DNA of 64,000 bases from Thermococcus litoralis DSM 5473 (lineage in GTDB: Archaea; Methanobacteriota_B; Thermococci; Thermococcales; Thermococcaceae), in contig NC_022084.1 of the NCBI RefSeq assembly GCF_000246985.2, forward strand, positions 1,064,191 through 1,128,190, read 5' to 3'. A model generated the notes under the pieces. The model worked only from the letters and a program-made list of their open reading frames with translations. It was not told the DNA's origin and did not search any database. Made by a program: the position numbers and the translations under genes. Below are positions 1 to 64,000 of the stretch, piece after piece (position 1 is the stretch's first letter; every line of letters begins with the position of its first letter).

Positions 1-1
1 A

Positions 2-442
2 ACTCCCGAATACAAACATGCCATAGCGGATAAACTTGAGAGGATTGAGGTTGATGGGAAGGAACTTGAAGAGGTTAAGGAGAAGTTCAACGCAGAGTGG
101 GGAGAGATAGACGCAATAGTAATAGGCTGTCCCCATGCTTCGATTCAGGAAGTAAAAGAGGTTGCTGAGATTTTGAAGATGAGGGAGAAGCCTCTAAAAG
201 TTCCGCTTTTAATAACCGCAAGCAGAGCTGTGAAGGCTCTCGCAGATGCTCTGGGCTATAGCGAAGTTATAGAGCGATACAATGGAAAGATAATAGCCGA
301 CAGCTGTTTGATAGTCTCTCCGGTCGAGAAGTGGTATGGGGGAATAGCTACAAACAGCGGAAAGGCGAGCTTTTACTTCTCCTCAGCAGGGCTAAAGGTG
401 AGGCTTGAGAATACGGAGAAGTTACTTCTTGATGCCCCGTGA
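2..442 (+). CDS. aconitase X catalytic (large) subunit, C-terminal part; probable phosphomevalonate dehydratase large subunit
   Basis: The reading frame is open from the first bases of the window, so the 5' part lies outside. The visible 146 residues carry the family motifs GCPHAS and, near the C-terminus, the NSGKASFY segment of the AcnX catalytic domain. In archaea this subunit with its small partner forms an Fe-S dehydratase that converts 5-phosphomevalonate to trans-anhydromevalonate 5-phosphate in the modified mevalonate (isoprenoid) route. The small-subunit gene follows after 9 bases, which supports the assignment. The function is inferred from family and pairing. Confidence 0.85.
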   Translation, partial: TPEYKHAIADKLERIEVDGKELEEVKEKFNAEWGEIDAIVIGCPHASIQEVKEVAEILKMREKPLKVPLLITASRAVKALADALGYSEVIERYNGKIIADSCLIVSPVEKWYGGIATNSGKASFYFSSAGLKVRLENTEKLLLDAP

Positions 443-451
443 GGTGAGATT

Positions 452-844
452 ATGAAGCTTAAGGGGAGAAAAATCACTAAGGGAAAAGCAAGGGGAGTTG
501 CCCTTGTCTCCAAAAAACCTCTCTCATTTTTAGGAGGTGTCGACCCAAAAACGGGCATAGTGAAGGACATTGAAAGCGATATTAAGGGGGAGAGCATAAA
601 GGACAAAATCCTTGTATTCCCGAGGGGCAAAGGCTCGACTGTTGGCTCTTACGTCATTTACCAGCTGAAGAAAAACGGTGTTGCGCCTAAAGCAATAATA
701 GTTGAGGAGGCAGAGACGATTGTAGCAACGGGAGCTATTATTGCAGAAATCCCCATGGTGGATAAAATTGACATAAGCAAGATCAAGAACGGCCAGATCG
801 TTGAGGTGGATGCAGACAAAGGAGAGGTAACCATAGAGGAATAG
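452..844 (+). CDS. aconitase X swivel-domain (small) subunit; probable phosphomevalonate dehydratase small subunit
   Basis: This 130-residue protein has the swivel-domain signature [12 protein letters not shown] around residues 53-64, followed by the segment [15 protein letters not shown]. It starts at ATG 452, 9 bases after the large subunit's stop and behind a GAGGTGA ribosome site, so the two genes are translated from one message. Known role of the family: it closes over the Fe-S active site of the large subunit, here most likely for dehydration of 5-phosphomevalonate in isoprenoid lipid synthesis. Full length for the family, with no anomalies. Confidence 0.88.
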
Positions 845-886
845 TTTTTAAGCTTTCTTCCCTATTCTTTTTAAGTGGTGGAGAAA

Positions 887-2107
887 ATGGCGAGGGGTAT
901 TTACGAGTGCGTTAAATGTGGCCATAGAGAAATTAGGGAGTCCAATACGGCTTTATTGGAAAACTCATGCCCAGAGTGCGGCTCCGATATGGTTCTTGTT
1001 GGCTTTGAGATTGAGCCTGTTGAAGAGCTCATTAATGAGCCCCTCATGGAAAAGCTCAGCGAGTTTTATTCCCTTGGCGAGATGCAGACTAAAGGAGACG
1101 TCATGGCATTTGAGGTTCTGGAGATAAGGGAGACCAACTTCGAGAGGGTTCTTAAGGAGCTTGAGAAGCTTGGCTACTGGGCTGCATTGAAAAAGAGGGA
1201 AGGAAAGGTAGTCCTCTTCGTCTTTCCGGCACAGCCGATTAAAGAGGAAAACCCCCTCATTGGGATAGGGTTGTTTATAGCAACAGTTTTGAGCACCCTC
1301 TTTGCGGGCTACTGGCTTTCAAGCTCTTATATAGCCTTTCTTGACCAGTACAACCTTCCGGGGATAAGGAACATCTACCTCAATGCCCTTGCATTTTCAA
1401 TAAGCGTCCTTGCTATCCTCGGCACCCACGAGATGGGGCACAAGATAGCGGCCACCTTTCATGGCGTAAAGTCAACTTTTCCTTACTTCATCCCCTTCCC
1501 GAACATTCTCGGCACACTGGGAGCTGTTATAAGGGTTAAATCCCCAATACCCACCAGAAACGCTGCCATAGACCTAGGCTCAAGCGGGCCTATAGCCGGG
1601 TTCATTGTGGCGATTCCAGTGCTGCTTATAGGGTTAAGGCTTTCTCCAACTCTACCTATCTCTGCGGCCCAAATGGAGGGCGGAATAGCCTTTGGTCAAA
1701 GTCTAATAATGCTCTTCCTTGAGAGATACATCTTTAGGATTCCCGAGGACTACGTGATTTACCTCCACCCGGTGGCGATAGCTGGCTGGGTAGGAATTCT
1801 CGTGACCTTCCTAAACCTAATCCCCGCTGCCCAGCTTGACGGCGGACATATAGCGAGGGCTTTCCTTGGAGAAAAGCTCCACTCGATTTTGACCTTTGGT
1901 CTAGGCCTGGCGATGATTGGACTGAGCGTCCTCTGGGCAGGGTGGCTCATCTGGGGCTTCATAATTCTCCTTATGGGGAGAATTGGAAACCCGGGTGCTT
2001 TGGATGAGGTCAGCCCAATTTCGCCTAAAAGAATAGTTCTGGCTTTGATAGTGCTTGCAATATTCATCCTCTCGGCAACGCCAGTGCCCATAAGCGTTGT
2101 TCAGTAA
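887..2107 (+). CDS. site-2-protease-like M50 family membrane metallopeptidase with N-terminal zinc ribbon
   Basis: The product is 406 residues. An N-terminal zinc ribbon (cysteines 8, 11, 28, 31) is followed by a small globular domain to about residue 120, then at least six hydrophobic segments. HEMGH at 181-185 is the HExxH zinc site, and PAAQLDGG near 310 supplies the third, aspartate ligand, both set in membrane helices as expected for intramembrane proteases. The substrate is unknown; relatives cleave membrane-bound regulators. I place the start at ATG 887 behind GGTGG; GTG codons at 875 and 878 are alternatives. It stands alone between the isoprenoid pair and the accessory island. Confidence 0.88.
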   Translation: MARGIYECVKCGHREIRESNTALLENSCPECGSDMVLVGFEIEPVEELINEPLMEKLSEFYSLGEMQTKGDVMAFEVLEIRETNFERVLKELEKLGYWAALKKREGKVVLFVFPAQPIKEENPLIGIGLFIATVLSTLFAGYWLSSSYIAFLDQYNLPGIRNIYLNALAFSISVLAILGTHEMGHKIAATFHGVKSTFPYFIPFPNILGTLGAVIRVKSPIPTRNAAIDLGSSGPIAGFIVAIPVLLIGLRLSPTLPISAAQMEGGIAFGQSLIMLFLERYIFRIPEDYVIYLHPVAIAGWVGILVTFLNLIPAAQLDGGHIARAFLGEKLHSILTFGLGLAMIGLSVLWAGWLIWGFIILLMGRIGNPGALDEVSPISPKRIVLALIVLAIFILSATPVPISVVQ

Positions 2108-2129
2108 AAAGAGCTGGGGTTTCATCTTC

Positions 2130-2181
2130 ATTTTTTTCTCTTTTGAAAGTTCCTCTGTTTAGGGGGGAGAGTAGTTCGTCC
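2130..2181 (+). repeat. degenerate solo right end of a TnpB-type (IS200/IS605-like) element
   Basis: A T-rich run, then CTTTTGAAAG, then a G/C hairpin with a TTTAG loop and a GGGGGGAGAGTAG tail. It has the same layout as better copies at 2950-2997, 7781-7831, 24812-24863 and 38049-38093, but has decayed. No transposase gene is attached. The assignment rests on similarity between the copies in this window. Confidence 0.5.
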
Positions 2182-2187
2182 AATTTT

Positions 2188-2240
2188 TAGCAAAAGGTTA
2201 TGAAGATTTTGCTAATTCTTGGAGAAATCAACGCCAAGAA
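2188..2240. other. two adjacent stem-loops with matching 11-nt loops
   Basis: TAGCAAAA (2188-2195) pairs with TTTTGCTA (2207-2214). One base later TTCTTGG (2216-2222) pairs with CCAAGAA (2234-2240). Both stems enclose exactly 11 nt. They lie in the gap where the protease gene and the VapC gene converge. They could be a bidirectional terminator or a small structured RNA. Confidence 0.5.
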
Positions 2241-2256
2241 CTTTCATATTTGGATG

Positions 2257-2667
2257 CTAGGATCGTTTGCTGGCTTCAGCTAACTCCATGAATTCCTCCG
2301 GTGTGTAAACTTTTTCGTACCATGCAAAATCCTTTTTGTTGTAAGTTATTACCGGAGCGTTGAGCTTTAGCGCCAGTGAACCTATCATGTAGTCTCTCGC
2401 GTTTTTTCTAAAGTCCCATCTTCCCCAGACGGCTTTTACAGTCTCTACGGCACATTCTTTGTAAAACGCCATAACTTCAATCCCTATGCTGTGCAAGAGT
2501 GCATCAACTGCACTTCTGCCTTCCTCAATGCTTCCCATCTTTTTGGACTGGTGGTAGAGGTACTCGGCATAGCTTACGGAGCTTATTACCGGAGAGTGCG
2601 GAGAGTCCTTTAACCAGAGCAGGAACTTCCAGTTGTGGAAAACGTTTGTATCAAGGACTACCTTCAT
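2257..2667 (-). CDS. PIN-domain toxin, VapC family
   Basis: This 136-residue protein opens with the PIN-domain strand KVVLDTNVFHNW; D6 is the first metal-binding acidic residue. Further acidic residues lie in the middle (Y-A-E-Y near 35, then R-D-Y near 92) and a late D in NKKDFAWY. VapC toxins are Mg-dependent RNases, often cutting initiator tRNA or rRNA. Its start overlaps the stop of the antitoxin gene upstream by 4 bases, the standard antitoxin-first arrangement. The target RNA cannot be read from the sequence. Confidence 0.85.
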   Translation of the reverse strand: MKVVLDTNVFHNWKFLLWLKDSPHSPVISSVSYAEYLYHQSKKMGSIEEGRSAVDALLHSIGIEVMAFYKECAVETVKAVWGRWDFRKNARDYMIGSLALKLNAPVITYNKKDFAWYEKVYTPEEFMELAEASKRS

Positions 2668-2903
2668 TTGTGATCCTCCGTGAACATTTTGCCCAGCCCT
2701 TCTCTCATCTCTTCTATGCTTTCCTCGATGTCCCTTGATAGTTCAGCCATCTCTTTAACGAAATCCTCAAGACGTTTTATCACATAGCCCTCTTTTGTCT
2801 TGATGAACACTACCTCGTCTCCAGCCTTAATCCCAAGCCTCTCCCTCACTTCCTTGGGAATCGTTACTTGGTATTTCTTTGTTACAGTTGGCATTGGGAT
2901 CAC
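2664..2903 (-). CDS. AbrB/MazE-type antitoxin (VapB)
   Basis: 79 residues. The N-terminal swapped-hairpin AbrB fold is recognisable from VTKKYQVTIPKEVRERLGI and the following AGDEVVFI, with an acidic, helical C-terminal tail that would wrap the toxin. Antitoxins of this class bind and inhibit the partner VapC and repress their own promoter. The gene is translationally coupled to the PIN toxin downstream. The start could be ATG 2903, or a methionine three codons in; the first is preceded by GGTGAT. Confidence 0.85.
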   Translation of the reverse strand: MIPMPTVTKKYQVTIPKEVRERLGIKAGDEVVFIKTKEGYVIKRLEDFVKEMAELSRDIEESIEEMREGLGKMFTEDHK

Positions 2904-2949
2904 CTATATGGTATTACATCTATTGGACTATTAATACTTTTCCCATTTG

Positions 2950-2997
2950 GCTTTTTCTTTAACTCAAGTCTGTCCCTTTAGGGTGGGGAGGAGGTCA
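2950..2997 (+). repeat. solo right end of a TnpB-type (IS200/IS605-like) element
   Basis: Pyrimidine tract, hairpin CCCTTTAGGG, then TGGGGAGGAGGTCA. This hairpin plus GGGGAGGAGGTCA is the right-end signature of IS200/IS605-family elements whose tnpB transcript yields a guide RNA. No transposase or tnpB remains nearby. The last TCA (2995-2997) would be the right cleavage site, so DNA from about 2998 would be the guide position if an RNA is made. Confidence 0.6.
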
Positions 2998-3057
2998 TCC
3001 TACAGGGATGATGATTTCAAAAGAAACACTTGGGTTTTGAAAAAGCTGTTAAAAGCT

Positions 3058-3606
3058 CTAGTCTTTTTCCTTCAAAATCTGCTCTATGTCGTTGTAGATT
3101 GAATCCCTCGAGACGTTGAAGAGCCTCGCTATCTCGGAGATGTTCAAAACCTTTGGATTCCAGTCAAAAAGCTCGAGGGCTTTCCTAAGGATTGCCCTCC
3201 TTTCTTCAATGCTCAGGTTCTCAAAGCTCTCCCTTTCCATGGGTATGTTCACAACCGCTATTGCAACAGCATATTTTCTTCGGGTTATGGGCATCGTGTA
3301 GGTTCCAAAGGTGAAGTCAACTATTTGGGCATTCTTTAGCTTTTCCCTCATCTTCTCTTGCAGCCTTTCGAGGACGTCCTTGCCTGAGGAGTACTCGGCT
3401 ACTATCATCTTCTCATGGTTTTTGTCCGGCTCTATGCTTAGGCTTATTCTAACACTCATGAAGGCACCGAAGGAGAGCTCTATCTTTGCCTTATCTATTC
3501 TTCCCGGGATTTTCTCTAAGACCTCGGCTTTTTCTCTAAGCTCCTTTAAACAGCCTTCAACGCTCGATGACTCGCACTCTATGAAGACCAGCATCGCTAT
3601 CCCCAT
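3058..3606 (-). CDS. HTH transcriptional regulator, divergent from the pilin genes (unnamed family)
   Basis: 182 residues. The N-terminal two thirds is an alpha/beta sensor-like domain that I do not recognise. The last 45 residues form a helix-turn-helix (LNISEIARLFNVSRDSIYND) in which SRDSIYND would be the recognition helix. The gene is divergent from the class III signal-peptide gene at 3674, with 67 bases between the starts, so it may control the pilin genes; that is inference from position. ATG 3606 is the longest start; ATG 3594 is possible. Confidence 0.65.
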   Translation of the reverse strand: MGIAMLVFIECESSSVEGCLKELREKAEVLEKIPGRIDKAKIELSFGAFMSVRISLSIEPDKNHEKMIVAEYSSGKDVLERLQEKMREKLKNAQIVDFTFGTYTMPITRRKYAVAIAVVNIPMERESFENLSIEERRAILRKALELFDWNPKVLNISEIARLFNVSRDSIYNDIEQILKEKD

Positions 3607-3673
3607 TTTTGATTATCTCATAGGCAGAATTGGGGAGAAAAATATTTATTTTTTTCTCAAGGATGATCGGAGC

Positions 3674-4159
3674 ATGAGCCGAAAGGGTCAAGGTTCACTG
3701 GAGTACCTCTTTATGGTTGCTGCGGCATTGATAATAATATTCGTTGCGGTGAGCTATATCAGCAGTTCCGGGGGTCAAGTTGCCCAGAAGAGTGGTATTG
3801 CCTCTTTACAGAGCCAGGCGGAGATTGCAAAGTCCAGGCTAAGTGCAAAAGACCTCTGGAACGATGAATACTGCTTTTACATCCTCTCGGAGGGTTATTC
3901 CAAGGACAAAGTTGGCTCCGAATACGGCATAAGCGTAAAGGACAAAGGCTCAAATGGGAAGTGTGATATAACTGACAAGGTTATCTACTACCTCGACTAC
4001 AGAAATGCAAGATACAAGGATGATGTCAAAGCCCTCTATGGGGACGATAGGTATAAGCTGAAAACCCTGAAAGAGCTGTATGACCTCTGCCTAGCAAACG
4101 ATGAAAACGCTTGTAAGGTAATAATCACCCTCGACGAGTCGTTGTGGATTCCTCAATAG
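3674..4159 (+). CDS. class III signal-peptide protein, pilin-like (copy 1)
   Basis: 161 residues. The basic N-terminus MSRKGQGSLEYLFM has the QxSxE class III signal (processed in other Euryarchaeota by EppA-type prepilin peptidase), followed directly by the hydrophobic assembly helix AAALIIIFVAVSYI. The rest is a soluble head ending LYDLCLANDENACKVII, in which two cysteines ten or so residues apart recur in the paralogues at 4280 and 4814. I chose ATG 3674 because GGATGAT precedes it and the signal begins there; the frame is open much further upstream but that part overlaps the regulator. Likely an adhesion or archaellum-unrelated pilus subunit. Confidence 0.82.
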   Translation: MSRKGQGSLEYLFMVAAALIIIFVAVSYISSSGGQVAQKSGIASLQSQAEIAKSRLSAKDLWNDEYCFYILSEGYSKDKVGSEYGISVKDKGSNGKCDITDKVIYYLDYRNARYKDDVKALYGDDRYKLKTLKELYDLCLANDENACKVIITLDESLWIPQ

Positions 4160-4279
4160 TTTGGATTGCATCAAGACCTGCAATTTTGAGGAAGTGATCG
4201 GCATAATTGCGGGGAAAGGTATTTATATGTCTTTGATGTAATTTGTATTTGAAGATACCCTTTCGGAGGTGTTTGGGAA

Positions 4280-4738
4280 ATGATAAACTTGAAGAAGTTG
4301 TTTAGAAGGAAGAAGGGCCAGGGTGCGCTGGAGTATCTCTTCATGATCGCAGCAGCCTTGATAATAATATTTGTAGTGGTTAGGTACATTAGTGGATCTA
4401 CACAACAGGCCAGCTCACAGAGCGATATAGCTTCATTGCAGAGTCAAGTGGAACTTATAAAGAGCAAGCTCGTTTCACAAAATGTATGGGATGATCAGTA
4501 TGAGGTAGAGTACGACTCCAACAAGAATTATCTTTTAGTGAAGGATACGAGTGGTACTGTGGCTTATGCAGAAGCAGATAAAGATTACAATGCTGCTCCC
4601 TATTTGACACTAATCAGCAGTACGCCTAAGCCCACCTTAAAAGATTTATACGATAAATGTATGGTAGAAAACGACGCTACAGCATGTGAAATAATTGTTG
4701 ATGTTGGAGATGATATTAAGTTGGGAGCGCCACAATAA
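4280..4738 (+). CDS. class III signal-peptide protein, pilin-like (copy 2)
   Basis: 152 residues, clearly paralogous to the gene at 3674. Basic leader ending KKGQGALEYLFM with the Q-x-x-x-E motif, hydrophobic helix AAALIIIFVVVRYI, then SIASLQSQ-like sequence, and a C-terminus LYDKCMVENDATACEIIV with the conserved pair of cysteines. It lies 120 bases after copy 1 and has its own TATA-like element (ATTTATAT, about 4220), so it may be separately transcribed. ATG 4280 follows GGAGGTG at a suitable distance. Function as pilin is inferred from the signal type. Confidence 0.82.
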   Translation: MINLKKLFRRKKGQGALEYLFMIAAALIIIFVVVRYISGSTQQASSQSDIASLQSQVELIKSKLVSQNVWDDQYEVEYDSNKNYLLVKDTSGTVAYAEADKDYNAAPYLTLISSTPKPTLKDLYDKCMVENDATACEIIVDVGDDIKLGAPQ

Positions 4739-5150
4739 TAGTTTTTTGAATTTATCTTTTCTTTTTGATGTTTTTGTGGTCCGAATTAATTAAAATTATC
4801 TTTGGTGACCCAAATGAAAAAAGCCCAAGCTCCTCTTGAATACTCAACAATTGTTGCTGCAGCCTATTCTACTAGTTTCATCAAAGGCAACAGAAGTAAG
4901 CGAACAAACAAAGGGTTTACCCTATCAGAGCAACGCTCAGACACTTATCAACCATCTAAAAGCCCGAGGTCAATGGGAATCTCTCAAAACCCAGACCATC
5001 TCCTGCTCGAACGGGCAGTGTGATTTCAACGGTGAGACAAAAGCCATAGACGACTCAACCTTTACATACTCGGACACCCTTGAGAACGCCTCACTCAACA
5101 GTTCTTCCTAAGCGAAAGCCTTAAAACTTTTTGTGAATAAATGTGGGTGT

Positions 5151-5780
5151 ATGGTAGTGAAAGAGAAGCTTTACACGGTGAAGAAGGCGAGTGAGATACT
5201 CGGCGTCCACCCCAAGACAATCCAAAAATGGGATAGAGAAGGGAAAATCAGAACCGTTAGAACACCCGGCGGGAGAAGAAGAATACCAGAAAGCGAAATA
5301 AAAAGACTCCTCGGCATAAACGAAGAGAAAGGTCTAATACTCGGCTACGCAAGGGTCTCAAGCCAGGCTCAAAAAGACGACTTAGAAAGACAAGTCAAAG
5401 CAATAGAGCAATACGCAAAAGAACGAGGCTGGCAAGTCCAAATACTCACGGACATCGGCCCAGGGTTGAACGAGGACAGGAAGAACTACCGTAAGCTTCT
5501 CGAACTTGTGACAAACGGGAAAGTCTCAAAAGTCATCACCACTTATCCAGACAGACTCACTCGTTTCGGTTTCAAAACTCTCGAATTCTTCTTCAAGGAG
5601 AACGGTGCAGAGATAATCATTATCAACGACAAAGAAAACTCTCCACGAGAAGAACTCATTGAAGACTTAATAACCATAATCTCGCACTTTGCCGGAAAGC
5701 TCTACGGAATGCGCTCCCACAAATACAAAAAGCTCAAGGAAGGCGTGAAAAAACTAATCGAGGAGGTCGAGAATGACTAA
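5151..5780 (+). CDS. tnpA: IS607-family serine recombinase TnpA
   Basis: 209 residues. An N-terminal MerR-like helix-turn-helix ([20 protein letters not shown]) recognises the element ends. The serine-resolvase catalytic domain starts at [18 protein letters not shown], where the first S of RVSS is the nucleophile, and R-L-T-R-F-G carries later active-site arginines. It performs transposition through double-strand exchange via covalent Ser-DNA links. The start is uncertain: ATG 5133 or ATG 5151. A second, diverged copy is at 11484. Confidence 0.9.
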
Positions 5781-7026
5781 AATAGTCCTCACGTACAGAA
5801 TGCCCCACAACTGGAACATTGATTTGTTCCTCAAAGAATACCAAAAACTGCTCCAGAGGGCAATTGACGAAATATGGGAAAACACGACTTGGAAAGAAAA
5901 GAGAGTCAAGCATAGATATTCTCTCGGAAGAAAAAATTATCGCTACTACGGGACAACTCGCTTAATCCCCTATTTTCCGCAGTCTAATGAGTTCAAGCGA
6001 AAACTGAGGAACGAACTCCTCCGAGAGTGGCCTTTCGCCAAGCACTACGTTGATTCTGCAATAAAGACTGCCTATTCAGTCCTCAAAAGCTGGAGACAGA
6101 ACTACCTCAAAGGAAAGAGAAAAAGAGCAAAGCCAGTCGTTAAGAGGAAGTTCGTGAGGGTTAAAACAACACTAATGAAGGTCGAAGGCTCGAAGATAAG
6201 AATAACCGTTAGACCACGTGAGAAATACCTTGAGCTGGACTTCTCAAGGGAGTGGTTCTATGAAAAGGTCAAGAACTGGAATGTTGGCGAGCTGATAATC
6301 AGGGAGAGCGACGTTCTGCTAACCTTCTCAAAGGAAGTCGAGTTCTCTGGAAGAATCAAAATCGGTATTGACAGCAACCTTACGAGCCTCGACGTTTATC
6401 ACCCTGAAAAGGGCTGGACTAGGGTGGACTTGAGCGAACTGCATAGAATTTCCGAGACTTACGACAGAATTATTGATATGCTAAAAAGCGTTCAGCGGAA
6501 AGCCCCGAAGAGGATTGGAGTTCTCCTTAAAAAATACTGGACTAGAAGGAGAAACAGGATTGAGGACTACCTGAACAAGCTCGCAGTCCAGCTTTCGAGG
6601 GAGTTTCCCGATGCGGTTTTTGTCTTCGAGGATTTGGACAAGTTCAAGATGCTCCAGAATGGTTCGAGGAAGTTCAATAGAAAGCTCTCCCGTGCCACTT
6701 GGAAGAAAATCGTTGGAAAGCTTTCTTATCGTGTTCCAATTGAGTTTGTTAATCCTGCTTACACCTCATCCACCTGCCCGGTGTGTGGGAGTAAGTTAGA
6801 GTCCCGAAACGGGCTGGTGGTTTGTCATAACTGTGGTTTTGAGGCTGATAGGCAGTTTGTTGGTGCGTTCAACGTTTTCGTGCGGGGACTTGGGGTCGCC
6901 CTGAGCGGGGCTGAGCGTGATGATTTGCTCTCCGATGAACCCGGAGGGGGGCTGAACGCGATGAGGCCCAAGTCCGTCGTGAGGGTTGATTTGAACGGGT
7001 GGAGGTTTACTCACACTTACTCATAA
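5773..7026 (+). CDS. tnpB: TnpB, RNA-guided DNA endonuclease of the IS607-type element
   Basis: 417 residues. The split RuvC nuclease residues are all present: D200 in [10 protein letters not shown]286 in FVFEDLDKF and D359 in [10 protein letters not shown], with a zinc ribbon between the last two (cysteines 335, 338, 351, 354). TnpB proteins use an RNA from the element's right end to cut the vacated donor site and so retain the transposon. The first codons overlap tnpA. The guide RNA would be expected to come from the tail of this gene to the right end near 7027; I could not define it. Looks intact and active. Confidence 0.92.
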
Positions 7027-7113
7027 AAGCTCACGACGGACAGACCCCTACAACAGGTGCATCTACGAGAACGACTTGGACTCTTGCAAAGCGATAGTTT
7101 ACGTTTTGGGCGA

Positions 7114-7530
7114 TTAGTCTTGGAGGAGATCCACAACTTCTTTTGTATCTAAAACCTGCACGTTTTTGAGGTTTTTGAGCTTCTTGTCGTTGCTCCATAT
7201 TGGGCAGTTAAGCTTCAAGGCTAAAGCGACAAAATCTATATCCCCGAGATCTGGAGTAATCTCAACGGCTTCTTGAATTTTGTCTGCATATTCACTTTCT
7301 GGGATTGGGATGACTATGTGGGACAGTATACCCAAAATCTCTTCAAATCTTTCAGGAGAAATCTTGGACTTTTTGATTATTTCGCTCTTGTACTTTTGAA
7401 GTTCATCATATGCATATTCAGGAGTATATAAGTCCAAAATTCCCCTCAGCTTTCTTATAAGTTTTCTTGTAGTGGAATCAGCCTTGAAGAAGGAGAAAAG
7501 GACGTTTGTATCAACTACGAGTGAGTCCAA
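7114..7530 (-). CDS. PIN-domain toxin, VapC family
   Basis: 138 residues. Begins MDSLVVDTNVLFSFF with D7 as first metal ligand; a middle acidic residue lies in TPEYAYDEL, and DLGDIDFVALALKL holds the next acidic pair, followed by W-S-N-D-KK near the end. This full set fits an active Mg-dependent RNase. Its 5' end overlaps the antitoxin gene by 20 bases, so the pair is coupled. It abuts the C-terminal remnant of the disrupted pilin gene on the other strand. Confidence 0.85.
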   Translation of the reverse strand: MDSLVVDTNVLFSFFKADSTTRKLIRKLRGILDLYTPEYAYDELQKYKSEIIKKSKISPERFEEILGILSHIVIPIPESEYADKIQEAVEITPDLGDIDFVALALKLNCPIWSNDKKLKNLKNVQVLDTKEVVDLLQD

Positions 7531-7738
7531 GTTTTTCCCTCCAGTATTTTGCTCTTTCTTTTTTGATCTCTTCGGTAATTCTCTCTATGTCTTTCTCTGT
7601 TAATTCAGAACTCTCAAGTTCTTTCTCAATTTTTTTGAGCATTGAATCTATGAGAATTTCCTTTCTAACCGTTCTCCTTATAAGCCGAATTAAAGTTTCG
7701 TCCACATTATTGGGGACTTTTATCACAATCTCTTTCAT
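7511..7738 (-). CDS. VapB-type antitoxin
   Basis: 75 residues, highly charged and helical. The N-terminal MKEIVIKVPNNVDETLIRLI suggests a beta strand followed by helices, as in small DNA-binding antitoxins, and the C-terminal half (KERAKYWREKLGL) would bind the toxin. I identify it mainly from its position, directly upstream of and overlapping a PIN toxin. It would neutralise that toxin and repress the operon. The start ATG 7738 follows GGTGAGAT. Confidence 0.75.
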   Translation of the reverse strand: MKEIVIKVPNNVDETLIRLIRRTVRKEILIDSMLKKIEKELESSELTEKDIERITEEIKKERAKYWREKLGLTRS

Positions 7739-7780
7739 AATCTCACCGCTGTATAAGGGTTATCCTCTAAACTTTTTAAC

Positions 7781-7831
7781 CCTTACTTTTTCTCTTAAAA
7801 GCCTCGCCCTCCAGGGCGGGGAAGATGTCAG
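7781..7831 (+). repeat. solo right end of a TnpB-type (IS200/IS605-like) element
   Basis: The T-rich tract is followed by AAAGCCTCGCCCTCCAGGGC and GGGGAAGATGTCAG. Hairpin GCCCTCCAGGGC is perfect. It is the same arrangement as the copy at 24812-24863 on the other strand. The stretch 7739-8042 (304 bases) holds no gene: only this repeat, a small hairpin around 7860, and the promoter of the HEPN gene. Confidence 0.6.
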
Positions 7832-7974
7832 ATTAGCAGGAAAAGAGGAGTGTATAACTCCCTCCAGAGGAGTCTTCCCATGAAAAAATTGATTTTATGT
7901 GCCTTTTCTAAAGACACAACTAACACATAGAGATAGACTAAGCGGGGAGTGGAATTCAAAGGTTCCTCACCTTT

Positions 7975-8028
7975 TGTAATAATTCTTACAGAAAAGCTTT
8001 TATATGCTTTTTTTGTAATTAAAATTAC
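7975..8028 (+). promoter_or_regulatory. promoter of the HEPN/nucleotidyltransferase pair with two flanking palindromes
   Basis: TATA-like TTTATATGC lies at about 7999-8007. Palindrome TGTAA-N6-TTACA (7975-7990) sits upstream, and GTAATT-AA-AATTAC (8015-8028) sits at the expected transcription start. Two related TGTAA-type palindromes around one TATA box are what an autorepressing toxin-antitoxin complex would bind. Confidence 0.55.
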
Positions 8029-8042
8029 GGAGGGTTAATATC

Positions 8043-8379
8043 ATGCCAATAGATTTAGAACGCCTAAGGGCCAATATTAAGGAATACATAGAAATGGGGG
8101 AAATAGCTTATAAGCAGAGAAAATATAACGCCTCTCTTATCCTATACTTTAAAGCTTTGGTAGGTATTTGCGATTATATAATTAAGAGGGACTTGAACGA
8201 GGAACCAGATAACCACACTCACAGATTTAGGATTTTGAGGGAGCACTACCCTGATCTATATAGGGTAGTGGATAAGTTCTTTTTCCTTTTACAGGGACAC
8301 ATATCAAACTACAGTTAGAAAAAGAGAAGTGGAGGGATTGAGGGATGCAGTCCTCAAACTTACCGACAGAATTGAATAG
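8043..8379 (+). pseudogene. HEPN-domain protein (toxin of HEPN/MNT pair), one-base frameshift
   Basis: The frame from ATG 8043 gives a helical HEPN-like protein (YIEMGEIAYKQRKYNASLIL...) to VVDKFFFL and would stop at 8318. In the next frame the sequence continues as YRDTYQTTVRKREVEGLRDA and ends at 8379. Removing one T from the TTTT run 8287-8290 joins them into a protein of about 111 residues that overlaps the nucleotidyltransferase start at 8345, the usual gene-pair geometry. HEPN toxins are RNases silenced by the partner MNT, often by AMPylation. The indel may be a sequence error, real inactivation, or slippage. Confidence 0.65.
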
Positions 8380-8950
8380 GCTCATGGAAACGGCCAAGAA
8401 GTTCAAAAAAACTCATAAGAAAGTCTTTGATATAGTCCTCTATGGGTCTTCAGTAAAGGGGAAAGGGGAGCCTAACGATTATGACTTTATGCTAATCCTG
8501 AGGAAGGCAAGGGAAGATGACCGTTTTGATTTAGCCTTTGAGTTCAAACAAAGGCTTTTGGACTTGGGCTTTCCTCATGATAAGCTAGACGTTAAGGCCC
8601 TTAACCTGGAGGATCTGTTTGATCCAAATTACCTAGCCTCCCCTGGAATTATCATAGAAGGGTTTTCCCTCACAAAGGGGAAGCCTATCCATGAGCTACT
8701 AAATGGTGAAAGCTACGCCCTCTTTGTCCTGGATGTGTCTAGGTTAGAGGGTAATGAGAAGACTAAGTTTCAATTTGCATTAAAAGGGAGAGACGGAAAG
8801 GGAGGCATTATAAAGGAGCTAAGCGGTAGGTACCTAGGCCCTTGGGTGGTGTTGGTTCCGATAGAGGAGGCATACAGGTTTAAGGAGTTCTTGGACTTTT
8901 GGGGAGTAAAGTTTGAGAGCTATTTAATGTTTGGAGTTAAGGGCCTTTAG
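8345..8950 (+). CDS. minimal-nucleotidyltransferase-type protein (antitoxin of HEPN/MNT pair)
   Basis: 201 residues. The nucleotidyltransferase motif is clear: VLYGSSVKGKG then NDYDFML, that is GS followed by D-x-D; a third acidic residue lies in KLDVKAL. Known MNT antitoxins AMPylate or bind their HEPN toxin. At about twice the size of minimal MNTs, it carries an extra C-terminal domain. After its stop, short open pieces up to 9018 (KIVKRRLESKRWIEL) look like a further tail in other frames, so the 3' end may also be frame-damaged. ATG 8345 follows GAGGG. Confidence 0.75.
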   Translation: MQSSNLPTELNRLMETAKKFKKTHKKVFDIVLYGSSVKGKGEPNDYDFMLILRKAREDDRFDLAFEFKQRLLDLGFPHDKLDVKALNLEDLFDPNYLASPGIIIEGFSLTKGKPIHELLNGESYALFVLDVSRLEGNEKTKFQFALKGRDGKGGIIKELSGRYLGPWVVLVPIEEAYRFKEFLDFWGVKFESYLMFGVKGL

Positions 8951-9022
8951 CCCGTGAGATGTTAGTAAGAACCTTGAAAAGATAGTTAAGAGGAGATTGG
9001 AGAGCAAGAGGTGGATTGAGTT

Positions 9023-9241
9023 ATGAAGGTTCGGTATGACCCAAAGGCGGATATCCTGTATATATTGATAAAAGAGGGAGAAGTTTTTGACACTGATGAG
9101 GTGGATGAGGACGTCTGGATAGAGTATGATGAAAACGGCAGAATAATGGGAATAGAGATATGGAATGCTGGCGAGAAAGTCATAATAAACGCTTTGAGGG
9201 AGATAGAGAAGTACACAAAAACTCAAAAGGCAAAAACCTAA
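9023..9241 (+). CDS. DUF2283 family protein
   Basis: 72 residues with the hallmark KVRYDPKADILYI at the start, and the ending V-W-I-E-Y-D-ENGRIMGIEIWNA. The family is small, widespread in archaea and bacteria, and commonly found beside toxin-like DUF4258 genes, so an antitoxin role is possible. No DUF4258 gene is present here; the neighbours are the HEPN/MNT pair and a VapBC pair. Biochemical function unknown. Confidence 0.8.
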   Translation: MKVRYDPKADILYILIKEGEVFDTDEVDEDVWIEYDENGRIMGIEIWNAGEKVIINALREIEKYTKTQKAKT

Positions 9242-9407
9242 AGATTTCTTCTAAACTTGCTCTCTTTAAACTCCCCAACTTCTTCTGAAGAGCTAAGGAG
9301 TATTGGCTTTTTTCAAGCGGTTTAATGTTTTATAATATATTGACCTCAATTCATCTAATGGAAAAATTTATCAATATTAGATGCAATACTTACGATTGGG
9401 TGATAAC

Positions 9408-9659
9408 ATGGGCATTCATGTTCAAACCGAGGTTGATGACGAGACCCATGAGGTTCTCAAGATGCTCGCCATCCTTAGGGACAAAAGTCTAAAGGAAATA
9501 GCAAGAGAAGCTTTGGAGAAATATGCAAAAGAGCACAAAAAAGAGGTTGAAAAGCTAATCCAGAAAGACCCGATTTGGAACACCATAGGAGTTTTGGAGC
9601 TTGAAGAAGATGCAAGCGAGAGGGAAGACTGGGGGACTGTGGAATGGCAAAGCGAGTGA
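9408..9659 (+). CDS. VapB-type antitoxin
   Basis: 83 residues. MGIHVQTEVDDETHEVLKML followed by LRDKSLKEIAREALEKYAKE is a strand plus helices typical of ribbon-helix-helix antitoxins, and the acidic tail would occupy the toxin. I placed the start at ATG 9408 because GGTGAT lies just before; an upstream in-frame ATG at 9381 has no such site. It overlaps the PIN toxin gene by 16 bases. Confidence 0.8.
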   Translation: MGIHVQTEVDDETHEVLKMLAILRDKSLKEIAREALEKYAKEHKKEVEKLIQKDPIWNTIGVLELEEDASEREDWGTVEWQSE

Positions 9660-10078
9660 AGCCAGAGCTGATTTACATGGACACGAGTGCAATGATAGCG
9701 CTAGCCAGCAGAACCGACAAAAATCACAAAAAAGCAAGAGAATTTTTTGAAAAATCTATTAGGGGCGGCATAAAGTTCGTTGTTGGCAGACCCGTGCTGG
9801 TGGAGTTCCTTAATGGAGTTTCAAAGAGGGTTAACAAGAAGACTGCGATTCAGCTTTATAAAAGCTACGCAAAGAGTAGGGTTGTGATAATTGAGAAAGA
9901 AAGGGAAGAAGATTGGGAAAAGGCTTGGGAGATATTTGAGAAGTATGAGGATCAGAACGGCATGGATGTCGTAGATTGCTTGAGCTTTGCTATAATGGAG
10001 AGGCTGAAAATCAGGGAGGCCTTTACTTTTGATAAAGACTTTGAGGTTTATGGGTTCAAGAGGCTACCGGATCGTTGA
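9644..10078 (+). CDS. PIN-domain toxin, VapC family
   Basis: 144 residues. The PIN core begins at LIYMDTSAMIALAS with the first aspartate at residue 13; G-R-P-V-L-V-E-F supplies the second acidic residue, and NGMDVVDCLSFAIM with TFDKDFEVYGF give the remaining ones. The acidic set is complete, so RNase activity is expected. It is coupled to the antitoxin upstream. A 260-base spacer follows with no gene other than AT-rich promoter sequence for the next pair. Confidence 0.85.
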   Translation: MAKRVKPELIYMDTSAMIALASRTDKNHKKAREFFEKSIRGGIKFVVGRPVLVEFLNGVSKRVNKKTAIQLYKSYAKSRVVIIEKEREEDWEKAWEIFEKYEDQNGMDVVDCLSFAIMERLKIREAFTFDKDFEVYGFKRLPDR

Positions 10079-10339
10079 TTTTTTTGAGATTGTTTAGAAG
10101 GAGTGGAATTAACCATAAAGTTCGTCACAAAGCTCCACCTTTAGCTCTTTTGCAGTTTTTGAGGTTTTTTAGGTGTTGGGACACTTCAATCTTGGCTCCC
10201 ACCTTTCCTCCCACTCTTTTTGATGGTTTTTCGCTATTCATAGCTTTGGGGCAAAATGTGATAATGCTTGGTTTAAATATATGAACTTTTTAACGGAAAC
10301 CTTTAAATATTGATGTTCAAACTTATTTTGGTGGGAAAA

Positions 10340-10600
10340 GTGGGAATAACGAAAGTTGATGAGAAAGGTAGAATACTGCTTCCAAAGGAAATCAGGAAAA
10401 AACTTAGGATAAAAAAGGGGGAGGAGTTTTTGATAACAGAACTGGACTATGAGACGATAATTCTGAAGCGTTTTGATGTAAAGAGCATGCTTCAAGAACT
10501 CGTAAAGAAGGCAGAAAAAGTAGACCTTGAAAAATTGGAAAAGGAAGTAGAGGATGAGGGGAACAGAATTGCCAGAAAAAAATACAAGATTTCTGATTGA
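10340..10600 (+). CDS. AbrB/MazE-type antitoxin
   Basis: 86 residues from GTG 10340, which follows GGTGGG. The swapped-hairpin domain reads GITKVDEKGRILLPKEIRKK then KKGEEFLI, followed by a long acidic helix. It is an antitoxin by domain and by overlap with the PIN gene downstream (the PIN start at 10554 lies inside it). It would bind both its promoter and the toxin. The promoter is AT-rich with TTTAAATAT near 10300. Confidence 0.82.
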   Translation: MGITKVDEKGRILLPKEIRKKLRIKKGEEFLITELDYETIILKRFDVKSMLQELVKKAEKVDLEKLEKEVEDEGNRIARKKYKISD

Positions 10601-10987
10601 TACAAACGTTTTTTTGTAGAGATAAAGAAGGGCTGGACAAAAACAACCGAGTTGCTACTTCACTTGCTTACTTCAGATTACGAGCTTGTGGGGAACGATG
10701 TGTTGCTTGCAGAGTACAGAAAATATGCTGAGGCTTTCGATGCTTTGAATTTCTTTGAATTCTTGAGGAAAAGGGTTAAAATCGTAAACCCATCAAGGGA
10801 AGAAATGCTAAAATGCTTAGATTATTTTCCATCAAATCAAGTAGCTGATGCCGTTCACGCTGCCACTTGTCTTAAGACCGGTGCAATTATAATAACCAAC
10901 GACAAGCACTTTGAAAAGATTGCGGAAAAGGGCTTAATCGAAGTGTGGAATATCAAGAAAGCCATAGAAGAACTCTTGGAAAAATAA
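10554..10987 (+). pseudogene. PIN-domain toxin, one-base frameshift in a T run
   Basis: ATG 10554 reads MRGTELPEKNTRFLIDTNVF and meets TAG at 10617. Adding one T to the run of seven (10609-10615) restores the frame: FFVEIKKGWTKTTELL, continuing to the stop at 10985-10987 with the PIN residues in VADAVHAATC and ITNDKHFEK. The repaired protein would be about 144 residues. Loss of this toxin is plausible as decay, since inactive toxins are tolerated while the antitoxin stays, but a sequencing error in a homopolymer explains it equally well. Confidence 0.7.
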
Positions 10988-10993
10988 AGGCTC

Positions 10994-11284
10994 TCACTCC
11001 TTCTCGCACTCACAAGGATTCTTCCCGCAGTAGGGGCAAACCCCAGGATACTTCTTCTTCGCCGCCTCCTCCACGTCGATTCCAGCTATGTTGGCTAAGC
11101 TCACAAGCCAAGCTAAAACGTCAGCAAACTCCTCTTCCATAGCTTTTCTATCCCCTTTCCTCAACGCCTCCGCTAACTCGCCTACTTCCTCAGTAAACCA
11201 GAGGAACGTCTTCTCCAAGCCCCTCTTCTCATCCCTGTGAAAGTAAAGTTCCCTAATAAGCTCTTGGAACTCCCTTATGTGCAT
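10994..11284 (-). CDS. MazG-like nucleotide pyrophosphohydrolase
   Basis: 96 residues, a single all-alpha NTP-PPase domain. The metal-binding signature is FTEEVGELAEAL followed by EEEFADVLAWL (E-E-x-x-E ... E-x-x-D). Such enzymes hydrolyse (d)NTPs to monophosphates and pyrophosphate, clearing damaged or excess nucleotides. The C-terminus has four cysteines (CPYCGKNPCEC), an unusual small zinc-like knuckle. It converges on the damaged PIN gene. Confidence 0.85.
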   Translation of the reverse strand: MHIREFQELIRELYFHRDEKRGLEKTFLWFTEEVGELAEALRKGDRKAMEEEFADVLAWLVSLANIAGIDVEEAAKKKYPGVCPYCGKNPCECEKE

Positions 11285-11483
11285 GGTCTCACCCCTATTA
11301 ACGGCTCGGGTTGAGTTGTCATCACCACTCAGCGCAATTCGCTCTCCTCATTGCCCGACTTTAAATTCTCGGGAGCCTTTTAAAGGTTAGCCGTTTTTGA
11401 TTGTTTTTCTTTTTGTGTAATTTCATGGAAAAAAATAGAAAAACATATAAAGGATGTGTGCGTATTCTATATCGAGGGATAGC

Positions 11484-12092
11484 ATGGAGAGGCACTATAC
11501 TCTAAAAGAAGCCTCAAAAATCCTTGGAGTCACTGTAAAAACACTTCAGAATTGGGACAAACAAGGGAAAATCAGGGTTGTCAGAACAGTTGGGGGTCGA
11601 AGAAGAATTCCAGAAAGCGAAATCAAGAGAATACTTGGGATTCAAGAGGAAAGGAAAACAATTGGATATGCAAGAGTCTCAAGCAGAACTCAAAAAGATG
11701 ATTTGAACAGACAAGTCCAAACGATAAAAGAATTCGCAAAAGAGAAAGGTTGGGACATTGAAATCCTCAAGGATATTGGCTCAGGGTTAAACGAAAAGAG
11801 GAAAGACTACCAGAAGCTCCTCAAAATGGTGACAAACAAGGAAGTCTCGAAAGTCATCATTACATACTCCGACAGGTTAACACGATTCGGTTTTGAAACT
11901 TTAAAAACGCTCTTCCAAGCCTTTGGAACAGAGATAATAGTAATCAATGGAGAACTTCAAAAAGAGCCAAGAGAAGAACTCATTGAAGACCTGATAGCAA
12001 TAATCTCGCACTTTGCTGGCAAGCTGTACGGAATGCGCTCCCGCAAGTATGAAGAGGTTGTGGAGAATGCAAAACAGCTCTTCCAAGAATGA
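11484..12092 (+). CDS. tnpA: IS607-family serine recombinase TnpA
   Basis: 202 residues, same architecture as the copy at 5151: N-terminal MerR-type HTH ([20 protein letters not shown]), then the resolvase domain [17 protein letters not shown] with the catalytic serine, and SDRLTRFGF. It aligns with the other TnpA along its whole length with many substitutions. ATG 11484 is the start that begins at the HTH. With a broken tnpB beside it, the element may still move but would lack TnpB-based retention. Confidence 0.9.
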
Positions 12093-12775
12093 AACCATCG
12101 TCAGGGCGTACTCAATTCCTCTCCGGGCCAACGATGTTATTCTAAACTTTATTGAAGAGTATCACAACATGGCAAAGACTACACTCCAAGAAATTCTCAA
12201 TGCCAAAAAATTCACGAAGGTTGAAAGGAAACAACTCCGAGACACGCTTTTAGAGAACTGGAATTATGCTACCCACTACGTTGACTCCGCAATAAACCAA
12301 ATGCTTGGTCTTGTGAAATATAAAGGAGAAAGTGTTAAACGGTTCAAAAGATTTTAATAGGAAAATCTCAAAGTGGAATGCTCGTGAACTGCAAAGGCTA
12401 ATCGAGTACAAGACCAAATGGTTTGGTGTTCCTGTTGTTTATGTTAATCCGAGAAATTCTTCCCGCACTTGCCCCGCATGCGGGGGTCAGCTAATACCCC
12501 AAGAGGGGCGGTTAATGAAGTGCTCTAACTGCGGTTTGGTCGAGGATAGGGATTTTATTGCTGTCTTGAACCTTCGGATGTGGGGCTCGGGGGTTACCCC
12601 GAAAGGGTTGGAGGTTTCGAGGGCTGGAAAGCCCAATGAAGGGCCAATGAAGACCAATCCCTACGGGATTATTGCAATAGAAAAACAAAGAATTGGGATA
12701 AAATTCCACAAAATTACACTAACTTCCCCACAGGGAGAACCCCAAAACCCATTTAAGGTTGAAAGTATAAAATAA
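12067..12775 (+). pseudogene. tnpB: TnpB with internal deletion of the RuvC core
   Basis: ATG 12067 overlaps the end of tnpA and gives about 95 residues resembling the TnpB N-terminus (NWNYATHYVDSAINQMLGLV). Near 12335 the frame changes to LNGSKDFNRKISKWNARELQ, which corresponds to residues from about 294 onward in the copy-1 TnpB, then the zinc ribbon (CPACGG...CSNCGLVEDRDF). About 200 residues, including the first RuvC aspartate and the glutamate, are missing. The protein cannot be a nuclease. Confidence 0.8.
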
Positions 12776-12789
12776 CTTAGTGATGACTT

Positions 12790-13368
12790 ATGGGATTATT
12801 CTCCTTCGGCTCAAAAAAGAATAAGATCATAAAGATGCTCTCGGAGGGAGAGCTTGAGAAGATTCTCCACTCTGCAGCGAAAGACCCTAAATATGTAGAT
12901 GCCATAGTAGAGCTTCTCAACGAGGAAAATCCGGGGATAAGGGGAGATGCGCTTCTCCTCATTGGAGAGCTGATCATCAGGCATAAAGAGCTTATGATGC
13001 CTTATGTCGAAGAGGGACTCCCCCTAATTGTGCTCTCACTCATAAACGATCCCGATCCTTATGTTAAAGAAAACGCCATGCAGAGCTTTGAGACTATGCT
13101 GAGATACTTCCCATGGGTTGGGGAAAAGTTCAAGAATGAAATGACTTCTCTATTGCTTGAGATCCTCCAGACAGGAGATAAAAACAGAAAAGCCTTTGCG
13201 ATTCTAATGCTCGGAAGGCTTAAGGTGAAAGAAGCCCTTCCGGTAATAGAAGAGTTTAGAAACATCAGCGACACCGTAATTTTGCCTCTGGAAGGCATTA
13301 AATGGGTGCCTCTTGGAGAGATAGCCGAGAAAGTTATAAAAGAGCTGGGAGGTGAGGTGGATGATTAA
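12790..13368 (+). CDS. HEAT-repeat protein
   Basis: 192 residues with HEAT-type helical pairs, e.g. YVDAIVELLNEENPGIRGDA, then LPLIVLSLINDPDPYVKENA and GDKNRKAFAILMLGRL. Such scaffolds bind proteins or RNA; no catalytic motif is seen and the partner is unknown. ATG 12790 follows GTGATGAC. Its last bases overlap the start of the BofA-like gene, so the two are co-translated. Confidence 0.75.
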   Translation: MGLFSFGSKKNKIIKMLSEGELEKILHSAAKDPKYVDAIVELLNEENPGIRGDALLLIGELIIRHKELMMPYVEEGLPLIVLSLINDPDPYVKENAMQSFETMLRYFPWVGEKFKNEMTSLLLEILQTGDKNRKAFAILMLGRLKVKEALPVIEEFRNISDTVILPLEGIKWVPLGEIAEKVIKELGGEVDD

Positions 13369-13596
13369 TGTCCTAGTATTCATAATACTCTTAATAATTG
13401 CCGCGTTTATAGTGATCAAGCTGACCTTTGCTGTGCTTAGGTGGATGGCAATAAACGCTATAATAGGGCTAATCCTGGTGGGAATTCTAAACTATCTCGG
13501 AGTTAGCCACATAGAGCTCAACCTTATAAACTTCCTTATAATAGCCGTGGGTGGAATTTTGGGGTTTTTCTTTTGGCTTTTCTGTCCTTCCTTTAG
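13361..13596 (+). pseudogene. BofA-like membrane protein, probable one-base frameshift near the 3' end
   Basis: MINVLVFIILLIIAAFIVIK and two further hydrophobic segments (with LNYLGVSHIELN between) match the small SigmaK-processing-inhibitor BofA family found in many archaea; function in archaea is unknown. As written, the frame runs on to 13630 with an atypical tail (FWLFCPSFSLF). Adding one G to the GGGG run at 13561-13564 gives GGILGVFLLAFLSFL and a stop at 13594, the ending typical of the family. Starts at ATG 13361 behind GAGGTGG. Confidence 0.65.
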
Positions 13597-13673
13597 CCTT
13601 TTCCAAACCTTTATAAAGTCGAATTTTTAAAGGTGGTTGGGAGAGAGAAAATAAGTTGTTAGAGGTGATGTTC

Positions 13674-14921
13674 ATGTCTCACAAATCTGCTGAAATGTAC
13701 GAGCTTAAAAAGAAGGTAGAGGAGCTTAAGAAGATTCGAGGTCGAGGGACTGAGCTTGTCTCACTCTACATCCCTGCGGGCTATGACATAAACAAGGTCA
13801 TGCAGCAGCTTAGGGAAGAGTACGGCACGGCACAAAACATCAAATCAAAAACAACCCGAAAGAACGTTTTGGGAGCACTCGAAAGGGCAATGCAGCACCT
13901 TAAGCTTTACAAGCAAACTCCAGAGACGGGCTTGGCATTATTTGTGGGAAACGTCAGCGAACAGGAAGGAGTTACGGATATCCAGCTTTTCGCCATAATC
14001 CCACCGGAACCGCTAAACGTGAGGCTCTATCGATGTGACCAAACCTTTGTTACGGAGCCCCTTGAGGAGATGCTTCGAGTTAAAGATGCCTATGGCTTAA
14101 TAACGGTAGAGAAGAACGAAGCAACGATAGGCCTTCTGAGAGGGAAGAAGATAGAGGTCATTGAGGAGCTTACCTCCAACGTTCCCGGAAAGACAAGGGC
14201 TGGTGGTCAGTCTGCAAGGAGATATGAGAGAATTAGAGAGCAAGAGACTCATGAGTTCATGAAGAGGATTGGAGAGCATGCAACGAAGGTTTTTCTGCCC
14301 CTCCTTGAAAAAGGTGAGCTTAAGGGTATTATTGTTGGCGGTCCCGGACCTACAAAAGAGGAATTCGTTGAAGGCGACTACCTCCACCACGAGCTCAAGA
14401 AGAAGATTATAGGGGTAGTGGATATAAGCTATCACGGCGAGTATGGGTTGAGGGAGCTCGTTGAAAAGGCGAGCGACATACTGAAGGAGCACGAGGCAAT
14501 TAGAGAGAGAAAGCTCGTGCAGGAGTTCTTCAGACACCTGGTCAAGGACACGGGCTTGATAACGTATGGAGAAAAGGAAGTAAGAAAAGCTCTAGAGCTT
14601 GGAGCGGTTGATACTCTTTTGATAAGCGAGGGTTACGATAGAGTTCGCGTTAAGGCGAAGTGCAACCACTGCGGCTGGGAAGAGCTCAAGACTATGACCG
14701 AGAGTGAATACGAGATTTACAAGAAGAACCTTAAAACATGCCCCAAATGTGGAAGCCAAAATATAAGCTTTGAGAAGTGGGATGTTGCGGAGGAGTTAAT
14801 AAAAATGGCAGAGGAGATCGGGGCTGAAGTCGAAGTGATCTCCCTAGATACCGAAGATGGACAGCAGTTCTACAGGGCATTTGGTGGACTCGGGGCAATT
14901 TTAAGGTACAAGATTCAGTGA
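13674..14921 (+). CDS. prf1: peptide chain release factor aRF1
   Basis: 415 residues, full length. The stop-codon recognition motif NIKS is at 55-58 and the peptidyl-tRNA hydrolysis motif GGQ at 177-179. A zinc ribbon follows (CNHCGWEEL...CPKCG). It recognises all three stop codons at the ribosome and releases the nascent chain, working with ABCE1 in recycling. ATG 13674 lies 6 bases after GAGGTGATG; further in-frame starts upstream lack a ribosome site. Convergent with the aldolase gene, overlapping it by 21 bases. Confidence 0.95.
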
Positions 14922-15788
14922 AGATAGAAGGTCTTTTATCTTCCCTTTAACCTCTTCTCCGTCCATCGTGTATGGGGGTCTTAGGATGGGCTTTATGGAG
15001 AAGCCCCTTATGCCCATTGCTATCTTTATTGCAGAGCCGAAGGAAGATGCGAGGTCGTAAACCTTTGAAATTTTGGCAAGCTTTCTGGCATATCCCATAG
15101 CTTTTTCAAAGTCCCTATCTTCAAAGGCTTTGTATAGGGCAAGATGGAGCTCCGGGGCAAAGTTTGCGCATGCCATTATCCCTCCGTCGCCTCCAAGAAG
15201 AAGCGTGTTGAGGAAATGCTGGTCTAAGCCTGTGAAAACCTTAAAATCCTTTCTTTCTCCTTTGACCTCAAATATGACATCTCTGACGTGGTTTATGCTG
15301 TCTATGGTTTCCTTTATGCCGGCTATGTTTGAGTACTCAGTGGCGAGCTTTTTGATGAGTGGAACGCTTAGAGGATTTGCACAGCCCGGGATGTTGTAGA
15401 GGATTATTGGGATATCTGTTTTCTCTGCTATTATGGAGTAGTGGTTAAAGAGTGCCTCATCACTGAGAGGACAGTAATAGGGGGGCGCTATAACCACATA
15501 ATCCGCTCCGATATCTTGGGCATGCTTAGTCAGCTCAACCACTTCAAAGGTGTTTGTTGAGGCTGTTCCTACCAGATAGAAAGTTGAGGTAACAATCTCT
15601 CTGCCCTTCTCTGCAAGAAGCTTTCTTTCCTCAAAATTGAGGCTCGTGAATTCGCCGGTTGTTGCGTTGATAAAAATTCCATTGACTCCAACTCTTTGAA
15701 GATAGTTTATGTGCTCCTCCAGTGCCTGAAAGTCTATTGAATAGTCTTCGTTGAAAGGTGTTACAAGGGGGACTATTACTCCTCTCAT
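14901..15788 (-). CDS. dihydrodipicolinate synthase / KDG-aldolase family protein
   Basis: 295 residues, a class I aldolase TIM barrel. Schiff-base lysine lies in [11 protein letters not shown], the proton-relay tyrosine in ILYNIPG, and the pyruvate carboxylate site in NATTGEF. Members condense or split pyruvate with an aldehyde (DapA, 2-keto-3-deoxygluconate aldolase, N-acetylneuraminate lyase). Thermococcales make little use of the DAP lysine route, so sugar-acid aldolase is as likely; the substrate cannot be settled from sequence. ATG 15788 follows GGTGGTT. Confidence 0.85.
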
Positions 15789-15848
15789 AGAACCACCGAG
15801 ATAAATAGACATCGGAATATTTTAGGTTTGTGGAAAAAAGAAAAAGGC

Positions 15849-17816
<1,968 letters not shown>

Positions 17817-17853
17817 TTAAAAACTACCCGCTTTAAATTTGTCTGTGGTGGGC

Positions 17854-18141
17854 ATGAGGAGGATAGGCGAACACAAAGCCAAAAAGGGCCTTATAAGGTT
17901 TGAGATTGAAGAAGAGAGGGGCATTGCAAAGGATGTAAAGATCACTGGCGACTTCTTTATCTATCCTGAAGAAGTTATCGGCGAACTTGAGAGTACTTTA
18001 AAAGGAAAAAAGCTTGAGGAACTTGAGAAGGAGATAGAGGACTTCTTTGCAGTGAGGCTGGACATTGAGATGCCTTACATAAACGTTGAAGACTTTAAAA
18101 TTGCCCTCAAAAACGCTCTGCGTGGTGAAAATGAGGACTAA
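17854..18141 (+). CDS. lipoate-protein ligase C-terminal-domain-like protein
   Basis: 95 residues. KGLIRFEIEEERGIAKDVKI then GDFFIYPEEVIGELES matches the small accessory domain that in bacteria is the C-terminal part of LplA and in archaea is a separate protein (LplB) needed for lipoate adenylation. No catalytic LplA gene is in the window. ATG 17854 directly follows GGTGGG; a GTG/ATG 15 bases upstream is less likely. Overlaps the SpoIIM-like gene by 11 bases. Confidence 0.75.
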   Translation: MRRIGEHKAKKGLIRFEIEEERGIAKDVKITGDFFIYPEEVIGELESTLKGKKLEELEKEIEDFFAVRLDIEMPYINVEDFKIALKNALRGENED

Positions 18142-18688
18142 AATCTTTTATGCATTTCTTGGAATTTTCCTGGCTGGGGTTCTCTTTGGCATGGTGTTTT
18201 CCTTCTTAAGTCCAAACTCTGCGGAGAACCTATTCTCAAACCTCAGGCAGTTTTTTGGTGGGGCTATAGGAGAAAATACTGACAAGTTCAGCCTTTTCAG
18301 CTTTATATTTCTCAATAACTCAAGGGTCGCGGTAATATGCGCCCTTGGTGGAGTCCTTTTTGGTGTAGTTCCTGCAGGAATATTGTTCTTTAACGGCTTT
18401 ATAGTGGGGATAGTTATTCAGTACTTCAATGCGCAGGGAGAAAGTTTAGCGAAGATTCTTTTAGCTATTATTCCCCATGGGATGATAGAGATTCCGGCTT
18501 TTGCAGTTGCCGGGATGGGGGGAGTGGAGTGGTATCTTGAGATAATCAACGGAGAAGGAACCGTTGGAGAGAGGTTTTTAAGGGGATTTAAGAGGGCTAT
18601 GAGAATGCTTGCATTAGCGATTATAATGCTTCTAGCGGCGGCTTTTGTTGAGGCTTACATCACTCCGGCTATTGCTTCAGGCGTTTAA
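18131..18688 (+). CDS. SpoIIM-like (stage II sporulation protein M) membrane protein
   Basis: 185 residues with about five hydrophobic segments. FLAGVLFGMVFSFLSP, then FIFLNNSRVAVICALGGVLFG and IIPHGMIEIPAF match the archaeal SpoIIM family, integral membrane proteins related in name to the bacterial sporulation factor but of unknown role in archaea. ATG 18131 follows GGTGAAA inside the end of the previous gene. Its 3' end overlaps the convergent propeller gene by 20 bases. Confidence 0.8.
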   Translation: MRTKIFYAFLGIFLAGVLFGMVFSFLSPNSAENLFSNLRQFFGGAIGENTDKFSLFSFIFLNNSRVAVICALGGVLFGVVPAGILFFNGFIVGIVIQYFNAQGESLAKILLAIIPHGMIEIPAFAVAGMGGVEWYLEIINGEGTVGERFLRGFKRAMRMLALAIIMLLAAAFVEAYITPAIASGV

Positions 18689-20537
18689 GTAGATATGCAA
18701 AAGCAAGAAATGCAACAGTAGCTAGGATGGGTAGAGGGATACTGTTCAGGTTTTCTTTCTCCTCCTTGGAACTTTCTGTTATCAGCAAATCAACAGCTCC
18801 TCCGGAGAGGAGCTCCAGAGTTTGAAGCTTTTCTACACGGATGGTTCTTTTTTCTCCTGGCCTAAGGTCGCCTATGGGATAAATCTTTCCATCTATCCTC
18901 AGCGTCACGTTCTTTGAGTAGCTCTCTCCTTTTAGGAATTCACCGTTTGGCTTTGATGTGCTCAAATCGTGTGATAGGAAGAGGCACCCAATCTGGTAAA
19001 CTGCGCTACCGTTAAACTCTATTGCAATCTCCGCTGTACCATCTTCCGGCATGTTGAATACGTAGTAAAAAGGTCTCCATTCAGTGCTTACTTGGGCTAG
19101 ACCCCCATAGATTCTTTCTTTTGTTCGGACTGCTACACGAACTGGGGCGATCTCGTTCCACGAACGGGAGCTTTTCATGCATAGACCTAAGGTATACCAC
19201 CCTTTTTCTAGGGGAAGTTTGAGTTTAAGGACTGCAGAGGGGCTTAATGTGGTGAATATTAAAAATTCTTCTTGTTTTTCCAAAGTTCCGTTTACTGGAG
19301 TCCAAGCTAAGTTGGGGGAGAGATAATTTCTGAACTTTTTCCCCTTTACTATAACTTCAAGCGGCTTCTCGTTCTTTAGGTAAATTACTATGGGGCAATC
19401 CTCAAGGAGTGTTAGCGATATTGGCGGTTTGGTCTCTTTATATATCAACTTCAGGGCTTCCTCACGCGTAAAGAGTTTCATCCGCAGGTTGTTCATATAG
19501 AGGTATTCCCCGGCTATATGGAGGGGATACAAAACGTGAGTGCCGTTTATTGCCCCATTACCAATTTTTCTCCACGTTACACCGTCGAGAGAGATCCAGA
19601 GGTAGTGAAGCCCCCTTTTCTTGTAGTCCACACTTACAGCATAGTGGACTCCAGTTTTTGGATCCTTTAAGGCATCGTAGAACTTCATTTCACCCTTATA
19701 ATACTCTCCAAACCAGGCTGCGAGAGGCTTAAGCTCATCTTTTTCTTTATTGTACTCGACTATCTGGGGAAAATTATCGCTGTAAAAAAGGACTCTTTTT
19801 TCATCATAAGTTGCTGCCAAAGGCCCGCTGTTCATTATGGTGTTTAGTATGTGGTTATTGGTGTTTCTAAACATCCACCTTCCGTTTTTGTATATATACA
19901 AGCCCCTATAAGGTGGATTGTCCCCAACACCTATGTAGACAGTGCCATCGTAGGGGTCTATGCTTACAAGATGAATGTGGCATCCATCGTCTTTCACATT
20001 GTAGTGATCTTTTATGTCAAAGAAAACCTCAAAATGCCTACCATCGAAACTTCTGTAAACCTTTGCGCTGTTGGATTTAGTGCCATATTCTCCTATAAGC
20101 AAAAACTCCTCATTTCCTGCCCACGACCACCATATTGCGTACTTGCCTTTGTCTAATCTTAAGACCTCTTCGAATTCCTCTCCATTCTTCATGAATACAC
20201 TTCCATTAGCGTCTGAAAAGAAGAGAATTCCTTTCCAGAGATAGAGAGATTTGATCTCTGTCCTATGCTCATATATAAGCTCCCACACTATTCCATCCCT
20301 GCTTTTTAGGATTTTCCTCCTCTCGTGCCTCAGCTTTTTGTACTCGACTCCGTAAAGGTACCCCTCTGAATCAGGGCCTACAACGTAGGTTACGGGAATC
20401 TCTTGGATTTTCGGAGAAACAGCTTGTTGGGGATCGTCAATTATCTTCCCAGTTCCATGGATGTAGTATTCAAAAGCTGTGGCTGGAAAAGCGTAGAAGA
20501 GTAAGAGAAAAATAACCGCAATACCTTTGCCTTTCAT
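18669..20537 (-). CDS. cell-surface protein with beta-propeller-like repeats and C-terminal membrane anchor
   Basis: 622 residues. Signal peptide MKGKGIAVIFLLLFYAFPATAF; a terminal helix (LPILATVAFLAFAYLL) before a basic KRLKQ tail anchors it outside the membrane. Residues about 40-370 contain repeated blades such as LYLWKGILFFSDANGSVF, KVYRSFDGRHFEVFFD and YIGVGDNPPYRGLYI, with S-x-D-G motifs like BNR/Asp-box propellers. The C-terminal half looks like beta sandwiches. Its start overlaps the stop of the DUF354 gene (ATGA), so they are co-transcribed; a role in surface glycans is inference. I do not recognise a named family. Confidence 0.6.
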   Translation of the reverse strand: MKGKGIAVIFLLLFYAFPATAFEYYIHGTGKIIDDPQQAVSPKIQEIPVTYVVGPDSEGYLYGVEYKKLRHERRKILKSRDGIVWELIYEHRTEIKSLYLWKGILFFSDANGSVFMKNGEEFEEVLRLDKGKYAIWWSWAGNEEFLLIGEYGTKSNSAKVYRSFDGRHFEVFFDIKDHYNVKDDGCHIHLVSIDPYDGTVYIGVGDNPPYRGLYIYKNGRWMFRNTNNHILNTIMNSGPLAATYDEKRVLFYSDNFPQIVEYNKEKDELKPLAAWFGEYYKGEMKFYDALKDPKTGVHYAVSVDYKKRGLHYLWISLDGVTWRKIGNGAINGTHVLYPLHIAGEYLYMNNLRMKLFTREEALKLIYKETKPPISLTLLEDCPIVIYLKNEKPLEVIVKGKKFRNYLSPNLAWTPVNGTLEKQEEFLIFTTLSPSAVLKLKLPLEKGWYTLGLCMKSSRSWNEIAPVRVAVRTKERIYGGLAQVSTEWRPFYYVFNMPEDGTAEIAIEFNGSAVYQIGCLFLSHDLSTSKPNGEFLKGESYSKNVTLRIDGKIYPIGDLRPGEKRTIRVEKLQTLELLSGGAVDLLITESSKEEKENLNSIPLPILATVAFLAFAYLLKRLKQ

Positions 20538-21631
20538 CCTCTGTCCACCAGCTCCTCTGTGGAAATTTCCGGAGCAGGGAAGGTACCGTACTCTTCATAG
20601 ATTTCGATTTCCCTTAGGAAAGCGTCTATAGGGTTCTCCATGGAGGCAATTATTTCTCTTATATGCTTTCTAAAGGCTCCATTCTTCCTCATGAGTTCCC
20701 AGGCCTTCTCAGAAACTTCTATCGGATCGGTGGAGTGGAACTTAATGCCGAGGCTTATAAGCCACCTTGTGATGGCCAAAAGCTTGCCCGGGTAAGTTGA
20801 AATGGTTGGGGTTCCTAAAGCTAAAGCTTCCCTGTTCATCGTTCCCCCTGCACCGATCATTAGCTTTGCATAGTAGAGGAGGGACAAGCTGTCCGTAACG
20901 TGCCCTGGAATTATGACGTTTTCAAAGTGTTCAAAGCGCTTCTTTTGACTTTCTGTTCTTGGGAATAAAACTATGGGGATATCTGGGAGCAGAGGGATTA
21001 TATTTTCAAGAACACTCTTCTCAGCGTCGCCGTTAAAGTAGTTAGCCTTTATAGGCTCGGTTCTCATTACAATGTAGCTGTGTGGAGATAGGCCCAATTC
21101 TTTTAGAGGCCTTTTGCTGGGGATAAAGCCATATACATGGGCCAACTCCGGTATGCCGTTTATTGGCTTGAGGGAATTTACATCTGCCCCGCATTTTATG
21201 AGCTCGTAAGCGTCTATGGCTTTGGGGTATATTAATCTCCTTGTGAAGGGCAGCATGAGCTTGTTGACCGCTATGGCAGTATCGTTGTCGGCAAATCCAA
21301 TTGTTGGGATTCCCAATCCAAAAGCTACTCTTGGAGCTTCGGGAGAATTTTTATAGAGTGCCAAATCTGGTTTTTCTTCAATTACCAGCTTAGCAAGCTT
21401 GTATTGTCTCTCAACACTTGCTATAAGCTTTCCCTCAAGGGTTGATCCGCCATGCTTTCCTACAACGTAATAGTCTATTCCCAACATGTCCAAGATTCCA
21501 GTTAGACCGTCAAATTCCCTTGTGGTAACCAAAACTTCGTGTCCTCTTTTTTCAAGTTCCCTGATTATACCCTTGAAGAAGTGAGCATGAGGTGCATTGA
21601 CAATATCTACCCATATCTTCACGGATTTCAC
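20534..21631 (-). CDS. DUF354 family GT-B-like glycosyltransferase
   Basis: 365 residues. KIWVDIVNAPHAHFFKGIIR at the start, LYKNSPEAPRVAFGLGIPTI and the C-terminal nucleotide-site-like GAGGTMNREALALGTPTIS are DUF354 features. The fold resembles UDP-GlcNAc 2-epimerase/MurG (two Rossmann domains). Members occur in archaeal glycan clusters and probably transfer sugars, but no substrate is known. It is coupled to the surface propeller gene and next to wecC/wecB, which supports a surface-polysaccharide role. The 287-base gap upstream (21632-21918) holds only AT-rich promoter sequence. Confidence 0.8.
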   Translation of the reverse strand: MKSVKIWVDIVNAPHAHFFKGIIRELEKRGHEVLVTTREFDGLTGILDMLGIDYYVVGKHGGSTLEGKLIASVERQYKLAKLVIEEKPDLALYKNSPEAPRVAFGLGIPTIGFADNDTAIAVNKLMLPFTRRLIYPKAIDAYELIKCGADVNSLKPINGIPELAHVYGFIPSKRPLKELGLSPHSYIVMRTEPIKANYFNGDAEKSVLENIIPLLPDIPIVLFPRTESQKKRFEHFENVIIPGHVTDSLSLLYYAKLMIGAGGTMNREALALGTPTISTYPGKLLAITRWLISLGIKFHSTDPIEVSEKAWELMRKNGAFRKHIREIIASMENPIDAFLREIEIYEEYGTFPAPEISTEELVDRG

Positions 21632-21918
21632 CCATTATTATGGACAGCTTTGTCCATTAAAAGGGTTTCCGTAAAACGGTTTTTCTGCCTTTATTTTTCA
21701 AGTTACTTAAAAACTCTTTATTTTGTTAATCGTTTATTACGATTTCTGTTCATGAGAGGAGGTTTTACATTGGAGTAATCATGTAAAGATAATACGATAG
21801 GAGTAGTTTATGAAAATTTTCTTGAGCTTGCTGGGAAATCTTTGAGATTACCACTTGAAATTGTTTCGTGGAAAAACCTTAAATTTTGGTGCTCAATCTT
21901 TCTTCTTGGTGAGAACCC

Positions 21919-23205
21919 GTGAGAGAGAAGATAATGGACAGAAGTGCAGAAATCGCTGTCATAGGTTTGGGCTATATCGGTCTTCCTACGGCAATTATGT
22001 TTGCCAATGCTGGATTCAATGTGATAGGATATGAAATAAGGGAAGAAGTAGTGAAAAAGGTAAACTCCGGGAATTCCCACATAATCGAGCCGGAAATAGA
22101 AGAGATGCTAAAGAGGGCAATTGAAAATGGAAATTTGAGAGCTACTTCAGATAAAAAGGAGATAGCGGGCAAGGATGTCTACATAATATGCGTTCAAACC
22201 CCTTTGAAGGAGGACAAAACTCCTGACTTGAGCTATCTTGAAAGCGCTGTCAGAACAACTGCTGAATCTATGAAGAAGGGTTCTCTTGTGATTATAGAGA
22301 GCACCGTTCCCCCTATGACGACTCTAAAGATGGCGAAGCTTATAGAGGATCTGACGGGCTTCAAAGCTGGAGAGGACTTCTATATGGCTCATGCTCCTGA
22401 GAGGGTCATGCCCGGCAGAATATTTAAGGAGCTCGTTTACAACTCCAGAATAATTGGGGGGATAAATGAAAAAAGCTCTGAACTTGCTGAGCTTTTGTAT
22501 AGGGCATTTGTAAAGGGTCAAATTTTTAAAACAAGCTCTACCACAAGTGAGATGGTAAAGCTAATGGAGAACACTTTTAGGGATGTGAACATAGCTCTGG
22601 CTAACGAATTCGCTTTCCTTGCTCACCACTATGGCGTCAATGTTTTTGAGGCAATAGAGCTCGCCAACACTCACCCGAGAGTTAAAATCCATGTCCCGGG
22701 AATCGGCGTTGGAGGACACTGTTTGCCGAAAGACCCATATCTGCTCCTCAGTTCTGCAAAAGAAGACTTTGGACTGATAAAGAAAGCAAGAGAAATCAAT
22801 GAAGACATGCCTCTCTTTGCAAAGGATCTTCTTATGAATTCCCTAAAGTTGATTAATCTTCCACCGGAAGAGGCTGTAGTGGTGGTACTGGGGCTGTCTT
22901 ATAAGGGCAATTCAGACGACACCAGAAATTCTCCATCTCTTAAGTTCATTGAGGAGATAAAGGAAATGGTTGCGGAAGTGAGAACCTATGATCCCTACGT
23001 TGAGGGAACTCATGGGAGTCTTGAGGAGGCTTTAAAGGGAGCAGATGCAGCTGTCATAGCAACAGACCATTCAGAGTTTAAGAGTTTAGACTGGCAAGCC
23101 CTTGGAGGCCTTATGAGAAACAAAATACTCATAGACGGAAGACATGTGGTAAAAGAGCCTCCGAAAGGATTTATATTCAAAGGGATCGGGAGGGGCGAGT
23201 GTTGA
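21919..23205 (+). CDS. wecC: UDP-N-acetyl-D-mannosamine dehydrogenase
   Basis: 428 residues. NAD-binding GLGYIGLPTA near residue 17, E-S-T-V-P-P, and the catalytic cysteine in GVGGHCLPKDPY are diagnostic of UDP-sugar 6-dehydrogenases. With the epimerase directly downstream (7-base overlap) it most likely makes UDP-ManNAcA from UDP-ManNAc for surface glycan or N-glycan. GTG 21919 has GGTGAG 5 bases before; ATG 21934 is the alternative. TTAAATTTTG near 21880 may be the TATA region. Confidence 0.9.
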   Translation: MREKIMDRSAEIAVIGLGYIGLPTAIMFANAGFNVIGYEIREEVVKKVNSGNSHIIEPEIEEMLKRAIENGNLRATSDKKEIAGKDVYIICVQTPLKEDKTPDLSYLESAVRTTAESMKKGSLVIIESTVPPMTTLKMAKLIEDLTGFKAGEDFYMAHAPERVMPGRIFKELVYNSRIIGGINEKSSELAELLYRAFVKGQIFKTSSTTSEMVKLMENTFRDVNIALANEFAFLAHHYGVNVFEAIELANTHPRVKIHVPGIGVGGHCLPKDPYLLLSSAKEDFGLIKKAREINEDMPLFAKDLLMNSLKLINLPPEEAVVVVLGLSYKGNSDDTRNSPSLKFIEEIKEMVAEVRTYDPYVEGTHGSLEEALKGADAAVIATDHSEFKSLDWQALGGLMRNKILIDGRHVVKEPPKGFIFKGIGRGEC

Positions 23206-24335
23206 AACCGGCGTTTGTCTTTGGTACAAGGCCGGAGATAATAAAACTTGCTCCTGTGATAAGAGCATTCGAAAGGAGAGGCATTGAGCCGCTAATAGTC
23301 CACACGGGACAGCACTACGATTACGAGATGAGCAAGATTTTCTTAGAAGAGCTCGAGCTACATAAAATCGACTATCATCTCGAAGTTGGCTCCGGGACTC
23401 AGGCTTATCAAACTGGAATGGCAATGATAAAGATAGAAGAAGTTCTTATGAAAGAGAAGCCCGATGTTACCTTGGTTCAAGGAGACACAAACACAGTCTT
23501 AGCTGGAGCTTTGGCGAGTGTTAAGCTTAAAATTCCCGTTGCACACGTTGAAGCAGGCTTAAGGAGTTTTGACCGGACAATGCCAGAGGAGATAAACAGA
23601 ATTCTAGCTGACCACGCGAGTGAAGTTCTTTTTGCCCCGACTGAGGAGGCAAAGAAAAATCTTGAGAAAGAGGGCATCGTTGAAGGGGTTTATGTTGTTG
23701 GAAATACAATAGTCGATGCGGTCCTCCAGAATTCGGAGATAGCCGAAAGGAAAAGCAGAATTTTGGAAACTCTTGGATTAAAACCAAAGGAATATGCCGT
23801 TTTAACGGCTCATAGAGCTGAGAACACCGACAGCGAGGAGAACCTTAAAAAACTCGTGGAAATAATTGGTTCTCTTCCAATAGTTGTGGTATATCCTGTC
23901 CACCCGAGAACTGAAAAAAGGTTAAAAGCCCTTGGATTGTGGGAAGAACTGGAAGCAAAGGAACACGTCATTCTAACAAAACCTCTGGGATACCTTGACT
24001 TTTTAAAACTGCAGAAAAATGCTAGGTTTGTTTTAACAGACTCGGGTGGGATTCAGGAGGAGAGCATAATTCTCAATGTCCCATGCCTAACCCTACGCTA
24101 TAATACAGAAAGGCCGGAGACAATAAAAGCAGGAGGAAACGTTTTAGTCGGTCTTGAGAAGGACAGGGTTCTTTATTATGTCGATAAGCTCTTAAACGAT
24201 GAAGAGTTTTACAGCAGGATGGCAAATGCCAAGAATCCTTTTGGAGATGGAAAGGCTGGGGAAAGAATTGCTGAAATACTTATCGGTCTTTACGAAAAGG
24301 GAGAGCTTAGGGTGAAGAGTTCGAGGTTTATTTAA
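23199..24335 (+). CDS. wecB: UDP-N-acetylglucosamine 2-epimerase (non-hydrolysing)
   Basis: 378 residues. FGTRPEIIKLAPVI at the N-terminus, HTGQHYDYEMSKIF, VQGDTNTVLAGAL, HVEAGLRSFD and TDSGGIQEE are all WecB/MnaA motifs, including the UDP-binding and catalytic acidic and histidine residues. It interconverts UDP-GlcNAc and UDP-ManNAc and feeds WecC, whose gene overlaps. Start is GTG 23199 (or TTG 23202) behind GGGAGGGG. Convergent with the broken amylase gene. Confidence 0.93.
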   Translation: MLKPAFVFGTRPEIIKLAPVIRAFERRGIEPLIVHTGQHYDYEMSKIFLEELELHKIDYHLEVGSGTQAYQTGMAMIKIEEVLMKEKPDVTLVQGDTNTVLAGALASVKLKIPVAHVEAGLRSFDRTMPEEINRILADHASEVLFAPTEEAKKNLEKEGIVEGVYVVGNTIVDAVLQNSEIAERKSRILETLGLKPKEYAVLTAHRAENTDSEENLKKLVEIIGSLPIVVVYPVHPRTEKRLKALGLWEELEAKEHVILTKPLGYLDFLKLQKNARFVLTDSGGIQEESIILNVPCLTLRYNTERPETIKAGGNVLVGLEKDRVLYYVDKLLNDEEFYSRMANAKNPFGDGKAGERIAEILIGLYEKGELRVKSSRFI

Positions 24336-24419
24336 AAATTTAAAAATAAAAAGAGAATTCAGCTCCTCACAAGCACCAAAACTTTTAACCCGGGGACAGT
24401 TAACTCTCCCTCGTATGTT

Positions 24420-24672
24420 TTATCCGTTCTGGTCAGCCGTAATTTGCGTAAAGTTTGTAAACGTCACTACGGCTGACCTTCCCCACTCCCGTCTTCATCG
24501 TGGGGCGTTCGGGGGAAACGGAAACTCCCCACATCTTCAGAGCTACAGTCCCCATTCGGGCTTGACAAACCCCACATATCGAGGACTGCCCATCACTACA
24601 AAACTCTCCATAAAAATATTTAAAAATTTCGCCCTGCAAACCTCAACAAACTTTACGATTTTAACTATTTAC
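24420..24672 (-). mobile_element. TnpB-element remnant inside the amylase pseudogene
   Basis: Between the last two amylase pieces. On the minus strand a short frame SSICGVCQAR...VALKMWGVSVSPERPTMKT resembles a decayed TnpB zinc ribbon and C-terminus (compare LRMWGSGVTPKG in the tnpB at 12580). A perfect 11-bp inverted repeat GGTCAGCCGTA (24431-24441) / TACGGCTGACC (24468-24478) lies at its right end, and CGTAAAGTTTGT (24447-24458) recurs inverted at 24646-24657. Confidence 0.6.
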
Positions 24673-24811
24673 GAAACAGCCCATTTGGCCACACCTGTTT
24701 CCATTTGCCCGGAGGAAGAGAGATATCTGTATCTTTTGGAGCGTTGTTGGCAATTACAAGAACCTCATCATCGTGCCCTCTAAAGAACGCCAGTACTCCT
24801 TCTTTTGCGGT

Positions 24812-24863
24812 CTGACCTCCTCCCCGCCCTAAAGGGCGAGACTTTCAAAAGAAAAAAGTAAAA
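24812..24863 (-). repeat. solo right end of a TnpB-type (IS200/IS605-like) element
   Basis: On the minus strand: TACTTTTTTCTTTTGAAAG, then hairpin CTCGCCCTTTAGGGCGGGG, then AGGAGGTCAG. This is the best preserved of the copies. It marks the deletion junction in the amylase pseudogene. Confidence 0.7.
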
Positions 24864-25211
24864 GTCCATACTCCCTCCTCTTTTTTCATTGGCCACTCTC
24901 CCCAGTCATTGAAAGTTCCGCGTAAGCTAACAGAGGTGACATTCTCCCCCTGTGGATTATAAGTGAAAGTTACAGGGACTTTTCCCGGGGGGCAAGTGTC
25001 TTTGGCTTTTTCATTGAGATAAATCGTATTGTAGTTGCCTTCTAGAAGGGTTAGAGTTTGTTCAGTAGTTTGAGGAGTGCTTTGTTGAAGGCATCCAGAA
25101 GCTATTATTATGAGAATTACCATCGCTACCCCAGAAACCCATCTCTTCATATTGTGTACCACCGGTAGTGATTATTCTGGAGATATATTAAAGTGTTCGT
25201 TAAGTGGAGAA

Positions 25212-25802
25212 TTAAGATGAGTTTGGGCATTCTATATTGTCGAGAGCAATTTTTTGCACCCTGTTGACTATAGTGGCTGCTGCTTGCTTTAGCAGATACC
25301 TCTGGTATCCCATGAAGCTCATCAATCCCCTGGAGTTGTCGTTTACTGTTATTTCTCCCGAAGCCTCGACTTCAGAATTGTTTATTATGAAGGTAATAAA
25401 CTCCCGTTCCTTGTCCGTGGCGTTTTCGTACCTTAGATAGTGACTTGGATCGCCGGTGCTGGAATAGATGAAGCGCACTTTTGCACTTCCTTTTGAGAAG
25501 AACGGGGTGTATGTGATGTTTACTTCTTCAACCCACACCGCTAAAAATTGCCCGTTGCACTTTGTAGGGGAGTCAAGCATTACAACTTTTTCCCCTCTGG
25601 CTTTTAGTTCCTCCGCTACAATCTTTCCAAAATTGGAATTTGGGTAGATGCAAAAGCCTTCGTTGATGGTTACGTTTCCACAGGATCTCCCCGCTCCTAC
25701 TGAGGCTCCACTTTCTGTTTTTGACTTGATAAATGCAAAATTCCCAAAAATAAAAGCTACGATTATTATTCCAATAAGTGCGGCAATATATGAACGCTTC
25801 AT
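25212..25802 (-). CDS. membrane-anchored protein of unknown function
   Basis: 196 residues. An N-terminal helix (AALIGIIIVAFIFGNFAFI) probably anchors a soluble extracellular domain; four cysteines after residue 39 could form disulfides. Segments such as VWVEEVNITYTPFFSKGSAK suggest a beta-rich fold, followed by a helical end (YLLKQAAATIVNRVQKIALD). I recognise no family. It is not obviously co-transcribed with the amylase remnant (about 60 bases apart, same strand). Confidence 0.6.
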   Translation of the reverse strand: MKRSYIAALIGIIIVAFIFGNFAFIKSKTESGASVGAGRSCGNVTINEGFCIYPNSNFGKIVAEELKARGEKVVMLDSPTKCNGQFLAVWVEEVNITYTPFFSKGSAKVRFIYSSTGDPSHYLRYENATDKEREFITFIINNSEVEASGEITVNDNSRGLMSFMGYQRYLLKQAAATIVNRVQKIALDNIECPNSS

Positions 25803-25849
25803 CTAACTCTCCCAAAGATCTGTTTAGGGCTGGAAATTAATAAATTTTT

Positions 25850-27103
25850 CTAAACAGGAGTCCCAACGTAGATTCCGTGCCTTGTTCTCACTATCTTGAC
25901 CTTAATTTCCTCACCAACTTTTGCGTTCGTGTTTATTATCTCTATTAACCTGTTCCTTGCAGTTCCGAGCATTTCTCCCTTGATTCTTCCCGGGAGGATG
26001 ACTTTTACTTTGACAACTTCTCCGATGTGGAACTGTAGGGGAATAAACCTTCTCCTGTGCATCCCAAAGTGTTCGGGCCTTAAGACAAGCGGTCTCATCC
26101 CGGTTTTTTCTTCAAGGTTTCTCAGCCATGTGTAAAATTCTTTAAACGATAGAAACTTCACTGTGGGATGTCTTCCAAACTTATAGGGAACGTAGTTCTG
26201 GAAGCCCAAAGCAGGCCATCTTTTTCCAGCACCAATTTTTCTTGCAAACTCTATAAATGTCTCTGCTTCATTGTCGTTTATTCCAAAAATTATTACCGGA
26301 GCCAAAAGAACGTCAATCCCGGCATTTACAAGTGCCTCGGCCATCTCCAAAACATGATTGAGATCGTAGTCTTTCATTCCCATTAACATTTTTGCCTTTT
26401 CGGGATCGAGGGAGTGAATTGAGAGGTTTACCCTGTCAAGTCCCGCCTCTGCCAACTCTTCAACTAGCTTATCATTCAGCAGTATTCCATTGCTCTGCAT
26501 CGAAATTACACTAACGTTTGGGTTTTCCCTAAGCCCCTGGACGAGCTCTACAATGAACGGATATAGCAGAGGCTCTCCCTGCCCATCTAAATGGGCTTCC
26601 AGACCTTTGCCCTTAAACCTGGCAACCTCATCGAACCATTTCAGCAGATAGTCGATATCAACAACGTAATCGAGAAGCCGAGTTCTGGAATATGGCCCCT
26701 CATCAACAGAGCAGAAGATGCATGAGACATTACACCCAGTTGAGCCTCTGATTTGAATTAGATTCGTTCCCCTATCTATCAAACCAAATCCATTATATCC
26801 CAAAAGGGGCACTTCCATCCCTTCGTGGATGTATACCACCTTTCTTCTCGTGTATCTGCTCTTTAAAAATTCTCCGAGGTGGCTCTGAATGAAGAAGGCA
26901 ATAAATTTTTCAATATCTTCGTTTTCCGTATTCACTACAAGGTATCCGTCCTCAACGTGAATCTCGGGCTTAACTTTAAATTTTCTTCTAATGGCCTTTT
27001 CAAGGAGGGCTTTTTCAAAATCAGCATGGAGGGTGTTTCTCCAGATTAATCTTATGCTATTGTCAACTTCCTCGAAATACGAATTTGGAAGCTCTATTCT
27101 CAT
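25850..27103 (-). CDS. radical SAM protein with C-terminal TRAM-like domain
   Basis: 417 residues. The cluster motif CNVSCIFC lies near residue 128, with GQGEPLLYP and SIHSLDPEKAKMLMG as further radical SAM features. The last 60 residues (GEVVKVKVILPGRIKGEMLG...VGEEIKVKIVRTRHG) look like a TRAM RNA-binding domain. The combination suggests modification of an RNA or RNA-bound substrate; the reaction is unknown. Start ATG 27103 has AGGGG 7 bases before. Confidence 0.8.
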   Translation of the reverse strand: MRIELPNSYFEEVDNSIRLIWRNTLHADFEKALLEKAIRRKFKVKPEIHVEDGYLVVNTENEDIEKFIAFFIQSHLGEFLKSRYTRRKVVYIHEGMEVPLLGYNGFGLIDRGTNLIQIRGSTGCNVSCIFCSVDEGPYSRTRLLDYVVDIDYLLKWFDEVARFKGKGLEAHLDGQGEPLLYPFIVELVQGLRENPNVSVISMQSNGILLNDKLVEELAEAGLDRVNLSIHSLDPEKAKMLMGMKDYDLNHVLEMAEALVNAGIDVLLAPVIIFGINDNEAETFIEFARKIGAGKRWPALGFQNYVPYKFGRHPTVKFLSFKEFYTWLRNLEEKTGMRPLVLRPEHFGMHRRRFIPLQFHIGEVVKVKVILPGRIKGEMLGTARNRLIEIINTNAKVGEEIKVKIVRTRHGIYVGTPV

Positions 27104-27246
27104 CACGTTTCCCCTTAATGGTGGGATCTTTTAAAATTTTAGCAAAATTTATAAAATATAACTGGACACAGTTCTGCATGGAAACATTTTAATACTTTTG
27201 TAGCAAATGGTCTAATGATGAACTATTATGAACAAGGGTGGGGAAA

Positions 27247-27747
27247 ATGTGGGGCAAACTTGAACACTACTTTGATGAGTATCCAGTCAGAAAACAAATA
27301 GCGAAACTCCTCTTAAAGTACGGTTTGAAGGTGTCAGATGACATGAAGATCAAATGCGGCAACATAGAAGTTCCATACACAAAAATAGCCAAAGCCCTTG
27401 ACGTAGACAGGAGGGTTGTCAAAGAAACTGTTGCTATGATACTAAAAATCCCAGAGCTTAGAGGGGTGTACACGAACCTCGAGCCCACAGTTCACATGAA
27501 GTTCGTCGGAAGGCATGTCGGCTATGGGGTCATAGAGATAGAGCCCGAGCCAAGGGCCATAGGGATACTGGCAAAGATAGCGTCAAAGATTGCAGAGAGG
27601 GGAATAAACATTGTACAGGTTGTTGCAGAAGATCCGGAGCTTTACCCAGAGGCAACTTTAACCATAATCACTGAGAAGCCTATTCCTGGGGAACTGATAA
27701 ATGAACTATCGAAGCTTGAGGGTGTTAAGCGCATTTCCATTTACTGA
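27247..27747 (+). CDS. ACT-domain regulator of amino acid metabolism
   Basis: 166 residues. N-terminal HTH-like region (VPYTKIAKALDVDRRVVKET) followed by a C-terminal ACT domain (GYGVIEIEPEPRAIGILAKI ... GINIVQVVAEDPEL). Such archaeal proteins are annotated as regulators of amino acid metabolism; ligand and targets are unknown. ATG 27247 follows GGTGGGG. Divergent from the radical SAM gene. The 262 bases downstream are the mbs promoter region. Confidence 0.75.
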   Translation: MWGKLEHYFDEYPVRKQIAKLLLKYGLKVSDDMKIKCGNIEVPYTKIAKALDVDRRVVKETVAMILKIPELRGVYTNLEPTVHMKFVGRHVGYGVIEIEPEPRAIGILAKIASKIAERGINIVQVVAEDPELYPEATLTIITEKPIPGELINELSKLEGVKRISIY

Positions 27748-27900
27748 GCTCTCTTTTAACTTCTTATCTTGATGTACACATTAGGGCATAATCTTGATAC
27801 GATTTGTCAGTATTTGCTTTTAATTTTTGTACAATTTGGGTGTATAATTTTTCTTTTTGTTAAATTTAGGAAAGCAAGTTTTTTATTTGTTTAACCATTG

Positions 27901-27964
27901 GTTTTTAACCTTTTGGTGTTTTGATAAGGTTTATAAATATCAATCCCCAATAAAGGTTAGAAAC
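27901..27964 (+). promoter_or_regulatory. mbs operon promoter with two candidate SurR sites
   Basis: TATA box TTTATAAATA is at about 27930-27939. Two GTT-N3-AAC sites, the SurR consensus, flank it: GTTTTTAAC at 27901-27909 and GTTAGAAAC at 27956-27964, the latter over the expected start site. In Pyrococcus furiosus, reduced SurR represses mbx/mbs and sulfur relieves this. The motif is short, so a single match would mean little; the position is the argument. Confidence 0.6.
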
Positions 27965-28009
27965 GTTAGGTGTAAAAAATTTCAACCTTGGCTTGTGGAG
28001 GGTTGTTAA

Positions 28010-28516
28010 ATGGGAGAAGCAAGCAGGATAAGCCGATACATCTATACTGTTTTGATATTGTTTATTATTTGGTTGTTTTTAACCAGCAGCCTTGATCCTC
28101 AAGAACTCACCATTGGAGCGATATTTTCATTAGTGGTTGGAGCGCTGACCTACGAAGTTTTTACAGAGAGAGGCTTAGGAAACCTTAATCCAAAAAGGGT
28201 GCTGTATTTCATAGCGTACATACCCTATTTCCTTTGGGCAATGATAATGGCAAATCTAGACGTTGCATACCGTGTTTTGCACCCAAAAAGACCAATAAAC
28301 CCAGGAATTGTTGAATGTAAAACAACACTCACCAACAACGTTGGAAAGCTGGCCCTTGCCAATTCAATAACCTTGACTCCAGGTACAATTACTCTAGATG
28401 TTAAAGGCGATCGCTACTTCATCCACTGGATTGATGTTAAAGACAAAAGTGTAGAGGGAGCTTCTGAGAACATAACAAAACCTTTTGAAAAATTCCTGAA
28501 GGTGATCTTCGAATGA
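28010..28516 (+). CDS. mbsA: membrane-bound sulfane reductase subunit MbsA (MnhE-like)
   Basis: 168 residues with two or three N-terminal membrane helices (YTVLILFIIWLFLTSSLDPQ) and a cytosolic C-terminal domain containing NSITLTPGTITLDVKGD, the MnhE/MrpE signature. First gene of a 13-gene operon whose order (MnhE, F, G, DUF4040, B-like, C, two D-like, NuoH, NuoB, NuoC, NuoD, NuoI) is that of the Pyrococcus mbs/mbx complex. The complex reduces polysulfide with ferredoxin electrons and pumps ions through the Mrp-like module. ATG 28010 follows GGAGGG. Confidence 0.9.
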   Translation: MGEASRISRYIYTVLILFIIWLFLTSSLDPQELTIGAIFSLVVGALTYEVFTERGLGNLNPKRVLYFIAYIPYFLWAMIMANLDVAYRVLHPKRPINPGIVECKTTLTNNVGKLALANSITLTPGTITLDVKGDRYFIHWIDVKDKSVEGASENITKPFEKFLKVIFE

Positions 28517-28761
28517 TAGAGGTCTATCTAATCCTAATTGCCCTTGCTGTTGTTTTAAGCATGTACAGATTTTTCAGAGGACCAACGACAGCCGACAGAA
28601 TAGTTGCGGTGGACATAATGACCACTTTAACCACCGGGCTGATGGTGCTGTTTGCCCTCTACTACAGGAGAGCAATATTCCTTGACGTGGCGTTAGTTTA
28701 TGCAGTTCTTGCTTTCGTTGGAGTTATAGCCTTCGCCAGATACATGGAGGGAGGTCTATGA
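28513..28761 (+). CDS. mbsB: MbsB (MnhF/MrpF-like subunit)
   Basis: 82 residues with three membrane helices. RFFRGPTTADRIVAVDIMTT is the MrpF signature. Its start overlaps the stop of mbsA by 4 bases. Part of the sodium/proton-translocating module; small hydrophobic subunit that packs with MnhE and MnhG homologues. Confidence 0.9.
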   Translation: MIEVYLILIALAVVLSMYRFFRGPTTADRIVAVDIMTTLTTGLMVLFALYYRRAIFLDVALVYAVLAFVGVIAFARYMEGGL

Positions 28762-29171
28762 GCGTTGCCTCAATAATTGGCCAAGCCCTTGTGCTCTTCG
28801 GAACATTCTTCTACGTGCTCTCCTCATTAGGTCTCATTAGAATGCCCGATGTTTACAACAGAATGCAAACTGCAACCAAGAGCGCTACATTGGGATCCCT
28901 TGGCGTTATAATCGGAACTGGGATATGGGCCATTGGAGAAGTGGGAAGTTACTCTTGGATTCCAAAGACTTTGATAATTGCCGTATTTCTGCTCCTCACG
29001 AATCCAATAGCGGCACATGCATTAATCAGAGCTGCTTACAAGAGTGGAGTGCCTTTGTGGGAGGGCAGTATTGTGGACAGGTACAAAGAGGCAGAAAGCT
29101 CCTTGGAGCGAGTAGAAGAAATAAAGGAGAAGTTAGAAGAACCTTCACAGGAGGTTGAGACGAATGAGTGA
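28758..29171 (+). CDS. mbsC: MbsC (MnhG/MrpG-like subunit)
   Basis: 137 residues. Three helices, with SSLGLIRMPDVYNRMQTATK, the MrpG signature, in the first loop, and a charged cytosolic tail of about 35 residues (SSLERVEEIKEKLEEPSQEV) that is longer than in bacterial MrpG. Overlaps mbsB by 4 bases and mbsD by 8. Part of the ion-translocating module. Confidence 0.9.
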   Translation: MSVASIIGQALVLFGTFFYVLSSLGLIRMPDVYNRMQTATKSATLGSLGVIIGTGIWAIGEVGSYSWIPKTLIIAVFLLLTNPIAAHALIRAAYKSGVPLWEGSIVDRYKEAESSLERVEEIKEKLEEPSQEVETNE

Positions 29172-29439
29172 CTGGGTTGCTATTTTTATAGCCGCTCTTA
29201 TGGTAATCTCCGCAATCTTCGCAGTTGAATGGAGAGACCTTTTGGCAGCGGTAGTTGGAATGGCTGCAGTAAGCTTATTCGCCTCAATAGCCTTCTTCTT
29301 CCTTCAAGCACCGGATGTAGCTATGGTTGAGGCAGCTATAGGAGCCGCTTTGAGTGCTGCAGTTTTTATCTTCGCAATAAAGAGAACCGAGAGATACGAG
29401 AGTGAGGAAGAAGGCACGGGATGGTGGGTGAGATGGTGA
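29164..29439 (+). CDS. mbsD: MbsD (DUF4040, MrpA C-terminal-like subunit)
   Basis: 91 residues, three helices. FFFLQAPDVAMVEAAIGAAL is the conserved segment shared with the C-terminal part of MrpA. I start it at ATG 29164, behind GGAGGTTGAG and inside the end of mbsC; the frame is open a few codons further. Part of the membrane ion channel module. Confidence 0.88.
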   Translation: MSDWVAIFIAALMVISAIFAVEWRDLLAAVVGMAAVSLFASIAFFFLQAPDVAMVEAAIGAALSAAVFIFAIKRTERYESEEEGTGWWVRW

Positions 29440-30146
29440 AGCGTATCCTTGCCATAGTTTTCATCTTGATAATAGGTTTCTGGATGGCAAAGGCCCTCGA
29501 TCAAGTTCCCTTCGGAGAAGATAGAATGCTCGTAGGCAAATACTACCTCGAGCATGTTAAGGAAGATACTGGAGCAGTAAACGCTGTAACCGCTGTGGTC
29601 GTTAACTACAGAGGTTTTGATACTCTAGGAGAAGTTACCGTGCTGTTCATAGCTTCCACAGGTGTTGCCGCCCTTCTATGGAGAAAGAAGAGGAAGAGAA
29701 CGGCAAAAACAGAGGGAAGCGTTGTTTTAACAACCGGTGCAAGGCTCCTTTTACCGTTCATAATGCTCTTTGGAGCCTACATCTTCATTCATGGACACCT
29801 GACTCCGGGTGGAGGATTTCCCGGTGGGGCAACAATCGCAACAGCGTTCCTGTTCCTCTACTTGGCATTCACGGTCTACGAAATAGATCACAAAATCTTT
29901 GAGCCCCTCGAAGGTCTCGCCGGTGTTGGCTATGTTACGGTTGGTCTTATAGGCTTAGCAATAGGGGGCTACTTCCTCTTTGACTGGATATGGCAAACAT
30001 GGGGAATCGGAAAGGAGAACATTGGAAGGCTTTTCAGTGCGGGGTTCATACCAATAATCTATACCCTAATTGGGATAAAGGTCGGTACTGAACTTACTGG
30101 AATCGTTGACAACATGGTTAAAGAGCCCGAGGAGGGAGGGCAATGA
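29433..30146 (+). CDS. MbsE/F, fused MnhB-like subunit
   Basis: 237 residues. The N-terminal part (about 1-80, ending with FDTLGEVTVLFIASTGVAAL) corresponds to the MbhE-type domain of MrpA. The C-terminal part (RLLLPFIMLFGAYIFIHGHL then TPGGGFPGGATIATAFLFLY) is MnhB. In the related hydrogenase operon mbh these are two genes; here they are fused, as in known mbx/mbs operons. ATG 29433 overlaps mbsD. Confidence 0.88.
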   Translation: MVKRILAIVFILIIGFWMAKALDQVPFGEDRMLVGKYYLEHVKEDTGAVNAVTAVVVNYRGFDTLGEVTVLFIASTGVAALLWRKKRKRTAKTEGSVVLTTGARLLLPFIMLFGAYIFIHGHLTPGGGFPGGATIATAFLFLYLAFTVYEIDHKIFEPLEGLAGVGYVTVGLIGLAIGGYFLFDWIWQTWGIGKENIGRLFSAGFIPIIYTLIGIKVGTELTGIVDNMVKEPEEGGQ

Positions 30147-30484
30147 ACCCGTACTACTTTGCTTCAATCGCATTAATCCTTATTGGATTTTACGCAGTAT
30201 TGGCAAAGAGAAACGTCCTTAAGATGCTTGTTGGGCTTAGCATAATGGAAACTGGGGTTAACTTACTGCTCATAAGTGTTGGATATGTTAGCGGGAGAAG
30301 TGCACCCATACTTAGCGAGGGAATAACCCCAGACAAAGCTGTAGATCCAATCCCCCAGGCTTTGGTTCTTACGGCAATAGTTATTGGTGTTGCAACGACT
30401 GCAATGGCCTTGAGTGTTGTTATAAACCTCTACGAGAAGTACAAGACCCTTAACGTAGAAGAGATAAGGAGGTTGAGGGGATGA
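30143..30484 (+). CDS. mbsG: MbsG (MnhC/NuoK-like subunit)
   Basis: 113 residues with three helices. YFASIALILIGFYAVLAKRN and LVGLSIMETGVNLLLISVGY with the glutamate in the middle of a helix are NuoK/MrpC features. Ends coupled to mbsH by a 4-base overlap. Part of the ion path between the antiporter-like subunits. Confidence 0.9.
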   Translation: MNPYYFASIALILIGFYAVLAKRNVLKMLVGLSIMETGVNLLLISVGYVSGRSAPILSEGITPDKAVDPIPQALVLTAIVIGVATTAMALSVVINLYEKYKTLNVEEIRRLRG

Positions 30485-31965
30485 GTCAGTACGCTTCACT
30501 CCTCATCGCGTTACCGTTGTTTAGTGCATTCTTCATTCCAATACTCAAGAGAATAAGTAAAAATGCAGTAATGCCATTCTTGGCTTTGGTGACGTTAATA
30601 CAAAGTGGAATTGCCGCTTTAGTGTTCAAGGAAGTTTACACAACAGGAAAACCAATAATAGTCTTAGCAGGAGGATTTAGGCCTCCTATTGGAATCAATC
30701 TTTATATAGGACACTTTGCAGCACTCTTCGTCTTAGTTATTGCAGTTGCCAGCTTTCTGATGGCAATCTTTAGCATTAAAGCCGTTAGCATTGAACCAAA
30801 GGACAAATACGCAATGTTGTTCTTGCTTCTCATGCTCGGTGCAACCGGTATGATTTCCACTGGAGATATCTTCAACCTCTTCGTCTTCATGGAGATCACC
30901 GCAATAAGTGCTTATGCATTAACCGCTTACAATAAAACCGGAGAAGCGAGTGAAGCTGCTCTAAAGTACGTTGTCCTCGGAGGAGTTGGCTCAAGCTTTT
31001 TCCTCGTCGGCATCGCCTTGATTTACGGAAGCCTCGGAACACTTAACATGGCTCACATTGCACAATTGGCACATTTAATTAACCCCACTGCTGCCAAAGC
31101 TGGACTGGCGTTGCTTATCTTTGGATTGGCAGTTGAGGCAGAGCAGTTCCCACTTAACGCCTGGGCGCCTGATGCGTATCAAGAAGCCCCACACCCAGTG
31201 ACGGCAATGTTTTCCGCCTTTGTCGTTAAAGCCTCTCTCTATGCAATTGGAAGGATTCTGTATATTCTCAGTGCCGCAGAAGGATGGAGCTCAATCCTAA
31301 GATTGCTGATAATCTTGGGAACCCTCACTGTTATTATAGGCGAGATGAGTGCGTTAAGACAGAGCAATGTCAAGAGGATGTTTGCCTATTCCAGTATAGC
31401 CCAAGTTGGTCTGATTGCCGTGGGCTTAGCCTTAGGAACAGCAAACGGTGTAAGCGCAAGCGTATTTCATATGTTTAATCACGCAATAGTTAAAGCCCTT
31501 ATGTTCTTGGCAGTTGGCTATGTTGCAGTGGAGCTTGGAGGGGCAGAGATGGACAAATTTGAAGGTTTAGGAAAGAGAATGCCAGTGACTGCGTTTGCAA
31601 TAACAATTGGCGCGATAAGCATCATTGGGGTACCACTCTTCAACATCTTCTGGAGCAAAATGCAACTTATCCTTGCCGCGTTAAATGCCCAGTACACTTG
31701 GGTGGTCGCATTGATCTTGGGTGCAAGCTTGGTGGAGGCTACCTATTACATAAGGCTGATACACACAATATGGTTCAAGGGAGAGGGCGAGAAAGTGAAG
31801 GAAAACAGCGTGCTAGCATTGGTGATGCTCTTGCTGGTGGCGTTGATAATAGTCATTGGAATCTATCCAGAGCCATTCTGGAATGTTATGCAGAAAGCTG
31901 GAAATGATATCTTCAACGTTGCCCAATATGTTAAGAACGTTCCTCTAATGGGGGTGAACCCATGA
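30481..31965 (+). CDS. mbsH: MbsH (MnhD/NuoN-like antiporter subunit)
   Basis: 494 residues, about 14 membrane helices. FVFMEITAISAYALTAYNKT holds the conserved glutamate of helix 5, FGLAVEAEQFPLNAWAPDAY the family motif, and MFNHAIVKALMFLAVGYVA the lysine/histidine of the discontinuous helix. One of two antiporter-like subunits in the operon, the feature that separates mbs from mbh. Overlaps mbsH' by 4 bases. Confidence 0.92.
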   Translation: MSQYASLLIALPLFSAFFIPILKRISKNAVMPFLALVTLIQSGIAALVFKEVYTTGKPIIVLAGGFRPPIGINLYIGHFAALFVLVIAVASFLMAIFSIKAVSIEPKDKYAMLFLLLMLGATGMISTGDIFNLFVFMEITAISAYALTAYNKTGEASEAALKYVVLGGVGSSFFLVGIALIYGSLGTLNMAHIAQLAHLINPTAAKAGLALLIFGLAVEAEQFPLNAWAPDAYQEAPHPVTAMFSAFVVKASLYAIGRILYILSAAEGWSSILRLLIILGTLTVIIGEMSALRQSNVKRMFAYSSIAQVGLIAVGLALGTANGVSASVFHMFNHAIVKALMFLAVGYVAVELGGAEMDKFEGLGKRMPVTAFAITIGAISIIGVPLFNIFWSKMQLILAALNAQYTWVVALILGASLVEATYYIRLIHTIWFKGEGEKVKENSVLALVMLLLVALIIVIGIYPEPFWNVMQKAGNDIFNVAQYVKNVPLMGVNP

Positions 31966-33815
31966 ACGAACTTGCCTTAGTTATATTTGCTCCCCTAATA
32001 GCCGGTGCTCTGGCGTGGCTCATTGACATGAAAGGCATTAGAGAGATCCTTGGTGTTTTAGGAGCTGGGGTTTCACTCGGATACACCGCTCTGCTATACC
32101 AGAAGACAGGCGAAGGCCTTAGCTTTGTCCTCAACTTGGGCGTCTTTAAGCTGACCTTTGCTCTAAACACACTGAACTGGTTCTTCCTAGGAATAGGTGC
32201 CTTGGTAGGATTTTCGGCAATCCTTGCCCTAGTATCTACGGGTAGAGACAGCTATGAATGGTTATTTGCGTTAATGAGCCTCAGCGGAGTACTTGGAGTG
32301 TTCCTCGCAAACGACCTTATGACTTTCTTCATCTTCTGGGAGATAATGACCTTTGCGAGCTTTATGATGGTTCTCCACTACAACAGAGCTGCATCACTTA
32401 AGTACTTCCTGCTGAGCGTCTTTGGAGCGTATGCGATGCTTATTGCACTGGGAATGATTTACGCAAAGCTCGGCACGTTTGACTTTGCCCAGATACAGCA
32501 GGCGATGTACAAAGAAGCTTATGCGGCGGCTTTTGGAGCAGATACGGTTTTCAGCAAAGGTGAGAGTGCCCTTATATATCTCCTCTTCCTAATTGCGTTT
32601 GGAGTTAAAGCGGGAATGTTCCCACTCCACGTGTGGGCACCCGATGCTTACTCCGAGACCAACCAGAGCTATACAGCGATGTTCAGCGGAGTTCTAAGCA
32701 AGGCTGGAGTTTACGGCCTTGTAATGCTCTACATTCTTATGGGGACTCGCCTAGCGATTGAGCTTGGAGGGTTTAGAAGCACTACAAAGTTCGGTTATAT
32801 AATAGCCTTCCTTGGTGGTTTAACAATAATTGTCGGTGGTCTTTTAGCAGCTCTTCAAGAGGACATAAGAAAGCTCTTCGCTTATTCAAGTATAAGCCAA
32901 ATCGGCTACATACTAGTGGGTATAGGAGTGGGCACGGCTTTAAGTATGCAGGCTGCCCTCTTCCACGCTCTAAGCCACGCACTCTTTAAGGGATTGTTCT
33001 TCCTCATAGTTGCTACAATTGTCTACCGCACAGGCAAGACGACCTTTGCGGACATGGGAGGATTGGCTGAGAAGATGCCCTTCACCTTTGCAATGGCATT
33101 CGTGGCGATTTTAAGCTTAGCCGGAATACCCCCACTTGTTGGGTTCGCGAGCAAGTGGGTGCTCTTTGAAGCAGTTATAAGCCAAAATCTCCCAATACTT
33201 GGTGGCATGGTCTTCTTTGGAAGCGCAATAGGTTTCGTTTACCTCATCAGGTTCACATACGCGGTGTGGTTCGGGCAAAGACCAACCGATCTTGACGACA
33301 CCAAGGACGCCCCGCTACCAATGGCGATAGCGATGGCGATATTGGCATTGTTCAACGTTGTCTTAGGTATAGCTCCGGGATTAGTTGCCAGAGAACTCAA
33401 CAAAATATTTGGAAAGGAAGTTATCGGCGGAAACCTCTTTGTACTTGATTTAGGCTTTGGAAGATACAACGCATTGGCAATACTCATCTACCTTATAGTA
33501 GGTATCATAATCGCTGGAATAATCTACTTCCTTGGGGCAAAGGTCAGGAAGGTTCCGGTCACAGATACCTACCAATCTGCTAACCCCGTTACGATGGAGT
33601 ACAACCTAACCATAAGGAGGAACTTCTTCCTTCCACTAAAAGAGGCCCTTGCCTTCTGGCTCAGAATAAGCTTCGATAAACTTTATCGGGACATAGGGGC
33701 ATGGGTTGAGGACTTGGCCGAGGTTTTGAGGAGCTATATTTACAATGGAAGCGCCCAAAGCTACGCGTGGTATCTGGCAATAATCTTGCTAATCCTTGCA
33801 CTGTGGGGGGTGTGA
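31962..33815 (+). CDS. mbsH': MbsH' (second MnhD/NuoL-like antiporter subunit)
   Basis: 617 residues, about 14 core helices plus a C-terminal extension with a long amphipathic stretch and a final membrane helix (YAWYLAIILLILALWGV). Motifs IFWEIMTFASFMMVLHYNRA and KAGMFPLHVWAPDAYSETNQ are conserved proton-channel segments. It is the paralogue of MbsH and extends the membrane arm of the complex. Coupled to its neighbours by short spacing. Confidence 0.92.
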   Translation: MNELALVIFAPLIAGALAWLIDMKGIREILGVLGAGVSLGYTALLYQKTGEGLSFVLNLGVFKLTFALNTLNWFFLGIGALVGFSAILALVSTGRDSYEWLFALMSLSGVLGVFLANDLMTFFIFWEIMTFASFMMVLHYNRAASLKYFLLSVFGAYAMLIALGMIYAKLGTFDFAQIQQAMYKEAYAAAFGADTVFSKGESALIYLLFLIAFGVKAGMFPLHVWAPDAYSETNQSYTAMFSGVLSKAGVYGLVMLYILMGTRLAIELGGFRSTTKFGYIIAFLGGLTIIVGGLLAALQEDIRKLFAYSSISQIGYILVGIGVGTALSMQAALFHALSHALFKGLFFLIVATIVYRTGKTTFADMGGLAEKMPFTFAMAFVAILSLAGIPPLVGFASKWVLFEAVISQNLPILGGMVFFGSAIGFVYLIRFTYAVWFGQRPTDLDDTKDAPLPMAIAMAILALFNVVLGIAPGLVARELNKIFGKEVIGGNLFVLDLGFGRYNALAILIYLIVGIIIAGIIYFLGAKVRKVPVTDTYQSANPVTMEYNLTIRRNFFLPLKEALAFWLRISFDKLYRDIGAWVEDLAEVLRSYIYNGSAQSYAWYLAIILLILALWGV

Positions 33816-33818
33816 AGA

Positions 33819-34748
33819 ATGATTGAAACCGCTTTGAAGGCTTTCCTAATTTTAATTTATGCGACCTTTGTAGGGTTCATGTTCATGGGAATAATCAGAA
33901 TAGTTACGGCAAGAATTCACAGGAGAGTTGGGCCCCCGATTTATCAGCCCATCCTTGATACAATAAAGCTCCTCTCCAAGAAGAGCAATATAACCCACGG
34001 TTTGATCTATGACTTCGGCGTAATCTACGCTTTAGGAGCGACAATATTGGCTTTGATGTTCATTCCACTTGGCAGCATTGGAGTCCTTAGAGCCTATGGT
34101 GATCTAATCCTCATCACCTTCCTCCTCGAAATCCCAATGCTGGGAATAATGTTTGCAGCAATGAGCTCAGGAAACCCCTATGCAGGTATTGGTGCCCAGA
34201 GAGCACTGCTTACCCTTTTAGCAATTCAAGTACCGCTTGGATTTGCCATAGTAGCCTTGGCTGAATTTTACGGAACTTTCAGCACCTACGAAATAGTCAT
34301 GGCCCAGCAAACAATGGGGTGGAGCATAATCCACCTTCCGCTGTTGCTGGCAGCGATAGCTTACGACATCGTTTTACAGGCAATGTTTGGAAAAGAGCCA
34401 TTCGACATAATGATTGCCCCAGGTGAGATTTCCCTTGGACCAATGGTGGAGTTCGGCGGCAAGCACATGGGAATACTGCAGATACAGCACGCCATAGCAT
34501 TATTTGCAGAGACATTATTCTTTGCAAACATATTCCTTGGAGGAGCCGTCGTTACAGCCTTCTCAAGCTCAATACTCAACACAATAGCAAGCTTGGTAAT
34601 AGTCCTTATTAAACAGGTAGCAGTGCTATTAGTGGCGACCTTCATGGGCGCAATATTCCCGAGGTTCACCATAGACCAGGCTGCAAAGTTCTACTGGAAG
34701 TGGCCCACAATTATAGCGGCTCTTGGAGCTATCTTAGCAAGCTTGTGA
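33819..34748 (+). CDS. mbsM: MbsM (NuoH/EchB-like subunit)
   Basis: 309 residues, eight or so helices. RIHRRVGPPIYQPILDTIKL and the E-rich loop EISLGPMVEFGGKHMG match NuoH, which links the peripheral electron-transfer arm to the ion-pumping arm. Position after the antiporters and before nuoB-like mbsJ is as in Pyrococcus. ATG 33819 follows GGGGGGTGTGAAGA. Confidence 0.92.
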   Translation: MIETALKAFLILIYATFVGFMFMGIIRIVTARIHRRVGPPIYQPILDTIKLLSKKSNITHGLIYDFGVIYALGATILALMFIPLGSIGVLRAYGDLILITFLLEIPMLGIMFAAMSSGNPYAGIGAQRALLTLLAIQVPLGFAIVALAEFYGTFSTYEIVMAQQTMGWSIIHLPLLLAAIAYDIVLQAMFGKEPFDIMIAPGEISLGPMVEFGGKHMGILQIQHAIALFAETLFFANIFLGGAVVTAFSSSILNTIASLVIVLIKQVAVLLVATFMGAIFPRFTIDQAAKFYWKWPTIIAALGAILASL

Positions 34749-34758
34749 GGTGGTAGAG

Positions 34759-35346
34759 ATGGTAGATTGGAGGTTGTATGAACCGCTCATCAACTTTGCG
34801 AGAAAAAGAAGCATGTGGATTGTTGCATTTTGTACAGGATGTGGGGGTATAGAGATGCCCCCATTAATGACCTCTAGATATGACCTAGAGCGTTTCGGTA
34901 TGATGCCCAACCCAGCGCCGAGAATGGCCGATCTTTTCCTCATCACCGGTTATGTAACTCCAAAGACCCTCAAGAGGATAATCATAACCTACGAGATGCA
35001 GCCCGATCCTAAGTACGTACTCGCCCACGGTTCATGTCCCCTTAACGGCGGCATTTATTGGGACGCTTACAACGCAATAAAGCACCTTGATAAGTACATC
35101 CCGGTGGATGTGGCAATAGCCGGTTGTATGCCGAGGCCAGAGGCTGTGATGGACGGAATAGAAAAGATGATGGAATTGATCGAGACGGGCAAAGCCGATG
35201 GATGGAAGCGCTATAAGGAAAACTACGAGTACTACAAGAAGAACCAAGACGAGCTCTTTGGCGAGGGCTGGAGAGAGAGAACCGCGAGAAGATGGATACC
35301 CTGGCTTATGAACAAGAAGAGAGAAATCGGGGGAGGAGAGCAATGA
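34759..35346 (+). CDS. mbsJ: MbsJ (NuoB-like, proximal [4Fe-4S] subunit)
   Basis: 195 residues. The cluster cysteines are in FCTGCGGIE (two), HGSCPLNGG and AGCMPRPE, the standard NuoB set. It carries the terminal [4Fe-4S] centre next to the active site between MbsJ and MbsL. ATG 34759 follows GAGGTGG; three codons upstream are open but lack a ribosome site. Overlaps mbsK by 4 bases. Confidence 0.92.
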   Translation: MVDWRLYEPLINFARKRSMWIVAFCTGCGGIEMPPLMTSRYDLERFGMMPNPAPRMADLFLITGYVTPKTLKRIIITYEMQPDPKYVLAHGSCPLNGGIYWDAYNAIKHLDKYIPVDVAIAGCMPRPEAVMDGIEKMMELIETGKADGWKRYKENYEYYKKNQDELFGEGWRERTARRWIPWLMNKKREIGGGEQ

Positions 35347-35870
35347 ACCTTGAAAAAGAGCAGGTAATCGTAGATACCATACTTCAAAAAGCACCGTACG
35401 CAGAGGGAAAGGTTAGAAGGCAGAGAAGAATAGAGTTCAAGATTCCAGCTGACAGGATAAGGGACTTTCTTACTCTCCTCAAGGAAAACAACTTTGAGTC
35501 AATGATGCAGATAACGGCGGTTGATTGGCCAAAAGATGGAGAGATAGAACTCGTTTACCAGATGTGGAGCTACACATATGCAGTTCATGCCTTTGTAAAG
35601 ACGAGGATTCCAAGGGACGTTGATAAAGCAAAGGTTCCAAGTGTTAGGGACATTTATCCTGTAGCTGAAACCTACGAGAGAGACGCTCATGAATTCTACA
35701 AGGTAACCTTTGAAGGTAACGATAAGCTTGAAATGCCATGGATTCTCGAAGATGAGGACAGAGAAGCTGGGGTTTCTCACAGAAAGGACTTTGACATGCT
35801 TAGCTATGTCAAGAGGAAGTACAAACTGCTCGATAGGTTTGAAGAGGATAAGGAGAACTATGTGATCTGA
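35343..35870 (+). CDS. mbsK: MbsK (NuoC-like subunit)
   Basis: 175 residues. FESMMQITAVDWPKDGEIEL, the R-D-I-Y-PVAETYERDAHEFY segment and the ending EAGVSHRKDF are NuoC features. Structural subunit of the peripheral arm that supports MbsL. ATG 35343 behind GGAGGAGA; overlaps mbsJ. Confidence 0.9.
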   Translation: MNLEKEQVIVDTILQKAPYAEGKVRRQRRIEFKIPADRIRDFLTLLKENNFESMMQITAVDWPKDGEIELVYQMWSYTYAVHAFVKTRIPRDVDKAKVPSVRDIYPVAETYERDAHEFYKVTFEGNDKLEMPWILEDEDREAGVSHRKDFDMLSYVKRKYKLLDRFEEDKENYVI

Positions 35871-35880
35871 GGTGAGAAAG

Positions 35881-37056
35881 ATGGTTTCACAACAAGAGTT
35901 AATTAGAGAAGCGAGAGAAAACGGAATGGAGCTTTTACCCCTTGAGAAGGACACTTACGAGTTGTTCTTTGGGCCGCAACACATGGCCACCGAGAACTAC
36001 AGCCTAATCCTTAAAATGGATGGTCATAGGGTAGTCAAAGCCATAGCTAACCCAGGATTCCTCCATAGAGGTTTTGAAAAGCTTGCCGAATATAGGCCTT
36101 GGTATACCAACATAGCCCTCCTCCTTAGAATATGTGTTCCTGAGCCGGATGTGCCGGAGGCAATCTACTCAATGGCCGTTGATGAGCTCATGGGATGGGA
36201 GGTTCCAGAGAGAGCTCAGTGGATTAGGACAACAGTCCTCGAGATGGCGAGGGTTAGTGCTTACCTGTTCTGGACTATGGGAATGGCGTTTAAGCTAGGT
36301 GTTTATACCGCTGGACAGTGGGCTGCCGCTTATAGAGAGAGGTTCATGGCGCTCTTCGAGCAGCTTACTGGAGCGAGGGTTTACCACATCTATACAATCC
36401 CTGGAGGAGTTAGAAGGGACATACCCGGAGACAAGTGGTTAAGGCAGCTGAAGGACACTGTGGAGTATCTAAAAGACAAGCTTAAAGACTTTGACAACGT
36501 CCTATTCGAAAACTACATCACATTCAAGAGGCTTGAAGGAATTGGGGTTATGGACAAGAAATTTGCCTTAGAAGAAGGCGTAACCGGGCCAAACCTCAGA
36601 GCGACGGGAGTTAGAGCTGATGTTAGAAAGTTCGACCCATATCTCCTTTACCCAGAGCTTGATTTCGAGGTGCCAGTGCTTAGAGAGGGAGACTCGTTGG
36701 CAAGAGCTCTCGTAAGAAGGTTTGAACTTGAACAGGATCTCTACATCCTCGAACAGCTCCTTGAAATGGGGCCGCCAAGTGGTCCCTATAAGGTAGAGCA
36801 TGCTGGCTTCAAGGCTCTTCCAAGGTTTAAAGTTCCAGCTGGAGACGCTTACGCTCACGTGGAATCAAGTAAAGGGGACTTTGGAGCTTATGTCGTAAGC
36901 GATGGAGGAAACAAGCCTTACAGGGTTCAGATAAGAGGCCCAAGTATAGCCCACGGAATCAGAGTGATAGAGCAACTTTTAGTGGGAGCAAGGTTGGCAG
37001 ACGTGCCCGTGATTTTGGTGAGCCTTGATAACTGCCCACCCGATATAGATAGGTGA
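35881..37056 (+). CDS. mbsL: MbsL (NuoD / hydrogenase-large-subunit-like)
   Basis: 391 residues. GPQHMATENYSLILKMDGHR and the region ANPGFLHRGFEKLAEYRPW replace the first CxxC of hydrogenases, and the end reads VSLDNCPPDIDR, where mbs enzymes keep a single cysteine rather than the full NiFe ligand set. It therefore cannot bind NiFe and fits polysulfide reduction at the nearby cluster. ATG 35881 follows GAGGTGAG. Confidence 0.92.
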   Translation: MVSQQELIREARENGMELLPLEKDTYELFFGPQHMATENYSLILKMDGHRVVKAIANPGFLHRGFEKLAEYRPWYTNIALLLRICVPEPDVPEAIYSMAVDELMGWEVPERAQWIRTTVLEMARVSAYLFWTMGMAFKLGVYTAGQWAAAYRERFMALFEQLTGARVYHIYTIPGGVRRDIPGDKWLRQLKDTVEYLKDKLKDFDNVLFENYITFKRLEGIGVMDKKFALEEGVTGPNLRATGVRADVRKFDPYLLYPELDFEVPVLREGDSLARALVRRFELEQDLYILEQLLEMGPPSGPYKVEHAGFKALPRFKVPAGDAYAHVESSKGDFGAYVVSDGGNKPYRVQIRGPSIAHGIRVIEQLLVGARLADVPVILVSLDNCPPDIDR

Positions 37057-37061
37057 TAAAA

Positions 37062-37679
37062 ATGGAGAGCGCAAAGCAGATTGAATTTAAAGTTGCCCCG
37101 GAGGAGAAAGTCAAGAAGAAACCTTCATTCCTCAAGCCATGGCTTGGGCTTAAGTACCTCTTCAAAAAGCCCGTCACCATTAAGATCCCCTATGAACAAA
37201 CGCAAATAGCCGAGAAGTATAGGGGGTTCCACACGCTTAACTGGAAAACGTGCATAGGCTGTAATATGTGCGGCCAGATATGTCCTGCGAGGGCAATAGA
37301 GATGACTTGGATAGAGGGGGAAAAGAGACCCCATCCTAAAGTAGACTACGGACGCTGTACTTTCTGCCAGTTCTGTGTTGATGTGTGTCCAACAAATGCC
37401 CTAGGCTATGTGGAAAACTACATCCTCACAACCGAGTGGAAAGAGGAAGAGCTCGAGCTCTTTGACTGGGTTCCACTTCCAGAGGAGAAGGTAAGGAAGT
37501 TCAAAGACTACAGGCACCCCCTAGCTAAGATAGAGCACCTCGAGGAGGGTAAAGTTAGATACATCTTGAGAGATGGTGAGGTTGTAGAGTTCAGGATTCT
37601 CGGCTATGGCATCAAACCACCGGCAAAGCCTCAAGTTGTGGAGAAGAAAGAAGCTAAAGAAGAAAAGAAAGCCGACTGA
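37062..37679 (+). CDS. mbsN: MbsN (NuoI-like 2x[4Fe-4S] ferredoxin subunit)
   Basis: 205 residues. Two cluster motifs: CIGCNMCGQICP near 64 and CTFCQFCVDVCP near 100. It takes electrons from reduced ferredoxin into the complex. The tail is lysine/glutamate-rich (KPQVVEKKEAKEEKKAD). It is the last gene of the operon, and its stop codon TGA (37677-37679) coincides with the first bases of the inserted element, so the original C-terminus may have been altered. Confidence 0.9.
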   Translation: MESAKQIEFKVAPEEKVKKKPSFLKPWLGLKYLFKKPVTIKIPYEQTQIAEKYRGFHTLNWKTCIGCNMCGQICPARAIEMTWIEGEKRPHPKVDYGRCTFCQFCVDVCPTNALGYVENYILTTEWKEEELELFDWVPLPEEKVRKFKDYRHPLAKIEHLEEGKVRYILRDGEVVEFRILGYGIKPPAKPQVVEKKEAKEEKKAD

Positions 37680-38093
37680 CCTCCTTCCCGCCTTGAAAGG
37701 TGAGGGTTCCAACGAGCTAACCCCTCGCCAATAGCGGGAAGGTTTACGGGCGACTCATTCCCTACTCCCGTTGCCGGTTTCGGTTCAGCCCGAGGGGACG
37801 GTCTCGCCCCCGTTACCCCTACCCCAAAGGGGACTCGGGGTTATGGTTTCAGAGGCTAAACCTTTGGTTTTTGACTGCCTCAAAGGGCAGTTTTTGAAGG
37901 ACGCCTGTCGGCGTCCTAACCACTCCAAGTCGGAGTGGTAACGCGAAACCCCCTCATCTCATCGGGTTATTAAATTTGGCCTCTTCGAGGCCTTACTACA
38001 CTATGAAGTTTAAAAGGGTTTTGGTTTAAAGGGCTGAATTTCCGAATACTGCATCCCCGCCCTGAAAGGCGAGGCCTTCAAAAGAAAAAAGTA
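37676..38093 (-). mobile_element. about 415-bp non-autonomous TnpB-type element, hairpin-rich
   Basis: No credible gene. Both ends carry right-end-like sequence in the same (minus) orientation: 37676-37705 (TTTCAAGGCGGGAAGG, then AGGTCAG) and 38049-38093 (CTTTTGAAGGCCTCGCC, then TTTCAGGGCGGGG). Between them lie perfect hairpins: 37874-37891 (6-bp stem), 37899-37916 (7-bp stem, loop TGTC), 37919-37939 (8-bp stem), 37978-37992 (GGCCTC/GAGGCC). The minus-strand reading between 37700 and 37850 is proline-rich (GARPSPRAEPKPATGVG) and may be a TnpB tail. It fills the whole gap between the mbs operon and the AGOG gene. Confidence 0.6.
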
Positions 38094-38154
38094 ACCTCTT
38101 TATTTTTTCGCAAATTCTATAAGGCTCTACTCCTTTTTCTTTTTGGTGGGAAAA

Positions 38155-38895
38155 TTGAAAGTTGAAGCCCTCAAGAGCATTCTTAAAGAACTCGGTATTG
38201 AATGCGCTAGAACCATCGAGGAGAAGGTTGACCTGCAGTTTTCAGCTTTGGAGAACCTTTACAAAAACCTTAATGATGATGAGCTCTTTCTCAAGCTTGT
38301 GATAGCCAATTCAATAGTTAGCTATCAGCTTTCTGCTAAAGGAGAAAAGTGGTGGTGGGAGTTCTCGAGATACTTCTCAAAAAACCCTCCAAAAGGCATC
38401 GTAGCGGCTTACTCCGAGTTTTTGCCAAACTCAAAAACCAACAGGAGATTAATCCAGCCGAAGTTAAATCGTCTTAAAAAGCTGGAGCCTTTTTTAAGCT
38501 CCCTAACGATGGAGGATTTAAGGGATTACTATCACAATATGCTGAGATTTCGGGATCATTTGGCAAGGGTCATGAATTCAAAGGAAGATGCAAAAACCAT
38601 TGTTTTTGCTGTAAAAATGTTCGGCTATGCATCAAGGATAGCTTTCAAAGAGTTCATTCCCTATCCAATGGAAATCGACATCCCAAAAGACTTCAGAATC
38701 GAAAACTACACAAAAAGATTTACATCCGAGGAGCCAGTAAAATTCTGGAGAAAAATTTCGAGGGAAGTTGGTGTGCCGCCCCTCCACATAGATTCTATCC
38801 TCTGGCCCGTACTTGGAGGAGATAGAAGGGTCATTGGGAGACTGAAAAAGCACTGTGAAAAATCCGAGCTAGTTTTACAACTTGTGTCTCTTTGA
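38155..38895 (+). CDS. archaeal GO glycosylase (AGOG), 8-oxoguanine DNA glycosylase/lyase
   Basis: About 246 residues. The AGOG-type helix-hairpin-helix variant is seen in DAKTIVFAVKMFGYASRIAF (catalytic lysine region), then FIPYPMEIDIPKDFRIENYT with the catalytic aspartate after P-K, and VPPLHIDSILWPVLGG near the end. It removes 8-oxoguanine from DNA and nicks the strand, so it opens the oxidative-stress half of the window. TTG 38155 follows GGTGGG; GTG 38146 is an alternative start. The first codons directly follow the inserted element. Confidence 0.85.
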   Translation: MKVEALKSILKELGIECARTIEEKVDLQFSALENLYKNLNDDELFLKLVIANSIVSYQLSAKGEKWWWEFSRYFSKNPPKGIVAAYSEFLPNSKTNRRLIQPKLNRLKKLEPFLSSLTMEDLRDYYHNMLRFRDHLARVMNSKEDAKTIVFAVKMFGYASRIAFKEFIPYPMEIDIPKDFRIENYTKRFTSEEPVKFWRKISREVGVPPLHIDSILWPVLGGDRRVIGRLKKHCEKSELVLQLVSL

Positions 38896-38983
38896 GTTAT
38901 TCTTTCGAACTTAAAGATGGGAACGTCGCTGAACTAATTAGGGTTTCTGAGTTTTGTTAGGAAAACCGAAAGTTTTATATATT

Positions 38984-38998
38984 CGAACTTCAAAAGTT
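38984..38998 (+). promoter_or_regulatory. inverted repeat at the peroxiredoxin start site
   Basis: GAACTT-CAA-AAGTTC, perfect 6-bp arms, just after the TATA box of the peroxiredoxin gene. Position suits a repressor site. Confidence 0.45.
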
Positions 38999-39027
38999 CC
39001 ATATGAAAACAAAATGAGGTGATGGAG

Positions 39028-39678
39028 ATGGTAGCTATCGGTGAAAAGTTTCCAGAGGTTGAGGTAAAAACAACCCACGGGGTAATAAAGCTCCCAGACT
39101 ACTTTGCAGAAAAGGGCAAGTGGTTCTTGCTTTTCAGCCACCCAGCAGATTTCACTCCCGTCTGTACTACGGAGTTCTACGCTCTACAAAAGAGAATTGA
39201 TAAGTTCAGAGAACTTGGTGTTGAGCCCATAGGACTCAGCGTTGACCAAGTATTCAGCCACATCAAATGGATGGAATGGATTAAGGAGAACCTCGGTGAG
39301 GAAATAACCTTCCCAGTTATCGCTGACGACAGGGGAGACTTGGCTGATAGACTCGGCATGATACCGAGTGGTGCAACAATAACAGCCAGGGCGGTCTTTG
39401 TAGTTGATGACAAAGGCGTTATCAGGGCAATAGTCTATTACCCAGCCGAAGTTGGTAGAGATTGGGACGAGATTTTAAGGCTCGTCAAGGCTCTAAAGAT
39501 AAGCACAGAAAAGGGAGTTGCTTTGCCCCACAAGTGGCCCAACAATGAGCTTATAGGTGACAAAGTCATTGTTCCACCAGCTAGCACAGTTGACCAAGTT
39601 AAAGAACGCGAAGAGGCCAAAGCCAAGGGCGAGATAGAGTGCTACGACTGGTGGTTCTGTTACAAAAAGCTTGAATGA
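39028..39678 (+). CDS. peroxiredoxin, Prx6-like 1-Cys/archaeal type
   Basis: 216 residues, full length. Peroxidatic cysteine in [16 protein letters not shown] (near residue 46); C-terminal cysteines in [13 protein letters not shown] are as in the Pyrococcus/Aeropyrum enzymes, which form decamers. Reduces hydrogen peroxide and alkyl hydroperoxides. ATG 39028 follows GAGGTGATGG. Upstream, TATA (TTTTATATATTC, 38974) is followed by inverted repeat GAACTT-CAA-AAGTTC (38984-38998), a possible operator. Confidence 0.92.
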
Positions 39679-39680
39679 TC

Positions 39681-39706
39681 TCTTTTCTTTAACTTTGTCT
39701 TTTTTC
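39681..39706 (+). terminator. T-rich terminator after the peroxiredoxin gene
   Basis: TCTTTTCTTT and TCTTTTTTCT tracts right after the stop codon, as used for intrinsic termination in Thermococcales. Confidence 0.5.
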
Positions 39707-39752
39707 TCAGAGCTTGTTTGCTTTCTTCATTGTTAGGGCTTTGGAAGAAAAT

Positions 39753-39796
39753 TATATAAACCTAATCCGCAAACCTTATTATGACGAAAGTCGAAC
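39753..39796 (+). promoter_or_regulatory. promoter of the 2-oxoacid oxidoreductase genes with the 11-mer GAAAGTCGAAC
   Basis: TATA ATTATATAAAC at about 39750-39760. GAAAGTCGAAC at 39786-39796 lies at the expected start site. The same 11-mer occurs once more in the window, before the encapsulin gene. Confidence 0.5.
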
Positions 39797-39816
39797 TTTA
39801 TTGGAAGTGATGGCAT

Positions 39817-41529
39817 ATGGTCGAGTTTAAGGAAGATGTTTCTATTGTTTTGGGTGGTGCAGCAGGTCAGGGAATTCAGACAGTTGAAGAGATCCTTACA
39901 AGAGTTTTGAAGCTTTCTGGTTATAACGTCTATGCAAACAAAGAGTACATGTCAAGAGTTAGAGGTGGAATAAACACCACCGAAATCAGAGTATCATCAA
40001 AAAAGGTAAGAGCATTTGTAAGGAGGATCGATATCTTAATCCCGTTCAAGCGTGGAGTTCTTCCTTGGGTGGAAAAGAGGCTCACAGAGAACACAGTGGT
40101 TTTGGGCGAAAAGGAAAACGTTGAGGAGGAATACCTCAGCAGAGTAAACTTTGTTGAAGTGCCCCTCAATGAAATGGCAAAAGAAGTTGGCAGTCCTCTG
40201 TATTTAAACACAATAGCAGCGGGAGTTGTGGTTGGACTCTTCCACGGAGACTTTGAGGCTCTCGAGGAATATCTGAGAAAAAGATTTGGCAGCAAAGGAG
40301 AAGAGGTTGTGTTAAAAAACATTGAAGCCGCTAGGAAAGGTTACGAGCTTGGAGTAAAGCTGTGTGAGGAGGGAACAATTGGAATTGAGGTTAAAAGAGA
40401 CGAAAACGTTAAGAAAGAGATTCTTTTAAGCGGCACCGAGGCTGTAGCCTTGGGTGCAGTCGCTGGGGGAATGAACTTCTTGAGCTTTTATCCCATGAGC
40501 CCCTCCACAGGTGTTGCGGTTTTCTCTGCCCAGCATGCCGAGGACTTTGAAATAATCGTGGAGCAGGTAGAGGATGAGATAGCTGCAATAAACATGGCTC
40601 TGGGAGCATGGTTCGCCGGTGCAAGGGGAATGGTAACAACCTCGGGAGGCGGCTTTGCCTTGATGAGCGAAGCCCTAAGCTTAGCTGGAATGGCAGAAAA
40701 TCCAGTGGTAATCCATCTCGCCCAAAGACCCGGTCCGGCAACGGGATTGCCCACAAGAACAATGCAAGGCGACTTGAACCTTGTTCTTTATTCTGGCCAT
40801 GGTGAATTTCCAAGAATAGTTCTCGCACCAGGGAGCATTGAGGAGGCTTTTTACCTTACGGCAGAGGCTTTCAATTTAGCGGACAAATACCAAGTGCCTG
40901 TGATAATCCTAACGGATCAATACTTTGTCGATACCTATTACAACCTCCCAGAGCTTGATCTAAGCAAAATTAAGGTGGAAAAGTACATTGTGGAGAGTGA
41001 TGAGGACTACAAGAGATACAAGCTCACCGAAGATGGCATCTCTCCAAGGAGCATTCCCGGATACGGAAAGGGCGTTGTGGTGGCTAACGGAAACGAACAC
41101 GACGAGTGGGGAGACATAACCGAAGACGAGGAACTTTCGAGGCTGATGCAGGAGAAAAGGGCAATAAAGAAGCTTGAAACAATAAGGAAAAATGCCATGA
41201 TGCCGGAACTTGTGGGGAGAGAGGACGCAAAATACGTCATTGTCGCATGGGGTTCAACCTACCATGTGATAAGAGAAGCCCTCGAAGTTCTCAACAGGGA
41301 AGACGTAGCGTTTCTGCACTTTAAGTGGGTGTATCCTCTGCCCGAGAAGGTTGAAGGTCTCTTGGAAGGCAAAGTGATAATAGACATCGAGCAAAACGTT
41401 ACAGCACAGTTTGCGGAGCTTTTAAAGAAAGAGTTTGGGCTAGAGATCCATCACAAGATTTTGAAGTATGATGGGAGGCCCTTCTCCGTTGAAGAGATTC
41501 TTGATGCTCTTAAGGGGGTGTTAGAATGA
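39817..41529 (+). CDS. 2-oxoacid:ferredoxin oxidoreductase, fused gamma-alpha subunit
   Basis: 570 residues. Residues 1-190 form the gamma domain ([17 protein letters not shown], then [17 protein letters not shown]). From about 205 the alpha (pyrimidine-binding and domain III) part follows with [34 protein letters not shown] and [16 protein letters not shown]. With the beta subunit downstream it oxidises a 2-oxoacid to acyl-CoA and reduces ferredoxin. The fused layout is that of 2-oxoacid (KorAB/2-oxoacid, not pyruvate-specific four-subunit) enzymes; substrate undetermined. Overlaps the beta gene by 4 bases. Confidence 0.88.
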
Positions 41530-42398
41530 TCTCTCCGCTTATTTTTGAACCCGAAAGACCCGGAAGCAAGGACATAGCCTGGTGTCCCGGGTGTGGGAAC
41601 TTCGGTATTAGGAACATCTTGAGATCTGCTTTTGCCGAGCTCAACCTAAGGCCGCAGGATGTTGTCATAATAAGCGGAATTGGCCAAGCGGCAAAAATGC
41701 CCCACTACATAAACGTTAACGGCTATCATACCCTTCACGGTCGTTCTATTCCAATAGCCACAGCTGTTAAAGCCGCAAATCCCTCTTTGACGGTAATAGC
41801 GGAGGGTGGAGACGGAGACATGTACGCTGAGGGAGGCAACCACCTTCTCCATGCCATAAGAAGAAACCCAGACATAACGGTTTTAGTCCACGACAACCAG
41901 ATTTATGGTTTGACTAAAGGCCAAGCTTCCCCCACAACAATGCTGGGGATGAAAACTCCTACTCAACCTTGGGGAGTCTTTGAAGAGCCTTTCAACCCAA
42001 TAGCCTTGGCAATAGCTCTGGATGCATCTTTTGTAGCAAGGACTTTCATGGGATACTTCAAAGAGAGCGTGGAGATAATCAAAAAGGCAATCCAGCATAA
42101 AGGATTAGCCATAGTAGACATTTTCCATCCATGTGTGAGCTTCAACAAGGTGAACACCTACGAATGGTATCGCGAGCACACTTACTGGATGAAAGACCAC
42201 AACCCGTACGATAGGGAGGAGGCATTTAAGAGAGCTATAGAGAGCGATCCCCTCCCGCTGGGAGTGTTCTACATCCACGAAAAGCCAACCTTTGAAGAGC
42301 AGGTTCCAGCTTATAAGAGGGACAAAACGCCGCTGTGGCGGAGGAAGTCTAAGCTTGAAGAAATTGGAAAAATTTTGGAGGCTAAGAGAACGTTTTGA
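41526..42398 (+). CDS. 2-oxoacid:ferredoxin oxidoreductase, beta subunit
   Basis: 290 residues. [10 protein letters not shown] near residue 20 gives two cluster cysteines; the thiamine-diphosphate/Mg motif is [12 protein letters not shown] followed by [12 protein letters not shown], with a later cysteine in IFHPCVSF. It forms the catalytic core together with the gamma-alpha subunit. No ferredoxin-like delta gene is attached, as expected for the two-subunit type. Confidence 0.9.
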
Positions 42399-42426
42399 TT
42401 TTTTATAAATTTTTGGGGTGAGTAAG

Positions 42427-42873
42427 GTGATTGGAGAAAAAGCACCGGATTTTGTGTTGAAAGACCAAAATGGGGAGGAATTTAAGCTTTCGGATTTTAG
42501 AGGGAAGAAAGTTCTCCTATCCTTCCACCCACTGGCATGGACAGGTATTTGCGAAAAGCAGATGAAAGCTTTGGAAGAAAACTACGAAAAATTTGAAACC
42601 CTAAACGTTCTCCCGGTTGGTATAAGCGTTGATCCCGTACCGAGTAAAAAGGCCTGGGCTGAACATATGGGGCTTAAGAAACTCAGGATTCTGAGCGACT
42701 TTTGGCCTCATGGCAAGGTTGCAAAGCTATATGGACTTTTTAGAGAAAAGGATGGCATTTCAGAAAGGGCAAACGTTTTGGTTGATGAAGAAGGGAAGAT
42801 AGCCTTCTACAAAGTTTACCCAATAAGGGAGCTTCCCAACTTGGAGGAGATATTCGAGTTTCTGGAAGGGTGA
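42427..42873 (+). CDS. AhpC/Bcp-like redoxin (peroxiredoxin)
   Basis: 148 residues. IGEKAPDFVLKDQNGEEFKL and the peroxidatic region SFHPLAWTGICEKQMKALEE with one cysteine near residue 46; the T of the usual TxxC motif is in TGIC. No second conserved cysteine is obvious, so it may be 1-Cys or use a partner. It begins at GTG 42427 after GGGGTGAG (GTG 42418 is possible). It follows the oxidoreductase genes by 28 bases and may be co-transcribed. Confidence 0.85.
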   Translation: MIGEKAPDFVLKDQNGEEFKLSDFRGKKVLLSFHPLAWTGICEKQMKALEENYEKFETLNVLPVGISVDPVPSKKAWAEHMGLKKLRILSDFWPHGKVAKLYGLFREKDGISERANVLVDEEGKIAFYKVYPIRELPNLEEIFEFLEG

Positions 42874-42921
42874 AAAGCTTTTTATATTTCTATTTTTAAA
42901 CTAAATTGGGGTGGTGAAAAA

Positions 42922-44148
42922 ATGCCAAAGGTTTGGATAGAGAAACTTCTTGATGAACCCGAGCTCTACCTTTTGAGGATTGACGATGACAAAATAAAAT
43001 ACTTCGAGGCAACGTGGGACATTCCGGAAGGAATAACCTATAATGCTTACCTCATGAAGACAGATAGTGCAGTTGTTCTTTTTGATGCCTGGAAAAAAGA
43101 CTATACCAATGAATTTCTTGAAGCACTCTCAAGTATAGTTGATCCCAAGGAGATAACCCACATAGTTGTCCACCACATGGAGCCGGATCACAGCGGGGCT
43201 TTGCCAAGACTTCTCGAATTAAACGGGTACAAGGCGAAGATCATAGGCACTGTATTTGCAAAAAGACTTTTAGAGGCGTTTTATGATATTAAAGAGAACG
43301 TTCATGCAATTGAAGACGGAGAAGAGCTGAAGATAGGCAGCAGGACTTTAAAGTTCATAACAGTTCCATGGCTTCACTGGCCTGATACCATGATAACCTA
43401 TGTTGTTGAGGACAAAATAATCTTTAGCTGTGATGCAGGAGGAGGATACTCAATTCCCGAAGCCATAGATGACAGTGACGATGAAGTCGTTGAGAGGTAC
43501 CTCCCCCACGTTACCAAGTATATAGTTACTGTTATCGGCCACTACCACAAGTACATCGTGGAGAACATTGAGAAGATAAAAGAGCTCGGCATAGTGGACG
43601 ATGTTAGGATGATCCTTCCGGGGCATGGATTGATATGGCGTAAGAACCCACAGAAAATCTTTGAACACTATGAAAAAGTCGGTGCTGGAGTTCCAAAGAA
43701 AGGTAAAGTTTTGGTGATTTACGATTCGATGTACGGCTTCGTTGAGGAGAGCGTTAGAGTGGCAGTTAACGAGCTAGAAAGGCTCGGCTTCACTCCAGTA
43801 GTTTACAGATATACCGACAAAGAGGCTCCAGCGGTAAGCGACATTCTTGGAGAAGTTCCAGACAGTGAAGCCCTTGTCATTGGGGCTTCAACATATGAAG
43901 CGGGCATACACCCGAGGATAAGGTATCTTCTCTATGAGATGCTCGATAAAGCCAACTATGAAAAGCCTGTTCTTATACTAGGAACATTCGGATGGGCAGG
44001 GGTAGCTGGGAGAGAGATAGAGACACTAATCAAGAGGTCAAAGTTCGACCACGTGGACACAATAGAAGTAAAGGGCAGAACTACGCCAGAAGACGAGGTA
44101 AGAATCAGGGAAGGGGTTAGAGAACTCGTAAAAAGGCTCAGAAGGTAA
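42922..44148 (+). CDS. fprA: flavodiiron protein (A-type flavoprotein)
   Basis: 408 residues. The beta-lactamase-like domain carries the diiron ligands H85-x-E87-x-D89-H90 (HHMEPDHSGA), a histidine in PWLHWPDT, an aspartate in SCDAGGG and a histidine in PGHGLIWR. The C-terminal flavodoxin domain starts at about 258 (KVLVIYDSMYGFVEE) and binds FMN. Such enzymes reduce oxygen to water or NO to N2O with electrons from rubredoxin, which fits the rubredoxin gene 3.5 kb downstream. ATG 42922 follows GGGGTGG. Confidence 0.93.
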   Translation: MPKVWIEKLLDEPELYLLRIDDDKIKYFEATWDIPEGITYNAYLMKTDSAVVLFDAWKKDYTNEFLEALSSIVDPKEITHIVVHHMEPDHSGALPRLLELNGYKAKIIGTVFAKRLLEAFYDIKENVHAIEDGEELKIGSRTLKFITVPWLHWPDTMITYVVEDKIIFSCDAGGGYSIPEAIDDSDDEVVERYLPHVTKYIVTVIGHYHKYIVENIEKIKELGIVDDVRMILPGHGLIWRKNPQKIFEHYEKVGAGVPKKGKVLVIYDSMYGFVEESVRVAVNELERLGFTPVVYRYTDKEAPAVSDILGEVPDSEALVIGASTYEAGIHPRIRYLLYEMLDKANYEKPVLILGTFGWAGVAGREIETLIKRSKFDHVDTIEVKGRTTPEDEVRIREGVRELVKRLRR

Positions 44149-44182
44149 GCCTTATCTCTAATTTATTTTTAGAGGTGCCCTT

Positions 44183-44812
44183 ATGATTGAAAACGCCGTT
44201 GAAAAACTGCTGAGTGGAATTAAAGTTGGAGAATTTGAGATATATGCGGAAAAATACCCCGGCAGATTCCCAAACGAGGCTCTTCTTGAGATTTTCATTG
44301 AGAAGGGTTCTTTAAGAGACCACCTCCTTTACGCAAGGGTTTATTTTGGTAGGAGGTACTACAGCTCTTGGGTTGAGGTTTCCTCCATAAATCCGACTCC
44401 AAACGTTGGGTTGTTGTACTTCAATTCTCCTGTAGAAGATACCTTGCTGGAGCTTTTTGCGAGTCATTTAAAACCGGGAGAGCATATCTTTGTCAGCTAT
44501 GTTGAAGACCTTGAAACCAAAAGGGCTCTCTATTTTGGAGCTCCGGCTCCAACAACAAGGCTCGGCTTTAAGCTTTTTAACTTGGGCTTTACATGGTTCA
44601 AGGACTGGTACTTCCCGGAGGGCTTTAAAGAAGGGGGAGAAAAACTCCAGGCCGAAAAACCCTTAAACGAAGAGCAAAGACGAGTTCATCTTTTGAACAT
44701 AAGGAAAGAACTCGAAGAGTTCCTTGAAAGAGGTGAGATAACGGACAGACATCTTTTGGGGGCACTAAAAAGAGGACAAATGCTTTTAAATTCGCTAAAC
44801 GAACTCATATGA
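44183..44812 (+). CDS. DUF1122 family protein
   Basis: 209 residues. Segments VYFGRRYYSSWVEVSSINPT, LKPGEHIFVSYVEDLETKRA and APTTRLGFKLFNLGFTWFKD match an archaeal family known only as DUF1122. No catalytic motif is evident to me. It follows the flavodiiron gene by 34 bases on the same strand, so a link with the redox genes is possible but unproven. Confidence 0.75.
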   Translation: MIENAVEKLLSGIKVGEFEIYAEKYPGRFPNEALLEIFIEKGSLRDHLLYARVYFGRRYYSSWVEVSSINPTPNVGLLYFNSPVEDTLLELFASHLKPGEHIFVSYVEDLETKRALYFGAPAPTTRLGFKLFNLGFTWFKDWYFPEGFKEGGEKLQAEKPLNEEQRRVHLLNIRKELEEFLERGEITDRHLLGALKRGQMLLNSLNELI

Positions 44813-44870
44813 AGATTTCTTTCAGGAAGTGTTAAATAACATTAGGTGCAATTATATTCAGGTGATTTTT

Positions 44871-45183
44871 GTGGAAAAAAGAAGCAATATTATTGAGAAA
44901 CTGGAAGCTTTTTCTGAAAAAGAAATACTAAGCTATGCGATTGCTTCTGAGAGAGAACTTGAACAAGCCCTTCCGGGGATTATTGCAGTTAGTTGAAGGC
45001 GTATCGTGGGTTCATTCTTTCTTATACACCGAAACCTGTGAAAACTTAGTTGATGCCCTTAGGATCGTTCTTGAGAACGAAGAAAACACATACAGGATTT
45101 ATAATTATCTCTCCAAAAAAGCCCCTGAACATAGGGACGTCTTTGAATACTTGGCAACTCAAGAAGCAGTTAGTAAACATTAA
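44871..45183 (+). pseudogene. ferritin-like/rubrerythrin-family gene fragment
   Basis: GTG 44871 reads EKLEAFSEKEILSYAIASER, almost the start of the intact gene at 45224, then stops at 44998. In another frame DALRIVLENEENTYRIYNYL and APEHRDVFEYLATQEA follow, matching the second half of the same paralogue, and end at 45181. The central helix pair is missing. A tandem duplicate that has decayed by deletion and frameshift. Confidence 0.8.
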
Positions 45184-45223
45184 ATATACCCATGAGAAAA
45201 TCTTTAACGTAGGAGGTGTATTC

Positions 45224-45763
45224 ATGGAAGAAGATATTGTTAAAAGACTGGAAGCCCTTTCTGAAAAGGAAATTTTAGGCTATGCAATAGCCTCTGAAGA
45301 AGATGCCAAAGCCTTTTACCTCAAACTTGCGGAGGGAAAGGGTGAGCTTATAGAGAACTTCTTTAAAGACCTCGCAAAGGCGGAAGAGGCACATAGATTA
45401 CTCTTGCTAAACTTATACAAAAAACTCTTCGGAGATGAAAGCTATCCAGTGCCTCAGGGAATTCCCTTCCTTGAGAGTACTGTCAATGCCGTAACCTTGG
45501 GTGGGATGGTTGAGGCTATGAGGACTGCACTAATGAACGAAAGGGTAGCAGAGAGAGTCTATAAACTTCTGGCCAAAAGACTGCCTGAGCATGAGGCTCT
45601 TTTTGAGTTCTTGGCAACGCAGGAGAGAGCTCATTACAAAGCAATCGAAGCCCACAAGGAATATCTAGAGGGGCTCATGAGAGGAAAGCCGGATTATGCC
45701 GATATCCCCGCTCATGTGATATTCAATCAGGTGGAAATCTACTACAAGCCAAGAGTTCTCTGA
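45224..45763 (+). CDS. ferritin-like diiron protein (rubrerythrin superfamily, no rubredoxin domain)
   Basis: 179 residues, four-helix bundle. Metal-type residues lie in [45 protein letters not shown] and [15 protein letters not shown], the paired E and E-x-x-H pattern of the superfamily. Probably an iron-binding or peroxidase protein. ATG 45224 follows GGAGGTGT; the open frame further upstream overlaps the decayed duplicate. NROR follows after 10 bases, implying one operon. Confidence 0.82.
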
Positions 45764-45773
45764 AGGGAGGCAT

Positions 45774-46862
45774 ATGAGGATTGTCATAGTTGGAAATGGA
45801 CCCGGGGGAGTGGAATTAGCCAATCAGCTTTCTGGAGAGGAAATAACTATAGTTGAGCAGGAGAAGGTTCCGCATTACAGTAAACCTATGCTGAGTCACT
45901 ACATAGCAGGGTTCATTGATAAGGAAAAGCTCTTTCCGTATTCCCTTGAATGGTACGAAAAGAAAGGAATAGATCTGAATCTAGGGGCAAGAGCGGAGTT
46001 AATAGACAGGGCTCGAAAAAGGCTGATAACAAGTGAGGGCGAGATACCCTACGATGTCTTAGTTATAGCCACCGGTGCCAGGCCAAGAGAGCCAGCTCTT
46101 GAGGGCAAGGAGTTTGTACACACCCTTAGAACACTCCAGGATGCCGAGAGAATTAAAGAGCAAATAGAAAAATATGAAGAGGTTCTGATACTTGGCGGTG
46201 GATTTATAGGTCTTGAGCTCGCTGGGAACCTGGCAAAAGCAGGCTACAAAGTTAAGTTAGTTCACAGAGGGAGTAATCTCCTTGGCCTTGATGAAGAGCT
46301 CACGAAAGTAATAATGGAGAAGCTCGAATGCGATGGGGTGGAGTTTTATCTCAATGCAAATGCGCTGAAGGCAGATAAAGAGGGAGTTCTTACGGATAAG
46401 GGTTACGTAAATGGAAAAGTCAAGATATGTGCCTTTGGGATTGTCCCCAACAAGGAAATAGCCGTTAAAAGCGGTATTCACGCCGGGAGGGGAATATTGA
46501 TTGATGATCATTTCCGAACCTCGGCAAAGGATGTGTATGCTATCGGAGATTGCGCCGAGTACAATGGAATAATCTGCGGCACTGCAAAGGCTGCCATGGG
46601 GCATGCGAGAGTCCTTGCTAACCTTTTAAGAGGTAGAGAAGACAGGTATGACTTTGAATTCCGTTCCACAATTTTCAAATTTGGAAATTTCCCAATAGCC
46701 CTGATTGGAAAAACAAGGGGAGGGGGAAAGTGGCTGGATAAGAAGACAAAAGTTTTCCTTGAAGGAGGCAAGATAGTCGGAGCTGTTGTTATGGAGGACA
46801 TAAGGAAGGCAATGATGCTGGAGAAAAAGATAAAAGCTGGAGTTAGCATAGATGAACTGTGA
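45774..46862 (+). CDS. NAD(P)H:rubredoxin oxidoreductase (NROR)
   Basis: 362 residues. FAD-binding [16 protein letters not shown] at the N-terminus, ATGARPREP, the NAD-binding [17 protein letters not shown] and [11 protein letters not shown] near 265 give the standard two-dinucleotide fold. The length and context match the P. furiosus enzyme that reduces rubredoxin for superoxide reductase and rubrerythrin. ATG 45774 follows GGGAGGCAT. Ferritin-like gene upstream, rubrerythrin/rubredoxin/SOR downstream. Confidence 0.9.
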
Positions 46863-46949
46863 TGTTCTTTCCCTATCTTATAAATTTCGGAGAGAAAACC
46901 TTTTATATTTCTCTATCGAAATTAATAATGCCGTTTTGAGGTGATGGGT

Positions 46950-47465
46950 ATGGTGGTTGAAAGAAAAATGACCAAGAAGTTTCTTGAGGAAGCATACGCT
47001 GGGGAAAGCATGGCCCATATGAGGTACATGATTTTTGCGGATGTGGCTGAGAAGGAAGGATTTCCAAACATAGCGAAGCTTTTTAGAGCTATAGCCTTTG
47101 CTGAACTTGTTCATGCAAGAAACCACTACCAAGCTTTGGGCAACGTTAAAGACACTCCAAATAACCTTCAAGTTGCTATTGATGGCGAGACCTTTGAAGT
47201 TGAAGAAATGTACCCCGTTTATAAAGCAACGGCAGAGCTTCAAGGAGAGAAAGAAGCCGTTAGAAGCACTCACTATGCCTTGGAAGCCGAAAAAATCCAT
47301 GCAGAGCTTTATAGGAAAGCAAAAGAACTTGCGGAGCAGAAGAAAGACATAGAGATAAAGAAGGTCTACATCTGCCCAGTTTGCGGCTACACAGCAATTG
47401 ATGAGGCTCCGGAGTACTGCCCGGTTTGTGGTGCTCCAAGAGAAAAGTTCGTGGTGTTTGAGTAG
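46950..47465 (+). CDS. rubrerythrin
   Basis: 171 residues. Diiron four-helix domain (EEAYAGESMAHMRYMIFADV, AFAELVHARNHYQAL, THYALEAEKIHAELY) plus a C-terminal rubredoxin domain with two CPVCG motifs (from residue 136). A peroxidase that reduces H2O2 with electrons from rubredoxin. ATG 46950 follows GAGGTGATGG. TATA-like TTTTATATTT at about 46900. Rubredoxin and SOR follow on the same strand. Confidence 0.95.
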   Translation: MVVERKMTKKFLEEAYAGESMAHMRYMIFADVAEKEGFPNIAKLFRAIAFAELVHARNHYQALGNVKDTPNNLQVAIDGETFEVEEMYPVYKATAELQGEKEAVRSTHYALEAEKIHAELYRKAKELAEQKKDIEIKKVYICPVCGYTAIDEAPEYCPVCGAPREKFVVFE

Positions 47466-47511
47466 CTCTTTCGTTTTTTGCCCCATTTAGTTCGGGGCGC
47501 AAACTTTATAA

Positions 47512-47523
47512 GGTTAGTCTAAC
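47512..47523 (+). promoter_or_regulatory. GGTTAGTCTAAC palindrome at the rubredoxin/SOR promoter
   Basis: Arms GTTAG/CTAAC around one T, directly after the TATA-like CTTTATAAG. It resembles the core of DtxR/IdeR-type operators and is related to the TTAGG-N4-CCTAA sites elsewhere in this window. Confidence 0.5.
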
Positions 47524-47543
47524 AATATTAGGGTGGTGGAAAC

Positions 47544-47705
47544 ATGGCGAAGTGGAAGTGCATAGTTTGTGGATACATATACGATGAGGAAGCTGGGGAT
47601 CCTGATAGTGGAGTTGCCCCAGGAACAAAGTTTGAAGATTTGCCAGACGATTGGGTATGCCCGCTCTGTGGAGCTCCAAAAGACATGTTTGAAAAGATAG
47701 AATGA
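47544..47705 (+). CDS. rubredoxin
   Basis: 53 residues: [20 protein letters not shown] ... [15 protein letters not shown]. Four cysteines in two CxxCG motifs bind one iron. Known role here: carries electrons from NROR to superoxide reductase, rubrerythrin and the flavodiiron protein. ATG 47544 follows GGTGGTGG. The gene is too short to be picked up easily; it ends 10 bases before the SOR start, so the two are co-transcribed. Confidence 0.96.
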
Positions 47706-47715
47706 GGTGACCGAG

Positions 47716-48090
47716 ATGATCGGTGAAACCATAAGGAGTGGGGACTGGAAAGGAGAAAAGCACGTCCCCGTTATAGAGTACGAAAGGGAAGGAGAGCTTG
47801 TTAAAGTTAAGGTGCAAGTTGGTAAAGAGATACCTCATCCAAACACCACCGAGCACCACATCAGATACATAGAGCTTTACTTCTTACCAGAGGGCGAGAA
47901 CTTTGTTTACCATGTTGGAAGGGCTGAGTTTACAGCCCATGGAGAGTCTGTAAACGGCCCAAACACGAGTGATGTATACACAGAGCCCATAGCTTACTTT
48001 GTACTCAAGACCAAGAAGAAGGGCAAGCTCTATGCTTTGAGTTACTGCAACATCCACGGCCTCTGGGAGAACGAGGTTCAGCTTGAGTGA
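47716..48090 (+). CDS. sorA: superoxide reductase (neelaredoxin type)
   Basis: 124 residues, the same length as the P. furiosus enzyme. The iron ligands fall at the expected positions: E14, H16, H41, H47, C111 and H114. It reduces superoxide to hydrogen peroxide without making oxygen, with electrons from rubredoxin encoded just upstream. ATG 47716 follows GAGGTGACC; rubredoxin's stop is inside the ribosome site. Confidence 0.97.
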   Translation: MIGETIRSGDWKGEKHVPVIEYEREGELVKVKVQVGKEIPHPNTTEHHIRYIELYFLPEGENFVYHVGRAEFTAHGESVNGPNTSDVYTEPIAYFVLKTKKKGKLYALSYCNIHGLWENEVQLE

Positions 48091-48117
48091 CCCTTTTCTA
48101 CTTTTTTCTGTTTGTTT
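48091..48117 (+). terminator. T-rich terminator after superoxide reductase
   Basis: CCCTTTTCTACTTTTTTCTG followed by TTTGTTTT directly after the stop. Confidence 0.45.
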
Positions 48118-48170
48118 TGGACTCTCCAGATGTTTAAGAGTATGGAGCTTTTCTTGGGAACAAACTTAGC

Positions 48171-48869
48171 GTGTTTTCTAAAATCTACAAAAGTTTACCG
48201 GAAGGTTTATTTAGTTTTTTCTTCCCAATTTATCTGGGTAAAAACTTGGACGATGGGAGCATGGTAAGTGTTTATCAAACTCTTATGGGCCTCTGTGGAG
48301 TGCTGACCCTTGCGGGAATTTTCCTTACCTGGAACCTTTCAAGAAAGATTGAGAACTTCTTTTTGGGGCATAGAAGGCTTTCTTGGTACATCCTCTTTGG
48401 AGGAATACTAACTTCACTCGGCTTTATCGCGACAATGTTTGAAGTTCATAGGGGCATTGTAACCATTGCAATACTTTTGGGGCCTGTTTTAATAGCCTAT
48501 TCCCTCTCGGAAAGTGGACTTGTTAGGGCTACTTGGACAATGCTCTTGCAAGTTAGTATTGTAGCTGGGAGTGCCATCTTTGTAAGGGAGAGCTTTTATA
48601 CCGTTGAGCTAGCCTCTTCAGTAGCAGTTCTTCTTCTTATCAATGCCATATCAGGCTATGTTAGAACCCCTGAAGAGTATAAGAAGCTTGCAGGAATATC
48701 GTCTTGGGCTTTTGTAGTGTTCATCTGGCTCAACATCTTTGCTGTAGAAATTGCCTCAGCAGTGTATTTCTTTTCCATGAGCCTGTGGATTTACACCTTA
48801 GTGAGGCTCCATTACGTGGCAGCTGAAAGGCTTGGCAATTCTACCATGAGACTTTTATATTCGAGTTAG
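48171..48869 (+). CDS. polytopic membrane protein of unknown function
   Basis: 232 residues with six or seven membrane helices (for example SVYQTLMGLCGVLTLAGIFL, LSWYILFGGILTSLGFIATM, SWAFVVFIWLNIFAVEIASA). A histidine/arginine-rich loop (LGHRRLSW) and R-L-H-YVAAER near the end could bind a cofactor but are not a known motif. GTG 48171 has no clear ribosome site, so it may be leaderless or begin later. It sits between superoxide reductase and a ferritin-like gene; I do not recognise a family. Confidence 0.6.
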   Translation: MFSKIYKSLPEGLFSFFFPIYLGKNLDDGSMVSVYQTLMGLCGVLTLAGIFLTWNLSRKIENFFLGHRRLSWYILFGGILTSLGFIATMFEVHRGIVTIAILLGPVLIAYSLSESGLVRATWTMLLQVSIVAGSAIFVRESFYTVELASSVAVLLLINAISGYVRTPEEYKKLAGISSWAFVVFIWLNIFAVEIASAVYFFSMSLWIYTLVRLHYVAAERLGNSTMRLLYSS

Positions 48870-48962
48870 GAGGTTGTCATTAAAACCTTTATTTGATGGA
48901 AAGATTTTAGTATGGAAAAGCCCTATTAATAAATGTCTTGTTTTTGAAATGAGGTGAAAGAA

Positions 48963-49481
48963 ATGGTGGAGATTGACATGGGGATTCCCCTTGAAAAGGT
49001 GAATGAGTTCTCTCTGAAGGAGCTCTTGGGAATGGCTATAAAGGCGGAAATAGGGGCAAGGGAGTTTTACAAAAGCATGGCAGCAAATGTTGAGATAGAG
49101 ACTCTAAGGAAGAAGCTAGAGTTTCTCGCTGGGGAGGAGGAAAAGCACGAGGAATTTTTAAGGAAGCTTTACGCCCAGTCGTTCCCCGGAGAGGAGATAG
49201 CGTTCCCCAAGGAACATGTGGGGCCAGAGTTAAAGCCCGTTGCAGAGAAAATTAAAAACGTTCAGGATATGCTGGAACTCATTAGATGGGCTATGGAAGC
49301 GGAGAGGATTGCCAAAGAATTCTATTCTAAGCTCGAAGAGATGACGGATGACAATGCAAAGAAAGGTCTTCTTAGGTATCTGGCCTCAATGGAAAATACA
49401 CATTACTTTATCCTAAAGACAGAATACGAGCTCCTCCTCGACTGGGAGATGTACAGCCAGATGATGCATGTTGGACCTTGA
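48963..49481 (+). CDS. ferritin-like diiron protein (rubrerythrin superfamily, no rubredoxin domain)
   Basis: 172 residues. Four-helix pattern with acidic ligands in AIKAEIGAREFYKSM, LAGEEEKHEEFLRKLY, AMEAERIAKEFYSKL and LASMENTHYFILKTEY: E ... E-E-x-H ... E ... E-x-x-H. Ends with a tail similar to genes at 60122 and 62720 (LDWEMYSQMM). Probably binds iron or acts as a peroxidase. ATG 48963 follows GAGGTGAAAG. Confidence 0.82.
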   Translation: MVEIDMGIPLEKVNEFSLKELLGMAIKAEIGAREFYKSMAANVEIETLRKKLEFLAGEEEKHEEFLRKLYAQSFPGEEIAFPKEHVGPELKPVAEKIKNVQDMLELIRWAMEAERIAKEFYSKLEEMTDDNAKKGLLRYLASMENTHYFILKTEYELLLDWEMYSQMMHVGP

Positions 49482-49578
49482 GACCCGTGCTCTGATAGGC
49501 ATTTTCTCTTTTTTGCCGTTATCGAAAGCTTAATAACCTCCGCTTTTCTATTTCTATGCCACCCAACGAAAGGCTTAA

Positions 49579-49598
49579 TAGTTAGGAAAACCTAACTA
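49579..49598. promoter_or_regulatory. DtxR-like palindrome in the RuBisCO promoter
   Basis: TAGTTAGG-AAAA-CCTAACTA, perfect 8-bp arms with a 4-base spacer. It contains TTAGG-N4-CCTAA, as do the sites at 50992-51005 and 61098-61111. It lies 20-40 bases before the start, overlapping the presumed TATA/start-site region. Confidence 0.65.
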
Positions 49599-49615
49599 AT
49601 AAGGAGGTGTGAAAA

Positions 49616-50950
49616 ATGCCCGAAAAGTTTGACAAGATATATGACTACTATGTGGACAAAGGCTATGAGTCCAGCAAGAAGAGAGACATCATAGCCGTTT
49701 TTAGGATAACTCCGGCTGAAGGGTATACAATTGAGCAAGCCGCGGGGGGAGTCGCTGCTGAAAGCTCAACGGGAACATGGACTACCCTCTATCCATGGTA
49801 TGAGGAAGAAAGGTGGGCAGATTTATCTGCAAAAGCTTATGACTTCCACGACATGGGGGATGGAAGCTGGATAGTTAAGATTGCCTATCCGTTCCACGCT
49901 TTTGAAGAAGCCAATTTACCGGGACTTCTTGCGAGCATTGCTGGGAACGTCTTTGGAATGAAGAGAGTGAAAGGTCTCCGCCTTGAAGACCTCTACTTGC
50001 CCGAGAAGATTATCAGGGAGTTCAATGGGCCTGCCTTTGGTATAGAGGGAGTAAGGAAGATGCTCGAAATCAAAGACAGACCAATTTACGGTGTAGTTCC
50101 AAAGCCAAAGGTCGGCTATTCTCCAGAAGAGTTTGAGAAGCTTGCCTACGATCTTCTCACTGCAGGAGCGGACTACATGAAAGACGATGAAAATCTTACA
50201 AGTCCGTGGTATAACCGCTTCGAGGAGAGAGCAGAGATAATGGCGAGAATAATTGAAAAAGTCGAGAGCGAAACCGGAGAGAAGAAGACATGGTTCGCCA
50301 ACATAACTGCGGACATAAGGGAAATGGAAACTAGGCTTGAACTCCTTGCAGACCTTGGACTTAAACATGCGATGGTTGACGTCGTCATAACTGGATGGGG
50401 AGCGTTGGAGTATATAAGGGACTTGGCTGAGGACTACGGCTTGGCCATACACGGACACAGGGCAATGCACGCTACCTTCACAAGAAATCCCTACCACGGA
50501 ATTTCAATGTTCGTCCTTGCCAAGCTCTACAGGCTCATAGGCATTGACCAGCTTCACGTGGGAACTGCTGGTGCTGGAAAGCTCGAAGGTGGCAAGTGGG
50601 ACGTTATTCAAAACGCTAGAATCTTAAGGGAGAACCATTACAAGCCCGATGAAAACGACGTATTCCACCTTGAGCAGAAGTTCTACCACATAAAGCCGGC
50701 ATTTCCAACGAGCTCCGGTGGATTACATCCGGGCAACCTGCCAGCGGTCATAGAGGCTTTAGGAACCGACATTGTCCTCCAGCTCGGCGGAGGAACCCTT
50801 GGCCATCCAGATGGACCTGTTGCTGGAGCTAAGGCGGTAAGACAGGCAATAGATGCCATAATGCAGGGAATATCTCTAGAAGAATATGCAAAGACCCATA
50901 AAGAGCTCGCAAGGGCTTTAGAAAAGTGGGGGCATGTGACTCCGATTTGA
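49616..50950 (+). CDS. rbcL: type III ribulose-1,5-bisphosphate carboxylase/oxygenase
   Basis: 444 residues. Activator-lysine region YMKDDENLTS with K189 (carbamylated), D191 and E192; catalytic KPKVG near 163; HGHRAMHATFTRNP; SSGGLHPG and GGGTLGHPDG for phosphate binding. In Thermococcus it converts ribulose 1,5-bisphosphate from AMP degradation and CO2 to two 3-phosphoglycerates (the AMP pathway with AMP phosphorylase and ribose-1,5-bisphosphate isomerase; neither gene is in this window). ATG 49616 follows AAGGAGGTG. Placed unusually among stress genes and behind a DtxR-like palindrome. Confidence 0.97.
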   Translation: MPEKFDKIYDYYVDKGYESSKKRDIIAVFRITPAEGYTIEQAAGGVAAESSTGTWTTLYPWYEEERWADLSAKAYDFHDMGDGSWIVKIAYPFHAFEEANLPGLLASIAGNVFGMKRVKGLRLEDLYLPEKIIREFNGPAFGIEGVRKMLEIKDRPIYGVVPKPKVGYSPEEFEKLAYDLLTAGADYMKDDENLTSPWYNRFEERAEIMARIIEKVESETGEKKTWFANITADIREMETRLELLADLGLKHAMVDVVITGWGALEYIRDLAEDYGLAIHGHRAMHATFTRNPYHGISMFVLAKLYRLIGIDQLHVGTAGAGKLEGGKWDVIQNARILRENHYKPDENDVFHLEQKFYHIKPAFPTSSGGLHPGNLPAVIEALGTDIVLQLGGGTLGHPDGPVAGAKAVRQAIDAIMQGISLEEYAKTHKELARALEKWGHVTPI

Positions 50951-50960
50951 TCCTCCGCAA

Positions 50961-51005
50961 CTTTTATATATTTTCTTCGCTTAACTTTTAGTTAGGGTGA
51001 CCTAA
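50961..51005 (+). promoter_or_regulatory. ZIP transporter promoter with DtxR-like palindrome
   Basis: TATA CTTTTATATATTTTC at 50961-50975; TTAGG-GTGA-CCTAA at 50992-51005, over the start site and including the ribosome site GGTGA. Only 2 bases separate it from ATG 51008, so a bound repressor would block initiation. Confidence 0.65.
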
Positions 51006-51007
51006 TT

Positions 51008-51817
51008 ATGTTAGAAAATTTCGTAACATCATTGAGCACGTACCTTCTTGCAGTTTCCAATGGGAATTTGATGATGGTTGCTTTTTATGCAGGTCTTTTT
51101 GTGGCCTTAATGACGACTCTTGGCTCGTTGCTTGCGATAATCTCCCATAAGATGCCTGATTGGGGTATGGACTTCAGCTTATCTTTTGCCGCTGGGGTAA
51201 TGATTGTTGCGAGCTTTACGAGTTTAATACTTCCGGGGATTGAAGCCACTGGTAGCTTTGTACCTGCCGGAGTGGGAATTTTGCTTGGAATAGTTCTTAT
51301 ATACGCTATCGACCGCTTTGTACCTCATGAGCATTTGGTTAAAGGCTACGAAGGCCCTGAAGAGCTCAAGAACAAGTTGAGGGTTGTTTGGCTGATAGTT
51401 TTGGCAGTCATAATACACAACCTGCCCGAAGGCTTAGCAGTTGGAACATCTATTGTCTTTGACCTAAAAACAGGGGTTGTGACGGCAATAGCCATAGGAA
51501 TACAGGATTTCCCCGAGGGGACTGTTGTTTCATTACCCCTTGCGACCCTTCAAAAGAAAAGGTTCCAGCCCATTCTGATGGGAGCTTTAAGCGGAGTTGC
51601 AGAATGGATCATGGTTCTTGTGGGGGCGTTTTTCTTCACAATATTTCATAGCTTGCTCCCTTACGGTCTTGGTTTAGCAGGGGGAGCAATGCTCTACGTA
51701 ACGGTAAAGGAAATGGTTCCAGAGATTTACAAACACGAGAAGAATGAACTTTTAGTAACTGCTGGCTTTTTCCTAGGTTTTTATATAATGCTCTTCCTTG
51801 ATTCGATGCTTGGGTAG
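51008..51817 (+). CDS. ZIP-family divalent metal transporter
   Basis: 269 residues, eight helices. Helix 4 motif IHNLPEGLAVG and helix 5 motif IQDFPEGTVVS hold the metal-site histidine, asparagine/aspartate and glutamates. ZIP proteins import zinc, iron or manganese. The second motif has QD in place of the usual HN. The promoter has a DtxR-like palindrome, so metal-dependent control of uptake is plausible; the metal is unknown. Confidence 0.9.
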   Translation: MLENFVTSLSTYLLAVSNGNLMMVAFYAGLFVALMTTLGSLLAIISHKMPDWGMDFSLSFAAGVMIVASFTSLILPGIEATGSFVPAGVGILLGIVLIYAIDRFVPHEHLVKGYEGPEELKNKLRVVWLIVLAVIIHNLPEGLAVGTSIVFDLKTGVVTAIAIGIQDFPEGTVVSLPLATLQKKRFQPILMGALSGVAEWIMVLVGAFFFTIFHSLLPYGLGLAGGAMLYVTVKEMVPEIYKHEKNELLVTAGFFLGFYIMLFLDSMLG

Positions 51818-51896
51818 TTCGAAGTTGGCACTTTTGTTTTTAATTTTTCGAAAACTTTATTAGAAAGACCGAACAATTAAATACAGGTGTGTAAAG

Positions 51897-52799
51897 ATGA
51901 ACAGAATTGGTGCATTGGCTTTAGCTGGTTTGATTGTAGTCGCTTTTTTAAGCGGTTGCATTGGCCAGAAGGAAGAAGTTCCCACTATAGTGATAGGTTC
52001 TAAGCCCTTTAACGAGCAGTACATCTTAGCCCACATGATAGCTCTTCTCCTTGAGGAGAACGGCTTCAAGGCAGAGGTTAAAGAGGGCCTCGGCGGAACC
52101 CTCGTCAACTACGAGGCGTTAAAACGGGGCCAGATTCACGTCTATGTAGAATATACGGGAACTGCCTACAACAACATCCTCAAGCTCGATCCCCCGGAGA
52201 AGTGGGATCCCGATTACGTCTACGAGAAAAGCAAGGAAGAGATGTTAAAGCGCGACGGCGTTCTAACGCTCGTAAAGCTCGGTTTTAGGGACGATTATGC
52301 AATAGCCGTTAAGAAAGAATTTGCCGAGGAGCACAACCTCCAGAAGCTCAGCGATTTAGCACCCTACGCTCCGGAGATGACCCTTGGAACGGACCCGGAG
52401 TTCGCAACGAGGCCCGATGGTCTTCCGAGGATTAAGGAGGTCTACGGCTTCACCTTTGGGGAAGTAAAGCAGATGGAGCCAACGCTTATGTACGAGGCAA
52501 TAAAGAACGGACAGGTTGATGCCATCTCCGCCTACACGACCGATGCGAGAGTCGACCTATTCGGCCTCAAAATCCTCGAGGACGATAAAGGAGCTCTACC
52601 GCCCTACGATGCCGTCATTTTGGTCAAGAAGGAGTTCGCCGACAAATATCCGGAAGTAGTGGAAGTCCTCAAGAAGCTCGAGGGGCTCATTGACACTGAC
52701 ACGATGAGAGAACTTAACTACCAGTACGACGTGGAGAAGAAGGATGCGAGGGAAATAGCGAGAGAGTTTTTAATCGAGAAAGGCCTCATCAAGGGCTGA
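51897..52799 (+). CDS. osmoprotectant (glycine betaine/choline) ABC transporter substrate-binding lipoprotein
   Basis: 300 residues. Lipoprotein signal with LSGC lipobox, then [20 protein letters not shown], the OpuC/ProX-type start, and [28 protein letters not shown] and [15 protein letters not shown]. Binds a quaternary ammonium compound outside the cell. It opens a five-gene cluster with the ATPase, two permeases and a second binding protein. ATG 51897 follows AGGTGTG. Confidence 0.88.
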
Positions 52800-52824
52800 C
52801 TCCCTTCTTATTTTGGTGATGGGG

Positions 52825-53919
52825 ATGCTCTTCAACAGAATCGAGAACGTCGAGCTCAGAGATGTTACAAAAAGATACGGGGATTTCACGGCTGTTGATC
52901 ATGTCAATCTTGAGATCATAGGCGGTGAACTTTTAATACTCATAGGGCCGAGCGGCTCCGGAAAGACAACCCTTTTAAGGACGATAAACCGCCTTATTGA
53001 GCCAGATGAGGGTGAGGTCTTCATCAACGGGCGCAACGTGAGGGAGTTTGACGTTGTCAAGCTGAGGCGGAGCATTGGTTACGTTATCCAGCAGATAGGA
53101 CTCTTCCCTCATATGACTGTGAGAGATAACATAGGACTTCTTTTGAAACTGGAGGGCTGGAGTGAGGAAGAGATTGATAAGAGGGTTAAAGAGCTCTTGC
53201 ACCTCGTGGCCCTTCCTGAAGACTTCGCCACTCGTTATCCTCACCAGCTAAGTGGTGGTCAACAGCAGAGGGTTGGCCTCGCAAGGGCCTTGGCTTTAAA
53301 CCCTCCCCTCCTCCTTATGGACGAGCCCTTTGGGGCTTTAGACCCTATTTTGAGGAAGCAACTTCAGGAAGAGTTTTTGAGAATAAAAGAAGTTCTTGGA
53401 AGGACTATTGTTTTCGTAACCCACGACATAGAGGAGGCCTTCAAGCTCGGCGATAGAATAGCGATAATGAGAGACGGAAAGCTCGTTCAGGTGGGGTATC
53501 CTGATGAGCTAGTGCTTAATCCAGCGGATGATTTCGTTGCTAAGTTAGTTAATGCGGACAAGAAGTTCAAGCATCTCGACACCCTGAAGGTGAAAGACCT
53601 CATGGTGGATGTTGAGAAATACACAGTGGAGGTGCAGAGAAAGGACGAGTTGCTCCAGTGGATGAAAGATAAAAACCTTGAATTTGCAGTTATAGTGGAA
53701 AAAGGAGCACTTAAAGGTGTTACGGATTTAAAATCTCTATTAAAGTCGCAGGATTTAGAGGAAGCTCTCATAGAGCCCCTTGTATTTTCTCCCGATGATT
53801 CACTCGCTTCCGCCTTGGCTGAGATGAAACGCAGGAATGCCTTTCTTGGAGTTGTAGTTGAGAGGGAAAAGCCCGTTGGCATTTTACTTGCTAATGAAGT
53901 TCTTTTAAAGCTCTTGTGA
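52825..53919 (+). CDS. osmoprotectant ABC transporter ATPase with CBS domains
   Basis: 364 residues. Walker A GPSGSGKTT, Q-loop VIQQIGLFPHM, signature LSGGQQQRVGLARA, Walker B LLLMDEPFGALD, H-loop FVTHDIEEA. Two CBS-type segments follow after 255 (VKDLMVDVEKYTVEVQRKDE ... GVTDLKSLLKSQ), as in OpuA/OpuC ATPases where they sense ionic strength. ATG 52825 follows GGTGATGGGG; ATG 52819 is an alternative. Confidence 0.92.
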   Translation: MLFNRIENVELRDVTKRYGDFTAVDHVNLEIIGGELLILIGPSGSGKTTLLRTINRLIEPDEGEVFINGRNVREFDVVKLRRSIGYVIQQIGLFPHMTVRDNIGLLLKLEGWSEEEIDKRVKELLHLVALPEDFATRYPHQLSGGQQQRVGLARALALNPPLLLMDEPFGALDPILRKQLQEEFLRIKEVLGRTIVFVTHDIEEAFKLGDRIAIMRDGKLVQVGYPDELVLNPADDFVAKLVNADKKFKHLDTLKVKDLMVDVEKYTVEVQRKDELLQWMKDKNLEFAVIVEKGALKGVTDLKSLLKSQDLEEALIEPLVFSPDDSLASALAEMKRRNAFLGVVVEREKPVGILLANEVLLKLL

Positions 53920-53928
53920 GGGTCTTTA

Positions 53929-54559
53929 ATGGACATTAGATGGGTATGGGAGAGCCAGAACCTCACCCAAAGGACGCTTGAGCACCTCCGCATGTTCGGG
54001 ATAGCCCTGGCCTTATCGATCGTTATCGGTGTTCTCCTCGGCCTTTACTTCTACAGGCGGCCAAAGTTGGCTCCAATAGCGTTCAACGTCTTAAACATCC
54101 TAGAGACTGTGCCAACGCTCGCACTCCTCGTTCTCCTCCTTCCCGTCCTCGGCCTCGGGGAGAAGCCAACGATAGCGGCTTCGGTCATCTACTCCATCCT
54201 TCCCATAGCGAGGAACACCTACACCGGGCTGACGAGCGTTGAGAGGAGCTACATCGAGGTGGCCGAAGCGATAGGCCTCAGCGAGCGGGAGGTACTCCTG
54301 AAGGTGCGCTTCCCCCTGGCCTTACCCCTAATAGCCGCGGGAATAAGGATAGCGGTTGTTTTTTACCATGGGCGTCGTTACACTCGGCGGCCTTATAGCG
54401 GCCGGCGGCCTTGGGGCGCCGATACAGACGGGCATACACCTCTACGACAGGGACATAATCGTCGTCACCGGTCTGTGGGTTGGGCTTCTGGCATTAATAC
54501 TCGATGGAGTTGCTGCATTAATAGAACGCTATCTGAGGGGTCGCTATGGTAGGCGTTGA
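53929..54559 (+). pseudogene. osmoprotectant ABC transporter permease 1, one-base frameshift
   Basis: ATG 53929 gives a normal OpuCB-type permease (IALALSIVIGVLLGLYFYRR ... GLTSVERSYIEVAEAIGLSE, the EAA loop) to AGIRIAVVF. The run of six T at 54359-54364 then shifts the frame; with five T the protein continues TMGVVTLGGLIAAGGLGAPI to the stop at 54557-54559 (about 209 residues). As read, the frame ends in unrelated sequence. The neighbours look functional, so an error in the T run is a simple explanation. Confidence 0.75.
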
Positions 54560-55163
54560 GAGAGTTCTTGGGGCCTTTGGGGAGCACCTCGTTTTGACTT
54601 ACGCATCCCTGTTCCTCAGCATAGCCATTGGAATACCCCTGGCAATATTATCGCTCAAGAGCAGGAGGTTAGCTTCATTTATAATGGGCTTCGCCAATCT
54701 CGTTCAGGCAATACCGAGCTTTGCCGTTGTTGCCATAGTGGTTCCCCTCCTTGGGATAGGCTTCACCCCGGCGGTCTTTGCGATATTCCTCCGGGCGCTT
54801 CTCCCGATAGTCAAGAACACCTACGTGGGGCTTAGTGAAGTGGATGAAGCTATGGTTGAGGCGGCCCGGGGGATAGGGCTCACGGAGTGGGAGATTATAA
54901 GGCACGTCCGCCTTCCGCACGCCTATCCTGCAATGTTCGCGGGCATAAAGTTCGCCGCTGTTTTAGCAAACTCCATAGCCATACTCACCGCCATAATCGG
55001 CTCCGGGGGGCTGGGAAGTCTGGTCTTTGAAGGCTTAGCAAGCTTTAACACGGACAAAATCCTTGCCGGTTCCATTCCAGCCATACTGATGGCGGTGTTT
55101 ATTGACGTTAGCTTTTCCTACCTCGAAAAGAGGGTTACTCCAGAGGGTATAGGAGGTGTTTGA
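54546..55163 (+). CDS. osmoprotectant ABC transporter permease 2
   Basis: 205 residues, five or six helices. EDDA-loop equivalent is VDEAMVEAARGIGLTEWEII. SIAILTAIIGSGGLGSLVFE is typical of the family. ATG 54546 overlaps the end of permease 1. The 3' end lies in the start region of the second binding protein in another frame; see the note there. Confidence 0.85.
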   Translation: MVGVERVLGAFGEHLVLTYASLFLSIAIGIPLAILSLKSRRLASFIMGFANLVQAIPSFAVVAIVVPLLGIGFTPAVFAIFLRALLPIVKNTYVGLSEVDEAMVEAARGIGLTEWEIIRHVRLPHAYPAMFAGIKFAAVLANSIAILTAIIGSGGLGSLVFEGLASFNTDKILAGSIPAILMAVFIDVSFSYLEKRVTPEGIGGV

Positions 55164-55164
55164 T

Positions 55165-55944
55165 GTGAAGGTTGTTGTTGGTGCAAAGCCCTTTAACGAG
55201 CAGAGAATCCTCGCCCATATAATCGGAAAGCTCCTGGAAAGGGAAGGGTTTGAGTACGAGGTGAGGGTGAGCGAGCCGAGGCTGGAGGCAAACCTTGAGG
55301 CGCTTGAAAGGGGAGAGATAAACCTTTACGTCGAGTACACGGGAACCGCCTACAACGCCCTTCTCAAGCTCCCGCCCATGGAGACGTGGGACGAGGAGAG
55401 GGTCTTCGAGGCCGTCAGGGAGGGGTTCAAAGGGAAGGGCATAGAGGTTGTCGCGAGGCTCGGCTTCAGGAACGACTTTGCTCTCGCGGTGAAGAGGGAA
55501 GGGCTGAGAACGATAAGCGACCTCGCGGGGATATCGAAAAGCCTCACCTTCGCCTGCCCCGCTCCCTACATCGAGAGGCCCGACGGCCTGCCGAGGCTTA
55601 GAGAAGTTTACGGCCTTGAGTTCAGAGAGATAAAGCCCCTCATGCCGCCGGAGATGTACGAGGCCATATCGAAGGGCGAGGTGGACGTTATAACTGCCTT
55701 CACAACAGATGCGAGGGTTGACGCCTTTAAGCTTGCCCTCCTTGAGGACGATAAAAAGGCCCTCCCTCCCTACGAGGCGATAGTGATAGCCGGAGAGCTT
55801 CCCGAGGGAGCAGCTAAGGTGTTGAAGGCGCTGGAAGGGAAGATAAGCACCGAAACGATGAGGAGGCTCAACCACATGCTCGACTTCGAGGGGAAGAGGG
55901 AGGAAGAGATAGCGGAGGAATTTCTGGCCAGTCTGGGTATTTAA
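55165..55944 (+). CDS. second osmoprotectant-binding protein, no signal peptide
   Basis: About 259 residues, clearly paralogous to the one at 51897 ([63 protein letters not shown]). It begins at the mature-domain position with no signal or lipobox. GTG 55165 is assumed, with the permease stop at 55161-55163 just before it. In many members of this family the permease and binding domain form one chain, so the gene may be the second half of a fusion split by a frameshift. Confidence 0.75.
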   Translation: MKVVVGAKPFNEQRILAHIIGKLLEREGFEYEVRVSEPRLEANLEALERGEINLYVEYTGTAYNALLKLPPMETWDEERVFEAVREGFKGKGIEVVARLGFRNDFALAVKREGLRTISDLAGISKSLTFACPAPYIERPDGLPRLREVYGLEFREIKPLMPPEMYEAISKGEVDVITAFTTDARVDAFKLALLEDDKKALPPYEAIVIAGELPEGAAKVLKALEGKISTETMRRLNHMLDFEGKREEEIAEEFLASLGI

Positions 55945-56024
55945 CCCCGTTAAAAATTTTTCATTATTTGGTAATAGATACTTCCATAATTCTCAGCCAG
56001 AAAACAAAAGAAGAAAAACAGACC

Positions 56025-56837
56025 TCACTTTGGCATCTCCTTGATATGCACATCCATCTGCGGGAACGGTATCTCTATTCCTTCTTTCATGTAGGCCTTG
56101 TAGATGTCCTTGGTGAGGTCTCCCTTGACCGCCCAGTAGTCCTCGGTCTTAGCCCACGCCCTGAGCTGGAGGTTTATCGACGAGTCTGCGAGCTCCGTTA
56201 TAACCACCGTCGGAGCCGGATCCTTGAGAACCTTCGGGTGGTTCTGCATGAGGTTCATGGCGATCTTAATGGCCTTGTCGAGGTCCGTTCCGTAGGCGAC
56301 GCCGACGTTGACGTCGACTCTCCTCGTGGGCATCCTGGTGTAGTTGGTTATCACGTTGCCCCAGACGAGCTTGTTGGGGATCGTTATGAGCACGTTGTCG
56401 GGAGTTAAGAGCTCGGTGCTCATTATGCCGACGGCGTTGACTTTGCCGGTCTTCCCAGCTACCTCAACGACCTCACCCATGTCAATCGGCCTGAGGGCTG
56501 CAATCCAGACTCCAGCTGCCAGGTTTGTTAGCGTGTCCTGCATGCCGAAGCCCAAAATGAGGCCTATCACAGCCGATAATCCTAACACAATGGATCCCGT
56601 TTCTATTCCTAGAGCTCTTACTGCTAGGAGGATTACCGCAACATACAAAAGAGCACTTAGAAATTTTGCAAGGAATTCAATGATTAGCTCCGGGAGCTTC
56701 GTCTTCTTAAGTGCCATTTTGAAACTCTTTACAGTAACCTTTGTGACAATCCATCCTACAACTAAAACCAAAATCGCGGTTAGAATCTGAATTGATGTTA
56801 CGCCAAGGTACGGAAGCTGTTTTTCAAGTGCTACCAC
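56025..56837 (-). CDS. MscS-family mechanosensitive channel
   Basis: 270 residues. Three N-terminal helices, with the pore helix SIVLGLSAVIGLILGFGMQD, then the beta domain (RPIDMGEVVEVAGKTGKVNA, ITNYTRMPTRRVDVNVGVAY). Opens on membrane tension to release osmolytes. It converges on the osmoprotectant cluster, so uptake and emergency release genes are adjacent. ATG 56837. Confidence 0.92.
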   Translation of the reverse strand: MVALEKQLPYLGVTSIQILTAILVLVVGWIVTKVTVKSFKMALKKTKLPELIIEFLAKFLSALLYVAVILLAVRALGIETGSIVLGLSAVIGLILGFGMQDTLTNLAAGVWIAALRPIDMGEVVEVAGKTGKVNAVGIMSTELLTPDNVLITIPNKLVWGNVITNYTRMPTRRVDVNVGVAYGTDLDKAIKIAMNLMQNHPKVLKDPAPTVVITELADSSINLQLRAWAKTEDYWAVKGDLTKDIYKAYMKEGIEIPFPQMDVHIKEMPK

Positions 56838-56899
56838 TTTGTTTCATCTCCAAAAATTCTTAAAGGAGTTTTTATTAATAGGATAAAGAAAAGAGAAAA

Positions 56900-57349
56900 T
56901 CAAACTTCCCCATATTTTTCAATGAGCTTCTTCAAAAGTCTGTGGTGGTCTTCTTCATTTTTAACAAGGGCCTCAGCGAGCCCTTTGAAGAGCGGATGGG
57001 TCATCTTTTCTGCCATCTTTTTGTATGTTTCTATCATGTCTTTCTCTATCTCAAGGTGCATCTCGGCAAACCTTTTCACAAGAAGAGCCTGTTCTCCGGA
57101 GAGCTCTATCTCCTCTGGTTCTTTCACGTGTTCATATCCCTTTCCAACTTTTTCAAGCTCCTTCTGAGCCTCAAGGATTGCTTTCATTAAGTGTTTGTGT
57201 ATAATTGTATCGACGGCTATTCTTGTCACAACCGCCTCTGTATCGGTGTACTTCAACCCCTGTCCCCTAATCTTTGCCAGTCCTTCGGTATAACTCTTGG
57301 CCGCCTTATCCTCAACTTCGGCAGCCTTTTTAACAAGAGGTTCGACCAT
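56900..57349 (-). CDS. ferritin-like helical protein, third gene of the encapsulin operon
   Basis: 149 residues, all alpha. Possible metal ligands are E (AAEVEDKAAKSY), H (IIHKHLMKAI), the pair in AEMHLEIEKDMIE, and KNEEDHHRLLKKLIEKYG at the C-terminus. This is a rubrerythrin-like layout but with a different spacing from its neighbours. ATG 57349 follows GGTGATTCC; codons further upstream lack a ribosome site. Gene order on the minus strand is encapsulin, 57408-57917, this gene. No obvious cargo-loading peptide. Confidence 0.7.
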   Translation of the reverse strand: MVEPLVKKAAEVEDKAAKSYTEGLAKIRGQGLKYTDTEAVVTRIAVDTIIHKHLMKAILEAQKELEKVGKGYEHVKEPEEIELSGEQALLVKRFAEMHLEIEKDMIETYKKMAEKMTHPLFKGLAEALVKNEEDHHRLLKKLIEKYGEV

Positions 57350-57407
57350 AGGAATCACCAGTTCATAACATGGTATTTGAAAGTTATATACCTTTCCCAT
57401 TATAGCG

Positions 57408-57917
57408 TCAGAGAAGAGCCAGTAACTCCTTTAAAAGTCTTGAATGCTGAAGTAAACTTTCCCTAATTAGTTTGAAAACCACGTCCTCTAAGGGAGATTT
57501 TGGTTTTAATTTTTCAAAAACTTCAAGTTCCGCGTTGTTGACCTCAATCAATCTGAACACTATCTCTTTAACGGTAGCTTTCTTTTCTTTGGGAAGGTTC
57601 TCTGGAAAGGGTTCCGCATAAAAAAGGGCTTTCCTCTCTGCAAGCTCCTCTCTTCCCATTCTGACTGCTGGAACCTTTTCTTTATAACACATTCCGCCGA
57701 GATTGTACACCTCAACGTTCTCCACAACACTGTCGCTCCAAAACTTTCCCAAAACTCTCTCTATTTCCATTTCTGCTTTAGGGAGCTCTTTTAACAATTT
57801 TTCTTGAAGAATAAAATCAGAATAGAGTGATAAAAGTTCCTCTGTTGGTAATTCTTCTAGGAGTCTCTTAAAGTTGTTCTTTAGCTCTTTAATACCTTTT
57901 TGGGCGTTCTTTTCCAT
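57408..57917 (-). CDS. helical protein of unknown function next to encapsulin
   Basis: 169 residues. Helical at both ends (FKRLLEELPTEELLSLYSDF ... SLLQHSRLLKELLALL) with a central region holding GGMCYKEKVPAVRMGREELA. Contains glutamate/histidine-rich helices but no clear diiron set. ATG 57917 has GGAGG 6 bases before; only 29 bases separate it from the encapsulin stop, so it is co-transcribed. I recognise no family; a cargo or assembly role is inference. Confidence 0.6.
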   Translation of the reverse strand: MEKNAQKGIKELKNNFKRLLEELPTEELLSLYSDFILQEKLLKELPKAEMEIERVLGKFWSDSVVENVEVYNLGGMCYKEKVPAVRMGREELAERKALFYAEPFPENLPKEKKATVKEIVFRLIEVNNAELEVFEKLKPKSPLEDVVFKLIRESLLQHSRLLKELLALL

Positions 57918-57946
57918 TAAGTTTCCTCCAAAAAATAAGAAGGGGG

Positions 57947-58987
57947 TCATTCGAGGACTACAATTGCCTCTGGGCTCTTTATCCTTACTGCTAGGGCTTC
58001 ACTTGCTAAAAACGCTACTTCTTCCCCTTCCGGTCCGAGCTCTTTTAGATCTGCATCCTGTCCGATGATAATGTCAAGAACTGCAGGGGTGTTTGCGAAC
58101 ACGATTACTTTGTTTTCGTCAATGCTTGGGGTAACTAGGATACCACCTTTGAATACCCCTTTCAAAACCTCTATGAGCATTCTTCCACCCTTCTCGTGAA
58201 CTCTCAAGAGCTTGGCATATCTCTTTGGATGGATTATTACCCCGAAAGGCCCTGCAGAGGCTTTTGATGCTTCTTGGAGAGCATTCATGAGTTCATCTAA
58301 TGCCTCTTCTGTGTTTTCCCATGGGCCGAGCTTTAATCTTTTTATCCCTTCAGTTGAAAGTATCTCATTTATTATCAGGCTTTCCTCGTCTTTGACAAGC
58401 AGTTCTCCAGCTTTCACCGCTATAGCTGGATCGTAAGTTCCATCGTTAAGCTCTCTCAGTCCAACGTAGAACTTCTTTGTGAGCATTGGGATTGGCCTGT
58501 ACTCCTGTTTAACTACTTTCACGCCATCCTCGAAGCTTATGATATCCACTCTAAATGATTGGCCAGTTATTTTTGTTTTTGGAAGTGAATTAGTTAACGT
58601 TCTTCCCTTTTCAATTGCATCTAGAAGGGCTTCCCTTAAAACCTTGAGATATCCACTTTCTTCCATTTTATTCTCCTCCGGAGAGTTGAGTTCGGTTTTA
58701 ATACCTGTTAATTCCTCAACCTCCTCAAATCCATCCTTAAGTTCACTGCTCTGCTCTGGGTCTAAGCTCAGCAGAAGAGCCATGAACTCTCCCACGTGTG
58801 CCTTTTCCTCCCTTGCAACGTCCAAGAATACCTTTTTGAACCTTTCATCCTCCGTAAATCTTGCCATCTGTTCATACAAGTTTACGGCATCGAGCTCGGC
58901 TATGGTTGCCAGCCTTAGGGCTTCCATAAGCTCTTCCTTAGAATAGGGCTTATCCCTATTTATCAGAGTTGGGTTTATTGCCAGCAC
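57947..58987 (-). CDS. encapsulin shell protein with fused N-terminal ferritin-like domain (PfV type)
   Basis: 346 residues. Residues 1-95 are a ferritin-like domain (E31, E60/E61 and H64 in AELDAVNLYEQM and VAREEKAHVGEF); a charged linker follows; from about 112 the HK97-fold shell reads YLKVLREALLDAIEKGRTLT ... GPFGVIIHPKRYAKLLRVHE ... FANTPAVLDIIIGQDADLKE. This is the design of the P. furiosus virus-like particle (345 residues), a compartment that stores iron inside. Upstream on the minus strand is GAAAGTCGAAC (59006-59016), a possible control element. Confidence 0.95.
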   Translation of the reverse strand: MLAINPTLINRDKPYSKEELMEALRLATIAELDAVNLYEQMARFTEDERFKKVFLDVAREEKAHVGEFMALLLSLDPEQSSELKDGFEEVEELTGIKTELNSPEENKMEESGYLKVLREALLDAIEKGRTLTNSLPKTKITGQSFRVDIISFEDGVKVVKQEYRPIPMLTKKFYVGLRELNDGTYDPAIAVKAGELLVKDEESLIINEILSTEGIKRLKLGPWENTEEALDELMNALQEASKASAGPFGVIIHPKRYAKLLRVHEKGGRMLIEVLKGVFKGGILVTPSIDENKVIVFANTPAVLDIIIGQDADLKELGPEGEEVAFLASEALAVRIKSPEAIVVLE

Positions 58988-59005
58988 TCAAATCACCATT
59001 TTAAT

Positions 59006-59016
59006 GTTCGACTTTC
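59006..59016 (-). promoter_or_regulatory. 11-mer GAAAGTCGAAC before the encapsulin gene
   Basis: Located 19 bases before the start, after the TATA-like TTATTAA. It is identical to 39786-39796 upstream of the 2-oxoacid oxidoreductase. Confidence 0.5.
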
Positions 59017-59065
59017 ACGTTAATAAGGTTTTCCAAAGAAAATAAAAAGGATGTTAATTCAAAAC

Positions 59066-59622
59066 TCACTTCGTTCTCAAAAACTTTGAGACGTAGGGGC
59101 TTTCCCCGGGTTTTCCTCTTCTGAAGTGGCCGCTCGGCTTTCCAGTTAAGAGCTCTTCAAACCATGCTTCATGTTCTATTTCCTCATGCAGAATAGCAAG
59201 TGCGAGGTCATAGGTTCTTGGATCCTTTCCGAGTGTGTAGTTGCATATCTCCGTATAAACCCCAACGGCACACCTTTCAGCTTCAAGAAGAACCTTTAGA
59301 AGGTTTTCGATGGTAGGCTCTTCTGGCAGATAGGCATCTCTACAAGAGGCTAGATCGGCAAATTCTCTAATGTCTCTTGGCAGATCTCCTCCAAGTTCAT
59401 AAATTCTCGGTACAAGGGCTTCAAAATGGTTTCTATCTTCAAGCCTTGCATCTTCAATTATCTCCTTAATGGCTTCTCTTCTAGACCTGTTGCATGGTTT
59501 CTAAGTATGGTGTAGTAGTAATATGTTGTGAACTCTGCTGCAGCCGCTTTAACGAGAAGTTCTAGCAATTTCTCTACATCTATTCCTGCCCTTTCAATTA
59601 ATCTCCTATTGTGTTCCGACAT
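59066..59622 (-). pseudogene. Dps-like (DPSL/thioferritin) protein, one-base frameshift
   Basis: ATG 59622 behind GGTGAAACC opens [20 protein letters not shown] and reaches RNHATGLE; near 59475-59481 a base (C on the plus strand) seems missing, and the next frame continues [20 protein letters not shown] to the stop at 59066-59068. Repaired, it has 185 residues with the cysteines 94 ([10 protein letters not shown]) and 118 ([10 protein letters not shown]) of the DPSL disulfide/bacterioferritin-like site and E-x-x-H in [17 protein letters not shown] consumes peroxide and stores iron. Divergent from a Fur-family gene. Confidence 0.8.
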
Positions 59623-59670
59623 GGGTTTCACCAATTTTAGTATGTATTTTTTCTTAATAAGCTTTTCTAT

Positions 59671-59687
59671 TTAGAAATAATTTCTAA
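59671..59687. promoter_or_regulatory. Fur/PerR-like box between the Dps-like and Fur-family genes
   Basis: TTAGAAAT-A-ATTTCTAA is a perfect 8-1-8 palindrome close in form to the 7-1-7 Fur/PerR box. It lies between two divergent TATA-like boxes (TTATTAAG near 59655 for the Dps-like gene, TATAAAG near 59700 for the regulator), so one bound dimer could control both. Confidence 0.65.
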
Positions 59688-59725
59688 TTAGGAAAGCTTA
59701 TAAAGTGCAGTGCATACTCAAAAAC

Positions 59726-60109
59726 ATGTGGAAAGAAAAAGCGGTTGGAGTGCTAAGGGAAAAGAGATACAAGCTTACCCCCCAGAGACTTAAGTTACTT
59801 GAGGTAATACATGAACTAGGCCCTTCTCACCCTTCCCTCAGCGAAGTTTTCAAGAAGATCAAAGAAGAGTTCCCCACAATGAGCTTCTCTACCTTGTACT
59901 CTAATGTCATGGCTTTAAAAGAACTTGGCCTCATAGAGGTTTTTTCTGTTGAAGGGGAGACTAGGATTGAGATCAACACGGAACCTCATGTGAATTTGAT
60001 TGAAAATGGTGAAATAGTTGATCTTACCGATCCGGAGATTATCGAACTGATTAAGGAAAAGCTAAGAAAAGAAGTAAAGCTTGTTAACGTTCTAATTAAG
60101 GGCAGATGA
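59726..60109 (+). CDS. Fur/PerR-family transcriptional regulator
   Basis: 127 residues. Winged-helix domain YKLTPQRLKLLEVIHELG, HPSLSEVFKKIKEEFP, MSFSTLYSNVMALKELGLIE as in Fur; the dimer domain reads TRIEINTEPHVNLIENGEIV. The usual HHHD/C-x-x-C zinc motifs are missing: histidine is kept at EPHVNL but the cysteines are not, so metal or peroxide sensing must differ from classical Fur. ATG 59726 lies close behind the TATA box. Divergent from the Dps-like gene with a shared palindrome, suggesting it represses both. Confidence 0.85.
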   Translation: MWKEKAVGVLREKRYKLTPQRLKLLEVIHELGPSHPSLSEVFKKIKEEFPTMSFSTLYSNVMALKELGLIEVFSVEGETRIEINTEPHVNLIENGEIVDLTDPEIIELIKEKLRKEVKLVNVLIKGR

Positions 60110-60121
60110 ATCTCTTCCTCT

Positions 60122-60598
60122 TCAATCAACCTCAAGGCTAAAGTCCTGATAATCCATCCATATGCCCGTCTTCATGACCGAGTCGTATTGTGCCTTCAAA
60201 AGCTCATAGTGTGCCTTCTCAACTTTTGCCAATTCGTTAAAGATTTTCTTAACGTTTTCATCCTCGGCTTCTTCCGCCGCTTTTTCATAAAACTCCCACG
60301 TAAGCTTTTCCTGCTCCATCCCCAACTCTACGGCTTTAACCTCGCTAAGCTCTCCCTCATACTTCGGTGTAAGCTTTTCCAAAAGTTCCTCGTCAACCTG
60401 GGGCATTTCTGGTTTTTGAAGGAGCTTTTCTACAAACTTCTTCTCAAAAACATCCCAGTGTTCAGCCTCCTCCCCAGCCAAAAAGAGGAACATCTTTTTT
60501 GCCCTTTCATCCTTTGCTCTCTTGGCCATCTCAATGTAAAACCTGAGCTCTGCCTTTTCAACTTCCAAAGCGAGTGCAAGTGCGTTGATTTCCTTCAT
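60122..60598 (-). CDS. ferritin-like diiron protein (rubrerythrin superfamily)
   Basis: 158 residues. Metal-type residues in ALEVEKAELRFYIEM, LAGEEAEHWDVFEKKF, GMEQEKLTWEFYEKA and LAKVEKAHYELLKAQYD. The end (KTGIWMDYQDFSLEVD) is similar to that of the genes at 48963 and 62720, so these three form a paralogue group. It has its own ribosome site (CGGTGATAGG). Convergent with the Fur-family gene, 12 bases apart. Confidence 0.82.
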   Translation of the reverse strand: MKEINALALALEVEKAELRFYIEMAKRAKDERAKKMFLFLAGEEAEHWDVFEKKFVEKLLQKPEMPQVDEELLEKLTPKYEGELSEVKAVELGMEQEKLTWEFYEKAAEEAEDENVKKIFNELAKVEKAHYELLKAQYDSVMKTGIWMDYQDFSLEVD

Positions 60599-60616
60599 CC
60601 TATCACCGATTTAAAT

Positions 60617-61081
60617 TTAGTTTTCTGGAGATATTAACTTTTTGATCTCTTCAAGCACTTCTTTTGCGTGTCCTTTGGCTCTAACTTTTATCTTCTTCCA
60701 GGCTATTTCTCCCTCTGGGCTAAGGATGAAGGTGCTCCTTATTACCCCTTCGTATTCCTTACCGTAAAGTTTCTTCTTTCCCCAGGCTCCAAGAGCTTTG
60801 TGGAGCTCGCCACTTGGGTCACTGAGAAGCTTTACCTTTAATCCATGCTTCTCTTTGAATTTCCTGTGACTCTCTGGGGAATCCCTGGAAACGCCTATAA
60901 CTTGAACTCCAAGCCTTTCGAATTCTTCAATAAGCTCGGTGAACTCTTTTGCCTCCGTTGTACAGCCAGGAGTGTTGTCCTTGGGATAAAAATACAGCAC
61001 GGTCCACTTTCCTTTCACAAACTCCCTCAAGGGAGCTTCTTTCCCTTCTTCATCCCTAACTTTAATATCAAGGTAGCTCAT
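60617..61081 (-). CDS. bcp: peroxiredoxin, Bcp/PrxQ type
   Basis: 154 residues. Peroxidatic site FYPKDNTPGCTTEAKEFTEL with C near residue 40; no second cysteine four residues later, so 1-Cys-like. IRSTFILSPEGEIAWK is the conserved Bcp C-terminal half. Reduces H2O2 and hydroperoxides. ATG 61081 follows GGTGATCGC. The promoter contains TTAGG-ACAC-CCTAA. Confidence 0.9.
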   Translation of the reverse strand: MSYLDIKVRDEEGKEAPLREFVKGKWTVLYFYPKDNTPGCTTEAKEFTELIEEFERLGVQVIGVSRDSPESHRKFKEKHGLKVKLLSDPSGELHKALGAWGKKKLYGKEYEGVIRSTFILSPEGEIAWKKIKVRAKGHAKEVLEEIKKLISPEN

Positions 61082-61096
61082 GCGATCACCAAAATT

Positions 61097-61123
61097 ATTA
61101 GGACACCCTAATTCATAAACTTT
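61097..61123 (-). promoter_or_regulatory. peroxiredoxin promoter with DtxR-like palindrome
   Basis: ATTAGG-ACAC-CCTAAT, 6-bp arms, at 61097-61112; the minus-strand TATA-like TTTATGAAT lies just upstream (61113-61121). The arms and spacer length match the sites at RuBisCO and ZIP. Confidence 0.65.
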
Positions 61124-61172
61124 TCTCGCAAGGCTTTTTAAGGAGGGCAGAGTAAAATTTCCGGGATATGCC

Positions 61173-61703
61173 ATGAAGATTGTAAAAATTGAAAATCCGC
61201 TCTTCCTCAAGGATGAACTCCTAAGATTTGTCTTCAGAGTCTACCAAGGAACAAATGGAGCTTACCCTGCATTGGAGTGGGTAGAAAATAAACCATCTCC
61301 TGATGATTTTGAAGGATTTAAAAGAGTCTATGAACCTTTTCTTGAGTTCAGGCTTAGGGATGAGTTTGATGAGCTCTATGTTCTTCGCAACGAGGATGGG
61401 AGACTAATAGGTACCGTTGCTCTAGTGTACAATCTTGAGGGCAAAGAAGCATGGTGGGTGCCGGAGGAGATTAAAAACGAAAAAACAGGTCTCATAGAGT
61501 TCTTTATGGTTGACCCAGCCTACAAAGGAAAAGGCTATGGCTCAAAGCTTTTGCAATTTGCAGTTGAAAGGCTTAGGGAGCTCGGAAAAGAAGCATATGT
61601 GATAACCTTTCCGCATCTTGAGGCTTACTCATACTACCTTAAAAAGGGCTTCAAAAAGCTCATGGATTACAAAGAGTTCGTTGTGCTAAAAAAAGAGGGT
61701 TAG
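61173..61703 (+). CDS. GNAT-family N-acetyltransferase
   Basis: 176 residues. The acetyl-CoA loop is FFMVDPAYKGKGYGSKLLQF (R/Q-x-x-G-x-G/A variant KGKGYG), with the preceding strand and LEAYSYYLKKGFKKL as motif B. Substrate unknown. Divergent from the Bcp gene; converges with the b561-like gene and overlaps it by 4 bases. Confidence 0.88.
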   Translation: MKIVKIENPLFLKDELLRFVFRVYQGTNGAYPALEWVENKPSPDDFEGFKRVYEPFLEFRLRDEFDELYVLRNEDGRLIGTVALVYNLEGKEAWWVPEEIKNEKTGLIEFFMVDPAYKGKGYGSKLLQFAVERLRELGKEAYVITFPHLEAYSYYLKKGFKKLMDYKEFVVLKKEG

Positions 61704-62053
61704 AGGACGTAGAGATAAAGCGCGAGCATTATCTGGATGGCCAAGAGCAAAACTGCAGAGAGCGCTATTAGCTTGTGTGTATTTCTCTTTATCTTCCTCC
61801 CCCAGAACAGCCTCCCGCTCGTTGCCGCAAAGAGGACGTATAAGTATACAAAAAGCCCAAATTTTCCATGGATTGAGGGCACGCCGCCGATGGTGTAGAG
61901 CATGTAGGCGACGCCAATTGTCAGCAATCCCACAGCAGAGTACACAAAGAAATGATGCCACCTTCGTTTGTGCCTCCTGGCGTAGTAAATTCCCAAGAGA
62001 AAGAAAAGGAGTGCAGTAGTCTGCACCACTGCGTGTATCTGGAACGGCTCCAT
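61700..62053 (-). CDS. small four-helix membrane protein, cytochrome b561-like or DUF420-like
   Basis: 117 residues with four helices (AVVQTTALLFFLLGIYYARR, FVYSAVGLLTIGVAYMLYTI, FVYLYVLFAATSGRLF, ALSAVLLLAIQIMLALYLYV). Histidines at the helix ends (FQIHAVVQT, RRWHHFFVY, IHGKFG, RNTHKLIAL) are placed like haem ligands of b561-type cytochromes. ATG 62053 follows GGGTGATTAAG. It follows the DOMON lipoprotein by 5 bases, so they are co-transcribed. The haem-binding role is inference. Confidence 0.65.
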   Translation of the reverse strand: MEPFQIHAVVQTTALLFFLLGIYYARRHKRRWHHFFVYSAVGLLTIGVAYMLYTIGGVPSIHGKFGLFVYLYVLFAATSGRLFWGRKIKRNTHKLIALSAVLLLAIQIMLALYLYVL

Positions 62054-62058
62054 CTTAA

Positions 62059-62691
62059 TCACCCGTCGAGCTGTAGCTCCCCATAACCCCTCGCTATGTT
62101 GTGCTTGGTCGTGAAGTCATCCGCATCGGCTAGAGCAAAGATGAAGCTTATTTTCTGTCCGGGAGTAAAGGCTTTATCGTACTGATCTCCGGTATTGAGC
62201 TTCCTTTTGAATTCTATTATCGTAACCCCGTTCTCCTCTTTTCCGGCATACTCAAGGATATCACTACTTCCGCCAAGCTTCTCATCGGGTGGATGTGGGC
62301 CGTAGGTTCCGGTGGAATAAGCATCGATCACAACGGTGTTGCCGTCTTGAACCCATCCAAAAACCATGTCTGCATCCTTCATCTTGTCAGTGGGTTCAAA
62401 TCCTATTGACACCCAACCACTAGTCTGCCCCTTAAGGGCCATGTAAAGGTAAGTGTCGTCGTTTCTCCAGTAAACGGTGAGTTTTCCTCCGACGAGTGAG
62501 AGCTCATGGGCGTACTCGTTCTCCCCTATTACTCCGTCGGCCTTCCATTCTCCGAGCTGGGTGAGGGTTTCACTTTGAGTCGTTTGGGTTGTGGAAGGAG
62601 TCCCATAGCCCCCGCCCCCGGTGCAACCGCTTAGAAACACTACTCCAACAAGGAACAAAACAAAAAAACCAAGTTTTTTCAAATCCTTCAT
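62059..62691 (-). CDS. DOMON-domain lipoprotein
   Basis: 210 residues. Lipobox LSGC after a short signal, a serine/threonine-rich linker (TPSTTQTTQSETLTQ), then a DOMON-type beta sandwich: WRNDDTYLYMALKGQTSGWV, IGFEPTDKMKDADMVFGWV and AFTPGQKISFIFALADADDF. DOMON domains bind haem or sugars in electron-transfer proteins and are often paired with b561 membrane cytochromes, which is the arrangement here. It would sit on the outer face of the membrane. Confidence 0.82.
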   Translation of the reverse strand: MKDLKKLGFFVLFLVGVVFLSGCTGGGGYGTPSTTQTTQSETLTQLGEWKADGVIGENEYAHELSLVGGKLTVYWRNDDTYLYMALKGQTSGWVSIGFEPTDKMKDADMVFGWVQDGNTVVIDAYSTGTYGPHPPDEKLGGSSDILEYAGKEENGVTIIEFKRKLNTGDQYDKAFTPGQKISFIFALADADDFTTKHNIARGYGELQLDG

Positions 62692-62719
62692 GCAGTGTCA
62701 CCTAATAAATTAAAAAGAG

Positions 62720-63244
62720 TCAGAAGTTGAAGTTTATGTCCTTCATGAGCTGGTCGTAGAGCTCCTCTTTATAAACATCGGGGTACTGCATCATGTAGTC
62801 ATAGTGCTTCTTAAGGATGTTAAAGTGTTGTCTCTCCATATCGGCAAGCATGTTGAGCAGAACTTTGGTTTTTTCATTTGCTGCATACTTTGCAAGTTCG
62901 TTGTAAAGCTTTTCACTCACAAGCTCAGCTTCCATGGCTATCTCGTAAACTTCGTCAAGGTTGATATCTGGTTTTTTAATGGCTTCACTCATTTTTTCTG
63001 CAATAACTTTGAACTCTCCCATTATTTCAATTTCGATCTGTTTTGGTTCTTCTTCGCTCTCCTTAAACTTCTCGGCCATTTTCTCTACTATCTGTCTGTG
63101 CTTGTCTTCCTCCTTAGCCAGAAACAGGAGTTCATCTCTAATAATATCGCTCTTTACAAGCGAAGCCATCTTTTCGTATGCCTCTTTTGCTTTTATTTCG
63201 GCATTTACGGCAATTTCAAAAACTTCCTTATCCGTTATCTTCAT
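62720..63244 (-). CDS. ferritin-like diiron protein (rubrerythrin superfamily)
   Basis: 174 residues. Residues AVNAEIKAKEAYEKM, LAKEEDKHRQIVEKM, AMEAELVSEKLYNEL and LADMERQHFNILKKHYDYM show the E, E-x-x-H, E, E-x-x-H pattern. Paralogue of the genes at 48963 and 60122. ATG 63244 follows GGTGGTTTC. It lies 28 bases upstream of the DOMON gene on the same strand and may share its transcript. Confidence 0.82.
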   Translation of the reverse strand: MKITDKEVFEIAVNAEIKAKEAYEKMASLVKSDIIRDELLFLAKEEDKHRQIVEKMAEKFKESEEEPKQIEIEIMGEFKVIAEKMSEAIKKPDINLDEVYEIAMEAELVSEKLYNELAKYAANEKTKVLLNMLADMERQHFNILKKHYDYMMQYPDVYKEELYDQLMKDINFNF

Positions 63245-63397
63245 AGAAACCACCGGTTATATATTCTCGTTAAAGTTATTAACGTTTTCGGAACTTTGGT
63301 GATTCGTCCCTTGGAAAGTTTTTGGGAGATAAAATTTCAGTTTGGTTAGATAAAACCTTTTATAGGTGTGTGCAATAGTATATATTGGTGATTACAA

Positions 63398-64000
63398 ATG
63401 GACAAACTTGTCCGTAACAAAATTTTTGATGAGATATACAGGATTGGCGAAGATGGTGTCCCTGAATTTAAAACCTACGTCGCTGGAGAGTGGGTTTTTG
63501 GAGAAAGTTTTTCTGAGGTTAAAAGCCCCATAGATGGCAGAACTATAGCAAGGGTTTCAAGACTTAGCAAAGAACAAACCGAGGAAATTCTTTCCACAGT
63601 TTATGAAAAAGGAAGGGAGGAAATAAGAAATTATCCTGGGGAAAAGAGAATAGAAAGCTTTTTGAAGGCGGCACAGTTGATGAGGGAAGCATTTGAAGAC
63701 TTTGTGAGAGTTTTGATTCTTGATGCTGGCAAGCCGAAAAGCAATGCAACTGGGGAAACAAAAGCCACCATTGAAAGGCTCGAAAAAACTACTTTTGAGT
63801 CAAGGAGAATGCTTGGTGATTACATCCCCGGAGACTGGAGTGAAGAGACCCTCGAAAGTGAGGGAATAGTAAAGAGAGAACCATATGGAGTTATCTTGGC
63901 AATAAGCCCCTTCAATTATCCGCTGTTTATTTCCGCAACAAAAGTAATACCTGCCCTTTTCAGTGGAAATGCAGTGCTGTTAAAACCTGCATCTGCAGAT
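63398..64000 (+). CDS. gapN: NADP-dependent glyceraldehyde-3-phosphate dehydrogenase (non-phosphorylating), N-terminal part
   Basis: The first 201 residues, running off the window. YVAGEWVFGESFSEVKSPID, EGIVKREPYGVILAISPFNY (the cofactor-side segment) and FSGNAVLLKPA are aldehyde-dehydrogenase superfamily motifs, and the overall start resembles Thermococcales GAPN, which oxidises GAP to 3-phosphoglycerate with NADP. The catalytic cysteine lies beyond the end. ATG 63398 follows GGTGAT; TATA TTTTATAGG at about 63357. Confidence 0.85.
   Translation, partial: MDKLVRNKIFDEIYRIGEDGVPEFKTYVAGEWVFGESFSEVKSPIDGRTIARVSRLSKEQTEEILSTVYEKGREEIRNYPGEKRIESFLKAAQLMREAFEDFVRVLILDAGKPKSNATGETKATIERLEKTTFESRRMLGDYIPGDWSEETLESEGIVKREPYGVILAISPFNYPLFISATKVIPALFSGNAVLLKPASAD

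Follow-up and report, generated by a model that had tools for sequence, protein, structure and literature searches.

The EncFtn ferroxidase is near universal in the Thermococcales, most genomes of the order encode it without an encapsulin shell, and the rubrerythrin-family protein encoded beside it in many of these genomes, here termed GENE3, tracks EncFtn and not the shell. We reached these results by following up a first-pass annotation of one encapsulin locus in Thermococcus litoralis DSM 5473, located in a window of 64,000 nt (the whole stretch of DNA that was analyzed), and by surveying 94 Thermococcales genomes, of which those with a completeness of 90% or more and a contamination of 5% or less were classed as high quality.

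Organization of the encapsulin locus

Three minus-strand genes form the core of the locus: the encapsulin fusion gene, GENE2, and GENE3 (Table 1). Their order, the 29-nt spacing between encapsulin and GENE2, and the sizes of 169 and 149 residues were all borne out as first annotated. A Dps-like gene, a Fur/PerR regulator, an archaeoferritin gene, and a peroxiredoxin gene lie in the neighborhood of the trio. The first-pass annotation had also described a PfV-type encapsulin with its cargo fused to the shell, and PDB searches agreed: the whole protein matched the PfV shell 2e0z (E = 8e-165), and residues 2–97 matched 5n5e, the crystal structure of P. furiosus EncFtn (E = 1.2e-45), placing an N-terminal EncFtn domain in frame with the shell. 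The shell domain belongs to PF04454 (Linocin_M18 family; 64.4 bits against a cut-off of 24.3), and the NCBIfam family-1 equivalog model scored the fusion at 75.1, under its cut-off of 100. This is the only encapsulin gene in the genome, and no relatives of encapsulin were found in viral contigs. By analogy with 2e0z, the fusion protein would be expected to assemble into a T=3 icosahedral shell. It has the same domain order as the Family 1 Flp-fusion encapsulin of P. furiosus (PfV, PF1192; 2e0z, 5n5e), which it matches over its full length, and the published PF1192–PF1196 neighborhood contains Fur, Dps-like, and archaeoferritin genes, as is the case here. The two systems differ in that GENE2 is an additional orphan gene here and in that, across the Thermococcales, EncFtn stays whereas the shell is gone from most genomes. 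Fusion-encapsulin operons that also contain rubrerythrins or further ferritin-like genes have already been published (PMC8346489). The majority of reported fusion encapsulins come from Thermoproteota.

Table 1. Features of the encapsulin locus, in window coordinates
Feature	Position	Strand	Remarks
Flp-fusion encapsulin, 346 aa, GTG start	57947..58987	-	EncFtn domain and HK97 shell; Pfam and PDB matches
EncFtn ferroxidase domain, residues 1-100 of the fusion	58688..58987	-	E31, E60/E61, and H64 invariant
HK97-type shell part, residues 109-346 of the fusion	57950..58663	-	Missing from most Thermococcales genomes
GENE2, 169 aa, orphan family, ATG start at 57917	57408..57917	-	29 nt past the encapsulin stop
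GENE3, 149 aa, rubrerythrin-family four-helix protein, no cysteine	56900..57349	-	ATG start at 57349
TATA-like box AAAACCTTATTAA upstream of encapsulin	59020..59032	-	Position conserved in related genomes; predicted
GGTGAT ahead of the encapsulin start	58992-58997	-	
GGAGG ribosome-binding site of GENE2	57925..57929	-	No TATA-like box upstream
TATA-like box AAGGTATATAAC of GENE3, within the discarded N-terminal extension	57383..57394	-	
GGTGAT ahead of the GENE3 start	57354-57359	-	
Dps-like (DPSL) gene	59063..59622	-	One-base frameshift near 59480
Palindrome TTAGAAATAATTTCTAA in the spacer separating DPSL from the divergent Fur/PerR gene	59671..59687	.	Resembles a PerR/Fur box
Fur/PerR-family regulator	59705..60109	+	PF01475, 78.4 bits
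Archaeoferritin (AFR) homologue	60122..60598	-	Commonest upstream neighbor of EncFtn

We placed the start of GENE3 at 57349 because a longer reading of 166 aa from 57400 is not conserved, a stop interrupting it in other genomes, and because 57349 follows a TATA-like box and a GGTGAT motif that is conserved. These two elements stand at a fixed distance before GENE3, and likewise before EncFtn in most of the genomes compared, suggesting that independent transcription of GENE3 is probably possible. A comparison of promoter regions across related loci revealed no TATA-like box upstream of GENE2. The description of the trio as an operon holds only in part, as a promoter-like box precedes GENE3 but not GENE2.

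Several side observations concern regulation and the neighboring genes. Palindromes of the same type as TTAGAAATAATTTCTAA, written TTAGAA-N5-TTCTAA, are present at 17 other loci, and in G076 (L051) and G079 (L061) a palindrome, TTTAGTTTGAAAACTAAA, that was not seen in the window copy lies beside the EncFtn TATA-like box. The frameshift in the Dps-like gene corresponds to one missing G relative to the intact genes of G075 and G081, which is either a genuine lesion or an artifact of sequencing. In G080 (L057 6256-6591), a deletion of about 700 bp took the divergent promoter region together with the 5′ parts of the Fur/PerR and Dps-like genes.

EncFtn with and without a shell

EncFtn was found as a single-copy gene in 85 of the 94 Thermococcales genomes, including all 74 of high quality, and the shell, searched for with the PF04454 model, in 10. 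The other 75 EncFtn genomes contain no encapsulin gene and encode a free EncFtn of about 100 aa (93–103 aa in nearly all), which stops where the fused proteins enter the linker ("...GIKVEL", then stop), retains E31, E60/E61, and H64, and has no C-terminal targeting peptide. Where flanking sequence could be compared, the free and fused forms share one kind of locus, in which EncFtn stands behind GNAT, archaeoferritin, and often Fur/Dps genes and ahead of GENE3 if the latter is present; the Fur/PerR, Dps-like, archaeoferritin, and peroxiredoxin genes vary in presence between genomes. EncFtn was also present in 12 outgroup genomes of the class, in all of them as the free form, and no encapsulin was found in these genomes; a PF04454 match in outgroup G101 was rejected as a provirus-type capsid amid other phage-like genes.

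Free EncFtn proteins are known as s-FLPs and have been described as mainly bacterial (PMC11202242). Like the free Thermococcales proteins, s-FLPs such as Nitrosomonas europaea NE0167 are short EncFtns without a targeting peptide (PMC11202242), but the Thermococcales form is archaeal, is near universal in an order, and alternates at a single locus with a form fused to the shell. A limited literature check, covering few subscription journals, found no published account of near-universal free EncFtn in the Thermococcales, of a shell coming and going at one locus, or of GENE2.

In EncFtn trees, which were built on 100 columns only, the ten fused forms clustered with four free forms (G002, G079, G084, and G093) with an SH-aLRT of 99, the cluster spanning five genera, and constraining the fused forms to one clade was rejected (p-AU 0.005). 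G079 and its shell-bearing tree neighbor G076 align up to the end of EncFtn, and the alignment resumes some 50 nt beyond the shell stop; between these points the shell is absent from G079 except for a 19-nt colinear match to G076. On this footprint, G079 is best read as a genome from which the shell was deleted and in which EncFtn was kept. Together, the trees and the G079 footprint indicate loss of the shell with retention of EncFtn. When the outgroup was included, the EncFtn root fell inside the fused group with weak support, the outgroup proteins themselves all being free; either the shell was gained once and then often lost, or it was gained more than once.

Positions 56025–61210 of the window form an identity patchwork when compared with G075, G080, and G081 (57–100% per 100 nt). 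Identity drops sharply within the shell gene and where GENE3 adjoins MscS, as if by piecewise recombination.

Relatives and distribution of GENE3 and GENE2

The first-pass annotation of the 149-residue protein as ferritin-like was upheld by a near full-length match of GENE3 (residues 7–142) to the Pfam family PF02915, Rubrerythrin, at 27.3 bits where 22.8 are required; 20 of 20 GENE3 homologues matched this family too. The protein was predicted to form a four-helix bundle (pLDDT 80), and fold searches gave weak matches to ferritin-like and bacterioferritin structures. Six residues, E13, D47, H51, E102, E132, and H135, are invariant in all 20 aligned proteins, and from the family pattern we infer that they are candidate metal ligands. 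GENE3 departs from PF02915 rubrerythrins, however, in having no C-terminal rubredoxin domain with an Fe(Cys)4 site, its sequence containing no cysteine at all, and in carrying the helix-B motif D-T-x-x-H in all 20 proteins where the family has ExxH. Archaeoferritin (P. furiosus AFR, PF1196) is also ferritin-like and belongs to the same iron gene cluster, but GENE3 is a distinct protein with a separate position in the locus.

GENE3 was found in 43 of the 94 genomes, every one of which encodes EncFtn and 33 of which have no shell, and was not found in 21 other genomes of the phylum. In 40 of the 43, it lies on the same strand directly behind EncFtn (or behind GENE2); in two of the remaining cases the genes are on different contigs, and in one (G008) they are 26 kb apart. 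Since most GENE3 genomes are shell-less and the gene nearly always follows EncFtn directly, GENE3 thus tracks the EncFtn domain and not the shell, and its role is probably that of a ferritin partner rather than shell cargo. The suggestion in the first-pass annotation that it might be cargo or an assembly factor of the shell does not fit the 33 shell-less genomes, in which it occurs behind free EncFtn. It is not obligatory for EncFtn, as it is missing from 42 of the 85 EncFtn genomes. It is present in all ten shell-fused genomes versus 33 of the 75 with free EncFtn, a comparison that comprises only 2–4 independent contrasts and leaves room for some tie of GENE3 to the shell. In G024 (L114), the GENE3 reading frame downstream of EncFtn is broken into two that overlap, a possible natural knockout or an assembly error.

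The immediate position of GENE3 behind EncFtn is a tighter link than that of the other neighbors and speaks against the alternative, in our view rather unlikely, that membership of one iron/oxidative-stress regulon is all that makes these genes neighbors, EncFtn and GENE3 being partners neither physically nor in any direct functional sense. Such a regulon would agree with the separate promoter-like boxes of the two genes, with the distant GENE3 of G008, and with the variable presence at the locus of Fur/PerR, Dps-like, archaeoferritin, and peroxiredoxin genes.

GENE2 was restricted to four of the 94 genomes, all of one genus and all shell-fused, in which it always lies between the shell gene and GENE3, 29–33 nt behind the former; the other six shell-fused genomes lack it. 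It had no Pfam, NCBIfam, or PDB match, its AlphaFold model was poor (pLDDT 55), and a fold search with it returned no match. Its dN/dS of 0.19–0.26 among the four genomes argues that GENE2 is a real, constrained protein. The best match outside its own family in the 94 genomes was a GENE3 homologue (29% identity, E = 1.9e-4, in one genome), and a GENE3 profile scored the four GENE2 proteins at 11.4–13.6 bits, colinear over two stretches, giving the window protein 12.4 bits against 11.9 for the best of 2000 shuffles; the hhalign probability for the pair was weak (16.7%). In the alignment, GENE2 has N127 and L155 at the positions of E102 and E132 in GENE3, such that these presumed iron ligands are not conserved. 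We consider GENE2 a probable but unproven diverged relative of GENE3 that would lack the presumed iron ligands.

Two other origins for GENE2 were discarded. A phage origin was rejected as a PHROGs search gave nothing above chance and no relative was detected in viral contigs. The low dS of GENE2 (0.13–0.20, against 0.11–0.77 for the fusion gene and 0.26–1.3 for GENE3) had raised the possibility of recent transfer, which was dropped because the whole locus is a patchwork in which archaeoferritin, Fur, and Dps show equally high identity.

Cargo, reductase, and the role of the shell

GENE2 occurs in shell-fused genomes only and lacks a promoter-like box, which makes it a better candidate than GENE3 for a shell-specific role. 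Such a role had been proposed for both proteins; for GENE2, which occurs with the fused shell in 4/4 genomes, it may hold, whereas for GENE3, 33/43 shell-less, it fails. The first-pass annotation had seen no known loading peptide, and this was confirmed: the published targeting-peptide consensus L/F-x-V/I-x-x-L/I (PMC11202242) was absent from the last 30 residues of the 4 GENE2 and 20 GENE3 proteins. With no targeting peptide in either, and with GENE3 in shell-less genomes, both were rejected as ordinary peptide-loaded cargo. That GENE2, and perhaps GENE3, might instead be secondary cargo or lumenal partners that contact the fused shell in some other way we judge unlikely: the confinement of GENE2 to shell-fused genomes, its position just behind the shell gene without a promoter-like box, and the presence of GENE3 in all ten of these genomes are what this arrangement would lead one to expect, but so many shell-less genomes carry GENE3, six of the ten shell-fused genomes do without GENE2, and the consensus peptide is missing.

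The first-pass annotation had also named an iron reductase among the possible products of these adjacent genes. An enzyme that mobilizes stored iron would give a storage compartment the exit path that it requires, as EncD does in M. xanthus (PMC11202242). In Pfam and NCBIfam scans, however, neither GENE2 nor GENE3 matched a flavin, rubredoxin, or Fe-S family or an EncD-like flavin-binding reductase family. A reductase is unlikely for GENE3, which has neither a cysteine nor such a family, and nothing speaks in favor of one for GENE2, with its single cysteine and no family; overall, we hold this explanation to be very improbable.

The explanation that we prefer, with slightly more belief than doubt, is an iron/oxygen-stress locus arranged around the EncFtn ferroxidase, with an optional shell, GENE3 as a cytosolic partner, and GENE2 as a diverged relative of GENE3. 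It draws on the observed gene content, conservation, synteny, shell presence or absence, tree changes, peptide absence, and promoter-like boxes; its conditional steps are that the proteins act in the cytosol, the chemistry and pairing assigned to them, and how GENE2 arose. In this scheme, EncFtn would oxidize Fe(II) within the shell in the ten fused genomes; elsewhere it would do so in the cytosol, probably assembled into the decamer usual for EncFtn. GENE3, presumably a di-iron protein, would act beside EncFtn in the cytosol and, judging from its membership of the rubrerythrin family, would most likely use or remove peroxide or oxygen tied to iron oxidation. GENE2 would have arisen in one Thermococcus-like sub-group with the shell fusion, probably as a GENE3 derivative devoid of the iron site; it would be read from the encapsulin transcript, with either GENE3 or the shell as its possible partner. 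More tentatively, we put forward as a possibility that the "encapsulated" ferritin of the Thermococcales is mainly capsule-free and in part a cytosolic EncFtn–GENE3 pair, that the virus-derived shell is an interchangeable add-on that has repeatedly come and gone at one fixed locus, and that GENE2 newly evolved only where the shell is present.

EncFtn is usually seen as a ferroxidase that needs a shell, being unable to store iron alone. An order in which free EncFtn is near universal, its ligand residues are intact, and the shell is mostly absent makes what the shell adds directly testable, natural species pairs such as G076 (with the shell) and G079 (with the shell deleted) being available for this question, and it names GENE3 as a candidate partner of EncFtn.
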